From positions 6,217,501 through 6,281,500 of the forward strand of contig JADLSH010000393.1 in NCBI GenBank assembly GCA_016169945.1: a DNA stretch of 64,000 nt. Reading direction: 5' to 3'. The translations under genes and the position numbers were made by a program. The stretch comes from Trachythela sp. YZ-2020. Taxonomy: Eukaryota; Cnidaria; Anthozoa; Malacalcyonacea; Clavulariidae. This document shows, piece by piece, positions 1-64,000 of this stretch. Each line of letters starts with the position of its first letter. The stretch's first letter is position 1. The notes under the pieces are model-generated. The model saw nothing but the letters and a program-made list of their open reading frames with translations, made no database searches and had not been told where the DNA came from.

Positions 1-980
1 GCTTGCTTCACTTGTGTGAGTTCATTGCCATTTAGACTTACCGACAGACATCGGTCAGGAGTATTTCTTAGTTGTTGGATAGAATGGATGAGCATGGTTT
101 TGGCTCATTATCTTGATCGCCTATTGTTGTCTCAAACGGGAGTCAAACTAGTTTGTCCGTGTTTCTGGAGAATGGTACCCATTTACGTAAGTGGACACTA
201 AGAATATTTGCTTAGCAAAATCTCATTCGTGACCGATTGGTAAACAATGGGAACGTAAATGTCATTTTCTATTACTGTTCGAGTTTCGCTTAAGTGACAC
301 GAATAAAGGATCAACAGGGTGAAAACGTCCAAAAAGGTTGAAATTAGTTCAACTTCCACGGCACTCTGCGAGCGCCCAAGACTGTCGCACTAAATAATCA
401 TAGCGCTGGCTCGCCCGTTCAGCTCTTACACAGGAAAACGGCCTAAGCACATGGGCCGAGGAATGAGGGGCACTGGGGCATGCCCCTTTTCTAAAAATAT
501 TGAAAATGCCTTCTTTTCCAGTTTGAAAGTGCTCCTTTCCAATCAATAATGGAGACTTGGATAACTTTTAGGTTAGGTATAAAATTTGCCTTAGCATGCA
601 GAAAAAGGTAATGCAGAGACCTTAGAATCATCAGCACACCAAATCACTGGAGGGACATTTATTTTTAATGATCAGCCCACCAGGAAGCGAAAGACATGTT
701 TAGTACTAATCCATGCATTTCGTTGCTTGTTGGTTTGTCATTTTAGTACATTCTTTCTTACATTTTGAAATGTGGTGATTTTTTTTACTTTTCGACATAA
801 TTTAGAAAATCTAAGATTTTACAAAAAGATTTTGCAATTTGATGTTTTTATCATCGCACGTACGAGGAAAATAATATTTTGCGTTTAGATTTGCATACTT
901 GAAGTTTCCACGGTTCCGCAGAACAAAATACTGTGGGCTCGATTCTTCGCGCCAAAATTAAAAACAAGATGGCCGCCATT
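1..980. other. Left flank without recognisable gene
   Basis: No coding segment could be supported. Open frames here are short, lack family motifs and overlap each other. The stretch ends in the target site of the MULE element that begins at 990. Confidence 0.6.
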
Positions 981-989
981 CCGAAATGC
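981..989. repeat. Left 9-bp target site duplication of the MULE element
   Basis: CCGAAATGC at 981-989 is repeated exactly at 7352-7360, directly outside the two inverted ends of the element. A 9-bp duplication is the usual signature of Mutator-like elements. Confidence 0.85.
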
Positions 990-1344
990 ACTTGCGGCTA
1001 AAGAAAGGAATCCAGTCCGGACTATGATTGGCTAATATTATCATAGAATACCATCCGTCAAAATGATAATCGGAAATTACTTGTAAGTGTTTCGGACAAT
1101 TTCTGTTAGTGATCGTGCTAGATATTTTGCTGTATCTTATATTTCGCGGTAAAAAGCGGGAAATATTTAAATGACTGTCAACATACTGTATTCATTAAAC
1201 AAAATAAATATAATTTTTTCCCCGTGGAAGTGTATTTATTTTCGAAGGTCAAATGGCTTTTTATAGCTGAAGTCTGGGGAGTCGAGAAGGGGTGACTGAG
1301 AATCAAATAGAATGCATAAGGTAACGAATAATTTTTCAACAATA

Positions 1345-2065
1345 TATGTTGTAAAAGCAACGTCGGGGAAGCTGCGTTCGTGGAATGCAATGTTGGGAAG
1401 AAACCTGTATACAATATTGAGGCCATTAATGATTTACTTAAAATACACAAAGCTTGTGATGTTAGTAAAGAGGTTCAGCGCGAACTCGATTTGGTATGCA
1501 GAAATTGTGGATTGGCCAGCTGATGTGCACGCATATCCACAACAACAACAACAACAAAGCATAACGCATTTCCAAAATTTGCTTTATTCGTCTCGTACTG
1601 ATGCAGTGCTCCCGCAGTACGATATGCCAGTCTGTGAGTTGTCCAAGCTTTGCTGCACACGTTGGTTGTCACACATCCCACCAAGTATTCGAAATACCTA
1701 CGTTTTGTGTTAATGTCTTGGTTTGCAGATAAGAAAGTCAACATATCACATGTTTTACCCAAGACACCTTTGCCTTCACCATTGACTACACTGATGGGGA
1801 GAAAAAACAGAACCTAATTTTTCAAACGATTTACGTGTGCCTTGTGACAAATCATCGCAGAATCTTGACCAATCAGAGCAATTATCTAAGCAACGCAGAA
1901 AACCAAACAGTGATTCCAAACCTGAAGATCTAGATCAAACCCAAAGTCGTCCTACAAACCTGAAAAATGTCGGCGGTTGCCAGCAAAGTAAAGCATTGTC
2001 AGCATTGTCAGAATGCCACAACATAATATTCCGGGCTGAGACCATTACATTCGAACGTTACACAG
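1345..2065 (+). pseudogene. Possible 5' exons of the MULE transposase gene
   Basis: Two stretches look coding although not open as one frame. About 1370-1520 reads as a helical Cys-containing segment (KPVYNIEAINDLLKIHK, then a CRNC motif). About 1810-2065 reads as a polar low-complexity segment ending at a good splice donor (ACAG followed by GTAGGT). Both lie upstream of, and on the same strand as, the transposase core. The run of CAA repeats near 1542-1557 interrupts the reading frame. Assignment to the transposase gene is inference from position and strand; no named domain is recognised. Confidence 0.35.
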
Positions 2066-2650
2066 GTAGGTACATGTGAATACTACAAAAAATAAAAAAA
2101 TTATAAGTTATATACAAACCTTGCAGTTTGGCCTTTATCAGATCTAAAACACTTGACCACGCTTCGATGGTTTAAATCTGACAATGACATCTCGCGTGGT
2201 TTGTATAATTTACATATAAACAGTCAAGGTTTGAACGGTAGAGGCCAATATAGAACAGTGGTTGCAGCGTACATACTTCCATTATTCATTTCAGTGGTCT
2301 TGGTCAATGGTACAACTACCTGAAAAATAATGGTAGAACTTTGGCGTTGTGAGCGAAGGGCAAGACCAAGAAAATGTATATATTGTATTCTATTAAATAT
2401 TACAATTTGTATAGTATTGGTTACAATTTAATATTGCTTAATTAGATTTCGAAAATTGGGAGAGTTGGAGGAAAAAGAAGACTGCTGGTTCGTAAAAAAG
2501 ACTGGGAATAAAGAGACAGGGGAGGGATGTGACAAAACTGAATATTGCACTTGCAACCGAGGAGGAGTTTACACGACAAAAAGAACAGGAAAACGGAGCC
2601 TGAAAAGCCAAGGTAGTATAACTTAAATTATAATCATGCCCTGTAATTAA

Positions 2651-2940
2651 AAAGGCGGTCAAGTCCGTTGACGGAAGTGCGGTTTGAATACATTTTGAAC
2701 ACACTGTATACTGTATATAAAATATGATGTACTTAGTTGATATGTAACATCATCAATAGTTGATATGTAACATCATCAATAGTTGATATGTAACATCATC
2801 AATAGTTGGCTATGCTTTTTTAAATCAAGTTTAGAGTTTCCATTTAAAAGCTGTCGAAACAACGCAAAATTTGGGTATTTTTTACATCAGTGGGCCCTCG
2901 CATACTGTAGCACATGCGCAGAACGGACTTGATATCCTCT
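2651..2940. mobile_element. TTAA-flanked MITE, copy 1 (290 bp)
   Basis: Flanked by TTAA at 2647-2650 and 2941-2944. The left end reads GGCGGTCAAGTCC three bases in; the right end carries the inverse, slightly mutated. The right half (about 2820-2935) is an inverted copy of 6061-6190. TTAA target duplication suggests piggyBac-type mobilisation. It contains the short 23-bp tandem array. Confidence 0.7.
2737..2805. repeat. Short tandem array, 23-bp unit x 3
   Basis: Three exact copies of a 23-bp unit beginning TTGATATGTAACATC, followed by a partial copy. It lies inside the first TTAA MITE. Confidence 0.9.
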
Positions 2941-2983
2941 TTAATTAAATGCCTAAGACGCCGCATATTCGCCCTTTTAATAA

Positions 2984-4976
2984 TTGTCATTGCCAAACAG
3001 TGGCGAAACCAGATGTGGCAACATATTCTTAATACATTTTCGTAATATAGGCTCGTGTAAAATTGGAAACAATTACATCGCAACCGTAACCGCAGCAACC
3101 AAAGATAATGGATCCGTACATGTTGAAGTGTGCTACACCCACTACGGACACGAGAGAGAATTACAACATCTTAGAATCTCCAACGCAAGACGCCGTGATA
3201 TTGCTGTGAAAATACGGGAGGGTATACATCGTGATCGCATCCTTGACGACATCAGACAGAGTGTAGCAGAATCTTTGCACCAACACCACCTTTTAGAGAG
3301 GAAGGACATTACTAACATAGAGAAGTCTTACGGGCTGGACAAAGTTCGTCGCCACATGAATGATCAGCAAAGTGTTCTTGCATGGATAGCATGGAAGAAA
3401 CCAACCCGATTCTGTTCTACAAGCTTCAAGGTAAGAAGGCTCCAGACGGCTACGATCTATGCGACGAAGACTTCTTCATCGCGATGCAAACTCCCATTCA
3501 GAAACATATGTTTCAACAATTTGGTGCCAATGGCGTTTATTGTGATAGTATGCACGGTACGAACGCATACGATTTCTCCTTAACGACACTTCTTGTTTCC
3601 GATTAGTTTGGGAAGTGGTTTCCAGTTGCATGGTGTCTCTCCAACCACGACGATTTCACAACGATGCTCACTTTTTTCACCGAGGTAAAGAAGAATTGTG
3701 GAGTTCAACATAGCAAATTATTTATGAGTGATATGGGCCCGCAATTCTACAACGCCTGGGTTGCAAGTATGGGAGAACCACGGCCAAATAAGCTAGTTTG
3801 TACATGGCATGTCGACAAAGCTTGGCGGGCTGAGTTGAAGATAAAGATCGGGGATACCGCCCTCGAAGCTGAAGTTTACAATATGTTACGAATGGTGTTA
3901 GAGCAAACGAGCACAAGACTCTTTCAGGACTGTGTCGGCGCTCTTCTTGCTAAATTGTCGTCAGATTCAAAGATGAAAGAATTCCATGAATACTTCGTTC
4001 AGGATTGGTTACAGAATAAAGAAATATGGGCGTACTGCTACAGGATCGGCCTTGGTATAAACACCAACATGTTTAGAGAAGCTTTCCATCGAGTATTTAA
4101 GAGACTTTACCTCGGAGGCAAAGTTAATAAGCGCGTCGATAGTTGTCTGGTAAATCTGTTAAAGTTTGCACGGGATCAATGTTTTGGAAGAGTTATACAA
4201 CTGACGAAAGGAAAAGCCAATTATCGCAACACTCAAATTGAAAAACGTCATCGGCGTAGTCAAAGCATACCGTTAGCCAATGTTGAATTGTCAAGTGAAA
4301 AAGTGTGGAACATTACTTCTTTAGATGAGAAGAACGTTTACGAAGTGCAGCGTATTAACTCTAAATGCCCTAAGAATCCAAGCTGTCGTCTTACTTGCAG
4401 AGAATGTCAAATTTGCATTTATCAATACGTTTGTAACTGCCCAGATTCCCTCATCCTTCATACACTTTGTAAGCACATACATCTTGTTGAACGATACCGT
4501 AAAAGAGAACCAAACGAGCTTACGATGGAAACAGATGATGATCATGTAGATGGTGATGACAACAGCTACGACTTAGAAGAGATAAACCGCTTGAGAAGCT
4601 TCGCTCAGTCAGATGACAAGGTCGACTTACTCAGCATCTGCAACCGAGTAACGAGAAACATTTCCAATCTTTTGAGTGATGCCAGTCGAAGCAAAAACCC
4701 GACCAACTTACTACAGCTCGAGAAACAAATAGACTCCGCGCACAGCCTTTTTCTGTCAGTAGAAGAGAACATTACCGCCCCAGAAGTCATAAACATGTCA
4801 GATAAAGCACGGGCTGCACCTGCAAACAAGAACATGGAAAAACAGTTACGTTTTTTTCTACTAAAAAGAAGCGTAAGAACGTGAGAAAAGTTCGCTTTGC
4901 AAAACCAACAAGAGAAGAAAAAGAGCAATTTCTTGATGATTACAGGGAAAAAAGTAAGTACCCAGAATGTCACTAG
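2984..4976 (+). pseudogene. MULE transposase with SWIM zinc finger, broken
   Basis: The core transposase of the surrounding element. The N-terminal part (2984 to ~3385) continues after a frameshift in the frame from 3382. An in-frame TAG stop at 3604-3606 separates YDFSLTTLLVSD from FGKWFPVAW; the frame then runs to 4884. The likely first catalytic Asp is in CDSMHGTN (~3543), the second in LFMSDMGPQFYNAW (~3730), followed by the family-typical CTWHVDKAW. A SWIM finger, CNC..CKH, is read near 4435-4475. A third lesion in the T-run at ~4853 drops a basic C-terminal tail that another frame encodes to ~4976. The order DDE then SWIM is standard for MULEs. Three lesions indicate that it is not functional. 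Confidence 0.85.
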
Positions 4977-5410
4977 ACTTGACTTGTACAATGGTGAGGG
5001 ATTTCTCAAATCATAGATAGCTAGCGGTTGGTCTTCAAAGACTTCAATAAGTGATTGATTTGCTAAACCGCTGCACAACGTAAACCATGTGAACTCTGAG
5101 TTGCAACATAAAACTTTGATTAACTTATTGATGAGTAAATACAGTGCTATCAACGTTGTTGAAAGTTGTTATACTTACAAACATTCATGCTATTATAGCA
5201 CATACACTGCATAATTATAAGACAACTAAATGTCCATTTTCTCATCTGTTATTTAATTACGGGATGAGAAGATCTTAGACTGGATCGTTAACGACTTCAG
5301 CGAGTTTAACAAAATTAGGCCCATGGATATTGGGGAAATCAGACTGGACAATCTAGCTGATGGCCCGGTGTTGACGAGGGGTCACATACCCTAGGGGTGA
5401 CGTACCCTTT

Positions 5411-5653
5411 GAATAATAATGAGGTAACGTAACCTATGAGTACCAATGAGGTAACGTAACCTATGAATAATAATGAGGTGATGTAACCTATGAATAATAA
5501 TGAGGTGACGTAACCTATGAATAATAATGAGGTAATGTAACCTATGAATAATAATGAGGTAATGTAACCTATGAATAATAATGAGGTAACGTAACCTATG
5601 CTTAATAATGAGGTAATGTAACCTATGAATAATAATGAGGTAACGTAACCTAT
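5411..5653. repeat. Minisatellite, 27-bp unit x 9
   Basis: Nine 27-bp copies, each containing AATGAGGTAAYGTAACCTAT with single-base variants (GTGATG, GTGACG, GTAATG, GTAACG). It is followed at 5654-5730 by a G-rich segment with two AGAGAGGGGGGCTTAAT copies. It lies between the transposase gene and the right end of the MULE, and is non-coding. Confidence 0.93.
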
Positions 5654-6060
5654 GCTTAATAGAGAGGGGGGCTTAATATTTTTTATCTAAAACGGGGGGC
5701 GCTTATTAGAGAGGGGGGCTTAATGGAGTAATAACAGTATGTTTCAAAAAGAAAACTGGATTTGCAGAAAGTGTATTAAAAGGCAAAAGTGTACATAGCT
5801 TGAAAAGTATTGTAACAGTGGGGTAATGGTTTACTATATCACATTGCCATTATAGGTTTTGAAAAATGCTTGCTGCAAAGTAAAATGTTTGCCCAGAATG
5901 CGGAAAATCAGATTTCTTTGGAGTCTGGCATAATTATATTTTTTATTCTAAAAAACAAGTGCATATATGTTATAATTGATTTGTTAAATGATTGTTACAT
6001 AATGTTAATTCGGCCAGTTTGGCAAAGTGTGTATATATGACAATTATGTTTTTATATTAA

Positions 6061-6866
6061 TGAGGCGGTCAAGTCCGTTCTGCACATGTGCAGCCCTCTG
6101 ATGTAAACATTACAATACCCAAATTTCGCATTGTTTCGACATCTTTTTAATCAGAAACTCTCATCAATATTTGTTTACAGCATAGCGAACCAGAACGATG
6201 TTAGATATTAATGCATCAGTCAAATCCAAGCGTGCCCATCCACCTCCCCCCTCGGGCAAACCCCCAGGCTTTTGACAAATTTTTGAAACAAGTGGTTAAT
6301 TCCCGGGGGCGGGGATGAAATGCATGTGAAAATCCCCTGCAGTGGGGCAGAAAATCGTCAGCAAATCCCTCACCCCGGGGACACTTTAGCCCAAATTGTT
6401 TTTAAAATAGGCGTATTCTATTTCACAAACTATGCTTGCTCAGTTAAGATGAGTCAAATTGAGTAACATTGTGGCCGCAATTGGGGTGTTCCCCAAAATG
6501 CCCAAGCACTTTGAGGTTTTGCTACCTTTATACACTCTTTATCATAAGATATTGACATTATACATTTTGATATGGTTTGAAACAGGTGCGATTATGTTGT
6601 TTTATATTATCCAGTGGTCTTCATAAAAATAAAATATTAATTTCAAATGCCCCACCCCTGGCCAAAGGTTTGCGTGCAAATGCCCCTCCCCTGGGACGTG
6701 CTACACAAGCAAATGCCCTGCGGTGGCCCAGGGGGGGGGATGGGCACGCTTGGATTTGACTGATGCATAAGTAAGTACACCATATTTTTTAATTAAGTAC
6801 ATCGTGTTTAAAATGTAAACAAACCGACAACCCCCGATTTGTTTCTGTTTGGACTTGACCGCCCCT
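6061..6866. mobile_element. TTAA-flanked MITE, copy 2, split by a nested MITE
   Basis: Flanked by TTAA at 6057-6060 and 6867-6870. Both ends carry GGCGGTCAAGTCC in inverse orientation three bases in from the TTAA. Removing the inserted 6211-6769 element leaves about 250 bp. This copy is in opposite orientation to copy 1 at 2651-2940, so the pair bracket the transposase gene like an internal inverted repeat. Confidence 0.72.
6211..6769. mobile_element. Nested MITE with ~31-bp inverted ends (559 bp)
   Basis: Both ends carry ATGCATCAGTCAAATCCAAG and its inverse, continuing into the CGTGCCCATCC segment, for about 31 matching bases. If the ends begin at TGCATCAG, both sides show TAA, a TWA-type target duplication as made by PIF/Harbinger transposases. 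The interior is rich in C and G runs with internally repeated CAAATGCCC segments. It has no coding capacity. Confidence 0.75.
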
Positions 6867-7351
6867 TTAAACAAAAACAAATACTCTGTAGGGTCAGAGT
6901 GAGCAGCTGCCAGCTGGGAATGAAATATTTTATCAATCACTACAGTAATGTGCATATTTATTATTGAGAATACAAAAATTCTCTAACTTCTATTGTTGAC
7001 TTGATGTACACTATTGTACTTTAAATCTTGTTTTAAATACCACGTGTCAAAATTAATTTCACCTTCAAATGGACACAAATATTTCACCTACCTTTCCTTA
7101 CGGAGTGACTATGGCAAACCAAATATTCAATTAGTCTTTTGCTCCTTTGATTTATACATCACAACGAACTTTGTCTTTATACGAAATATGTACGTCGGTC
7201 GTTAATACATGTGTTATAGATGAACCATGAACACTTATAAATAAACTATTACACTTACGAGTAATTTCCGATTATCATTTTGACGGATGGTATTCTAGGA
7301 TAATATTAGCCAATCATAGTCCGGACTGGATTCCTTTCTCTAGCCGCAAGT

Positions 7352-7360
7352 CCGAAATGC
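7352..7360. repeat. Right 9-bp target site duplication of the MULE element
   Basis: CCGAAATGC, identical to 981-989, directly outside the right inverted end. Confidence 0.85.
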
Positions 7361-7890
7361 TCTAAGCTGACAGAAAAAGGTGTTGTATTCCTTCCCTCAA
7401 GAAAATGTAAGGAAAACAACATTCGAAACCAATTTCTACACGTCTAGAGCTACAATCTTATCATAAAATAAGTTTGCCCCTCTAGAAGGTAAGCCTGCAC
7501 ATGTGTTTGGTCGTTTCTATAAGAGTCCATAAGACTATATGTCTGCATTTTGACAATAGTACGTTTCCATGTTTCTATAATAGCACAAAACAATTCCGGA
7601 GTTTTGTCAAATCCACGACCAATTAAAAAACTAGCCCAATTTTTTTACGAACGGGACAAACATTTATTACTAACAACACAACAAAAGTAAATATGTTTAA
7701 CGAGTTTTTACGCTCAGTCTTTAATACAACAGACAACTCCTAAATTGAAACGGAAATGGAACTTAAAAAACCAATTAACCAACTTAGACGAATCCAGCTC
7801 GAAACAAGTGAAATACTTGTAATATTGCAGAATATTGATTCAAATAAAGCATGTGACGTGGACAATCTACCTGGTAGTGAGTGGTAGATT
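7361..7890. other. Non-coding stretch
   Basis: AT-rich DNA between the MULE and the LINE scrap. No open frame, repeat or RNA structure was recognised. Confidence 0.5.
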
Positions 7891-7894
7891 ATTT

Positions 7895-8345
7895 AAAGAA
7901 CAATATGCCATCCTATATTTCGGAAAATTTTACTTTAGCATTATTTGCTGATGACTCAAAGCTCTACAAAAAAATATCAAATCCTGGCGATCAAGAAGTT
8001 TTACAAAGTGACTAAATCAATGGTGTATTGAATGGGATATGGAATTTAGCCTGTCTAAGTGTAAAGTTCTTAATATGTCAAGGAAAATCGTTAAATGTCA
8101 TTGAACGTATTGAGATAGCGCCACCCAGACTACCGATCTTAGAAAAATGATATCTAACAATCTGTCTTGGAACAACCATATTAATGCAATTGTGAATAAG
8201 GCAAACAAAAAGCTTGGACTAATTCGCCGCGTATGTAAATATATCATTGACCCACAGATAATAAAAACTCTCTACAGTTTAATGGTACGACCGCAGCTTG
8301 AGTATGCCAGTAATTTGAAATTTATTATTAAAATTGGATTTTGCA
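7895..8345 (+). pseudogene. Non-LTR retrotransposon RT fragment
   Basis: The stretch starting near 7900 reads as NNMPSYISENFTLALFADDSKLYK, which includes the palm motif FADD of LINE reverse transcriptase. After frameshifts, 8147-8312 reads as the thumb/connection region (NLSWNNHINAIVNKANKKLG, then LYSLMVRPQLEYAS), typical of CR1/Jockey-like elements. Both 5' and 3' ends are missing, and several frame changes and a stop lie between the parts. Confidence 0.75.
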
Positions 8346-8494
8346 ACCTTAAAACGATTGAAATACAATCATTAACATAGCTGCATGCATTAACGATTAC
8401 ATGTACAAAACGAGTAATATATGATAAAAATATTAAAAATATCCTCTATATAAAAATAAAGATATATAAACTACGACTAAAAAACAGTTAAGAT

Positions 8495-9052
8495 ATGATA
8501 AGAGGATCAGTCCTTGTTGGCAGTTCAACCCATAACCAGAGGATCGAGCGATTATGGCGAGATGTCTTTCGATGCTTTGGAAACGTATTCTACTACACGT
8601 TCCAATCAATGGAGACATCTGGTTTGCTTAATATTACCAACCCTTTGCACATGTTTGTGCTCCATTATGTTTACCTGCCAAGAATTAATGCTGCAATTGA
8701 CAGTTTTGTTGATGCTTGGAACAAGCACCCGATAAGAACGGAAAGAAACTGGACCCCAGAACAAATTTGGTCCAATGGAATGATGAACAGAGTTAACGAA
8801 AGGCTTTCTGCTGTGGCAGATGTAAGAGGTGAAGCAGAGATGGGTGATGATGACTTACAGTGGTATGGTACTGATCCAGATGGGCCTGTACCAGCAGACG
8901 ATGGTCTTCATACTGTAGAAGTTAATGATGTGCACATAGAAGTTCCAGATGATGTGATGGTGCAATTGGCAAATGAGGTAAACCCACTTCAAATCTCTGG
9001 GAATTTTGGAATAGACATATTTCAAAGAGCTGTTGCATTGATGCAAAACTAA
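8495..9052 (+). CDS. Orphan exon of a DDE integrase-core gene
   Basis: An open 186-codon stretch carrying the family hallmark GSSTHNQRIERLWRDVF at its start (residues ~9-25), where the final catalytic Glu of the integrase core is expected, then a helical region and an acidic tail (GDDDLQWYGTDPDG). The same motif occurs in the more complete copy at 14318-15547. The upstream part with the first two catalytic Asp residues is absent; a LINE scrap lies there instead. Family members are usually spliced, so this may be a genuine last exon whose other exons were lost or lie outside the window. It runs toward the HECT gene on the opposite strand. Confidence 0.65.
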   Translation: MIRGSVLVGSSTHNQRIERLWRDVFRCFGNVFYYTFQSMETSGLLNITNPLHMFVLHYVYLPRINAAIDSFVDAWNKHPIRTERNWTPEQIWSNGMMNRVNERLSAVADVRGEAEMGDDDLQWYGTDPDGPVPADDGLHTVEVNDVHIEVPDDVMVQLANEVNPLQISGNFGIDIFQRAVALMQN

Positions 9053-9345
9053 TGAAGCATTACCATGCAAATACCTGAGAAAAATGTTCCTAGTGATGTA
9101 CAGTAGATAATATTTTGATATTAAGTGAACGGTTTTTACATTAAGTTATGTACAGTTTCTAACTATGTATATAATAACTTTAATTTTAACATTTATGGCA
9201 ACTCTCTAATGTTGTCTAATTCAATGTTGTGATCCTTTCAAACTCTGTACTTTCTGAGAATGTATGCAAGTGTCCAATTTGGATCAATGACATTAATATA
9301 TGCAGATCTATAAACCAAGTAACTGATACTCAGTAGCAAATCAAT

Positions 9346-9497
9346 CAGTGGGGAAGCCAGCCCGCATTTTGGTCATGCAATGCAAATATTTCGGTGTTCA
9401 TATACTGTGAAAACAATCAATTTCTAAAGAAATTAATAATGAATTTGCATTGCAAATTGAATTGCATGACCGAATTGTTGGGCTGGCTTTGCCACTA
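9346..9497. mobile_element. hAT-type MITE, copy A (152 bp)
   Basis: Begins CAGTGGGGAAGCCAGCCC and ends with the inverse (last base mutated). The flanks AAATCAAT (9338-9345) and AAATCACT (9498-9505) agree at 7 of 8 bases, as expected for hAT. It closely matches copy B at 10587-10738. Confidence 0.85.
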
Positions 9498-10586
9498 AAA
9501 TCACTAACAACAATACTGTATCTTTCAATTAACTAAGTCTTATGAGGAGTGGTTGTATGGATGTAACAACTGAAACTATAATGATCCACCATAATGTTGA
9601 ACAGTTTACACTAAACAAGAATGTAACATAACTGCATGTAATAGCCAATATAAATAGGCCATATATAACAATAACAACTGCATTATCAGCAAAGGTCCAA
9701 TGTTGGGTGCAAAATATAAAAATGTGAAACATTGCCATGGTGGAAATAATCCAGCAGGCATTGTTGCAAATTGTATAAAACAAACAACTCAACAGTAAAG
9801 CAATAGTCATAGCGGTTTGAACTGTATATATATATATATATATAGTTTCAAACAGTGGTAAATAGCTTTCCAGATGTAGAAATGACTGAATTTATCGCAG
9901 CCTCAAGGAGTCCATAGGATGCAATATTACTCGGCATCGTCATGGTAAATGTGCACGTCGAGGAGTGGAAGCAATCCATGCTGTGAAATTGTGCACTAAA
10001 GGAATACTCTTGCTTCCAGTGCAATACTGCATGAACTGCATAAGCCTGTCAGGCGCTGACTCGTCAATAAATCTTGTGATCATAGACTTTACATTTTGCT
10101 CTTGTTCACTTAACTCATCTGGAAACTTTAGATGATCGTTGACTATCTCGGATGTAAGAGCCAATTTCTTGTAAGTAAAAGCACACTCAAACAATTGAGG
10201 ATACCTTTGCATTTCATCAAGAACACCAAGGATCTTCAACCCATTGCGTAACTGATCCAACGCCACTTTTCTCTTGGCAATGACTTCGTACATCAAGATG
10301 CCTTGAATAACTGAAGTCTTTGTTGACATCTAAAATAAACCGTTTTTGAAACAGAGAGTGTCAGAGTCCACATATAATTTAGTATGTAAATCCAGGCCCG
10401 TATATAACTAAAATAGAGCAATCTGACTACAATGTTCACTTTTTTATGCTCAACAATCGGAATTTCGAGATCACATGAGTGAAATAATATTCTTCTTCAT
10501 TAATATCTAAATTTGGAATTTAGTGTATTAACCTATTAAGTTGCACTAGTTTCCTCTTGAAAAGTTAAACCGTCTCACATTATACC

Positions 10587-10738
10587 AGTGGCGAAGCCAG
10601 CCCACATTTTGGTCATGCAATGCAAATATTTCGGTGTTCATAGACTGTGAAAACAATAAATTTCTAAAGAAATGAATACTGAATTTGCATGGCAAACTTG
10701 CATTGCATGACCAAATTGTCGGGCTGGCTTTGCCACTG
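10587..10738. mobile_element. hAT-type MITE, copy B (152 bp), in a HECT-gene intron
   Basis: CAGTGGCGAAGCCAGCCC at the left and its inverse at the right, flanked by a perfect 8-bp duplication CATTATAC (10579-10586 and 10739-10746). Same length as copy A 1.2 kb away. It sits in the intron between HECT exons 3 and 4. Confidence 0.92.
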
Positions 10739-12239
10739 CATTATACAACGTAAAAGGGTAAACAATGATGATACGTTTCGAATTTTTGTTAACCATTAGG
10801 GCAAAACACTTCTTTCTTGGAAGGTAAAACTGTTGGTAAAACTGTCTGGCTTAATTGTCGAAATAAATGGAATTTATCAAAACTTACATTTAAAAGACTG
10901 GTCTCTCCACACTGTGTTAGTAAGTTTACAACAGCTTCATAGTTGCTTAATGCGTTAATTTCTTCATATTCATGGGCATCTATTATCTAAAATTACACAA
11001 ACAAGGGTTTTCTTCAACATTAGAATATTTGACGAGTACTCTAAATTTACAAGGTGAAGAAATGAAGGTGGTATCATTTAATTTTAAAACGTGTAGGCGT
11101 GTAGCAGCTTATTGTTTTCAATTTTTACGAATGCACAAACATACAATATAGAATGAATTTATCACAAACCTGCAGGACAACATTTCTTGCAGATGGATCA
11201 GGAATGTCCCATGCATCACTGTATGCCATTGCACACATGATATCTGCAGTAACAAGATAGTAGTAGCATGGGCTAGCCATGAAGGGAAATCCAGGACCAC
11301 CTTGCGCAATTGAATGAGCAATCATTTTCCCAACCATTTCCAGTAATCCACTCATAATAACGTGTGGTCTGTAGGTTGGAACTCTTCTGTCGACTTCTCC
11401 TTCAAACAGTATCATCAGTTTTCCCTCAGCTAATCCTTCAAATAGATCAGAGAAGAATTGGCGCAAAACGCCCCCACTGTCTATTGCTGGCTGTGACGTA
11501 TACGCAATCCGAAGAGGGCAATGAGGATCAAAATTAATGGATTTATAATATGCGATGGCATCGTTAATGATATCATCTGGATCAACTTCAAGCTTTTTCT
11601 TTCTTCCGGTCAACTTTTTTCCCACAGTCTTGATTACATCGGCCAGTGATGGATAGACATTTTCTTCTTGGACACTACTAGACTCATCAACCAGGGCATC
11701 TGCTGCTTCTTCGATGTTGCCATATTGTGATAGAGCACTGTCAATGTCTTCGACATTAATAAATGGTAACATTTCGCCAAGCCTTCACCTGTCACTTGAA
11801 ATATTAGATAGAGAAGCGCTAGAGACTGTATCTGAAGAGTGGTAATGCCCAAATGTGTCATTACGGTCATCATTCGAGCTGCTCGCAGAAGTTGTACCTC
11901 TGGGTGTATTAGACAAAGAAAGTGGTGGTGGTGGCAATGGTTCATCATCTTCACTACTGCTGATATCTTGTGGATCAGGATTCAGTTCTATTATTTCTCG
12001 GTCAATGTTCAGACGTACGTAGATCTTACCTTGGCCACATAACTCTTTTAGATGCTTGTAGTCCCACTTAAGAGATTTGTTAACCACTGGAGTGGTGACC
12101 TTGTTGCGATCTCGCTTTACAAAATCGAAGTGATCCGATTTTATAAATGGGAACCGCTGTTTGAATACCTATCATAAAAAAGTATTTTAAACACATTTTA
12201 CGTACAGATAAACAATTATACCACCTGAGAATGAATTAA

Positions 12240-12877
12240 GGTGGCTCCATAGTGTGAAAACACAAGATTGAGACCCAGTTTCTTATCTTCTTTTACATTA
12301 ACTTTTCTTTCAAAGAATGAAACCAAATATATTTTGTACAACAAAAAATGGCGTAACTGTGGTTGCTATGACAACAATGACGTTTCAAAATGCAGCCCAT
12401 TTGGTCACAGACCCCATTTTTTGTTTTTCTAAAACGTTTCCATGAACATAAGCAGACAATAGAACAAATTTTCAGAAATTCTGTGGATCCAAAATTTTTG
12501 AAATGTAACTTGCATGATTATTTGGTGTAAAAATTCTTTAGATACACAGATTTTTTTTAAATTTGGTCTATTGACTGTTTATAGTGCAGATAGAAGATTA
12601 TATATTGTGGTCGCCAATATATTTTGGGAACAATATAATTAAAACTGGTGTAAAACACAAATATGCTGCCATTTTGAAACGTCATTGTTGTAACATTGCT
12701 GGCCAACCACAATTTAATACACCATGTTTCAACGTTTTGTCAAATTCTCCAAGTGACCTGTTGTTCTACACAAGACATGTAGTTTCATTCTTCTAACGTA
12801 AGGTTAATGTAAACAAATTGGGTTTGAACCTTGAATTTTCACACTTTATAAGAAACTACAGGGTATACGGAGCCACC
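12240..12877. mobile_element. TTAA-flanked MITE in a HECT-gene intron (638 bp)
   Basis: Ends GGTGGCTCC and GGAGCCACC, flanked by TTAA at 12236-12239 and 12878-12881. Subterminal segments are also inverted (GTGTGAAAA, GTTTCTTAT, TTTACATTAAC in both arms). It lies in the long intron between HECT exons 1 and 2. No coding capacity. Confidence 0.75.
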
Positions 12878-14089
12878 TTAACCTGTGCCACAGACACGAA
12901 AATTGCTATACTGTAAATTAGTATCTTTCTCACATATTTGTACAGCAAGTTTGTGCCACAGAAAATATAGTTTTCATTTTAATCTGGATGTAGGCAATTC
13001 CTACAGGGGGCAAATATTATAGAAAATGTGCCCCAAATGGATTTAGGCAGTATTCCTTTAACATTTCCTTCTCATGGAGGGGAGAGGCATTGCTGGGAGA
13101 AGCTCCTGTGGTTCAAAGACATGGAATAAAAAGATATTGTACAAAAAAAAGTTTGACTGGTGCTGTGATTTAAATATTTTTACACCCAGTTTTTCATATG
13201 AGATGATATTGGAAAAACTCAGGAAGAAATGTACATTTGGAGCAGTATTAGTGGCAAGTTAACACATTTATAAGTGTGGGTACATAATTAAATAAAATAT
13301 GTCTTTGCAGGAGGTGGTGGTCATATAGCAAGATGATCCATGCATTCATTTATAATCATAAGAATTAATTTTGGCAACCTGCAATACCCCTAGTAGTGCC
13401 AACTGAAATTGTTGAAATATTTTACCTCCGTAATACTTTCTCTAATTTCAGCTTCTGTTTGTCCTGTACCAATCTCAATGTAACATTTCAGTAATACCAT
13501 TCCTTCCTTCATTGAGTAATCAGGGATATAATTATCTGGACCTTTGTGATGATCCGCAGGCATATCAAGGAGATGGACAGCTTTTGGATAGAACTCTTGT
13601 TGTATTTTTTTCTGTTTACCTTTTTTCAAACGCCACGGGTGATGACTTGTAGAAGACCTCTTACTACTTGTTACGACGGTTGTTGGGCGGCCAGTTGAAT
13701 AACCAGCTGAATGACCACCTGAAATGCTTGCAGACGTTCCAGGACTACTTGAGAATACAGACTGTGTGCTACTAGCCGGAGCAGGCAGTGAATTCGCAAC
13801 ATCTCGGCTGGCTGATCTTGCAGAACCTGCAATAAGATCTCTTGTCCGTGCCAGTAAGTTTGTATTTCCATTGCAACCAGAACGCTGAAGTTCCATTTCG
13901 CTCCGAACACATTCACGAACTAAATTCACAAGTTCATGTTGATTTGACTGTTCTTGGGATCTACGACTTTGCTGACTCTCGTCCGCCATTTTGGATTTAA
14001 ATTGGCGCGACCGCGCGAAATGGGGACTAGTCCCGTTTTGTTGAATAAATATTTTTTGTGTGTCCGGGAACTTGAAGTACATTTCGCGT

Positions 14090-14317
14090 TTATATATTCA
14101 ACCGTTTAGGATATTTAGTTGGATAAATACCTGGGCTTCAATGAATTATTGCTTTCTTGAAGTTGAAAAAATATTTGTTTTGCTTTTTGAATAAAAATGT
14201 GGACAATTGAAGTTGAATAAATGTTCGTTGTTGAATGCGAATACGTATCGGTAGTATAGTGTTTTTTGTTGAAGTTAAACAAATATATGGCTTAAATATG
14301 ACTATTCAAGGTTGAAA
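14090..14317. other. AT-rich spacer with recurring GTTGAA motifs
   Basis: The spacer between the HECT gene start and the integrase gene end holds many copies of TTGAAGTTGAATAAAT-like words in degenerate arrangement. It would contain the HECT promoter if the gene were active; no clear TATA box could be assigned. Confidence 0.35.
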
Positions 14318-15547
14318 TTAAATACAATATGTATAGGGTTGAATGCAAATAGATGTTGTTGAATTTTGCAACAAAACGCCAACCATATCTCTCCAGTTTT
14401 GAGGCTTACTCAGTTCACATTGCTCCATAACATAAACAAAGTATTCTAGGTACTCATTTGCATCTTCTCCAATAACATGGTTTTCTTCCACATGCTGACA
14501 CTGAATTTCACTTATTGGTTCTAGGTAATTCTCTGCACCATGTATTTCAGGCAAAAAGAATAATTCATTAGGTCGACCAGCAACAGATTCATGTCGGGAA
14601 CTACGGATGTAATGTGAATTCCAGAGATCTTTGACATGCTCTAAATCTTGTTCAATAATATTGGCAAAGCAAAACCAAAGGCATTCCATCTCAATTTCAT
14701 TTCCACTATTGCATATTGAACGTTCAAACAAGTCTTTGAAAAAGTTCATCCACCATGTCATTCTGTTACGCCTAAAGAAGGACCACCACTCCTCAATTCT
14801 CTGGTTGTGTTGTGAGGTTCCATAAATGTGAGAACTCATATGATCTGTAAACCAGCATTGTGCTGCTGCTACTAAACCATTCTCTGTGCCATAGTCTGTT
14901 CATACTTTTTGGGGACAACCACCCAATTCTCTTACTGAATCAAGGTAAAATTTCAGTTTCACTTCTGGATTATTATTTGATCTTGAAAGCTTTAACCAGA
15001 TCATTTTGCGGCTGAACCCATCAATGCAGCCATGGATGGGAAACCCAAACGGCTTAAGTTTGTCGTATCCATCCAGGTGCCAACAAAAATTAGGTCCTGG
15101 GTTAACATATGAACGTTGTTTTAGTCGGTGTGTGCGCCTTTCCTGACAACCATCAGGATCTAATTCTCTGAGTGTGCTCGCAACTGTACTCCTTGGAATC
15201 ATAAAACCTTCACAGCAAAGCATATGCCACATGCTTCTGTAGCCTGACATGCAGCCAGGACCATCTATCTCCCGCTGTATTCTGGCTCTTACTTGATCTT
15301 CGTCAAACTCTATTGATTTTCTTCCCAAACCTAGGATCTTCAGACGGTTTTTTAGAGTTCGTAAACACATTGTAACACCATGAAATCTACGTAAAAATTC
15401 CAGTATTACACTATATTCATAACCTTGTGAAAAATAATAATTTATTTGAAGTTCTTCAGTGGGAAGTTTCACGCCACAATGACAGCAAAAATTGTCATAT
15501 AACGCCACATTTTCATGACATGCTTCGCAAGACAATATGGATGCCAT
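14318..15547 (-). pseudogene. DDE integrase-core transposase, one nonsense mutation
   Basis: Reads from MASILSCEACHENV (15547) with a zinc-ribbon-like C-x2-C...C-x2-C at residues ~7-27, then a helical DNA-binding region and an integrase core. The first catalytic Asp is in FCWHLDGYDKLKPFGFPIHG, the second in TDYGTENG directly after the only stop (TGA at 14900-14902), and the Glu in SQHNQRIEEWWSFFRRN. The stop stands where family members usually have Arg (RTDYGTEN), so a CGA to TGA change would explain it. The chain otherwise continues to 14318, about 410 residues. Similar proteins are common in cnidarian and fish genomes; membership of the IS3EU-like group is possible but not established here. 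It is related to the orphan exon at 8495-9052. Confidence 0.78.
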
Positions 15548-15830
15548 AATTGAATTTCCATCATGTTTCTTTAAATAATAGACACCGGCTAAATAATTCT
15601 GACTACCTGTTACCAGCAATCGTGAGTGAACTTCTATATGAAACTTCTAGATGAAGATTTGCGTCTTAAATATATAGACGACTTCTATAATATTTAAATT
15701 TATACATATACTAGTTTAATACAACTTCAGCTCACGATCCAACATTCAAAGATTTTTTACTAATTATCAATATTAAATGAAGTATTTCTATACATTTCAT
15801 ACTATTACCGCTGACCGCACGGTTTACAAT

Positions 15831-16118
15831 TTCGGAGTGAGGAATTTGAATTCGGAGTGAGGAATTTGAATTCGGAGTGAGGAATTTGAATTCGGAGTGA
15901 GGAATTTGAATTCGGAGTGAGGAATTTGAATTCGGAGTATGAATTTGCATACGGAGTTTGAATTTGGAGTACGAATTTGAATTCGGAGTGAGGAATTTGA
16001 ATTCGGAGTGTGAATTCGGAGTGAGGAATTTGAATTCGGAGTGAGGTATTTGAATTTGGAGTGATGAATTTGAATTCGGAGTGAGGTATTTGAATTTGGA
16101 GTGATGAATTTGAATTTG
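15831..16118. repeat. Minisatellite, 20-bp unit x ~14
   Basis: Unit TTCGGAGTGAGGAATTTGAA, perfect in the first copies, degenerate with shortened units between 15935 and 16020. Open frames through it are repeat artefacts. Confidence 0.93.
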
Positions 16119-16740
16119 ATTTCTAATTAATTGTTGATGTTGCACTTGTGGGCCACCGTATAAATTAGTTTTTGAAATGAAATCAGTTGAAAATATACAA
16201 ATTCTCTCGCGTGAAACGATTTCACTTTCCTTTTAAGTTGGAACTTTTTGATAGCATAAAATATAGGATATTTTAATTGTAAAAAAATGAAAATCTATGT
16301 AAATAAAACAACATTCTTACGGCTATATCAACAATTTAATATAAGAAACTTGCCATATTTTTTCGACCATCTATCTCTATTTATCCTTTTTTATAAAGTA
16401 TAAACGATAAATTTGTTCCCCAGCTTTTCCTGAAGTCCCAAAAAGCTATTTATAAGTTATAATTCAGACTTACTGATATGACTTACTCATGTTTTTCTAT
16501 AATTCGCTCATTCCACTCCTAACAAAGATTAGTGAGATGACCACCCATCACTCCCATCACACCCATGAAACATAGCCATGCGCCCGCAAAACTTGATGAA
16601 CTTTGGATTTCCCATTGCTTTCCTTTTTTCCGGGTGTAAATATCCGCGCGGAATTAGTACCCTCGCACGGCGCTTCGCGCTGGCTCGGGGATTACTTCAT
16701 TAGTGTGTACCAAAGATTCAAATTTTCGCACTGGATTAAT
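16119..16740. other. Non-coding stretch
   Basis: No gene recognised. Near 16630-16660 the words GTGTAAATATCCG and GGAATTAGTACC occur; the same two words occur together near 63935-63961, indicating a dispersed repeat of unknown kind. Confidence 0.45.
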
Positions 16741-16859
16741 ATATACGATTGATCAAAATAACTAGTCATTTGCTTTCTAGAACCACTTAAGGTGGCAACA
16801 CCAATATTGCGACTTGTCCAAGTTATGGAAATTAGGCTCAACATGTTTGGAGACTTTTA

Positions 16860-17600
16860 GAAAGGATTTTCAAAGCAACTTACAAAACTCTCAGTCAGAC
16901 TTTTTGCTGATGACACCAATGTCTTCTACTCCAGTGACAATGCTCAAGATGTAGCTAAAGTTATGAACGAAGAATTTCTTCAAATCCTTGACTATTGTTC
17001 AGCTAACAAACTAGCTATTAACTTTAAAAAAACTAATTATATGATCATTAGCTCACATAAAAAACAAATATCAAATGTTAGAATTCATCAAATACCTAGG
17101 CGTTTATATTGATAAACACCTGAAGCGGAGCCAGCAAATAAATCACATAAAAAGCAAATATCTAAAAACACTGGTATCCTTAACAAATTGCGATATTACG
17201 TGAACCTACAGATGTTGAAACAACTCTATTATTCTCTAATTTATCCATATCTTAACTACGGAATAATGAGCTGGGGAAACACATACTACCCATTTATCCA
17301 AAATTAGCACTGCTCAAAATAAATGTGTACGAAACATCTTCTTTGCACATAAAAGAGAAAATGCCAGTACCTACCTCAATCTATTAGGAATACTCAACGT
17401 TGACAATGTTTTTAAATTGAAAATTGCAATTTTTACATATAAAATCCTAACAACCTAATTCCATCAGTTTTTGCAAGCTCCGTATCCATTGCATCTACCT
17501 GTCACTCGTATAGATTTATCTACGATAAAACATGTTCAGCCATTATACATCTGGTTTGATTAGACTCTGCGTCATGAATCCCTCGCTATTCAAAGATATA
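16860..17600 (+). pseudogene. 5'-truncated LINE reverse transcriptase fragment
   Basis: Opens with RLFADDTNVFYSSDN (palm FADD motif) and INFKKTNYMIIS. After frameshifts comes LKQLYYSLIYPYLNYGIMSW, the conserved region after the palm in CR1/Jockey-like RTs. The rest is full of stops. The 5' end, including endonuclease and RT fingers, is missing. Confidence 0.78.
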
Positions 17601-17635
17601 AACCTGAACTTAATCATGGAATTAATATATTGCAT

Positions 17636-17810
17636 AAAGCTCGCTGGCAAGTCAAGCGATTGGCGGTAACACGTTGGCTACCTCGTTGCCTTCTGCTTGG
17701 ATTAAATAAAGCTCGCTGGCAACTGAAGCGATTGACGATAACACGTTGGCTATCTCCTCGTCTTTCTCGTTTTAATAAAGTCCTCTGACGAGTCAAGAGA
17801 TTTTCGCTGT
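17636..17810. repeat. Tandem repeat, ~70-bp unit, about 2.5 copies
   Basis: Copies start at 17636, 17708 and 17777, each with AAAGCTCGCTGGCAA-like starts and a GATTGRCGRTAACACGTTGG core; the third is partial. No coding function is recognised. Confidence 0.75.
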
Positions 17811-19946
17811 TCTCGCAAGTCATTTTCATCGTATAAAACGCGACACAAACGCGGCGCTTCTGTACTAATATTCTGTTTACGCTCTACTGATCTGATGCAA
17901 TTTTCTCTCTGCGTGGCATCATGGTGGCATTCATGCACGAGCCAATCATTGAATTCAGCAGCGTGTTGTTCACGTGCGGGTCACATCACCTTAGGCAACC
18001 TTGCTCTGAACCTTTAATCATTTCCATATTTAGATTTTAGAGAGCCAATCACTGTAACAGTTGTTTGACCGGTTGCGGTATATAAATATAAACAACCGCT
18101 CATATTTGCCCCGTCCTTTTAAAAGTTAAAACTGCCAATGCCTTATACTGCGATAGACGTCTATGATAATTGAAACTTTGCTTTTAGTAAAAAAAAATTA
18201 TTTGTAATCTTGAGAGAGGACAAAGTTATCGAGGCAATGAATGTTGTGGATGAATAGTTGCAGACTTGCAGTAAATATTACGTTGTCGTTGTGTACTTGT
18301 GTTGAAAGAAAAACATTCGTTAATCGTTATGTTTATGACTTATACTCAGTATTAAGTTATAGAAGGAGTAGTACATGTATGATATATTTAGTTTTGTAAA
18401 TATTACAGGGTTCATATTATTATTAAATGTTGTGTTGAAAATTTTGTTTACAGTAATATGACTCTACTGTATATGTCTGTACTCTATAATTCCGGACTGT
18501 CACTTCAAATTTTGCACATGGGTGGCTATCATATATTAGCCCAAGTTAAGTAAGTCCAAGTCGGAAATCTGAATTGTTTGGTGAAATAGTATAAAAATTA
18601 AGGGTGTATAGTCGGCCACTGCCTTCAACTAGAACACCCACACAATTTTTAAGGGGATTTTTTCAAAGCGGAAATTCTGTTTAACTTTCGTTTTCCTAAC
18701 AATGTCAATGCATATAAACAGTACTGTTGTTTACGTTCACACTTCAAACGTAATTATTTATATCACAGAAAATCAGAATTATACATCCCAATCCAATTAT
18801 ATCCCATCAATTTAAGGTATACTGTAAAGTTTAAATTAAAACGACTATTGGGACTGCAGGCTTTGCAGCACGTTTATACACGTATGATCCCATTTTATAC
18901 CATAGAGGTTATAATATAAATCGGATACTATAGTCTGCACTGTTTTGATAGGCAGCCATCGACTTGCACAAGTTTATTGACATTGGCATTGTCCCCATAG
19001 TTCATAAGGCTATAGTTGTATTTGCAATAATATAGCCTTTAAACTGCTACCACATTTACCTTCCTTATCATTTATATAATCTGCAAACTCGCATTTGAGA
19101 TACAGTCTTTAAATATTTTGTCATAATCATTAATCATATTCTCGAAAGCAAATGTCAAATAATAATGCTCGGGAAGCGAAAATAAGTGAATTTCTACAAT
19201 CCTTCCCGTGTATTATCCAGTACTGAAGGCACGTTGGTAAGTCAGTTATAATGACTGATTTCTCTCAGGTTCATCGACATATAGTTATACTATATATTGA
19301 TAATTTGATATAATTATGTCTTGTCGCTAGACTCGCTACACCGCACGTGTACGAATCTTGCAGTCACCTCGCGGCCACGCACTTGATAGCGCACGCGCAT
19401 TTGTGATTGCACAAAAAATCACGTGTTCCGGGGGAAAGTTCGCCAATTTAATGTCAATTCAACGTCTTTAGCAAATGTTTCAAGTTCAATATAAAGACTC
19501 TAATTCAGCATAGTTTGTGTAAAGTCGCCATAAGATCAAAATAATATTTAAAGAAAAATGTGAAGTCCTGTCTTGAAGGACTAAATCACTAAATGTTAAT
19601 GAATTTAAAAAGAAACATAAATTGTATGCACCCCCGGAAAGTTTACACTATGATTGAATGAATGACTGAATGACTGACTCGTTTGAATTTTCGCCACTCA
19701 CCACAATATTGCAAAGTTTCTAAGAAACTTTGCACTAAAAATGCACTGAATTTTGGGACAAAATTGGAGGAGAAAAGAACATTCTTAGCATTTCCCCTAC
19801 TTTACCAAGCGTGTGCCTCCTATTTACTAATTTTTACATGAAACAAAATCTTTATTATAGAGAACCACATAATTATATTAAATTTTAGAGAATGATAAGT
19901 AGTTTTTCTCTTAATATTCTAATAAGTATTGAAGTACTTTTAACCC
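17811..19946. other. Long non-coding stretch
   Basis: More than 2 kb of AT-rich DNA with no frame carrying a family motif, no tRNA-like fold and no further repeat noticed by eye. Confidence 0.5.
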
Positions 19947-20139
19947 AATTTCCATAACTTGGATGGGTTGCAAAATTGGTGTCGCCAACTTAGGTAACTC
20001 TACAATGCAAACCATTGGATATTTTGATCAGTCAAATAGCAATGTACTGGTATGATAGGATAGTTATTGCATCCAATATAAAAGCCTGAACCTCCCTTCA
20101 ACCTAACATAGTAATACTACAAAATATTGTGGGGGGATT

Positions 20140-20774
20140 TTTTCGTACACCCTGTATATGTTCTGTAAATATGTTAATTGATAGTTTTGGGCATATGAAA
20201 TAGAAGACCATTCCACTGATGTTTGCACCATACATGCAGCACTCATAGGTGTTGAATTTTTGCATTGTGTCATCACACCATGTGTATATGGTGCTAGAAA
20301 ATGTACTCGGAGAAGATAAGCAGGATCTCCATAGTATGCATTTTGTTGGAGAACATCTAACAGACCAGATTCTTCCTGCATAGCGGCATTGTGTCTCTCG
20401 CCCTCTACAAAAATATATATGGTCAACCGTGACCATGTGCAAGCAACAATTGTGTGCAAGGATATTATTTTAACTATCAACACAAAAAGCATGACACAGA
20501 CTTAACAAGGGTATATCAATCCTCTCAGTAGCTTGCATAATCCCTCCATCCCATCGCAAATGTTTCTCGGTTCACACTTGAACACTTGTGGTATTCTCAG
20601 GGCTTCTGCAAGTTGAGGCAAGTTGCTTTCCTCAAACCGAAATTCTGCCTTACACTCTGCTTTATCAATGTTGGCCAGCTCTAGGGAAGACATGATTTTT
20701 CGACATGTTGATAACATATAGCAAAGTAACTCTTCTTCATCCATTAAACCATCGTCATAGCTGTCTAATAACAT
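20140..20774 (-). pseudogene. PIF/Harbinger (HARBI1-like) transposase fragments
   Basis: Two exon-like pieces. At 20502-20774 the start LLDSYDDGLMDEEELLC and the later GMEGLCKLLRGLIYP match the N-terminal part of Harbinger transposases (the usual E-x-L-C-x-x-L-x-R-L-x-Y-P). At about 20140-20410, ESGLLDVLQQNAYYGDPAYL followed by a VEW motif matches the DDE C-terminal part, with the second catalytic Asp in GDPAY. An AG acceptor stands before the second piece. The middle of the protein, with the first catalytic Asp, is absent, so it is a relic. Confidence 0.78.
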
Positions 20775-20903
20775 CCTCTAAATGAAGCCATATTCTACTC
20801 TAAATGGCTTTTAAGTAAAAAGCAGAAATTATCAAGAAAGATAGCTTAATTTTGGTTCAAATTGAGGATTGCTTCGCGTGTTACTAAAAGATATAAACAA
20901 AAT

Positions 20904-20938
20904 CTCGACGTTTCGAGGCTAAAGCCCTTCGTCAGGAG
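20904..20938 (-). ncRNA. Hammerhead ribozyme motif (minimal, Penelope type)
   Basis: Minus-strand RNA reads CUCCUGACGAAGGGCUUUAG followed by CCUCGAAACGUCGAG. It holds both catalytic boxes, CUGACGA and GAAA, a short helix II hairpin (GGC/GCC), the very short helix III element ACGU, the cleavage triplet GUC, and a helix I start CUC/GAG. Such minimal motifs are known in Penelope-like elements and are thought to act as dimers. Helix II is imperfect here, so activity is uncertain. It lies at the 3' end of a Penelope copy on the same strand, which fits. Confidence 0.62.
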
Positions 20939-21594
20939 CAGTTAGTAGACAGATAAACACATTACATCAGCTTTTATAGCAACGCTATAAAAGCTGTCAC
21001 GTGAACAAAATATTAACCAATGAAAATAAAGTAGTCATAACAATCATAACAAAATAGAATTAGTATGTAAAGATATAGACTGCGTGCAGGCTTCGGCCCG
21101 ATTATAGGGTCGCTATAAATGCGCTATAAATGTCATACAAGGGAAGGGAAGAGGGGATATAGAGGAAAGTATATAAGAAGTATTTAAGAGAAAAGAATGA
21201 GCTAGATGAAGGAGAGGTGCTCATTGATACCATAAGGCTGAATGGTGCCAAGTTTAAAAATGAGACCCTTTTCTTGCTTCCGACGGGTATCATTGCCACC
21301 AATAATGGGATGAATGGCACATATTTTCATATCAGAAAAGGAGTGGTTGGCACTGTTGAAGTGCCTAGCAACCGGTTTGTTGTGCACATTGTTCTTATTG
21401 CTCAAAACCTATCGCCTAAACGTCTTCCAGTCTCTCCGATGTAGAGCAAGCCACATTTGCTGCAAGAGATGCAGTAAACGAGGTTGGAGGAGATGCACGT
21501 GAAACTGTGCTTGATGACAAACTGAGATTTTGGAGCCGAAATACAGGTGGCAGGGTTTAAATGCTTACAAGTGTAGCACTTAGCACAACCACTA

Positions 21595-22342
21595 GTCTAG
21601 GACCTGTATAGGAGTTTGTATGCGTTTCATTTAGCACAGGCAATCTCAACTGTTTTAGGGTAAAATGACCATGGCGGTCAACATGGCATATGTGCCAAAA
21701 CCTGAATCCGGGACGAAAGTCCTGAAAATGACCCCGCCCTGAAACGGCAGTGCCGACATAGCTCTAACTTCTGAAAAGCAGAAGTGACAGCCTTTCTGAA
21801 GTGCTTATAGTGTTTAGAAGGTTGCTTTTAGGGGTAGTTATTGGAAGGAAAAATTTGTCTAAGTATAATATTTTACAAGAAAATGACCATGCACCACCCC
21901 AGGTCAACTGCTAATTATCCATGAAATAACTAATATACCTGGCAGAAATTAAATTCTTATTTCCTAACAATTTTTATCATGGGATGAAAAACTATGCTTA
22001 ATTTAATATAATTATTGTAGATTTCATAAGGATTGACATTGTTTTGTTTAAATATAATACATTTTATTTCACGTACCTCCCACCAAAACACGATTTCAGG
22101 CATATTTTGCCGTCTTGTTTGCTTTTTATCGCCGAGTCTTGCAAGTATCATCCAATTGTTGTACTTTTACATAATGATAGATGGCTAAAGAAGATAGTCC
22201 CAATCGAAAAACTAGAGTAGTATAGTCCCACTTGAAAGGAAATAACCTCCCATAACAAATTTTACCATTCATTTTACCCTAAAACAGTTGAGATTGCCTG
22301 TGCTAAATGAAACGCATACAAACTCCTATACAGGTCCTAGAC
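21595..22342. mobile_element. 748-bp element with ~70-bp inverted ends, inserted in the Penelope copy
   Basis: Arms 21595-21665 and 22272-22342 are near-perfect inverse copies starting GTCTAGGACCTGTATAGGAG. TA stands on both sides (21593-21594 and 22343-22344), so a TA duplication as in Tc1/mariner is likely. Removing it reconnects the Penelope linker with its Cys pair. No transposase inside; a MITE-like passenger. Confidence 0.8.
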
Positions 22343-23159
22343 TACACAGGAAACAGTACCAGCTGGTGACACAGAGTCCTGTCGCAGTGAGCTGTGCACT
22401 AGGGTTTCCCGGATGTTTTTACTGTGTCGAAAAGAGACTAGTGGGGTCTCGGAGAAAATGGAAGACGTTGCAGGGTCATTTTTAAGTAGATTAAACTTCC
22501 GGCAAATGATGTTCCTTAGTTTAAAATTGAAGGGATGAAAGGTTAAAACTAAACGGGTATAAGGGAGGCCTTGTTAAGGGCAGTATCTAAAAAGTGGGAA
22601 GGATAACCACGATTCACAAAAAAGCTTCTCATTTCTGAACATTTGGCATCGAAGTCGTCGTCTTCACCGCAGAGGCGACAAAGACGTAAGAATTGAGAGT
22701 AAGGGATAGCAGTTTTAGTGTGCTTAGGATGACAGGATGAGAAGAGAAGATAGCTGTGGGAGTCAGTAGGCTTGTAAAAGACAGATGTGCTCAGCCTATT
22801 ACCATTGATAGAAATGAGAATGTCTAGGAATGATACACTGGTCTCACTGATCTCCCATGTGAACTGAAGTGCTGGATGGAAAGAACTCTTCGATATAACA
22901 ACAATGTATAATATATAACTATAGAAACACATGCATAAACGTACAGAAAGCATTGTATCATGTCCGCTGACTGTAGTGTCAATATATTGTCTTAACTCTA
23001 AAACGTCTTAATTGTCTAATTTGCATAAAGCCACTCATTTGTCATTAAGTGAGCGGCTGAAACTCAAACTACCTTTTACGTTCCCTTACGTTCCAATAGT
23101 ATAACAAACACTTGCTTAATGTTTGTTTACATTATTTTATAAATGGCCAAATTTTACCT

Positions 23160-24190
23160 TGTCCCAGTCTTTCTCGCCTTTTTTGTCACATCGCCAATTC
23201 GTTGTACCAGATTTCAGCTTTGCTTAAGGTCGTTATTGACTTTACCATGGAATTTAACTTATTATGACCCAAAGGCAAAGCAAATACCAAATCAGGTTAT
23301 CTTTGTATTTCTGCAACAGCTTTAAATAAAATCTCTTTATGTAATCCTTCTTCCAGGCATCGCTTCCAGATAAAGATTGACAATATGCACAACATATCTT
23401 TCTTTACACTCCGCATTTGCCTATGCTTTGCAGCTTGTTGGAGTTATTTTTGGTGTTTCAATCCACCCATATGCGCATTTGATGTGCCTTCCAGTCCTCA
23501 GAAGACACTCTACATTACCACTCCTGTCTATGGAAATAATTTCATGTTTAAGCAGAAATGAGCTGATAATTTCATTTCTACATCAATCGCTTTTCTCAAC
23601 TTCTCGAAATGCCACAGAGAAAAATTTAACTACTTTTGTAAGCTAGATATTAACTCATGTACAGTCTTGCTTGGATACTTTTCACCGCTCTCCTTTTCGT
23701 ACATCTGCAATAGCTTGGCTGATGACGTTGTCTAACTTGTTATCAGGTACACATGCAATATTTGATTCAATAACACCATTATGTCCCAACAGCCATCGGA
23801 TTATATGTAGACTTTTTCCACCGTATCAAGCTTTCATAAACATGAAATGCCCACATCGCTTTTGTTTGGTTTTATCAGGGATCGACTTCTTAGCAAGATC
23901 AATCAAATCTTGGTCCTTATGTGGCTCAAACCGGTTCTTGTTACCATCTTTTCCTGGACCTATAAAGGAACAAATCAAAATTTATACATTTCTAAGTTCA
24001 ATACTTTATCAGAAAACCTCAATGTTCATAGCTTCTGCTGTCTCCAACATTGTCAGGTGTATATGATTAAACTATATCCAAGGATTTTGTCTAGACCATC
24101 GTCGAAAAAGTTTATAGCATTGTCTGCATCTTGTTCTCTTGAATCACACCTCGATATCTTTGTTCCTTTACCAAACGATGCAAAAATAGC
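23160..24190 (-). pseudogene. Decayed DUF3504/Crypton-like protein remnant
   Basis: Minus-strand readings give several coding-like pieces: PAIFASFGKGTKISRCDSRE, then a FFDDGLDKILGYSLII segment (24190-24060), GPGKDGNKNRFEPHKDQDLI (~23960-23900), VPDNKLDNVISQAIADVRKG and, in another frame, KYPSKTVHELISSLQK followed by KAIDVEMKL (~23760-23560). The last pattern (few-residue Tyr-Pro start, helix, then D-x-E-M-K) resembles the N-terminal region of Crypton-derived DUF3504 proteins. Frameshifts and stops break every piece. Assignment is tentative; it could be another spliced gene gone to ruin. Confidence 0.4.
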
Positions 24191-24705
24191 TGGTTAACCC
24201 ACCCAAACAAAAATAATTTGCACTAAAAAACAAAACATTTAAATAGAACAACACATGTAGCAACTACGAACAAAGTAAAACATTAAATGACAGTAAAACT
24301 TCTCTTGCACAAAATATATTCTTCGTTCTCAACAATGAAAAATGTATTAAATTGGATATACAGGCACTTGGTCCTTATTTTTAGCTTATGCATTTTCCTA
24401 TATATAATTCCTGCTTTCCAACAAGTAATATAACAGCTCTTCAAACATTTTGACCTAAATTCTTCAAGATATAATGGTAATATTGTAATAAGAAAGAGAG
24501 AACATGAGAGAAATCTTACAAATTATGCAACTGGTTTTAACATACCAAGCAATCCCTACAAGTTATTGACATGTAAATTCTATAAAAATTCAGAATTGAA
24601 AGGTAATAATAGTGTGAAAAATACTAAACCTAAATGTGTCTACAATTGAAATCTCTTAGAGTTTGAGTTTCATGGGTAGTGCCATTTTTTTCTGTATAGT
24701 AGTGC

Positions 24706-24931
24706 CACAGAGTAATCACATACAGAGGTTTATCTTCATGTGCCGACCTTTGATGTCGGCGTAAGGGCTTTTTCGGCAAAATCCGCCATGTTCTTAGCCA
24801 GTCCAGTGAAGAGAGGCCGTCAGCATACGTAAACTGCGCATGTGCAGGTACTGGCTAAGAATATGGCGGCCAGTTCAAAACACCTTACGGTTTTTCTGCG
24901 AAGATGCACCTCTGTATGTGATTACTCTGTG
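24706..24931. mobile_element. Foldback MITE with hAT-like ends (226 bp)
   Basis: Ends CACAGAGTAATCACATACAG and its inverse; GTAGTGC stands on both sides (24699-24705 and 24932-24938). A second inverted pair inside (CTTAGCCAGT and ACTGGCTAAG) makes most of the element self-complementary. Confidence 0.82.
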
Positions 24932-25503
24932 GTAGTGCCTTTCCGATTACCCTCCATAACAATGTAATTTTTTAATGTGGTTATATGAAACAGATCGCTT
25001 ATTTCCAAACCCTCGGTAAAACAACATCTTGTCGCCAAAACCTGCTTGAACAATGGTGGAGAATATGTAGGCCATCATTCACTGCTGTTCTTTTTAATGA
25101 TTCAAACATTGTTAAATAATTTACATTTTATACAATATTAAAATTGCTTTATGCTTTGTTGTTTTGAAAAGATCGAGCTTCTCCAATGATTCACTTCAGT
25201 TACTAGAAATATTATGCATCCTTCAGAGTTAAACTTTCTTTATCTTTCCTATTTTCCATTTAAAGGTGTTTTTGGCAACAGTGATGAAGATTTACAAAGA
25301 TTGTGTAAGGACCTTGGTAAGCAAAGTTAGTATGATAGTGATATGCATTAATTAGGCCCCATTTACACAATATTGGATTTACTTGTCACAATATCAACTT
25401 TCGTAGTTTCAGGATTCCCCCAACACTCAAAGTCGGGATTATATGACAAAATAAAATGAAAACCATCAAGGAAAAATTATGTAGGCAGACATATATTACT
25501 CCT

Positions 25504-25741
25504 GGGGCCAGTTGTGCGAAGCCTGTTTAGCTTAAACGGTGGATAACTCGAAAATATATATCAAGTCTATACATTCATCGAACAACCAAGCTAAAATAAT
25601 TTAACTTGAATAGAACAATTATCTTTGCAACTACATCTTAAGGGTATAAGATTTAAGTTCAGTCATTCATCAAATGTGTGAAAGTGTTTTTTAATTTTGG
25701 CTTGTCCACCGAATAAGCTAAACTGCCGTACAACCGGCCCC
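25504..25741. mobile_element. MITE with GGGGCC ends (~238 bp)
   Basis: The left end GGGGCCAGTTGTGCG and GTTTAGCTTA match, inverted, the right end (CGTACAACCGGCCCC, TAAGCTAAAC), with TCCACC/GGTGGA inside. Target duplication is not clear. It lies just left of the 8.3-kb element. Confidence 0.72.
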
Positions 25742-25781
25742 TGAATGGAAAAAGTCCATGTTGTGACAAGAAAACCTGGTA

Positions 25782-25788
25782 TTGTAAC
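25782..25788. repeat. Left 7-bp target duplication of the 8.3-kb element
   Basis: TTGTAAC, repeated exactly at 34050-34056 outside the right end. Confidence 0.82.
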
Positions 25789-26681
25789 CACAGGCAGCCC
25801 AAGCTCACATTGTTGCTATAGTAATATTTTTTTTATTAATAATTTTTTATTATTGCTGTTTGTATATTATGGTATATTATGTGTATGTGTTATGTCTGTT
25901 ATGCTATTTGCCAGAAATGGTATGATGGAATTAAATATATATTTATTATTGATGGTTAGGGTACTTCATATTAGCAAATTATAGTAGACTTAATAGTCAA
26001 ATATATATTGTCAAAAAATTGCTAAAATATTGTGTCAAATGAAGAAATAAAGTTACTTATGCACCTATCAATGTCTAGCCCGAGAGGGGGGAGTGCGGGC
26101 ATACCCAGGGGCTATTGATTTTTTTGAAAACTGTTTGTCAATAATCCCCACTCAAGGGACATATTAAATTGTCAAAACGTGTCAAATCCCCCCTGCCCCT
26201 GACAAGAATCACAAGATGGAGGCATTCTCGACTCTGGTCATCAATTATAAACATTCTTGCCAATAATCAATATCAGCATTACTTCAATATTTAAATACAA
26301 CATTCAACAAGTTGATTTTAATATATGTTTAATATTAATAGGCCAAACAAAAGACATTTGTTTCCAATATTTGGTATACTTTAACACTTCAAAAATACAA
26401 AACTTTCAATGACAATATATTGCTTTTTCACATGCAGCAATGAATTGCTTTAAGTAAGTCTAAATCATTCATTAACTTGTTATTTGAATGCTCAAATTAG
26501 AGGAAGTTTTCAGACTGTTGAGACTGTGACTCCGGAAGCACAACATATATTTTGTTTGGCCTTAACAACAAAACATTTTACAGACTCTATAATTTATACG
26601 TCTGAACAGTGTAACAGAAAACAAAATAAGTTTATATGTCAATATGAAAAAATCATTTGTCTTATTAAAAAGACATCTTAA

Positions 26682-29600
26682 TTAATACTTCAAGCACTCT
26701 TCACAGTGCCATACTGCAAGGTCTGAATTTTCAGTGACTCCAACGCACGCCTGGTGATGCCAGTCCAAACATCCATCGCACTGCACCCACGGTATGTCAG
26801 ACATCTCGGAAGGCAACGCTGGTTCACTTTCTTTACACGTTGAGCAGAATTCTGTTGATGAATTAGATGTCTATAAATGAAGAACATTCAATGTACTATT
26901 TTACTGTAAACTAAAACATTTCAGCAATCATGAATAGTTTTTACAAGCAACTTTACCTCAATGTCTAATGCTTTGTTCTTGTTTTCCCTCTCTGGCGACT
27001 CCTCTTCTCCACATCAATGCCTTTGTCTTTGTCTTTTGCTTCCCTTTTCTTTCTCCGAGTCTCTGCAGCTTTCTTCGCCCCTGCTTGACGATGTTCTCGA
27101 ACCGATTGTAGATGGTCAAGCCACATGTGAACCTGATAAAAACCCATCAAAAGGTTAACACACCCAAATATAAATCTTATAAAGCTACTGTATTTTCCAG
27201 GCAAAATAGATATTAACGTTCTGTGATATTAATTAATTAAATGCTGCTTAAAAGATAGAAATGTAGTACAAGTACTGTACCTCTGATGCCGATAACATGA
27301 CTTTGTCACCTAATTCTTCAACCTTGCTTTCTTCTGGGTTAATATTTCCAAACTTTTGGTAAAACTCTCGAATGACTTCATTAGGAGGGATACGGTGTGG
27401 CTTGTAGTTGGGATCATTATTTTGGTACATCTTTATTGCCTTGCTGGCAGCTAAGAAATGACCTGCACACCTACCAGGCAGACAGTGTTGACAATGCATT
27501 CCACCACATGGCTTTTCTTTGTCAGGTACAGGTAGTGGAATAAATTTCAGTGGTGGACCACCTTCATACCAAACCAATTCATCCTGGGGCTGATCCTGTT
27601 GACACAGTGGATGTGGGCACGAATCCTGATAACAGCATATCAACTGAAAGGCGTATCGCAATGGAACACCATTTTTATTCAGGTGTCTTTTCTTTACATC
27701 CAAAACCTGGGTAATTAATAAGAAGTCAGTCGGGTGCTCTTTTTTAAGTTGGTCCTTTTGTTTTCGGTTTCCTTTTGCAAAGATTTGGTAGCGTTCTTTC
27801 AGCTGTTGGTTTCGTGCAGATTTTTGGCCACGGAATAGCTTGATCACAGTATCACCACAAGGCGCACCATTTACTCGTGAAATGTAAACATCAATGGCAT
27901 CAGAAAGATTGTGTTCTAGTTTTGTGTTATCTAGCCCTCCTGCGTCTCCCTGAAAATTCCTCCGAACCGTTGAGTGTAGACGGGATAAATAATCCGGCAC
28001 GTCCTTTGGTTTCACATCCATTCTGAAGTTCCACCCTGTTCAAGCTGCTTCCCCCGCTGTATCGGCTAGTAACTAACAGCATTCGGGTTGGTCGTTGCAT
28101 GTGCCGAAGAGTCCACCAAAACTGAACTTCCTCGTGATAAAGCGCCTCATCACCACCTGAATCTACACGAACACACTCGATTTCTTTCAATTTACCAGTG
28201 GTGGAATTTGTGAACATATGCTTTATTTCACTTTTCTCCAAATCATTTAGATCTGATGAGTGTTGACCTGGACTCTTAGGATGCAATGTAGACGTCTTGA
28301 CCACACCAGCACAAATTTCCCCCGTGTTCTCTGAAGCTGTAAAGTTGTAAGAGGTAGTTTGCAAGGTGTTTGGATACGATGCTTGATAGTCTGTTTTGGT
28401 AGTTAGTGATGGTTTATCCTTGATGCAGTGTGTTGCTGCCTTGTTACTTGTAAACATTGTGTCCAAGCGAAATGCTGACAGATCATCTCTATTAAGGAGC
28501 AGTTTATCTCTTCCATCCTTGTACTGTACCACATCAAGGCCCTTGTAAAACGCATTCGACCAGTGACAGTCGGGATTGTATTTGATTTCAAACCCTTTCC
28601 GAGCTCGTCTGCACGTTACCTGTGCTACTCCTTTATAGTTAACGGATGATTTCCTTCTGCGATTTCGGGCAACGCACATCTGCACAACTGTTCCGTAGGA
28701 AAACTTCCTATGATATTTCTCTTCCAAGTGATCCTTTATTCTGGCAAACGTCACCTTTTGATGTACTTTCCTGTTACCGTCGAAAGTCAAGACACCAGTT
28801 CGTCTCCATGCCTCAGCGCCGACACCCCGAGATTGAACAAAACTTTCTATGTCCTTTCCAATATTAGGAAATTCTCTTAGGATTGTACCGACTCGTTTAC
28901 TTTTTTTCCTTTTAAGAAATTGCTCTTTTTCTATTCTCTTTGCTGCTTCTCTTGTTGCTTGCTTCTTGAGACATTTACGTTTTCTTACAATAAGTTCTTT
29001 CCCTTTTTCTCCAAGAGGGTCATCAACACCAACCCATTCTTCCGGATCTGTATTGTCATCAGACTCAGAAACTACCACATGATCCTCAATTTCTTGATTC
29101 AGTTCTTCTATTCTTCTTCTTTCCAAGTACACCTGTCTACTCTCCTCTATTAGTTTTTCTTCGCCATCGTGTAGATCGAGGAATGGCAATTGTGAGCCAA
29201 AATCCATAAGTAGTTGATCCAATACTGCATCACTTAAGCCAGCAATTTCAATCCTGACTGACTCTGTAAAAGCAAGCCAGTTAAACTTACACGCTTTCAG
29301 CAACGCTAGCATTTGTTGGGTATTCATCGAAACATATCCAGTGGTCAATACTTGATTGCTGAGTGGAAATCCCGTTTCATGGTCTTGTTGGTTTTTGTCA
29401 CAGCTTGTTTGTGGCCGTATATCCTGGTTTTCACTTTCACTGCAAATGTCATCAGTTTCATCCTCTGATGAAGATTGCTGAACATCCGAGTCTGAATCGG
29501 AGACTTCAACACCAAGAGACAGCAGGACAGCTTTTTCTTTAATGCTTGCAAGCCTGTAAACAGATTCTCTAATTTCTTCTTGTTTCTTCAGCGCTGATTC

Positions 29601-32600
29601 GACTTTAACTTTCCTGTTGCCACTGTCCTCGTTTGGAGAGATTACTTGCCTCTGCTATGGCATAACGCAAACGCTCTCTTTCAGGATGGGACTTACAAGA
29701 TTTCAAAAGATTCAAAGCACAATCTTTGCTAAGAGTTCTTTCAGGTGATCTTCTTTCGTTTATTTGAGTAAGAACACTTTTCATCAGGGGGTAGTTGCTA
29801 TCTTTAGCGATCAAGAAATTGATACTTTCCTTTGGACCAACTTGTATTGAAATACAGGCAAGAGGCATACGAAGAAATTTACGTTTTGCATGTGCTGAAG
29901 AATAGTTGTTCATTGTTGTTGATGATCCTATCGTTGTGGTTTTATCTAAAGGTGAGTGCATTATCTTTAAGCATTCTTGACATGGTTGTTTATGCTCCAT
30001 ATTACAGTGAAATGCTGACTTTAACTTCCAGACTCCATATTTATTTACAGTATCAGCAACATGAATCATTGCTGGACAAATTTTGCAGTTTATATGTTCA
30101 GTTTTGCAAATATGTTTTCGAACTTCAACATATTGAGTAAGGTTCATGCCTTCGAAACATGAAATTGAAATTTGTCTAGAGTCTGTAGTATAATTTGATA
30201 GTTTCTTTCGGCTTTCTTCCATCTTATAAATTCTAATCAAATCCCCTCCTTCAACAAGTTTGTTACCACAGAAGAAGGGCGGGTTCAAAAATCCTTCTTA
30301 CTTAATTCGACATCTTCACCTAGATCCCCATCTTTGTCTACTATATCTCCACTTTCACTTTCCAAATCTTCACTTTCCACATTCAAACCCGAGGAAGTTG
30401 TTGTCGTGATTCCTTTTGGTGCAACAAAACTACTTTTGGTCACGGTTGTGGTTGAGGTACTTGCTGTGGTCTGCGTTTCTTCGTTGATTACACCACTACA
30501 ATCAAGAACGAAGTTGGACGAAGTATTGCACTCTTCCAAATCGTCACTTACATAAACAGGATTTTTGCTGATTGCGGCTGTCGCTACGGTTGTAACATCT
30601 GCACTATAAACATTGCATTTATTTTTAATGTGAAATGAACTTCTGATGTCAACTGTCGACTCTTTGTCTTGTTTACCTGCAGTGCACTTTTTCTTTGTAT
30701 ACCATTGAGCTTTCTTCTCTTTTTTGGAGAGAAGTAACACTTCTCTTTCCAGCTGTCTTTTCTCTGACGATAATTTTGAAATATCCCCACTTAGAATCTC
30801 ACACGTTTTCCACTCTTTCACAGAGGCACACTTATCCCGCCTTGACGTTTTGTAGGAGATCATCTTTCTTATCTCAGAAATTTTCTCCTTCAGTTCTTGC
30901 AGTCTCAACTCCCTTTCCTCTTTATGTGTTCTACTTCTCTTCTTTGATTCTGTATTTTCTTGCTTGGGGTTATTTGCATGCACAGACCTGGAGAACCCTT
31001 TCTTGAAACTGTAGGAATCCCTTACAGCTTGTTGTGCCTGATCCATTAGTTCTCTCCTGTTAGCTACAATTACTGGGTTTACTTTTGCTATATTATAGGC
31101 AGCTTCGTTAACTGCTTTCTGGTATGCGGAAAGATCAGCATCATCTCTGCTCTTTCCATAAATTTTTGAACTGAGTCGTATATTGTCATGTTCTGCATAA
31201 TCACCATCCATAACCTTTAAATGTATAAATGTAATTATAATATTTGGATGAAAAACTATTTACATAGCTATGTATTCTTCTATTGCATATATATCACATA
31301 CCTCAATTGGAGGTCCAAGTGTAAAGTTTGCATTGATAGTTCTTTGTTTTGATGATGTCCCATGGAACAAAATGTTGATTGATGCTTCTACAAATCATGA
31401 AAGATAGCATTAATGAATTGAATGATGAAAACAATCAAGCAACAACTATTTTAAACTAGTTAAAATATGAGCAGCTGCATGATCATTACGGGCATAAATA
31501 TTGGTAAAAAGCTAATAGTTTAAAGTACTTATAATATGCATAATGTACCATGCATAATTTAGCTAATTTATGTTCTTTAATACATACTGTATCTGGTGGG
31601 CATGAAGATGACTTATATTTGGATATACAAATGGTTTCATATGTGGTGTAAATGGAGAGTTTTCATTAAGAAATTGCCTCAACATTTATTCATTAATTAA
31701 ATGTGTAATATTAATATATGTATTAAAGTTATTATCTCAAAATAGTATCATACCTGATTGTTGTATTTCATTATGAACATTGATAATACGAGGCACTTGA
31801 GGCTGGTTTAGTTCCTATAATATATATTAAAGGAAGGCAGAACATGCAGTATTATAAAATAACACAAGCAATTCATATTTAGTATAAGGATACAAAATTT
31901 ACCATAAAACTTTATCAACATATACTTAGTAATTATTTAAATGTGATAAGTGCTGATTGTGCTCAGCTGAGTATAGATTTTCATGGACTACAATGGACTA
32001 CTACTTCATTGATTAAAAAAAACATTGATTGACTGCAAACAGATCTACTGTATGTTAAGACCTACTGCATGTACGTATGTATATACTGTATAGGTAAAAT
32101 GATCTACAGTACTGATCATACCCCCCAGTATGGTTTCTGGTAGGTCTATATGTATATATTAAATAGCACAAAAACTTTCCAAAATATTGTAAAAAGCCTA
32201 ATTGCACATGGGGTATAAAATAATAACAACATTTTTATGCACAGCTATATATTTTATATTTAAAACATTAAAAAATGCTACCTTTGGCTTTGAATTCTTA
32301 AGTATAGCCAAAACATCACCAATGGAAGAAATTCCCATTTCATTTAAAAAATCTTTGTTGAAACTTCCAAGAGTTTGAACTTGAATTCTACATGAATTGC
32401 AAAAACAGCATATTATTAAATATTTTAGTATATATTTTATAACTTCAATAGGGCCTACTATGAACATGCACACAGATACAGTACCTGTTCTCTGCAAACT
32501 TTTCGGCATACTCCGCACTTCGGTCTTCGATGCCACATTCCTTGATGAAGTTCTTCCAGAACTCAACACTCTTTTTTTAATAATATAAATATATATACAA

Positions 32601-32798
32601 AAAGTTGTGTATGAAATACCAGTATTTTAATTTTAAAATATTAATTAAATCAGTCTATTTGGTAAAATTTTCGAAAGAAAAAGTCCACTTTTAATATAGG
32701 AAATTAAAAGCAGGATGGATAAATTTGAATAGTAATATTATGATAATGATATAAATTCTTTAAAATTTAAATACCTGACAACCAGTTGAAACCGCCAT
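26682..32798 (-). pseudogene. SAM-coiled coil-DDE-PHD transposase gene, eight exons, several frameshifts
   Basis: Minus-strand exons: 32775-32798 (MAVSTGCQ), 32485-32570, 32282-32387, 31754-31814, 31302-31387, 27281-31214, 26957-27132 and 26682-26870, all with GT/AG ends and compatible phases at the junctions checked. Exons 2-3 form a SAM domain (SVEFWKNFIKECGIEDRSAE ... GISSIGDVLAILKNSK), probably for self-association. Exon 6 gives a coiled coil (31000-30600), a helix-turn-helix-like region, then a DDE-like core: RDDLSAFRLD (~28487), VRVDSGGDE (~28163) and NRVELQNG (~28031), which I infer to be the catalytic D-D-E. Next come Cys/His clusters (CCYQDSCPHPLC, CQHCLPGRCAGHF) and, in exon 7, a basic KKAAETRRKKRE helix. 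Exon 8 is a PHD finger (CSTC..CDGC..H..C..CEEC). Frameshifts near 30290, 29640, 27965 and 27030 show that this copy is dead. Confidence 0.82.
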
Positions 32799-32990
32799 TT
32801 TGTTTCGAAAAACACGACTCTAGTTCCCAGTCTCTGACTCAAAACCTCGGTTAAAAATGTCAAATATCCCGACCCAAGGGCGACAACGAGTCAAAAGAAG
32901 CCAAAAATCCCCTGTTAGGGCAATACTTTGTGGTCAATAGCCAGTGTATGCCCGCACTCCCCCCTCTCGGGCTAGACATTGATAGGTGCA

Positions 32991-33781
32991 TTACTTCTAC
33001 TACAAGTTGCAATCGACTTTTCGGTGTTGACTTGGTGTGATTTTAAATCCACTTTGAGGGGATGGTATTCTATGTAATAGTAAGGAGAAGGCAGGAGAAT
33101 ACAGCTCCAACGAACTCGCATCGGCTTCACAAATCCTTCTCGCGTCGCATAATAATGCATCGAATCGCCAAAAAAAAAACAGATCCATAAAGCTCATTAC
33201 ATTTCCCATCACATTCATCGTCTTCAGCAAACACAAGAGATTTTTTGTCGGTGAAAATCCATAATTTGTTTGATTTTCTGACAATCTCAGGCTCCGTGGC
33301 TGTCGATACCCGGGGATATTCAGTTGAGAGCTTGCGAGTTCGAATTACACTCTCTATTGTTATTGGTTGATTACATTGTTGTCGCGTGAACGCGATTCGA
33401 ATCAACCAATAACAATAAAGAGTGTAATTCGAACTCGCGAGCTCTCAACTGAATATCCCCGGGTATCGACAGCCACGGAGCCTGAGATTGTCAGAAAATC
33501 GAACAAATTATGGATTTTCACCGACAAAAAATCTCTTGTGTTTGCTGAAGACGATGAATGTGATGGGAAATGTAATGAGCTTTATGGATCTGTTGTTTTT
33601 TTGGCGATTCGATGCATTATTATGCGACGCGAGAAGGATTTGTGAAGCCGATGCGAGTTTGTTGGAGCTGTATTCTCCTGCCTTCTCCTTACTATTACAT
33701 AGAATACCATCCCCTCAAAGTGGATTTAAAATCACACCAAGTCAACACCGAAAAGTCGATTGCAACTTGTAGTAGAAGTAA
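32991..33781. mobile_element. 791-bp near-perfect palindrome (foldback element)
   Basis: Two arms of ~380 bp face each other around a ~27-bp centre near 33386 (GATTACATTGTTGTCGCGTG region); left arm starts TTACTTCTACTACAAG. The few differences include a ten-A run against a shorter run. It interrupts the right inverted repeat of the 8.3-kb element: the uninterrupted left arm reads GTTACTTATGCACC there. TTA/TAA at the borders suggests a 3-bp target duplication. The mirrored open frames in both arms are by-products of symmetry. Confidence 0.9.
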
Positions 33782-34049
33782 GTAACTTTATTTCTTCATT
33801 TGACACAATATTTTAGCAATTTTTTGACAATATATATTTGACTATTAAGTCTACTATAATTTGCTAATATGAAGTACCCTAACCATCAATAATAAATATA
33901 TATTTAATTCCATCATACCATTTCTGGCAAATAGCATAACAGACATAACACATACACATAATATACCATAATATACAAACAGCAATAATAAAAAATTATT
34001 AATAAAAAAAATATTACTATAGCAACAATGTGAGCTTGGGCTGCCTGTG

Positions 34050-34056
34050 TTGTAAC
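34050..34056. repeat. Right 7-bp target duplication of the 8.3-kb element
   Basis: TTGTAAC, identical to 25782-25788. Confidence 0.82.
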
Positions 34057-34628
34057 GAACTTTAATGACCAACTTTAATCTTGAATGAGAATCTATATCG
34101 AACATGCCCAAGTCCCCTTTGCCTCATATTTCACATTGCTTCTCTACAAACAGAAATTCGGTGATTAAAAATAGGTCTAAATTTCAACTTGTTAAGTTCA
34201 AAGTGTTTGGCTGGTTGTTAAGTAATAGACCGTTTGCTGTGACACAAAAATGAAGCTCTGAAAATGAATTCCTCAGTGCAGCATGTGGAGCTGAATCATG
34301 TAATGTTAACTTATCATTCTCAAATACACTGAATACGAATGAAATTTTAGACCAAACCAGGAGTAGTTGCAAAAAATCCAACTATAGGCCCTCTTGAATC
34401 TGCAGCCCTGTAAAAAATATTTAGGTGTCTTCAGGAGTACCAATTTTTTTTATATAACAGGGGTATCACCCCCAACTCACCTAAAAAAACTTCTAAATTG
34501 CAGGTCATATAGTTCACCTTACTGTTGATGCAATGGAAGTGTTGATAAAATATTGCATCTATTCTTTTCCTCAAGTTGATCAATACATTTGATCAATACA
34601 TTTGTAAAGTTGGTTGACTCAGAGTTAG

Positions 34629-36077
34629 TATTTATTTTCACTGCTATCTGATGAATCTATGTTGTCGCTGCATGTGTCCGAACTGGCATTTGTATCACTT
34701 ACAACATCCAAGAAAGCACCAATTGATTTTTTAAGTATCCAATGCTCTTTGGATCATAGTAGAAGGGCAAATCTCTTCAATTTCTGTTTCACTGAAGCCA
34801 CTTGTTTTTAAGAAAGCATGGGTATTTCTCAATAACTTTGTCTTACTTTTTTTCCTGTTCTTGGATTTTTGTTCTATTTGTCGGTGCCTCTTTCTTTTCA
34901 GATCAAATTGAGAAACATCAGTACTCCCATACAGTTGCTTGGTTGTATGTGTCACATCATCCTCAATCATAGCTACTTTTTCCCTCAGAGCTGCAACATG
35001 TGTTATAAAGTTACTCACAACTTCATTTTCATTAACTGCCCACTTTCTCAGTTCCATGTGTTCATTAAATAAATAGCTGTGTTTTCCTTTTCTGTAAATT
35101 TTCAAGAAGTTCGCCAACAGCTTTTCTTGTTTCCGTAATGTGGCTAGCAGCCCTGTTAGCAAAACTTACATCCGGCATTGTTTCATACTTTTTTTTAAAT
35201 ATATTCTCTTTCGGAATAACTCCTTCTTCATATGACTTTATAGTAGACTGCAATCTCTCAAGTTTTTGCTTTGTATCCCATCTAAACTGTCGTTGTCCAT
35301 TCAAGTAGGTTAGAAACTGAGTTTGTTTATGAACAAATGCTGATTCATATATTTGTTTGGTGACTTCATTCTCTCTGTTCTAGGCTGTGGTTTCAAATAG
35401 CTTTCCCATGGCTTCTTTTTGGTGTTAGATAATATGGGCTGTACAACAAATTTGCCACCAAAGAATGCTATTTCTGTTAAAGTAAATATATATATATGAT
35501 CATTTTTGTTTTTTTATATAGTTAATAATTAAAAGATACAATATAAAAACACAAAAATATAAAATGAAACATTATACACACATACTGTAAAGAACTATTA
35601 ATATTTATAGATATTTACAAAACAAAGTAGTTTAAATAAGTTTTAATATTTACTTCCTTGCTTGGAAGCGCCCTGGACAGGTTTATTATTAATCTTGGTT
35701 TCTTCTAGACTCTTGGCAACTGATCTTAAAGATTGCAAACACTTTTTTAACTTCAACACATGGCCATGCAACGTTATTCCCAATATCTGAAACATCTGGC
35801 TCTTCTCCTTTACATCCATCATTTTTAGTAATTCCATATCATCATATCCATGTTTACTGAAATTTCTTTCATATGTGGGCAAGCCAACAGACTTTAACCA
35901 TGACAAAAACTCGCTTGTATTATCGATTTCTTCTGAATTATTCATGCCTTTAATATCTACATAAATATGGCCGACTGCACATAATCTAGGCAGGCTCTTA
36001 TCCGAGTACAGGCTGATCACTGGGCCGAGATACGAGCGCTCCATTGATATTTCAATTGATATTTCAATAGCGACCAC
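34629..36077 (-). pseudogene. SAM-domain/coiled-coil gene, at least two exons, frameshifted
   Basis: The first exon (start at MNNSEEIDN, ~35945, or upstream at MERSYLG) carries a SAM domain: FLSWLKSVGLPTYERNFSKH, then DDMELLKMMDVKEKSQ and LGITLHGHVLKL. A GT donor at ~35653 and an AG acceptor at ~35476 connect, in phase, to a second exon with IAFFGGKFVVQP, a KLERLQSTIKSYEEG coiled coil, a basic KKSKTKLL stretch and an acidic Ser/Asp-rich tail ending near 34629. Frameshifts occur near 35370, 35105 and 34740. SAM plus coiled coil resembles the N-terminal part of the 8.3-kb element's protein, though the sequences differ. It is divergent from the DDE-like gene starting at ~36172, with about 100 bp between. 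Confidence 0.65.
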
Positions 36078-36171
36078 AGCTGGAAGAAAGATAAAATGCG
36101 AATGTGAAGTTAGAGGAACGAATGATGCCAGAAATGAATTAATCTTTAATTCTAGGTATTCAAAGAGAGTT

Positions 36172-38640
36172 GTGAAATCGCAACAAACTTGCAGTGTGAG
36201 AAAGAATCGCCGAAAACTTGAGAATCTACTGGCACAAAGAGCAACTCGAGGTCAAGGAGAGGGTGATGCAATTCGACTGCAGAGGAGAAATTCGCTCAGT
36301 GGATTAATAGCAGTTTGGGATATGTTGACAGCAGACGCATTTGGTATAGATGGCAAGGAACACACAAGCTGCTTCATGTCATTTGATGACGCTTTAGGGG
36401 TATACTTTGATTCGTACGAAGAAGTCCTTGTGAAGCGACCATATGTCAACACTGACAAGGACAAATTTATGTATGCTCTCATGCACGAACAATGGGGACT
36501 TTGTGTTTATATTGTAACTCGCGAGGATAGAAACGAAAGGTTTATTGTCTCGCCACCTGACGAAGTAGACATGGAGCTCTTTCTTGACGAGATTTGTCAA
36601 TGGATTCAGAGTGGGACAAAACTGTTGCGCGGGTCCTACTTGGAGTTAGCAGATCAAGAAAACAACTTGAAAACCTTGGCAAGTACGATTGGCCACAGAA
36701 GTTAGTGTACCAAACACCTGGTTCCCATAGAATTATGACAAAGCAAAGTGTCAAGGATGATGATGACAATGAGAAATTAATTAATGACACAGATAAGCAT
36801 GTTGTTTTTGTGTGACCAAAAACTCTCATAGGATCAACTGGAACAGTATGGGCAAGTGAAATGGTTCAATTGAGACACACCAACCCAAGTACCTTTCAAG
36901 TGGATGCAAGCAAACTGCCAGAAACCCCAGAATACACAGATTCCTTCTGTTCATGTGTTTCAATAGTCCATGATTACACATGACATGACTACTGTAGAAG
37001 ACCAAAAGCTTTAGCGGAACGATGGTGAAAACAGCAAGAGATTCATTAAGTATGAACAGCAGATAGACTACAGAGCACAGTCTTCAAGGTTACTGAGGCA
37101 GAAGGTGAGTTCAGTGATGCTGAAAAAACACTATTCAATGGAAGAGTGAAACCTCTACTTGATGACCTACTGGGCATGACCAGTTCAGAATATGACAACA
37201 CTGAAGGAACATTGCGAAGAAACCAGGAGAGCTTGCCAGAATTTGCTTCAAACAATTGAAGACCTCAAGCTTCCCCCTGTAAAGCCAAGGATAGCATATC
37301 TTGGGTGTCAGGGTTTCCAATTTTGAAGTTAAATTCAGAGATGCAGAGCTTGCAAAAATGTACAGCTCTGATTATAGAGTGCGAGTGCATCGTTCTAGGG
37401 GAGATAGCGGACAAGGGGAGGCAGAGAGAACTAATTCAGCCATAGCAGACTCTATTGTTGATGGGTCAACTATTGATTGGGAAACCGATACAGATTTCAA
37501 AGATGTCTGTAAAGGAATTTGAAGAATATGAAAGTGACAGGATGACAAAGAATGCTTGGATGATTGCAAGTGAGCTCGTAAAGAGGATGGGGCACCTGTC
37601 CTAGGGGAGTACATTGAATGCAGGTTGTCGAACAAAGCTGATGACATGTTCTTCTTCAACAAGGACAATGTTACTGAGTTCCAACATGCTGCAACACAAG
37701 AAAAAAGAAAGGAAGTACCAGGATCAGGTTATATAGAGAAAATTCTCCAATTCCAACAGAAACATTACAGAACAGGAGAACTTTTCTCGGAGTATGTCAA
37801 GTACGGTTGTGATGAGAATGGTTCCGCATGTGAGTTCTGTGCGAAGAATGATTGGACTGGGCCTCCAGCAGAACGCATTCCACAGCCACAGCCAGATAGG
37901 GATAATCCTGGGCACTATTTGTGCGTATTTGATACACCATTAACTGACGACCAAGGTGAGATAAGGCAAGCAGATGACTGGCAGCCAAGAGTCTTTATCA
38001 CGTCTTTGTACAAAGATGGAAAGATTTCTCTTGATGACATAGATGTCATAAAATCTACTGCAGTCAAACTTGCTATAGAAGAAAGTCTTGTTGTCTCTTG
38101 TGTTGAGCATTTGCAGAATTTGGCTGTAAATAAAGAGAGGAAGGAGCTGGAGAATATGAAAAATAAGGAGAGAAAGCAAATAGCAAGTACGAGGATTATA
38201 ACTGGCTTGAACTTGTTGTGTCTGGAAAGATAAATAAGCTTTTAGTTCTTGAGCTTGACAAATACATTCAGAAACACAAACTTAACATGAAGAGCAGTAA
38301 AAAGGACAAAATACGAGCAATAACTGTAAACGTTCTGAGGGAAGAATCTGTGGAGAAGCAAAACAAAGTGATGAAACATGTGTCAAATCAGCTCCAGGAA
38401 GATGGCGACCTTGAGAACAGAAATGAAAGTGATGATGATGGCTATGACATTTATAATGACAAGACCAACAGTGAGGATGAAGATAACAATCTTGTATTCC
38501 AGGATTTGGATGAAGAAAGTGATGAATTGTCACCCCAGGAAGGACTAATTGTAACTACAAGATCTGGAAGAAGTGCCGGTTCATGGAAGCTTGCTTTTAA
38601 TAGTAGAATTACAGATTGTGTAACCTATATAATCTTTTAG
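36172..38640 (+). pseudogene. DDE-like transposon protein of unnamed family, multiply broken
   Basis: A ~2.4-kb coding remnant in several frames. Pieces: MKSQQTCSVRKNRRKLENLL (36172 onward), a helical region to LDEICQWIQ, then KYDWPQKLVYQTPGSHRI (36680-36815), EGEFSDAEKTLFNGRVKPLL (~37100), then VHRSRGDSGQGEAERTNSA (~37388), which looks like the C-terminal catalytic Glu region of a DDE nuclease. Next are EFEEYESDRMTKNAWM, a Cys motif CEFCAKNDWTGP with PQPQPD, and a C-terminal LVLELDKYIQKHKL region with an acidic tail. I recall such proteins as abundant and uncharacterised in corals and other cnidarians. Frameshifts at ~36680, 36820, 37255, 37510 and 38190 make it a relic. Confidence 0.6.
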
Positions 38641-38990
38641 ATTCTTTCTGCACATACTGTTCATACTATTAAATGGTAAATTTCAATGTGTGGTATTAAA
38701 TTATTTAGTTATTGAAGAGAGCCATGGTGAACTTTTAATTACCCTTTTTGTTGTATCGAAATATTTAAAGTTTATTAAATGGGGGTTGGGTAATGAAAAT
38801 TTAGTGCTCGAAAATAGTTGGGTAAACAAGAAAAAATACCAATATTTAATTTCTCTTCGGTGCCAACCTGAGGTATAAATAATGAACGGTCCCTTAGTTA
38901 AGTGATTTAGAACCAAAAAACCAAAAACCTGAACAATCAAGCATATGCGGTTTTTGAGCACTCTTCAAAAGAGGGCAGCAGTGATATTGA
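38641..38990. other. Non-coding stretch
   Basis: AT-rich, no motif or repeat recognised. No counterpart of the 34.06-34.6 kb flank was seen, so no inverted ends for the 34.6-38.6 kb gene pair are identified. Confidence 0.45.
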
Positions 38991-38994
38991 ACAA

Positions 38995-39150
38995 TACTGT
39001 ATTTACTTGTTTGAGCGCTGTGGCATTCTTTAAATTTTTAGCGTTCTTGCTGCAGCGCTTATTTGAGGATGACGCTCTTTAAAAATCTGCCTTCACAATG
39101 GAATAGACAACTTTTGCCTTCAATGTAAATTAACCAATACAAACCACATT
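38995..39150 (-). repeat. Dispersed repeat R1, copy 1 (inverse orientation)
   Basis: Inverse of the copy at 47205-47440 over GGTTTGTATTGG and TTTACATTGAAGGCAAAA, and carrying a GCGCTTATTTGAGG word similar to that in the copy at 54905-55210. It stands just left of the LINE that begins near 39.2 kb. Confidence 0.6.
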
Positions 39151-40312
39151 GCATAATCAATGATTGAATGCAGACATTTATTTTGAGCTCTGCTATAATA
39201 TATACTTTTCATCATGAAAGTACTAGCAAAGTACTAGCAAACAACGTCAACACTGGCAAAAATATCATTCTAGAAGTTGAACCAAAATACTAAAGTTATA
39301 GATGTCAAGAAAAAATTCAGCAAATCGAAGGACTAACAGTTGAACAGCAGCGACTAGCTCTCAACAATAAATAACTCGAAGATGGCGTTCAAGAGAAATC
39401 TAACATTCAAGAATACAGCTAAAGATGACTTTATCTGATCAAGAGCAACACAGATCTTGTGATAGCAGTATTACTATCAATGAGAAAGTTCTCTTTAAAT
39501 GTAAATTTATTGAGCAACTTGAACACAGTCAGCAAAATGGACTACACCGAGAGGTGGTTCTAAATTGTATGAAAACAGTGATATATCTACACGCTGGTAT
39601 TCAAACAATGGAACTCTTACTGTTAAGGGGACGAAAGCTGAAGAAGTAAAGGCAAAATTATTGTTGGTTATCCAAGTTGAAAAGTCAAGGAATTCACATT
39701 AATGGACTACAGACCAAAGTGCAATATTTTATATATAGAACCACCAACTACTAATTTGCATACAGACTCGACAAATAATGGCAACACTAATTAGCATACC
39801 GAGTCACTCAACATCATCTCCTATTTAAATTCAACTATAGCACACACAACTCCCAAAAGCCTAGATGCTAATGACATTCATGATTCAGAAATCAACAAAC
39901 CTAAACTTAATCCGGAGAGATTTGCTGAAAATGTCACCAACAAACTGGAAGCCCTCACTAAGGAAGTGACTTGCATTAAAAAACAAACAAAATTTATGCG
40001 ATTGTAGTTTTAGAGGACATTGTTAATGAATAGAAGAATGAAAAAGCTAATCAAAGCGAACAACAACTTAAGAAATGAAATCTTAAATCATATGTCGGAC
40101 CTGAGCTCAAAGATGCAAGATTTTAAAGCAAACAACTGAGTTTGAATACAGCTCTAAAGCTACTGCAAATCGAACATGTGCAGCTGGACCAAGACAAAAG
40201 GATACAAGACCTAGAAAGCGATAAAAAAGCCTATCAACAGCATTAGGAATCTTGCAAAACGACTTGCAAAACAAATGGAAAACCGTAAAGACAAAGCAAA
40301 TTAATTAATACA

Positions 40313-40855
40313 GTGCCCAAGACACCCATAGAATCAAATACGATCAAAACAAGTAACTGGCATTCAATCCTTAGTGACAGTGACACTGAACATGACAACA
40401 CTCCAGCAAAGACAACACAACAGTTTCTAGTCAAATCAAACAGTCCAACCAAACATTACAACAGCACACAGACGACAAGACATAGCGATGGTACATCAAC
40501 ATCCAGAGAAAGAGAAACAAGCCGGAAATCTGCTAAAGCAAAACCCAAAAATACGTCACACAACATGCACAGTGGTCGGACTAGATGTAACAATCACAAC
40601 AACTCTGAAATCAACGAGCAACCTAAACGAAATGATCAGCACAAACAGAGAAAGGTGGCTATCCTAGGCGACTCTATGCTGAAATACCTTAATCTGAGAA
40701 AAATACAGCAAGGACTAAACCAAAAGGTTACGATTAATACATTCCCAGGAATTGAACATGTGAACCACTATGTGAAACTTTCTCTATCTACAGGCCCAGA
40801 CAAGATAATTTTACAAGTAGGAACAAACAACCTGAGAAGTAACACCCCCACTTAA
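40313..40855 (+). pseudogene. LINE ORF1 with SGNH esterase-like domain
   Basis: The N-terminal half is polar and low-complexity (Asn, Thr, Lys). The C-terminal half is a partial SGNH hydrolase: KVAILGDSMLKYL holds the GDS nucleophile block and IILQVGTNNLRS the GTN block. Esterase domains of this type are known in ORF1 of CR1-group LINEs. The frame ends early at NTPT, before the usual catalytic His. Upstream (39.4-40.25 kb) are Lys/Gln/Glu-rich frames in pieces, probably the coiled-coil part. Confidence 0.72.
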
Positions 40856-40899
40856 GTAAATCCATCTACCCTTCTATCTACCCTTTTATCTACTAATGT

Positions 40900-41382
40900 C
40901 AGGTCATTGCTTCCAAAATTGATGAAGTTCAACTCCTTTTGGATCTTTTACAAATCGATATTGCAGCAATTTCTGAAAATTGGCTCCACAGCAAGGTTGA
41001 TGATCATCTGATCAATATTAGAAACTATAATTTATTTCATCGGGACAGATCCGTTGGACGTGGAGGAGGTGTTTGTGCTTATGTATCTAATTCAATCCCA
41101 TGTAAAAGATGGACTGCACTAGAAAACCCACTTTACGAATGCTTATGGCTGTGGCTTAGACCCTACCATCTCCCAAGAGCATTTTCTGGTATTGCCCTAG
41201 GAATATTGTATAATCCCCCAGACAAACCAGCACAGGAACAGCAAGACTTTGTTAATTATAACAAATTATCGAGTCTCTTGACAGCATTCACAACCTATTC
41301 CTGGAGTGTGGTGTTGCCCTTTTGGGAGACTACAATTTCTGATCTATTAAATAGCCATGGTCTATGCCAAATGATAGGATAG
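40900..41382 (+). pseudogene. LINE AP-endonuclease domain fragment
   Basis: Reads NVRSLLPKIDEVQLLLDLLQ, IAAISENWLHSKVDD, RGGGVCAYVSNSI, then a LGILYNPPDKP segment. These correspond to the first blocks of APE-type LINE endonuclease (N..S, E-x-W, G-G-G-V). The C-terminal blocks with SDH are lost where the minus-strand LINE is inserted. Confidence 0.75.
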
Positions 41383-42440
41383 ATAGGCAGAGAGAGAGAA
41401 ATATTTATTTGATTTCGGTATTTCTCCAGTGTATAACACTGCTTTACAAGAAAGCCGAAGTATAAATTAATATATTTACTCCCTAACCCACCGTAAACCT
41501 GAAATTCCAGCACCTACTTTTTTGCAAATATTTTTAATGTGTTCGTGCCATGTTAGTCTTTTGTCAATATGTACCCCTCAGGATTTTGTTGCTTTAACGT
41601 TTGTTTGCTTTTAGCCAGTCACTAATATTGTTTAGGTCTTTGTTATCAAATGTTACTATTTCTCGAATAGATGTTGCCGTTGTAGTTATGTTAGTGTCAT
41701 CAGGATACATTCGAGCTGTAGAATGTTGCAAACACTGAGGATGATCATTGATATATATATAAGAAACAGTAACGGTCCTAAAATTGACCCTTGAGATACA
41801 CCACATTTAAGTGTGCATTCATTGGATAGAGCGCCATTCACAAAACATTTTTGTTTGCGATTTTGTAAGTAGGACTGAAACCAGGATAAGCTTATAGTAT
41901 CCAACCCGTAAATATGGAGTTTCTCAAGTAATATATCATGGCTTACAGTATTGAATGCTTTCGCTAGGTCAATATAAACGACAGCATTAAGCATTCCTTG
42001 ATCCATATTCGTAGAAGAGTGATTCTTTCTAAAACCTGATTGGTTTTTGTGTAACAAATTGTTTTCATTGAGCTGATTAAAAACAATATGCTTGGTCTAT
42101 AGTTGCCTACATTGTCTTTCGCATGACCTCTGTGTATTGGCAAAACTTTCGCTAATTTCCAGTCGTCAGGGAATACAGCTGTTTGTTTAGATAAATTAAA
42201 AATATCACACAGTGATTCAGAGACAATAGGTGCAGAAAGTTTGAGCAATTTAGAAGGAATTTGGTCAAGGCCTGTAGCTTTCTTATCAGATGAAGAAATT
42301 AGATTAAATAATTTGGTTCGAAGTAATTGGATGCAATTTAAATGTTGTGCCAGTGGCAACTGGTTCTACATATTGATGGAAAGCATTGACATCGTTTGAC
42401 TGTGATACCTTTGTTGTTAATTTGGGCCAGCATCATGTAA
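41383..42440 (-). mobile_element. 5'-truncated CR1-like LINE inserted in the plus-strand LINE
   Basis: Minus-strand RT: KATGLDQIPSKLLKLSAPIV (fingers), QSGFRKNHSST, VVYIDLAKAFNTVSHDILL (palm, with catalytic Asp), then CGVSQGSILGPLLFLIY, then ARMYPDDTNIT where FADD is expected (changed). Frameshifts break it near 41690 and 42080. The 3' end at ~41385 has a CT/GA-rich simple tail. Its insertion interrupts the plus-strand endonuclease. Confidence 0.8.
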
Positions 42441-43404
42441 TAAAATTAAGCATCAGTGGCGTCCATTATTCTCAAACCGCCCTTGAGGCTTTTGGCCGAT
42501 GGTTAATCTCAATGGACTAGACATGGGTCACAACCAGTCAGACCATTCAAAATATGACCTCAGAGCTCACAAGAAGAATTACCCAAACGACAGATACTCC
42601 TTTTCCTTTACAAAAAATCTAGGCTCCACTGTGACAAACAATGGACGTGCTGGAAGTTTATAAATAGGTAGATCAAATACCTCAACGCCAATTCATATTG
42701 CCTCAACACCAATTCATATTGAAAAAGAAGGCTCTATTCTATCTAATGATGAATTGGTGACGACGCTGAATTTCTTTTTTATTCTGTTTAAGACATCCCT
42801 GTACTGGACTTAGGTAACCTGCCAGCCATTTTACCTGCTGCTGACCAACCTCCTAATATTTATCCACATCGAGTTTGTCAAAAGTTATTTAGTCTTGACC
42901 CACTTAAAGCTGCTGGGCCCGATAATATTCCCTTATGAGCTATCCGACCCCTTCGCTTAGATCTTCAACTCCTCATTGTCTTCTGGTATAACACCAATAG
43001 AATGGAAATCCACTAATATCTCGCCAATACCCAAAGAGTTGCTGGCAAAGGAGGAAAATGATTTACACCCCATTTCATTTACTACCTCTTGTGTATCAAA
43101 AGGTTTAGAAAAATTTGTAGTTGAGTTGATATTGGATGATATTGGGCATAATATTGACCCCAACAGTTTGGAGGTCTTTGGGGCTCATCCACCACCACAT
43201 GCTTACTCAATATGTTTCACTCATGGTTATCAAGCCTAGATTGGAGTGGGTATTTTCTTTAATTGGATTTCAGTAAAGCCTTCAACAGGGTTGATTTAAA
43301 TGTTTTGGTTACCAAATTGGAATAAGCAATTTTATCTAATCGGAGGCAACGAGTTAGACTTGAGGAGCCAGTTTCTGATTGGTTATATGCAAGTGTTGGC
43401 ATCC

Positions 43405-43409
43405 CTCAG
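43405..43409. repeat. Target duplication of the gypsy element, left
   Basis: CTCAG, repeated at 47149-47153. Confidence 0.88.
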
Positions 43410-43553
43410 TATAATATACTCAGACTTGGGTCAGTTTAAGACTAACTTTATTGACATACAAATAGTGTTTATATACAAGCTATTACGAATATATCACAAT
43501 GACTAATTAGGACAACTGATTAACATATATTACACAAAAGGGACTATACTACA
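43410..43553 (-). repeat. 3' LTR of the gypsy element (144 bp)
   Basis: TATAATATACTCAGAC to GGGACTATACTACA, differing at only a few bases from the LTR at 47005-47148, which implies a fairly young insertion. A purine tract (AGGGGGAAGA on the minus strand) stands directly inside, as expected for the polypurine tract. Confidence 0.92.
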
Positions 43554-43658
43554 TATCTTCCCCCTATAGAAATTTATTATATATTTTTTTGAAATTTTTC
43601 TTTAAAGTTTTATTAAAAATTGTCAATTCATAATATAGTTCATTAATAGTTTAGATTG

Positions 43659-46600
43659 TCAAAGTTCATAATTGTCTAATTTCTTAGGCCTTCTCCTTTC
43701 TCTTGTTGGATAACGTTTTTCCTGTGTCAGTTCTTTAGGTTCAGGTTCTTCATCAGGAGCTTGGATTACATCTGTAGCAGTGTTATTTTCTTCGGGAGCA
43801 ACAATACGAGAATCCGTAGAACTTGAAGAACTTATTTGATCCGGATGACGTCTTACAATCTTTCCATCATCTAACGCAACTTTTGATGAAATTGGACCCA
43901 TAGAGTCAACAACTTTCCCGGTCCATGGTAATTTCGGATTTGAATAATTTCTCACGAATACATCTTCACCAATGGAGACTGAACGTTGTCTCACATGTTG
44001 ATCACAATAGGTCTTCTGGTTGTAACAGTGTCAAGTGTGATCATAACTTGGTTCCCCAACTTAATTCAGCAGGTGATGTACCTGCAGTATGAGGTGTGGT
44101 TCTATACTTAAATAGAAATCGAGATAAACGAGTTTGCAACGTTCCACTCTGATTCTTCATTGCTTTCTTGAACTTGGCACAGTTCTTTTGACTAAGCCAT
44201 TCGTTGAAGGGTGATAAGGTGCAGATTTTACATGTCGAATTCCATTTTTCTTCATGAATTCTTCGAACTCTTGGCTAATAAAAGCTGGACCATTATCTGA
44301 AACTACCATTTCAGGTAATCCATGATACCAACGGATGATTTCTCGACCGTTGACTGAGTATTACACGAGTTGGTTATGTGAACATCCAACCATTTAGAGT
44401 GAGCATCGATTATCAATAGGAACATCTTGCCCATGAAAGGACCTGAATAATCGATATGGATGCGGGACCATGGTCTGTGTGGCCATTCCCAGGGATGTAG
44501 AGGTACTCTTTGTGGTGTCCTCTGATGTACTTGACATGTTGAACATTTCTTCGTCTTTTCTTCTATTTCTTTATCCAATCCTGGCCACCAAACATGTCCA
44601 TGAGCTAAACTTTTCATTCGTGACACTCCAGGATGGGTTTTGTGTAGAAGATTCAGGACGCCAGTTCTTCCTTTGGGAGGAACTACCACACGTGATCACA
44701 CAACAGACGTGCCCCACAACAGACATCCCTCTTGACCACTTATATCCTCTTTCCGTGTGAAGTAAGGCTTAATGGTGTCATCATTTACTTGCGACGGCCA
44801 TCCTTCAAGTGTAAACTTAAGTACTTGTGATAGTACTGGATCTCGCAAGGTCCACTGTTTAATCTTCAAAGCATCTACTGGACTTTGGTTAAGGTGGTCC
44901 ACCAAATTCACTACTTCTTGTGGTATTGGTGTAGAACTCGGCTCGGTTTTCAAAGGTAATCTAAAGGTGATCAGTGAACATCGTGAAATGTCGGCCATAT
45001 AGAAATTGGTGAAATTTCTTGACAGCAAACACCACTGCCAATCCTTCTTTATCTAGTTGACAATGTTCGCGATGCAAAAGCAATCGGTCTTTCACTTCCA
45101 TCGGACATTTCATCAGATAAAACAGCTCCGACACCGTAGGGTGAAGCATCACAGGATACGATTAACTTCTTCTTCTGGTCGTAATGTACTAACACCTTTG
45201 CAGATTGTAACAAAATCTTAGATCGTTCAAATGCTCGAATCTGTTCAGTGCTCCATTTCCATCTCTGAGTCTTGCGAAGTAACTTGTATAGTGGCGGCTT
45301 TAACTCAGTTGACAGATTCGATAGGAATTTACCATAGAAATTTAGCAACCCAAGTATGCTTTCAACTCGGTAACATTGGTAGGTGCAGGTGCCTCTTGAA
45401 CTGCCTTCACCTTGGCTTCGACAGGATAAATACCAGTTTCATGGATACGATAGCCCAAACACTCCAGGGTAGGCTGCATAAAACGACATTTCGACTTCTT
45501 TAGGCGTAAACCTGCTTCTGAAAGACGCTTCATCACTTCTTCCAGGTTCTGAAGATGTTCTTCGTCCGTCGAACCAGAAATCAAAATGTTATCAAGAAGA
45601 ATTCCCGTGTATGGAATTCCATTGACTAAACTTTCCATAGTTCTTTGGAAAATTCCAGGTGCGGAAGATACACCATATGGCAGACGATTGTAACGGTACA
45701 AACCACGATGTGTGTTTATCGTTACTAATTCTCTCGAGGCGTCGTCAAGCACCATCTGTTCATAAGCGTGGCTTAAATCGAGCTCAGTGAACGTTTTCCC
45801 TTCTGCCAGTTTATTATGGACTTCTTCAATCTTGGGTAAAGGATAGGCATCTAGGCGGGAAACTTTGTTCACAGTTATTTTGTAATCTCCGCATAACCGA
45901 ACACTTCCGTCTGGTTTCATGATTGGTACTACAGGCGTTGCCCATTCGGAGTATTGCACCATTTCAATCGTTCCCTCTCTTTAGTCGTCGTACTTGTTTA
46001 CAACATCTTCCAGATTAGGCTTGGCTAGTCGTTTAATGCTTTTCCAATTCAAGCAAATATTTTCAAGCCAATTTCGACCAATCAAATTAGGACCATTGCC
46101 TTTCAGCACCAACACAGGTAATCGAGTAACTTGCTTCTTGTATTCAACCACCACTTCAGTAATTCCCTTTGGAGATATTCGCTCACCTGTGTAAGTATGT
46201 AAGGAAATTTCAGTTTGTTTCAAATGGAGATTTTCTTGACCACGACAAATTTCTTGAAATGTTTTCTCATTAATCACCGAGAACGATGCTCCTGTATCAA
46301 TCTCCATGTTGATACCCATACCATTCACGGTCAAATTTTCGCAATACGGCGGTGCTTTGTCTTTAGCTTTGAAGCTGAATAAATTATACTCTAGCTCTCT
46401 GTCGCTTTGATTCTGTTCAACTTTATTCATTTGCGAACCCCATCCTTTTTTTGTTTGAAAATTTGTTCTTTGACGTCTCTTCTCGCTTGAATTTGACTTA
46501 GAACTTCTTTCTATGTGGCCAATTTTACCGCATTTATGACACGTTTCTGTTTTAAAACGGCATTTTGTATGGTCGTAATTTGTACCACCGCAGCGATAAC

Positions 46601-46973
46601 ATTCTTTGTGTTCGTCGCTATGTCTACTGTATAATTTATTCATTGGCTGATTTTTATTTGCTATTTCTCCCTTCAAGTCACGGACATCTTTAGCGGCTGT
46701 TTCCATCCCGTGTGCAATTTCCAATGCTCACTTTAAATTTATAACTTTTATAACTCCAGCTAGTTCTTCATACGACATCTTGTTCGGAGTCTCTGGTCGT
46801 ATTAAACCACGCAAACGTTTATAGGTCTTTGCACCTATAACACTAAGGAAAATTGAGCGTTTCTTATCATTGTCTTCGATATCGTTCGCTTCGAAATAGT
46901 GATTCATTCGCTCTACATACTGTGTCCATTCTTCGATCTCGTCGTATTCATCTATGCGACCGTACGTAGCCAT
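43659..46973 (-). pseudogene. gypsy gag-pol, deleted and frameshifted
   Basis: Gag starts MATYGRIDEYDEIEEWTQYV and ends early at an in-frame TGA (46728); most of the usual gag centre is missing. Next come two zinc knuckles (CYRCGGTNYDHTKC, CHKCGKIGHIE) and a protease with IDTGASFSVI. After a gap, RT follows with LDLSHAYEQMVLD and YGVSSAPGIFQR, but the palm motif reads LLDNIL instead of the usual Tyr-x-Asp-Asp, so it should be inactive. RNase H (IVSCDASPYGVGAVL), then the integrase zinc domain (HKTHPGVSRMKSLA, CSTC), a core start HIDYSGPFMGK and a C-terminal tail (IGEDVFVRNYSNPKLPW) follow in separate frames. Confidence 0.85.
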
Positions 46974-47004
46974 GCTACGCCTTAATTTTTCTCCTCGTCG
47001 CCAA

Positions 47005-47148
47005 TATAATATACTCAGACTCGGGTCAGTTTAAGACTAATTTTATTGACATACAAATAGTGTTTATATACAAGCTATTACGAATATATCACAATGACTC
47101 ATTAGGACAACTGATTAACATATATTACACAAAAGGGACTATACTACA
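47005..47148 (-). repeat. 5' LTR of the gypsy element (144 bp)
   Basis: Direct repeat of 43410-43553; followed on its outside by the CTCAG duplication at 47149-47153. Confidence 0.92.
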
Positions 47149-47204
47149 CTCAGTGAATGAATTTGGGACCAGTCCTTTTTCTTAGCTAGAAGCAAACAAA
47201 GAAT

Positions 47205-47440
47205 TTGTTTTGACACATGGTTTGTATTGGCTAATTTACATTGAAGGCAAAATTTGTCTATGGTGCATTTCCAAAGTTCTGGACAAAGAGTTTAATGACA
47301 GAGCATGAAATATACTCACTTAGAACTTAAAAACAATGTAGTACAGGATAATAAATGTCCGATGCTGATTAAAGATAGTTGTTTTCAGTTTCAATTAAGT
47401 GCCGCATTGTTGTGAATAAGTGCGGAGAAGTAAATACGGT
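47205..47440 (+). repeat. Dispersed repeat R1, copy 2
   Basis: Shares GAAATATACTCACTT, AGTTGTTTTCAG and a TTAAGTGC...CATTGTT...GAATAA word series with 54965-55150, and is inverse to copy 1 at ~39080-39150. No coding capacity. Confidence 0.65.
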
Positions 47441-47556
47441 GCCTTCATTTGGATTGAAATTCCTGTAGTATTTCTTATAGAATTATATAGACACTTGAAC
47501 TATGAAAGTTGTAATATACTAAATTTGTCTACAGCTAGATTTACTGTCTACAGCTA

Positions 47557-47735
47557 CAATCAAGAGCAAAAATTATTGAGACAACCGCATAAATTACCCC
47601 TCCCCCCAGAGTAGAAAGAGTAGAAAGAGAAAATTCACCCCATTTTTATCAACTTTGTTCGTGGGGGCACGGGGGAGGCTGACGCACTTCAAAATGAACA
47701 AAGACCTGAAGTCTCATAATTTTTGCACGCAATTG
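47557..47735. mobile_element. MITE M2, copy 1 (~179 bp)
   Basis: Ends CAATCAAGAGCAAAAATTAT and ATAATTTTTGCACGCAATTG are inverted repeats. The interior shares AAATTACCCCTCCCCCC and ATTCACCCCATTTTTATCAA with copy 2 at 49962-50146. TA precedes the left end. Possibly a Tc1/mariner-type passenger. Confidence 0.75.
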
Positions 47736-48064
47736 TCTGACTTGGGGTTTTTGGTCACCAACATGGTCGTGCAAGTGACACGACCATGCCAAAGTCACAC
47801 GCGTACAACACGTAGGGGACTGAGAATGAGTTGGTGGGAATTTTGAAATTGATGGCGATTACAGATCTTGCTATTGCATCAGCGAATATATAAAGATTTG
47901 CTGCTTTAAATTAATCACTTTTCCTATATAAGCGTAATAGTATAATCAAATATTTTGCAAAGGTGTTATGTAATGTTAAATCTCCCTAAATCTGTTCGGG
48001 TAAGCAGCCATGACGAGGTATGTTTTAGCCTTCAGTAATTTAACACAATTTTAATGATGATAAT

Positions 48065-48640
48065 GTGCTTCCACTTTTTTGGGATACGTCCGAATATTCC
48101 TCAAATATTTCTTGCCAAACTAGATTGAATTCTAACTGCACTTGTGTGCGAGAGGTTTTGAAGAACAACAATATTCACCCGGTTGTCTTTGGATCGGTCA
48201 TCAAATATCTGTTGATGAAAGGCAGGGGCAAGTTCCGAAATTTAATATTGGTTGGTTGCGCCAATAGTGGAAAGTTCTTCCTCCTAAATCCTTTGTGCGC
48301 GTTTTTTAAGACGTTTGCCAATCCTGCTGTTGACAAATATGGCTGGGTAGGGGTGGAGGAACACAAAGTTATATATCTGAACGATTATCGCTAGAGTTCC
48401 ACTCTGATCACTTGGAAAGATTTCCTTTTCCTTTTTCACCTCCATGCGCCCAAGAATCAATTTTCTACAAGCAGTCGTCCAATCATCTACTATGGTAGAA
48501 GTGGTCAGGTGGACGAAAGAGAAACAGAGATGTCTGTCAGGTGGAGAGCATTCAAGCTGAACAGCGCAATCCCAGAAGAAGAGCAAAAGGAAATGGTGCC
48601 ATGCCCACGTTGCTTTGCAGAACTAGTGTTGTCAATCGTG
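48065..48640 (+). pseudogene. Superfamily-3 helicase-like fragment
   Basis: The plus-strand reading includes ILVGCANSGKFFL (P-loop-like, with the usual Ser/Thr replaced by Phe), EHKVIYLNDYR (Walker B-like), an in-frame TAG directly after it, then a continuing frame with DERETEMSVRWRAF and a Cys motif PCPRCFAEL. The order fits SF3 helicases of small DNA viruses and rolling-circle elements, e.g. parvoviral NS1. Related genomic sequences occur in cnidarians. No N-terminal nuclease is visible and the fragment stops where the Tc1-like relic begins, so it is inactive. Endogenised viral origin is possible but unproven; a mobile-element origin is an alternative. Confidence 0.45.
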
Positions 48641-49600
48641 CTTATAGGAAAGTTTTTCATCGTCTTTTTTACTCTCGCTGAAAATTGCTCAATGTTTTCC
48701 CTTCTAATCTCCATGTCAAGAGCGTCTTTCTCTAGCTGTCTTGATACTAAATGAAAGAGGTTTTCGATTGGATTTAGATCTGGACTTCAAGCCGGTATGG
48801 AAAACATAAATCCCTCAACCTGTTGGAATGCTCATTTTGTGGCAGCACTGTTTTGAACTGGGTCACCATCCTGAAGAAAACGCCTCCCAATGGGATTTGT
48901 GCTCTCGGAAAAGATTTGTGGGAAGTGATCACAAACATACTCAGCAAATTTCTCTCCTGTCAAGCATTCAATTAACTGATCGCAAGCTATCACTCCTTTT
49001 CCATACGCAACAGACACAAAGAAATGTGCCGTTTTTCCCCTCCACGCCGGCTTTTTTTCCCTTTACTCGTGCAATTAAGAGCAAGACCTTCCCCTCTCTT
49101 TCTCCATGCCATTGTTTTGGTAGCTCGTGCCTGATCAAAAGGGTTAGTTTTGTGAACGAAAGATGTCCCATCAAAGTAGAAGCTGATACCGCATTCCCAG
49201 AAGTTACCCAGCAGTAATCTTATAATTTTGCGAGCAAAACATATTGGCTGTCCAGATCCTTCTGTGTCAAAAGTCCTTTCTTGCGGGAATGCAAGTAAGA
49301 ATAACCATGCTTGCTTAGGCTTCTTCGAATGGTCCACAGTGAAACCTCAGGACTTATACCCGCTGCTGTTCAAAGTCTAGATGCTGAAAACGGCTCGATT
49401 GTTCTTAATTTTCGCAAATCTCTCACAAGGTTTCGCTCTTCGCGAATACGTCCTTTGTTGTACTTGCGTTTGTCATGTCGGTTGTCGTTGTCCATCGGCA
49501 ATTTCATGTGACGGTATATTGTTGCCTTGCTGTATTTAGGAAATGCTTGTAAAAGCTGGCTACCTCCTAACTCCTTTCTCTTGAAATAAGTACCTCATAT
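48641..49600 (-). pseudogene. Tc1-like transposase, frameshifted
   Basis: Minus-strand pieces in order: an N-terminal helix-turn-helix region (YSKATIYRHMKLP, then NKGRIREERNLVRDLRKLR, 49540-49420), ISPEVSLWTIRRSLSKHGY, then ISFYFDGTSFVHKTNPFDQA with the first catalytic Asp (~49170), RRFLQDGDPVQNSAATK with the second (~48850), and SPDLNPIENLFHLV with the acidic third residue region (~48775). The D-x-N-P-I-E-N motif is typical of Tc1/mariner. Several frameshifts separate the pieces. It directly adjoins the SF3 fragment. Inverted ends of its own were not identified. Confidence 0.85.
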
Positions 49601-49961
49601 ACAGTGAAGTTCTCACTGGCACTGTCTTTCTTGGCTTTATCATGGCAAGATTTGTCCAAGTTGATGTTGCAAAATAAAATATTGCGAGTTGTGCAACTAT
49701 ATGGTTTTCGGTTAATTGACCTATCTTTAATCTGCGAATTTAATACTCAAAAATTGGTAACAAATTAAGATAAGAAATAATAAAATACTAAAAAATGATG
49801 TCATAATAGCCTGAGATGACATCACCATATCTTTTTTCAACTTCCAAACATCGATAGTGAGCAGTACAGAGGATCCATACTGTATCAGAAACAGCATATA
49901 TTCCTTTATATATATATACAGATGATATAGATAATATTCTCAATCACTCACAACATCCAGA

Positions 49962-50146
49962 CAATCAGGAGCAAAAATTATGGAGACAACTGCATAAATT
50001 ACCCCTCCCCCCCAATGCAATGTTGTGAGAAAGAGTAGAAAGAGAAAATTCACCCCATTTTTATCAACATTGTTCGTGGGGGCAGGGCTGACGCACTTCA
50101 ACATGAACAAAAATCTGAAAAGTCTTCTAATTTTTGCATGCGATTG
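49962..50146. mobile_element. MITE M2, copy 2 (~185 bp)
   Basis: Same ends and interior as 47557-47735, in the same orientation, 2.2 kb away. TA follows the right end. Confidence 0.75.
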
Positions 50147-50399
50147 TAGGTCTAATTAACAATTTACATGGTTAGACTATCATCATAACTGGATATTACA
50201 TTTCTCCCTTTTTGGGAAAGAAAACTGTCAAAGATTAACCTAGTAGTAACAATAGTAACTAACATAATAACTAACCTATAATTGTTTTACTTAATGTTCC
50301 TAACTAGAATGTAAATAATATGTTCTAAATGTATGAGGTTGGCTTCTTTAACTTGGTGGTCTAACTTAGTTCTCACTGGTCTATTAATCATTGCTTCAA

Positions 50400-51519
50400 T
50401 ACGGGGTTGCTCCAGTAGCTGTGTGTGATGTTGATTGGAAGCCAGTGAGCATTTCTTGGATTGCTATGCTGCTGCTCTGACCTTGAAGGTTGGCAATTTT
50501 CAATTACTTGATCAGGAGCTTCATAAAGCTTTCCACGCGTGCATGCCCTGGAGTAACAGAATGATGATGAAATCCTCCCATCTCCACGAACTCTGTGAAT
50601 TCCTTGGACTGGAATGTTAGTTCGTTGTCACTCCCTAGTTGTCACAGAGTCCCGTGAGTTGCAAAATATGGTCTTTAGTCTCTCTTTCGTTTGTCAAAAA
50701 AAGGTTAACCGTGTTTGTGGAACTTCTGGGTATCTTGTTCTCTTATCGATGGCTACCAGATTGTAGTGGCCATCGGAGTACAGTCCTCCAAACTCTACAG
50801 CGATTACATCCCATGGTTTCTTTGGTACTGCAGTCACTTTCACTGGTTCTTGTCTGTGCTGCTTTGTGGTCACTTCGCATTCGATTGTCCAATAATCTGT
50901 TCTACCATAGTGTTCATAGCGGGAAACCAGTATTTCTCACGGAGGATCTGCATTCTGACAACTTTCTTCTAAAGCTTGTGGGAATGGCAATCAGGTTCAT
51001 TCTGCAGATTAAGTATATCGTTTTCCTTTAAACGGTATGATATCAGGGTCTTTCCTGTGTTGTTCGACGTGTTTCTTCCAGTATGTGGTCAACAACTTGT
51101 TTGAAAACTTTCTCTACTGTGTCTCGTCCGGAAGTCAAGTGGATCAGCTTCGTCCTTCCCTACTTGGTAGACAAGTCAAAATTGACATCTTGCATGCCCA
51201 TCCCCCACTTCTCAATTCTCAGTGGATGCTTGATGGTAGCTTTGTTGAAGAGTGGGATTAAAGTCTTGTGAGCTGTGATAATCGTGCATCTTGGTGTTCC
51301 CAAGAGGTAGATGCTGACTCTATTCTTGGCCAAATGTACTGCTAAAGCATCCTTTTCCATCTGCCTATACCAGTTCTCGGTTTCCGTCATCATGCGGCTG
51401 ATAAAATACACTGGCTGTAGTCCTTGATCCATCTCTTGGAACAGTCCAACGGAGAGTCCTTCATGGTAACTAGCTTCTACTCTTATGACAATTGGCCTGT
51501 CTGGGTTGGAGTAGGCCAT
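50400..51519 (-). pseudogene. Ty3/gypsy pol fragment (RNase H to integrase)
   Basis: 51519-51160 is open and reads as RNase H: PIVIRVEASYHEGLSVGLFQ, TETENWYRQMEKDALAVHLA, TIITAHKTLIPLFNKATIKH, RIEKWGMGMQDVNFDL. Further down the minus strand, broken frames give the integrase core start (PWDVIAVEFGGLYSDGHYN, ~50810) and a final part to ~50400. The first catalytic Asp of RNase H is Glu here (VEAS, usually DAS). LTRs are not seen; this is a partial copy unrelated in detail to the element at 43.4-47.1 kb. Confidence 0.8.
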
Positions 51520-51582
51520 AGTAGTTTCAGTACACTGAAAGTACTATCACCTACTCCAACCCAGAGACCAATTGTCGCAAGT
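51486..51582. repeat. ~97-bp palindrome at the end of the gypsy fragment
   Basis: GGTTGGAGTAGGCCATAGTA and its inverse (TACTATCACCTACTCCAACC) face each other around AGTTTCAGTACACTGAAAGT; outer parts (ACAATTGG and CCAATTGT) also pair. The right arm repeats, inverted, the start of the RNase H fragment, so it looks like an inverted duplication at a break end. Confidence 0.8.
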
Positions 51583-51783
51583 GATGCTCGCCTTGATTGC
51601 CACAATGCTTCTTCCTTCTGTCCCTACTAACATAAATAATATAATAACTTTGTTTTCTTTTGAATATACTAACACAATTACTAACGCAAATAATGGACGG
51701 AAGTAGGCGCATTATTTTTTTTTTATTTTCAACCAATATGAGAATGTTCTTTATGTGCTTTTTGGGGTTATATTTTAATGTAA

Positions 51784-51904
51784 TTTATATAGTTTTTAAG
51801 AAAGACGTGTTGTGATTTACTGTGAGAAATAGAGAGAGATTTTACTTTTGTTATAAAAACATTGTTGTGCTACTTATTGTGTGGGCGACGGGCATTTCAC
51901 TATA
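51784..51904 (+). repeat. 5' LTR of the BEL/Pao element (121 bp)
   Basis: TTTATATAGTTTTTAAGAAA through TTCACTATA, about 90 percent identical by eye to 53489-53609. Directly inside stands TGGCACCTCCGATGGGA, a typical BEL primer-binding context. No target duplication was found. Confidence 0.85.
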
Positions 51905-53488
51905 AGTGGCACCTCCGATGGGATATTTGTGTAAACACTCGAACAAGAGCAAGAATTTGTGGTTCAAATGGCTATGAAAACGGCCGAACAAGGAAGCACA
52001 TCAAGCACTCAAGACAAAGTTAAAACATATTGTGATAACACAAGAGAAAACTGAGGAAATTCTCTCATCAACAATCAGCAACAAATAGAACAGCATCATG
52101 AAGCTTTAAAATATCTGATAAGCACTGCAGATAGATCTAAACAAACAGCAGTAGAAGGAGTAAAAATCGCAAATGGTGAAGACATCGAGAGTATTTTAAC
52201 ATGGCAAGAAGAGATACAATATACCAACGATAAGGCTGATATCAACTTAGATAAATTACACAAGTGGATCACTTAAATCAACAAAAACATGATGGCTAAA
52301 AGTAGAAAAGATCCACTCAATCTCGAAAAGGAATTATTCGAAACTAAACTACATTTCAAAACCCAGTTACAGAAAACCAAACAGCAACAAATCGAAATGA
52401 GGAATTACCGAGTTTTCGTGTCAAGTTTTGGGCTCAAAGCAAAGTTACCTAAGATAATAATTATAACCTACCAAGACTGCCCGTGTTTTTGGAACCGTGT
52501 TTTTGTACTTGAGAGAGTTATTAGATAAAAAAAGTCAAACCCACTATCGAAGCTTTGCCTTTCACAAATGAAGGCTATAAAATCATTCTCCAGTTGAAGT
52601 ATGGAAAAGATTCCGAAATTGTTAATCCGTATACAAAGCAGATTTTGGATTTACCTCACATTTCTGATACAAATGTAAAAAAATCCACAAATTTAGTGAG
52701 AAACTCTCCTAGCATGTGTACAGTCATTAGAAACAAAACAACCTTTGTACCATGCCTCAAGCGGTCTTGGACATCGAAGTCCAGATTAATCGTAGACCCC
52801 TAAGCTGTGTGGAGGATGACATCCAGTTGCCAGTGCTGACACCATCATCCTTCCTATTCCAAAGATCAAATCTGATACCCGAACAAGAACAATGGCATGA
52901 AGACGACATGAACCTTTGTCATAAAGCTAAATACCTGAAGTCCTGCAAAGATTAATTGTGGAGAGATGGTAAAGGGAATCATGCCTTCAGGGAGTGGCAC
53001 AACCTCAATCACCAGTGGAAAATGTTTCATGTTAACGTTGGCAAAGTGGTGATCATAAAGTCAAATGACAAGAATCATGAAAGGCGACATTTGGGCATCG
53101 TTCTGGAGGTGTTTCCAGGAAGAGACGGTGGAAACAGCTAATGGGTACTTAGAGCTGGCAATAGAACACCTCTACGCATTAGAACTGTTGTCCAATCAAG
53201 TGGCTGTACCAAAGAGAAACGAGCAGCAGCAGAGAATGCAGCAGAGAAAATTAAAGTGCTTGCTGACATGGAAGATTAAATATGGTGATTGGTATGATGG
53301 GACATGTAGACGTCGACCAACTGTAACTTGGGTTCCCTTTTTTCTAATAACTCACACTCACTCTTGTATGCAGTTCAAATATCACCCATAAACAATAGTT
53401 ATGTACATTATATAGCCGGCCACACTTTTGTTAACTTATTTACGTATTTAAATTACACCAATCGTCACACATGACGAAACGACAGGAC

Positions 53489-53609
53489 TTTATATAGTTT
53501 TTAAGAAAGGCGTGTTGTGATTTACTGTGAGGAATAGAGAGAGATTTTACATTTGCTATAAAAACTTTGTTGTGCTATTTATTGTGTGAGCAACAGGCAA
53601 TTCACTATA
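53489..53609 (+). repeat. 3' LTR of the BEL/Pao element (121 bp)
   Basis: Direct repeat of 51784-51904. Confidence 0.85.
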
Positions 53610-53921
53610 CAGGAAGCTTCATACGGCCTCTTTTCACAGCTTGGTTTTAGTATGGTTTGAGCTCTCTTGGTTTTAGTATGGCTTCCAATGCTTCATCATG
53701 TTTTCCTGTATTCCTTCCGCCAATCAAGATGTCATCTCGTTGATTGAGGCATCTCGGTATGTCACCAAATATGCGGTACATTGCAATGACTTAGCTCCAA
53801 ATCTTATAATAACTGGATATTACACACACTATACAAATTTCATAGGATATATTTACTTTAAAGCCCAAAAGAGATATACTTTACATGTTATAGTAACTCC
53901 CAGTTTCTGTGTTTTTATTAG

Positions 53922-54300
53922 ATTATGTTGAGTTTTGTCCAAGTGGTTGGGTTGCCTTTAAACAATTTTGTTTCTTTTTGGATGAAGAAACACATGGCTG
54001 GTCTGAGGTACCTGATATATGCTCTCACAAAAATAGCAAAATGGCAATGCCAAAATCCCAAGAAGTTATTGCATTTCTTGTTGACAAACTTAGCTCTAAG
54101 AAGCAGTACACAAGACCATACTTTGTCGGGCTACGCAAGATAGATGAAGAATGGGAATGGATTGATGATACTCCGTTAAGCCATGGTTTATCTGGACAAA
54201 TAAAGAGTAATTTTCACAGTTGTGCAGCTATACATGAAGGTTCATTGAGAAAAATGCCTTGTGATTTTGAAGCAGGCTACATATGTGAAATGAAAACAGG
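53922..54300 (+). CDS. C-type lectin-like domain exon of a host gene
   Basis: An AG acceptor (TTTTTATTAG, ends 53921) and a GT donor (AAAACAG then GTAAGAA, 54301) frame one exon that reads as a complete CTLD: FCPSGWVAFKQFCFF, the long-form first Cys pair, a DICSHKNSKMAMPKS helix region, YFVGLRKIDEEWEWIDDTPL with the WEW core, SCAAI and CDFEAGYICE. Six Cys for three disulfides are present. The Ca2+/sugar motifs EPN or QPD and WND are missing, so canonical sugar binding is unlikely. No lesion is seen in the exon. Neighbouring exons are not identified; most of the flanks are mobile DNA. Likely a secreted or membrane protein, but the remaining domains are unknown. Confidence 0.78.
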
Positions 54301-54355
54301 TAAGAATAAATTATGCTGCGAGAGATTTCCTAAAGGAAGAATGAATGTGGCTTAG

Positions 54356-54900
54356 ATGAAATCATGAGCTCTAATACCATCAATACATTTTGGTAAGAAA
54401 ATAGAATAACAAAAATTCATCCTAGTATATACCAACTTACATATCAATTTTCTTTGCTATTCTGAAGTTCAGATTGAAGTCAATAGCACTATCAACAATG
54501 TCTTTATATATCATATTTCACTGGCCCTGATCATATAATTGGTCATCAAGTACACACATTTTGTGTGCAATAAAATACTAAGCATCTTCTCTCGGTTATG
54601 ATTTTTACACAGTTCGCCTCCTTTGTTCTCTATTAGTCAAATACATGGTCCTTTAGTAAAAACTGTTCCCAAGAACACATTTAACATAAAATCATTTTAA
54701 CGAACAAACTTCCAAAATTATGTGATGTGGCGAGTTGCTCCCATCGTCTTGTGCCTAATGTAGAGGGTGATCCATGTCAATTTTGAAAAACAATATCGAT
54801 CATCATTTTGTCTGAAGACCTATGTTCAAAATATGTCTTTCATCATGCCAAGAATAGAAAGATTATGTTATGCTTAACTTTTGCCATTGTGTTGCCATAG
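54356..54900. other. Non-coding stretch, perhaps intron or 3' flank of the lectin gene
   Basis: No further exon of the lectin gene could be recognised. AT-rich with no repeats noted. Confidence 0.4.
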
Positions 54901-54904
54901 CAAC

Positions 54905-55210
54905 AAATGCAGCACTTATTTGAGGGCTGCATTTTCCCAGGGTGGGTCTATTTTATCTGCCTTCACAACAGCATTGTGCAGTTCAATGACAAGAGAGAGT
55001 TAAACGACAGAACATTGAAATATACTCACTTTGAACTAAAAAACGATGTATAAATATTTAGATACATTTTAGTTGTTTTCAGCTCTAACAATTCAGTCTA
55101 ACAGTGCTTCGATTAAGTGCTTCATTGTTATGAATAACTATGCACAATGTTTTTGCTCTCATTCAGGGCAGTGCTTATTCAAGGGCGGTGCTTAAACAAA
55201 TACAGTAAAT
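54905..55210 (+). repeat. Dispersed repeat R1, copy 3
   Basis: Begins with GCACTTATTTGAGGGCTGC and ends with GGGCGGTGCTTAAACAAATA, a related word series; the centre matches 47260-47410. The G-rich CTTATT/CTTAA end words also occur near 5690-5730. Probably a MITE family. Confidence 0.65.
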
Positions 55211-55404
55211 TGACTGAACCATAAACATATATATATGAACATCCCGATATTAGCTGCATAAGTTTAAAAACGTCAAACTGTTGTACACCTGGCCAAACAA
55301 AAAAAAACATAGTACCATTTGTGACTATACAATGACTAAACAATGCTGTAAGCCAATTTCAGTGTACAGCTGTCTGACTACAATGGAACTAATATCAGTG
55401 TTGT

Positions 55405-55550
55405 AGTACTTGAATCCGGACTTGGACTCGAGTCCAGACTTGAGGGTCTGACCTGGACTTGAACACATCGGACTTGGAATCTATATAAAAGGACTCGGAG
55501 CTTGACCCGCCTGGACTTGGAAAATTAGGTAAAGTCCTTTACGAGTCCAC
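55405..55550. repeat. GGACTTGGACTCGAGTCC simple-repeat-like segment
   Basis: A run of variants of GACTTGGACTCGAGTCCAGA, partly self-complementary (GGACTCGAGTCC). A low-copy dispersed repeat; no coding function. Confidence 0.7.
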
Positions 55551-55959
55551 AAATTGCTCTGTCAATATCTGGTCCAACAATTTTTTGTGCGGCAAGAATA
55601 TATGCATGGTGAGGGCGTTACATATTACATTACATTTACATATCACAACTATCTAAATTATTAATCAATCCTTGTTTGCTTGATATGCAAAAATATAACC
55701 TTGTTGGCACTGTCACCTGGTAGAGAACTATCTTTTGATGAAAAAATAGGGCAGGTTGTGAAAAAGCTGCTTTTTACTAAACAAATTACAGAGGTAACCC
55801 TTTGTCGTTAATTAGCAAATTTCTGAATGTTTTATCGCCAACAAATTAGGTACAGTCCTAGTGCTAAATTGTAGGTCTTCCTCCAAAATAAAATGCAGCT
55901 ATATATTGTGCCTGTGTCTGTGAAGCCAGCGCAAACCAGGGCCTATAGCTAAAGATAGA

Positions 55960-56755
55960 TGGAGTGGCAATAAACTATGTCACTTCTCAGAAGTTGATAG
56001 GTGTAACTCTTGATTCGGTTATGAGCTACGAGTGGATGAACTTTCTAAAAATATCTCAAAGAGCCTGGGACTGTTGAAGCACATTAGCCCCTATTTAAAG
56101 CAGCGTCAACATGAGATGTTTTATACGAGCTTGATAAAGTCCACTCTTATGTATAGCACCATGATATGGGACAATTGTAGTAATATGTCTAAACAGTCTG
56201 TTCTCAAACTACAAAAGAGGGCTGCTAGGATTATATTAAACGCAGATAGAATGACGCCATCTGTAACCCTCTTTAATACACTTAACTGGCTACCCTTTTA
56301 CAAGGAAAGCCTCATCAAGCGTAACACTTTAGTTTATAAGAGTAAATTACTATAATGTTCCAATGTACATATATGTGAATAATTAGTTAGAAATTTTGAC
56401 ATCCACAGTAGAGTGACGGGCTACAACAGTCTTAATTTAGTAACTCATAAATATAAGCGTGAAACAGAAGGTGGCCGCACTTTTGCAGTCACGACCGCGA
56501 AGCAGTGGAATACACTAAAGGTTATTCTTAGGAATCAGGCTTCTATTGGATGCTTTAAAACATGCTTTTTATAAGGACCTTTTAGATGTACAAAAGACCA
56601 CCATGCTTTTATAAATATACTTGTAAATAGATCTAGATAATACATATCGTATCATCATTTTAGGTAATTTTTATTTAGGGCCACAAGTTTGTCAGTAGCA
56701 ATGCTTACTGTTATATGTTTACCGTATTGAAATAAAGACGACGACGACGAATATC
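55960..56755 (+). mobile_element. LINE 3' end with (GAC)n tail
   Basis: 56032-56355 encodes the post-palm RT region: SLGLLKHISPYLKQRQHEMF, FYTSLIKSTLMYSTMIWDNC, LKLQKRAARIILNADR, LNTLNWLPFYKESL in substance. A degenerate C-terminal part continues to ~56575 (RTFAVTTAKQWNTL). The 3' UTR ends at ATTGAAATAAAGACGACGAC, a LINE tail with a GAC microsatellite. The 5' part of the element is missing (5' truncation). Confidence 0.85.
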
Positions 56756-57029
56756 TCAATGTACTATACAAAGCAGCAAATATATATATGAATGGCCCCT
56801 TCACAATAATATAGCCTCAGTAGAAACCCTGGAGTAGGCCTGTATGAGTGCATGCTGTTGGCATATTACTGAGGATTATTGATAAATGCATTACAGATAT
56901 TAGAATATTTCTGTGGCCTAGAGTTGCCTAGGTTTATAGCCTTTTGTTATTCTTTGTGTCACCAAAGATATGATGTGTAACATGATCGTTTGTAGCATAC
57001 TTCAAGTTTCAATTAGTTAATTCATGTGT

Positions 57030-58632
57030 ATCATTACTGCGTATAATGCACATTTGACATTTGCAAGCAGAACAAAATTAAAACAACAAATTTAAAACAT
57101 TTTATCTTTAGGCATACAGTTATAGTATCGCGTCTGCTGCATACATAGTATATATAGGCTAGACCTTGACTGATTTTCGTCGGTTGAGACACAACAGCGT
57201 AAGCAGTAGCAGCGACTTCCTTCCCACTTGCATCTCCAAAGGTGTGGAGCAATGTCATCAATTGGCTCTTGGACACTGGCTAACGATCTTGGAACATCAA
57301 GGAAGCTGGCTTTCCCACTTCTGCCAATTACGTGTCAATCCCTTGGACAAAGACGCATCCCAGGGACACTTTTGGTTGCAGGCTTCGCGATATAGAAGTT
57401 TCCCACTCAGCGTAATCGGAGAAAACAACCTGAGCGGGTCGTAAATTCTGGCCAACTTTCCGAGAATTCCTCTCTTTGTCGGTTGAGCTACTTCACTTGG
57501 AAAGGCAACGCCGATAGTGTCCTTCTGTTTGTTCCATTTCATGCCCGAAAAATTGCTTTCTCCGGCTGGAACACAGAGTTGCTGTTTGGCATAGCTTATA
57601 CTCTCATCGGGTTGAGGAATCTCGGATTGTTCCACTTCTTTCTCGTTAGAATTCTACTTGTGTAAGTGGAAACACACTTTGTCAAATATGTTGGTCGCAG
57701 TAACTTTCACATCTTTCACTTTTTCTACCGTTTGTCCTCCTGGTAAGAGGTTGTCCACATAAAGGCTTCGATCGATTTCTTCCACAATCACTGGGTGATC
57801 AGTTCGACAAGTATCGAGGTGATGCTTTATTGCTCCCCTGAGAAGAAATGGGATGGTCCCAAGCCAAACAGCATTCTCGTAAAGTGTAGAGTGCGTAGTT
57901 GTTGAAGGTCTGTCCCATTCATCCAGTGAAATCTCAGGGCATCGCCATCTTCTCGAATTCGTACTTGAAGGAAGTCCTGTTTGATATCTCCCGCTACAGA
58001 GACTGTGTGAAAGCTTCCTCGTACCACAGTATAGAGACGACCAGTAGGGCCACTCGGCGATGCAACATGTAGCCATCTATTTTGAACATTGTTGTGATTG
58101 AAAACTTCAGTTTTCCAGGGGGTTTCTCATTGCGAGCCATTTAAATGGGGTGGATTTCTTTCCAGGATTGCAGGGCCTAAGTTAACTGGGGGAAATCCCA
58201 TGATTGCCATCCCACTTGGCCTCTAACCAAATCAGGTTTAATCACTTTCAATTTATTTAACATGCTGCGAACTAAACCCGAACATTCTTTAAGTTTCCCC
58301 AAGCTTTCTAAGGACTGTAAGTTATAACTAAGCGTATGGTAAAACTGATGAATCCTTTCAGGTTTAGTTCCCGTAATAACTGGTAGACCTATTAAATTTT
58401 CGATACAAGCATTTACAATTTCACTTACATTACCATACTCGATCTTCAAAATATTATTTTCGTGCGTTCATAACCTTCGGTTGTAAACAGCATACCGCCG
58501 ATAGCTTCGCATACTTTGATCCACGAGCTCTTTGAGATCGTCACAGCTACCATGTTCGATGTGTCAACTTCGGCTTTGAATTTGTTCCAGAATGATAGCC
58601 AATTATAAGGCAATGCAATTAATCGTTTTGCA
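57030..58632 (-). pseudogene. BEL/Pao gag-pol pseudogene, 5' and 3' incomplete
   Basis: On the minus strand, 58632-58180 reads as Pao gag (WLSFWNKFKAEVDTSN, GGMLFTTEGYERTKI, IVNACIENLIGLPVITGTKP, VRSMLNKLK). It then jumps near 58130 into RT: VRIREDGDALRFHWMNGTDL, LHFTRMLFGLGPS, FLLRGAIKHHLDTCRTDHP, RSLYVDNLLPGG, where the palm motif reads YVDN. Next are the Pao connection (GILGKLARIYDPLRLFSPIT) and an RNase H-like start (HTFGDASGKEVAATAYAVVS). Frames change at ~58030, 57830 and 57640. The sequence between gag and RT is deleted and no LTR was found. Its 5' end abuts the LINE starting near 58.63 kb. Confidence 0.83.
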
Positions 58633-59335
58633 ATTCTTTGGCCTTTTCTGCTTCATAACATTGATATTGTGTGATGTGGGAACTGATAGAACATTTCAGA
58701 CTAAATGCGAATCTTCATTCGGGACTTTCCTTGATGAAACTAATGAGAATGCAAGAATTCTGGCTTTTGGTAGATTCAAAGAGCGATGGATAACATGGCG
58801 AGTCAAGATTCATGTGACACTGAAACTAAAAAAATTACATTGCCCAACTGTCCTATACAGGAATTCCGTGTCAACGTTCTACCCTACTATCAAATTGATG
58901 CATGATATTGAACTTAATCCAGGTCCAGACCAAGGCAATAAAGCGAAGAAATCTGAGAATAATGTGAAGATTGCTCATCTTAATATTCGTTTGCTTAGAA
59001 GCAGGACACACTTCATAGAAGCCAAAGAAATCGTGTTGAGTAATAAGCTAGACATATTCACTATATCTGAAACATGGCTTGACCATTCCGTCAGTGACCT
59101 AGAGCTTGAGATCCCAGGTTTCAGCTTATATCGCCATGACCAACTAAATAAGAGAGGGGGTGGAGTATGTGTTTATGTTCGTCAAACTTACAGAACGGAT
59201 CTACTCAAGGATATTTCTAATATCTCCGAAACAGGATTACATCAACTTTGGATCAAAGTACAAGTAAGGAACTTACTATCAATTGTATTATGTACAGTCT
59301 ATAGACCCCCCGACACCCATACAACACCGACCTAA
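58592..59335 (+). CDS. LINE ORF: 2A-like peptide plus AP-endonuclease N-terminal part
   Basis: A 247-codon open frame. Residues ~8-30 are strongly hydrophobic (MQLIVLQFFGLFCFITLILC). DIELNPGP at residues 105-112 (58904-58927) fits the 2A consensus D-x-E-x-N-P-G-P, where ribosomes skip one peptide bond. Immediately after comes the endonuclease: VKIAHLNIRLLRSRTHF, IFTISETWLDHSVSD, RGGGVCVYVRQ, LCTVYRPPDTH. The frame then ends; downstream blocks with SDH (ISDHDVICAKL, ~59580) are in other frames. 2A motifs at this place are known in CR1/L2-type LINEs of invertebrates. The first ~15 codons overlap antisense sequence of the BEL/Pao relic, so the chosen start may be accidental. Confidence 0.75.
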   Translation: MIANYKAMQLIVLQFFGLFCFITLILCDVGTDRTFQTKCESSFGTFLDETNENARILAFGRFKERWITWRVKIHVTLKLKKLHCPTVLYRNSVSTFYPTIKLMHDIELNPGPDQGNKAKKSENNVKIAHLNIRLLRSRTHFIEAKEIVLSNKLDIFTISETWLDHSVSDLELEIPGFSLYRHDQLNKRGGGVCVYVRQTYRTDLLKDISNISETGLHQLWIKVQVRNLLSIVLCTVYRPPDTHTTPT

Positions 59336-60239
59336 CTCATAGTTTAATCATGGCTTCCCTCCTAAATAAATCCATTTACATTTTTGGAGACTTAAACTGC
59401 AATTTGCTGAACACCAATGATTCAGAGTCAAAATCTTTAATGAACTTTGGTAGTTGCTACAACCTGATGCAGTTGGTTAATTTGCGTACTTGAGTAACTA
59501 GTTCTTCTGAAACACTTATTGATGTGCTCTTAGCTTCAAATTCAAAGCAAGTTAATGAAGTAAAAGTTATCCAGAACTCCATAAGTGATCACGACGTCAT
59601 TTGTGCAAAACTCCAACTGAAACCAATTCGTCCTAAACCAGCTTATGTTACAACTAGAAGTTTCAAACAGTACAATGCTGATAAATTCCATTCAGAAGTC
59701 GCCCAAGTACCGTGGTCTTAGTAGTCTTAGATGTTTTCGATGATGTGGAAGATAAAGTAAATGCATTTAATATTTTATTTAATGATTTACTTGAAGAACA
59801 CGCTCCATTAAAAACAAGTAACTTCAGGGGACGACCAAACCCTTGTGTAACCAGCGAGATTCGGGAACTAATGAAATCTAGGGACTCTTGGAAGAAGAAA
59901 CCAAAAATGTTGAAAGATCCTTTACATTGGGCCGCTTACAGTAATTTACATCGCGAAGTAAAGAAAGCGATTAAACTAGCCGAGAGAGAATATGTCTGGG
60001 AGCAAATTATGAAGAATAAGAACACCAATTGTTTATGGAAAACGATCCAGTCTTGTATACCGAAGAAATCGGTGTCCCAGAAGATTTATAGCAAAGACAA
60101 CAAATCAGTGGCAGACAAATTTAATCGCTTTTTCGCATTAGTAGGCGGGAACACTGTTAAGAAAGTTAGTGAATTAGCAGATAAATTGAACTATAAATTA
60201 GAAGAGCATCCATTCGTCAAAAGAAACTTTCTGTCGTAT

Positions 60240-61337
60240 TCCTCGATATGTCCAAAGCTTTCGATAGTATAAACCACAAGATCCTCTACACAAAGCTAAA
60301 GACGTTGGCGTTTCCGAATCAGAGTTACCTATCAAGCCATTACCAAGCAGTCCGCATTCATACAACTTTGTCAGATCGATTACCAGTATCTTGTGTCCCT
60401 CAAGGCAGTATCATTGGCCCACTTCTCTTCAGCATATACGTAAACAACTTACCAACCATACCAAAGAATTCCTCACCCCAGCTTTACGTTGATGATAGTA
60501 AGTTACTCATGTCGTTCCACCTTCAAGACCAGGAAAATACCATAGAACGTATGAACTGACTTAACTTCCATCCAGAGTTGGTGTCTAGATAACCTGTCTC
60601 CTCAATCCCGGAAAAACAAATGTCTTGGTGTTTGGTAGTCATAAGATGTCCGCCAAAGTCACGAACTTTCGTCTTTCCCTCTTAGGGAAAGAACTTATAC
60701 TATCCAAACTGGCTAAAGATCTTGGCGTAATTCTGGACCACCTACTTGACAAATGATGATCACATCACATCTCTGATGTCATCTTGTATGTCTCGCTTGG
60801 GACAAATAAATCGAGTCAAACACGCGTTTGATAAACGGACACTAGAAGTAATTTTAAACGCCTTAGTTTTTAGTAAATTGTTTTACTGTTCCAACGTTTG
60901 GAGTAACACCACTGACGTGTAACCTCAACAAACTTCAAGCAATTAAAAACTTTGCATGCAGAATAATTAGCAGAGCTAAGAAATATGAACACGCGACTCC
61001 TATCCTGAGAACCTTGAATTGGCTGCCAGTAAAAGAAGTGCTGTACTATTGTCGTGTCATCATTACATTTAAATGTATGACAGGTTGTGCACCAAGCTAC
61101 CTGACTGATCAGTTCATCACACGTTCCGATATTTCGAAGCAATCCACAAGGAATTCTGAGGATATTAACATTCCGCTATTCAAAAGCAAGACAGGTCAAC
61201 GGACATTTAACTATAATGCTGTTGGCCTCTGGAACTCTTTAGACAATAATTTAAAACTTTGTACGTCTATTTATCAATTTAAATGTAGACTTAAGGATCA
61301 ACACTTTTGCATGAATTTCTCACTACATAGTAATTAA
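60240..61337 (+). pseudogene. LINE RT palm to C-terminal region
   Basis: Starts at FLDMSKAFDSINHKILYTKL (first catalytic Asp), then VPQGSIIGPLLFSIYVNNLP and QLYVDDSKLLMSFH (the Y-V-D-D catalytic pair). Frames break at 60560; NCLDN..LNPGKTN-like and LGVIL segments follow with stops. 61014-61337 gives LNWLPVKEVLYYCRVIITFK and FNYNAVGLWNSLDNNLKL, the conserved C-terminal part. Belongs to the element beginning at ~58.6 kb. Confidence 0.8.
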
Positions 61338-61776
61338 TTTTTGTACATATAGTTTAGTTAAATTTTCTTAGTGAACTTAGCATTATTTTTATAATTATTT
61401 TTATAGCATAGTATTTATAATTTATTTATTTGTAATTAGTTCTCTGAAAAGCCACATTTGGGGACGAGTTAATAAATTTGTATGTATTGTATGTATGTAT
61501 GTATCTATTACAATCCAGTTTGTTGAAATAAAATTACACCAATACACACAATAAAATTACATACAAACAGAAATGCCTAAAACAACCTATTCCTTATTAC
61601 AGCAACCCTGTTTCTACCCAGAGAATTATACGGAGTGGTGACATTGCCATAAATCCCAGTCCTCTTATTCATCAAGCGACAGCACCTAAACAAGCATTAA
61701 CAAAAACTACAAAATGTCCTACATGTACCCAAAGCATAAACTGTTATCACAAGTGTTTTATGTGCACTACATAACA

Positions 61777-62638
61777 CACAGACGGCCCAATTTCAGGGTG
61801 AATGATCAGGAGTTGCGGGTTTTTAACGGCTTTTTATAAACAAATTTTATACTCCACCAAAACTATTCTAAAAACATTCTTAAACTAGTCAAATAACTAC
61901 ACTTTAACAATAAAATATAGTTGACATGATAGTATAATGCCTTTACATTCTTTTAATTACTCCATGAGCTTGTTTGGAGCGGTTTATGCAACATTTTCTG
62001 TGGCCTATATGTTGTGTCAAATTATGTGTTGCTCGTCATATGTGTATAGAAGGTAAAGGCAAATTCGTCGCTATGACTGCTGTCCCACGTAAGACAGTAT
62101 TGTTTACCAGTTGTTTACGTCACATCCACGATCATGCCCGAACAGTTCGAAGAATTATTAACATAGCCGAAATTGAGATAGATTTTGGCTCTGTTCGTCG
62201 CTAAATTTGCCCGAGTTATGATCAAACCATAATCGTTCGAAAGAGAAACCTTTGTGAAAAGATCTGATCGAAGTTTTTTTGCCGTACGACAAGTTTGAGC
62301 GGAGATATTTGAGTTTGAAGGCGATGCGGTTGGGCTGCGAGTAATTAGCCTTTACCTTCTATACACATATGACGAGCAACACACAAATTGACACAACATA
62401 TAGGCCACAGAAAATGTTGCATAAACCGGTCCAAACAAGCTCATGGAGTAATTAAAAGAATGTAAAGGCATTGTACTATCATGTCAACTATATTTTATTG
62501 TTAAAGTGTAGTTATTTGACTAAGTAGTTATTTAAGAATGTTTTTAAAATAGTTTTGGTGGAGTATAAAATTTGTTTATAAAAAGCCGTTAAAAACCCGC
62601 AACTCCTGATCATTCACCCTGAAATTGGGCCGCCTGTG
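61777..62638. mobile_element. Foldback element, 862 bp, ~285-bp arms
   Basis: Arms 61777-62062 and 62352-62638 are nearly identical inverse copies; the ends read CACAGACGGCCCAATTTC and CACAGGCGGCCCAATTTC. CATAACA (61770-61776) and CATAACC (62639-62645) form a 6-7-bp target duplication. The ~290-bp centre is non-coding. The terminal motif CACAGGC-GCCC and the duplication length agree with the 8.3-kb element at 25789-34049, so it may be a non-autonomous relative. Confidence 0.85.
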
Positions 62639-62645
62639 CATAACC

Positions 62646-64000
62646 AAACTGTCAGCTATTAAAATGCATTCGTGCTGATAAACCATGTGACTGGCTTTGT
62701 GAAAATTGTACACTCGTTGAAATGCCATTTTACAAGTGCGTGGAAATTGAATCAGTAATTTCCAGTAAACAACAGCTGGGCTGTATAACTCACAACAATT
62801 CCAAATTGCATGATAAAATTTATGAACATTTACAAGCCCTAACAGTGTAGCTCCGTTGCAATGTGCCAAAATGTCTCAGGCTTAAGCTTGTCCAATCCCT
62901 GTGTTTTCCTTTTTTGCATTTCCATACATCTTACAGGGCAATGAATCTTCTATAACACTCTATATGTTATCCATGATTTTTGGTTACTCCATCTGGAGGC
63001 TGGACAGCCTTGTACTTTATATTTCCTTCTTTTCTTACTGCTAGAATAGACTTGCACTTTTCGAGGGTGCCCGATGTGAAAACATTTAACTTTCCTGCTG
63101 CAAAACCTTCACCTAAACGCACCTGTGTTTTCAATCAAATTTTGAAAACTAGGATCTAATCATGGTCTAAAATTGTATCTTTGCAGGGGGTCTGACCAAG
63201 TGTTAGGACCTTGTTTTTTTGGTTAGCCTTTCCATATGTTGTTTCTACAGTAAAACTGGTTGTACCAACTTCTATATAGGGTCAAACCTTCTGAGGAAAA
63301 TGGGTCAGAATGTTATGTTAATAGCTCCTGGACTACGAGGGACGGATGCATTCACCAGTGCAAAATCAAGTCTACTGTGACGTATCAGTGCATTTGCTTT
63401 CTATTTATTTATTTATTAGCTTCGCCAAATATTTTAAATTACAATTTAACAAATTTTACATTACTAACATTAGCTATGGCAGGGTGTCCGCAACAGCGAC
63501 TACCAATTATTGTGGGATTATTATTCTACCATGAAATTTTCGCCTAAGTTATTGTCGCAAAATAATAGAAAGTTCGAATTTGCACATATTTGAGATAGGA
63601 CATTGCATATTTTACTTGTTTTGACTATTTAAATGTGGACTAATAACTGTTTACACTAGCTTTTGCTCTAAATAGTCTAATCTTGACCTGGAATGAACTT
63701 TAAGAAATGATTTGGTGCTTTAAAGAAATGTTCAGTTTTTTTCTATGGGCAGCAGAATATTTATCCATAGTGGATACTATAATTCTTTATGATTTCACAA
63801 TTTTTACTGGTACATTTGCATCGATTGCACCGGGCTGGACCTGCCCCCTGCACTCTCGGCTTAGTATTGTGTGCATGCATAACAACTAAAACGAATGAAA
63901 CCAACATTGCTGTTTTTCTTTTCATATACCTGGTGTAAATATCCGAGTAGGAATTAGTACCTGTAGACCGACAAAAAAGTTCAATAATTAGATCAACCGT
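62646..64000. other. Right flank without recognisable gene
   Basis: Only short frames without family motifs. At 63935-63961 the words GGTGTAAATATCCG and GGAATTAGTACC repeat those at ~16632-16661. Nothing else was seen. Confidence 0.5.

Follow-up and report, generated by a model that had tools for sequence, protein, structure and literature searches.

The window is a stretch of 64,000 nucleotides of the Trachythela sp. YZ-2020 genome, and about 8 kb within it had first been taken as a single jumping gene, which raised the question of what the gene-bearing element is and how it might make its transposase. The earlier note had described one complete transposon of 8.3 kb, bounded by ~315-bp ends and a 7-bp duplication and encoding a SAM-DDE-PHD protein in a single frame. 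A DDE transposon family with such a protein does exist here in multiple copies, and both its limits and its reading frame proved to be other than proposed. Judged from its sequence, the stretch is two nested elements, and the inner one is a cut-and-paste DDE transposon that very probably makes its transposase by programmed -1 frameshifting.

The inverted ends (CACAGGCAGCCC) with TTGTAAC flanking both sides were present as described, and these CACAGG ends and the TTGTAAC are properties of an outer foldback element of ~1.33 kb, not of the gene-bearing one. Four other paired copies of the outer element have 7-bp duplications of different sequence, and copies empty of the inner element are present elsewhere in the genome, with AAAGTTACTTACTTCTAC as the empty site; six other outer loci continue uninterrupted across the insertion site, the inner element being absent. 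In a search with the left end, for which 40 of 463 candidates were scored, 39 of 43 rows covered query bases 1-271 or 1-270, three were partial, and the window's own left end alone continued past base 271. The "~315-bp" arm is a composite in which 271 bp come from the outer element and ~50 bp from the inverted repeat of the inner one.

The gene sits in a separate element with its own ends (TGCAC/TGCGT in the family), of which five full-length copies, the window's included, lie at different sites and are 99.4-99.9% identical over ungapped columns. The four sister copies have the duplications TTA, TTA, TAA and TTA, so that across all five the duplication is TWA (TTA four times, TAA once) and 3 bp long, not the 7 bp assigned to the gene-bearing element. 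Among further relatives TTA is duplicated at locus L048 and TAA at L016, and 13 other short relatives share one insertion that is bordered by TTA at one end and by TGA at the opposite end. Although the gene is flanked by inverted ends and a 7-bp duplication, the probability that it belongs to a single 8.3-kb autonomous composite with ~315-bp ends is negligible, because the outer ends recur often without the inner sequence and the gene-bearing element occurs at four more sites, each time with ends of its own and a TWA duplication. On the same grounds we read two nested elements, the inner inserted at a TTA within the left arm of an older foldback element. The window copy had been called complete and is in fact broken by three private frame lesions, all in ORF B: a 26-bp deletion near 29624 and a 4-bp insertion near 27959, both in exon 6, and a 1-bp deletion near 26981. 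Multiple full copies, for which the earlier note had proposed a search, were found, though with 3-bp rather than 7-bp duplications and with none intact among the five.

Table. Positions in the window of the outer and inner elements, the exons and the sites discussed in the text.
Feature	Position	Strand	Remark
TTGTAAC, left 7-bp target duplication of outer element	25782..25788		right copy 34050-34056
Initial 271 bp of the outer foldback element (left arm), broken off by inner element	25789..26059	+	
TTA, left 3-bp target duplication of inner element	26057..26059		right copy 32991-32993
Inner element, TG..CA ends, ~50-bp terminal inverted repeats	26060..32990	- (gene strand)	6,931 bp
Exon 8, PHD finger (~26694-26846) and stop	26682..26870	-	PHD 1e-7
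Exon 7, homeodomain-like end and basic stretch	26957..27132	-	bears the private 1-bp deletion (near 26981)
Part of exon 6 read as ORF B (-1 frame), with a Cys/His region, the DD43E core and a Cys cluster at the C-terminal end	27281..30294	-	two of the three private lesions
Catalytic Glu (NRVE)	28029..28031	-	43 residues past D2
Second catalytic Asp, D2 (VRVD)	28161..28163	-	
First catalytic Asp, second D of RDD (predicted)	28482..28484	-	
Predicted RNA hairpin, 8 nt past heptamer	30244..30279	-	-15.2 kcal/mol
Part of exon 6 read as ORF A, comprising the NCD2 region (~31002-31214) and a probable coiled coil after it	30285..31214	-	NCD2 8.5e-7; coiled coil by eye
ORF A stop TGA	30285-30287	-	
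Slippery heptamer, G GAT TTT when read in the frame of ORF A, TGA directly after	30288..30294	-	
Exon 5	31302..31387	-	
Exon 4	31754..31814	-	
Exon 3, second part of SAM domain	32282..32387	-	profile match
Exon 2, first part of SAM domain	32485..32570	-	SAM_4 3.1e-12
Exon 1, ORF A start	32775..32798	-	
Outer foldback element, remaining left arm, 27-nt loop and right arm	32991..34049	+	each arm ~650 nt in full

The gene has the eight exons reported before, with seven introns, on the minus strand, and profile matches confirmed its SAM and PHD domains. The order of parts is SAM, NAB-type NCD2, a probable coiled coil, a Cys/His part, the DD43E core, a homeodomain-like stretch and a PHD finger, and the coding sequence, described as one continuous frame, is split between ORF A (SAM-NCD2) and an overlapping ORF B (transposase-PHD) in the -1 frame, with the switch at the same heptamer in all five full copies and the private lesions of the window copy in addition. 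The statement that the splice junctions keep the reading phase holds for ORF A in the window, as it does in the sister copies L040 and L041; for ORF B it holds in L041. The N-terminal module of ORF A is SAM in one subfamily and CIDE-N in another, followed in either case by NCD2. Pfam Homeodomain was matched by 7 of 46 relatives (best 1.4e-5), and homeodomains appear among the structural neighbours. Nesting, -1 arrangement, NCD2 region and homeodomain-like part do not figure in the earlier note.

The NCD2 region takes its Pfam name from the NAB corepressors (NGFI-A binding proteins), which resemble ORF A in this region and are unlike the inner element in being host regulators without a transposase. 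In NAB proteins, too, a helical domain lies ahead of NCD2. Elsewhere in this genome a locus (C376) gave a far stronger NCD2 match, at 94.6 bits, and is probably the host NAB gene. Descent of ORF A from NAB, or of NAB from ORF A, was considered; what connects the two is the shared NCD2 match, and a search of the open-licence PMC literature found nothing relevant to their relationship.

The motifs RDDLSAFRLD, VRVDSGGDE and NRVELQNG reported for the core are present, and their catalytic D, D and E are invariant in all 66 aligned rows, including the window, and in 84 of 84 relatives, with the D2-E spacing of 43 kept in 83 of the 84. The first catalytic Asp is assigned to the second D of the RDD pair from the predicted core structure. 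This prediction has the RNase H-like order of elements, the fold that the note had named as a check, and DDE enzymes, namely IstA, retroviral integrase, TnsB and Mos1, are among its structural neighbours with middling scores. A profile search found no transposase family for pieces of the window at E up to 1 or for 46 relatives among the best 25 of 55 Pfam families, and none is among the 20 NCBIfam families matched. In the PHD finger, two Trp positions that we take to be the aromatic cage for methylated H3K4 are kept in the window and in all 46 rows (of 84) with the PHD motif, and the finger may bind methylated H3K4 and steer insertion.

How, then, might ORF B be translated? The junction was read at 28 loci, all in this genome, of which 21 were scorable. 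ORF B lies in the -1 frame of ORF A in 21 of 21 and overlaps it, by 10-85 nt, in 20. The exception, L057, has an upstream stop, and its 50-nt gap was scored as no overlap; it stands for its subfamily because both L057 and L072 are hard to read, the latter lacking bases around the T run. Among the unscored loci, the A and B remnants of L060 share one frame with a stop between them, L062 and L071 keep the -1 relation with gaps of 206 and 59 nt, L066 and L069 have a broken or distant ORF A remnant, L070 has no ORF B of 45 aa in the stretch seen, and L073 is +1 and rearranged.

At the switch a heptamer was found in each of 14 subfamilies (GGATTTY or TTTTTTN, with GGACTTT and GAATTTT once each), and that of the window is unchanged in all five full copies. 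Within the overlap, X XXY YYZ occurs in 6 of 13 overlapping subfamilies, in 11 of 13 when GGATTTN is added, and in 13 of 13 with a set widened afterwards, L057 being excluded from the tally. X XXY YYZ and GGATTTN together are enriched there, at 11 of 170 in-frame overlap positions vs 13 of 2,517 upstream (Fisher 5.7e-8). The hairpin of the window copy exceeds all 965 background 45-nt segments of the region in predicted stability. In 12 of the 14 subfamilies one of the most stable predicted hairpins of the locus begins 5-11 nt downstream of the heptamer, and the segment 5 nt past it ranks at or close to the top in stability among 815-1,065 background segments (first in 9); L054 and L061 fall short. 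The stems vary in sequence between subfamilies. A structure usually lies about 5-9 nt downstream of a slip site in the account drawn on here (PMC10602861), and the passages on pea enation mosaic virus describe the same heptamer, GGAUUUU, near a stop codon as its shift site, albeit in a virus RNA and not a DNA transposon (PMC5009743). Together, heptamer, predicted hairpin and -1 overlap show the anatomy of a programmed -1 ribosomal frameshift site of the kind known in bacterial IS3 elements.

It was not unreasonable to consider that an intron bridges the change of frame and yields a single spliced frame, there being seven introns elsewhere in the gene. We consider this improbable, since a junction intron predicts neither an overlap in 20 of 21 loci, nor a constant -1 phase, nor a heptamer and hairpin at the overlap. 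Somewhat harder still to maintain is the proposal that two separate proteins are made from ORF A and ORF B, the latter translated from its own start through an internal promoter, an IRES or reinitiation, as in a two-ORF Harbinger. ORF B does have a Met after the slip point and ahead of its conserved motif in 4 of the 9 loci with the motif, the window included; in the other five (L048, L053, L057, L058 and L064) it is missing, and the fixed -1 phase and the hairpins are left unexplained. The three lesions of the window copy and the decay of many relatives might suggest that the frame break is mere decay or assembly error, which is very improbable for a break that all five full copies share unchanged and that is found again, with its phase kept, across 14 subfamilies.

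Under programmed -1 frameshifting, the mRNA spliced from eight exons would be read in two overlapping frames. Most ribosomes would end at the ORF A stop and release a SAM-NCD2-coiled-coil protein of 430 aa, which alone might regulate, or aid transpososome assembly through its SAM domain. A minority, stalled by the hairpin 8 nt downstream, would shift one base backwards at G GAU UUU and continue into an ORF A-ORF B fusion of ~1,560 aa carrying the DD43E core, the homeodomain-like part and the PHD finger. Both the occurrence of slipping and its rate are what we infer from this anatomy.

Searches of viral contigs and other genome contigs found no relatives, and the junction can therefore be read as DNA in this genome alone; outside it, relatives are known solely at the protein level. 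Among the protein-database relatives of ORF A, three of four end in ..DF, as ORF A does here, and the entries examined for the transposon family hold ORF A or ORF B and never both, which frameshifting may explain.

Whether the family belongs to a named superfamily was considered by comparing described traits. In IS3 elements OrfA carries an oligomerising part, as ORF A may here, and the catalytic spacing is DD35E. The passages on IS3 describe a pair of ORFs that overlap, the second shifted to the -1 frame, with the catalytic part in the fusion (PMC5009743), and for many members TG..CA ends and 3-5-bp duplications (PMC2836005); the inner element shares these traits, its fusion being a predicted one. 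Unlike IS3, it is eukaryotic, spliced, ~7 kb long and DD43E, with SAM or CIDE-N, NCD2, homeodomain-like and PHD parts, and no rve match was found in window pieces (E up to 1) or relatives (best 25 of 55 Pfam families). Zator has a D2-E spacing resembling DD43E. It is also described with a 3-bp duplication (PMC10045372), and the inner element, which shares this with Zator/ISAzo13, differs in its long multi-domain protein. The ISAzo13 profile PF07592 had no match in the element's own genome, a result that is uninformative because 14 controls gave no match either. PIF/Harbinger (PHIS) elements have two coding parts, as the inner element does. They are likewise described with a TWA 3-bp duplication (PMC4482050); the inner element has a -1 overlap in place of separate genes. 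Profile scans of the ORF A pieces matched SAM or CIDE-N and NCD2 and found no Myb/SANT domain, and no Harbinger-type transposase was found in window pieces or relatives (best 25 of 55 Pfam families) with profiles that may miss remote kinship.

Three further groups were considered and rejected. Ginger1 elements, DNA transposons found in Hydra and elsewhere among animals, have integrase-like transposases, and one listed family, Ginger1-9_HM, has a PHD finger; the group's described TGTNR ends and 4-bp CCGG/CCGT duplications (PMC2836005) differ from the TGC ends and TWA duplication here. Dada, described with a 6-7 bp duplication (PMC3706591), was suggested by a 7-bp duplication that belongs to the outer element. 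Tc1/mariner would give a 2-bp TA duplication, and here it is TTA/TAA, with the empty site known.

The inner element may instead belong, as a divergent lineage, to a superfamily already named, likeliest Zator/ISAzo13, PIF/Harbinger or IS3/integrase-like, a possibility we take seriously without favouring it. The duplications, ends and structural neighbours given above are consistent with it and the profile results and ORF A domains argue against it; it is in any case compatible with frameshifting.

Viruses, retroelements and bacterial insertion sequences routinely use frameshifting as a means of control. The users named in the passages of a review are bacterial IS and ICE elements and yeast retroelements (PMC5009743), and no eukaryotic cut-and-paste DNA transposon with programmed frameshifting was found in searches of the open-licence PMC literature. 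As far as the described traits of the named groups allow comparison, we lean towards an undescribed animal DDE superfamily and the first -1 frameshift control of a eukaryotic cut-and-paste transposon, in which self-assembling ORF A protein would be made in excess and the fusion would add the DD43E core, the homeodomain-like part and targeting by a PHD finger of methyl-H3K4 type, the likeness to IS3 being due to descent or convergence. Fourteen diverged subfamilies with the switch in one genome, 12 of them with stems of differing sequence, would constitute a natural series for the evolution of slip sites. The PHD finger of RAG2 offers a parallel for a PHD-guided transposase, and with a self-assembling module combined with a DNA-binding part and a PHD finger, chromatin-guided insertion would become testable.

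The genome (578 Mb, 396 contigs, the window included) was searched with a query of 316 bp from the start of the CACAGG end, giving 43 rows from 40 scored of 463 candidates. Base 271 of this query was the limit of every row but the window's own left end, with 39 rows covering 1-271 or 1-270 and three partial. An uninterrupted continuation, AAATAAAGTTACTTACTTCTAC, follows in L002, L003, L004, L006, L007, L008 and the window's right arm, and in the window's left arm the continuation is interrupted by TGCACC...GGTGCA. Four paired copies, 950-1,325 bp long, carry 7-bp duplications (GTTTGTC, GAGTCAT, GTTTCAT and AATATTT), and that of the window's copy, with its near-perfect arms of ~650 nt and 27-nt loop, is TTGTAAC. 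These features identify the outer part as a foldback element. The earlier note had taken the whole as one 8.3-kb transposon; those limits were wrong, and there are instead two nested elements, each with its own ends and duplication.

Features in and around the nested elements of the window
Feature	Coordinates	Remark
MITE-like inverted repeat pair	24705-24737 and 24900-24932	33 nt, 94% complementary
Outer foldback element	25789-26059 and 32991-34049	many genome copies, 7-bp duplications
Inner DDE transposon	26060-32990	minus-strand gene

The inner element has TG..CA as its ends, and its left 341 bp are matched at 100% at five places, the window included. The five full copies (the window and L039-L042) measure 6,780-7,197 bp and are 99.4-99.9% identical over the ungapped columns of end-to-end alignments. 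Both flanks are TTA in the window, L039, L040 and L042, and TAA in L041; these 3 bp are a duplication, as is seen from the empty site of the outer element. The near-identity of the copies shows that this subfamily of the inner element moved recently. None of the five is intact. The window, L040 and L041 have an open ORF A (the SAM-NCD2 part), and L039 and L042 a broken one. ORF B, the transposase-PHD part, keeps its phase through exons 6, 7 and 8 with one internal stop in L041; a single small deletion interrupts it in L040, and the copies in the window, L039 and L042 each carry several lesions there. L039 also bears, near its right end, a 364-bp insertion starting with a TATTATT run.

Protein P0001 has at least 57 matching stretches in the genome (46 scored of 403 candidates). 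L048 is a full relative of 8.3 kb with ends TGCGTCTATC and TTA on both sides, and over residues 290-970 its transposase shares 44% identity with P0001. Shorter paired relatives with the same ends (14 among loci L014-L038) span 0.46-1.0 kb. L016 has TAA on both sides; the other 13, non-autonomous and 0.46-0.72 kb long (L018-L038), have related flanks in common, with TTA at one end and TGA at the opposite end, and were therefore counted as one insertion and seem to have spread as passengers of another repeat.

ORF A encodes 430 aa in exons 1-6, with SAM (SAM_4, 3.1e-12) followed by NCD2 (8.5e-7) and a part that by eye looks like a coiled coil. Of seven further ORF A pieces scanned, six match NCD2 (best 2.9e-11); L049 falls slightly below the Pfam cut-off, and L057 gives no match. 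One NCD2 match in this genome, at G000:C376:3138529-3138786, scores 94.6 bits, far above the other 27, and is probably the host NAB gene. In L048, CIDE-N (1.5e-7) is the first domain in place of SAM; both domains are known for self-assembly. The ORF A of this CIDE-N subfamily (L048, minus strand, about 5395-6615) holds several tandem copies of a repeat of roughly 35-40 aa, parts of which are present in L050, L051 and L073.

ORF B comprises a Cys/His region, a DD43E core, a Cys cluster, a homeodomain-like stretch (Pfam Homeodomain matched by 7 of 46 relatives) and a PHD finger (1e-7). D522, D523, D631 and E675 (P0057 numbering) are invariant in 84 relatives. Among the 120 listed of 279 relatives returned, the named hosts were two octocorals, Paramuricea clavata and Dendronephthya gigantea, and no relative was found in viral contigs or prokaryote genome contigs. 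The earlier note was right that the protein is unusual. No Pfam transposase family matched the window pieces at E up to 1, and there is none among the 25 of 55 families listed for 46 relatives or among the 20 NCBIfam families listed. The inner family has TWA duplications in common with Harbinger and 3-bp duplications in common with Zator, but at the protein level these comparisons tie it to no named superfamily.

The gene had also been read as a single frame, which fails at the A/B junction. The last codons of the window's ORF A are ..AAG AAG GAT TTT TGA; from slightly upstream the -1 frame, that of ORF B, is already open, and all five full copies are alike at this point. At the junction 28 loci were read (window, L048, L049-L059, L060-L074). 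Seven were unscorable, including L060, with both parts in the same frame, and L073, at +1; these two we take as decay. ORF B is -1 to ORF A in 21 of 21 scorable loci. The overlap is 10-85 nt, L057 excepted (50-nt gap), and several scored loci, e.g. L052, L054, L058 and L059, have further ORF A breaks. The DF end of the window's ORF A recurs in three of four database ORF A relatives (P0121, P0123, P0124; P0122 is without it).

Across 14 subfamilies, grouped by eye, the heptamer at the switch is GGATTTT or GGATTTC in five, TTTTTT plus A, G or T in seven, and GGACTTT and GAATTTT in one each, these last two accepted only after inspection. With L057 left out, a strict X XXY YYZ lies in the overlap in 6 of 13 subfamilies, and either this or GGATTTN in 11 of 13; such heptamers occupy 11 of 170 overlap positions versus 13 of 2,517 upstream (Fisher 5.7e-8). 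No heptamer lies in the overlap of L072, the sister of L057.

The heptamer having been picked by overlap and frame, independently of structure, the 45-nt window beginning 5 nt past it was ranked against same-locus windows more than 45 nt away (n = 815-1,065). Rank p was 0.0009-0.0066 in 12 of 14 subfamilies, first in nine (combined Fisher 9.5e-20, approximate because windows overlap); in L054 (0.86) and L061 (0.84) the predicted structure is not unusually stable. Shuffle-based folding of nine loci put z at -1.4 to -4.8 for seven of them, and at about +0.3 for the sisters L054 and L056. Because the predicted stems differ in sequence between loci, they are not accounted for by copying of one motif. 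In nine loci where the conserved ORF B motif was located, no Met lies between slip point and motif in five (L048, L053, L057, L058, L064), and one does in four (window, L061, L063, L065).

Comparison across loci strongly supports programmed -1 frameshifting in the inner family, which is a real, nested and recently mobile DDE transposon family. In working plan the inner element is closest to IS3, in which OrfA acts as a regulator and the -1 fusion serves as transposase (PMC5009743).
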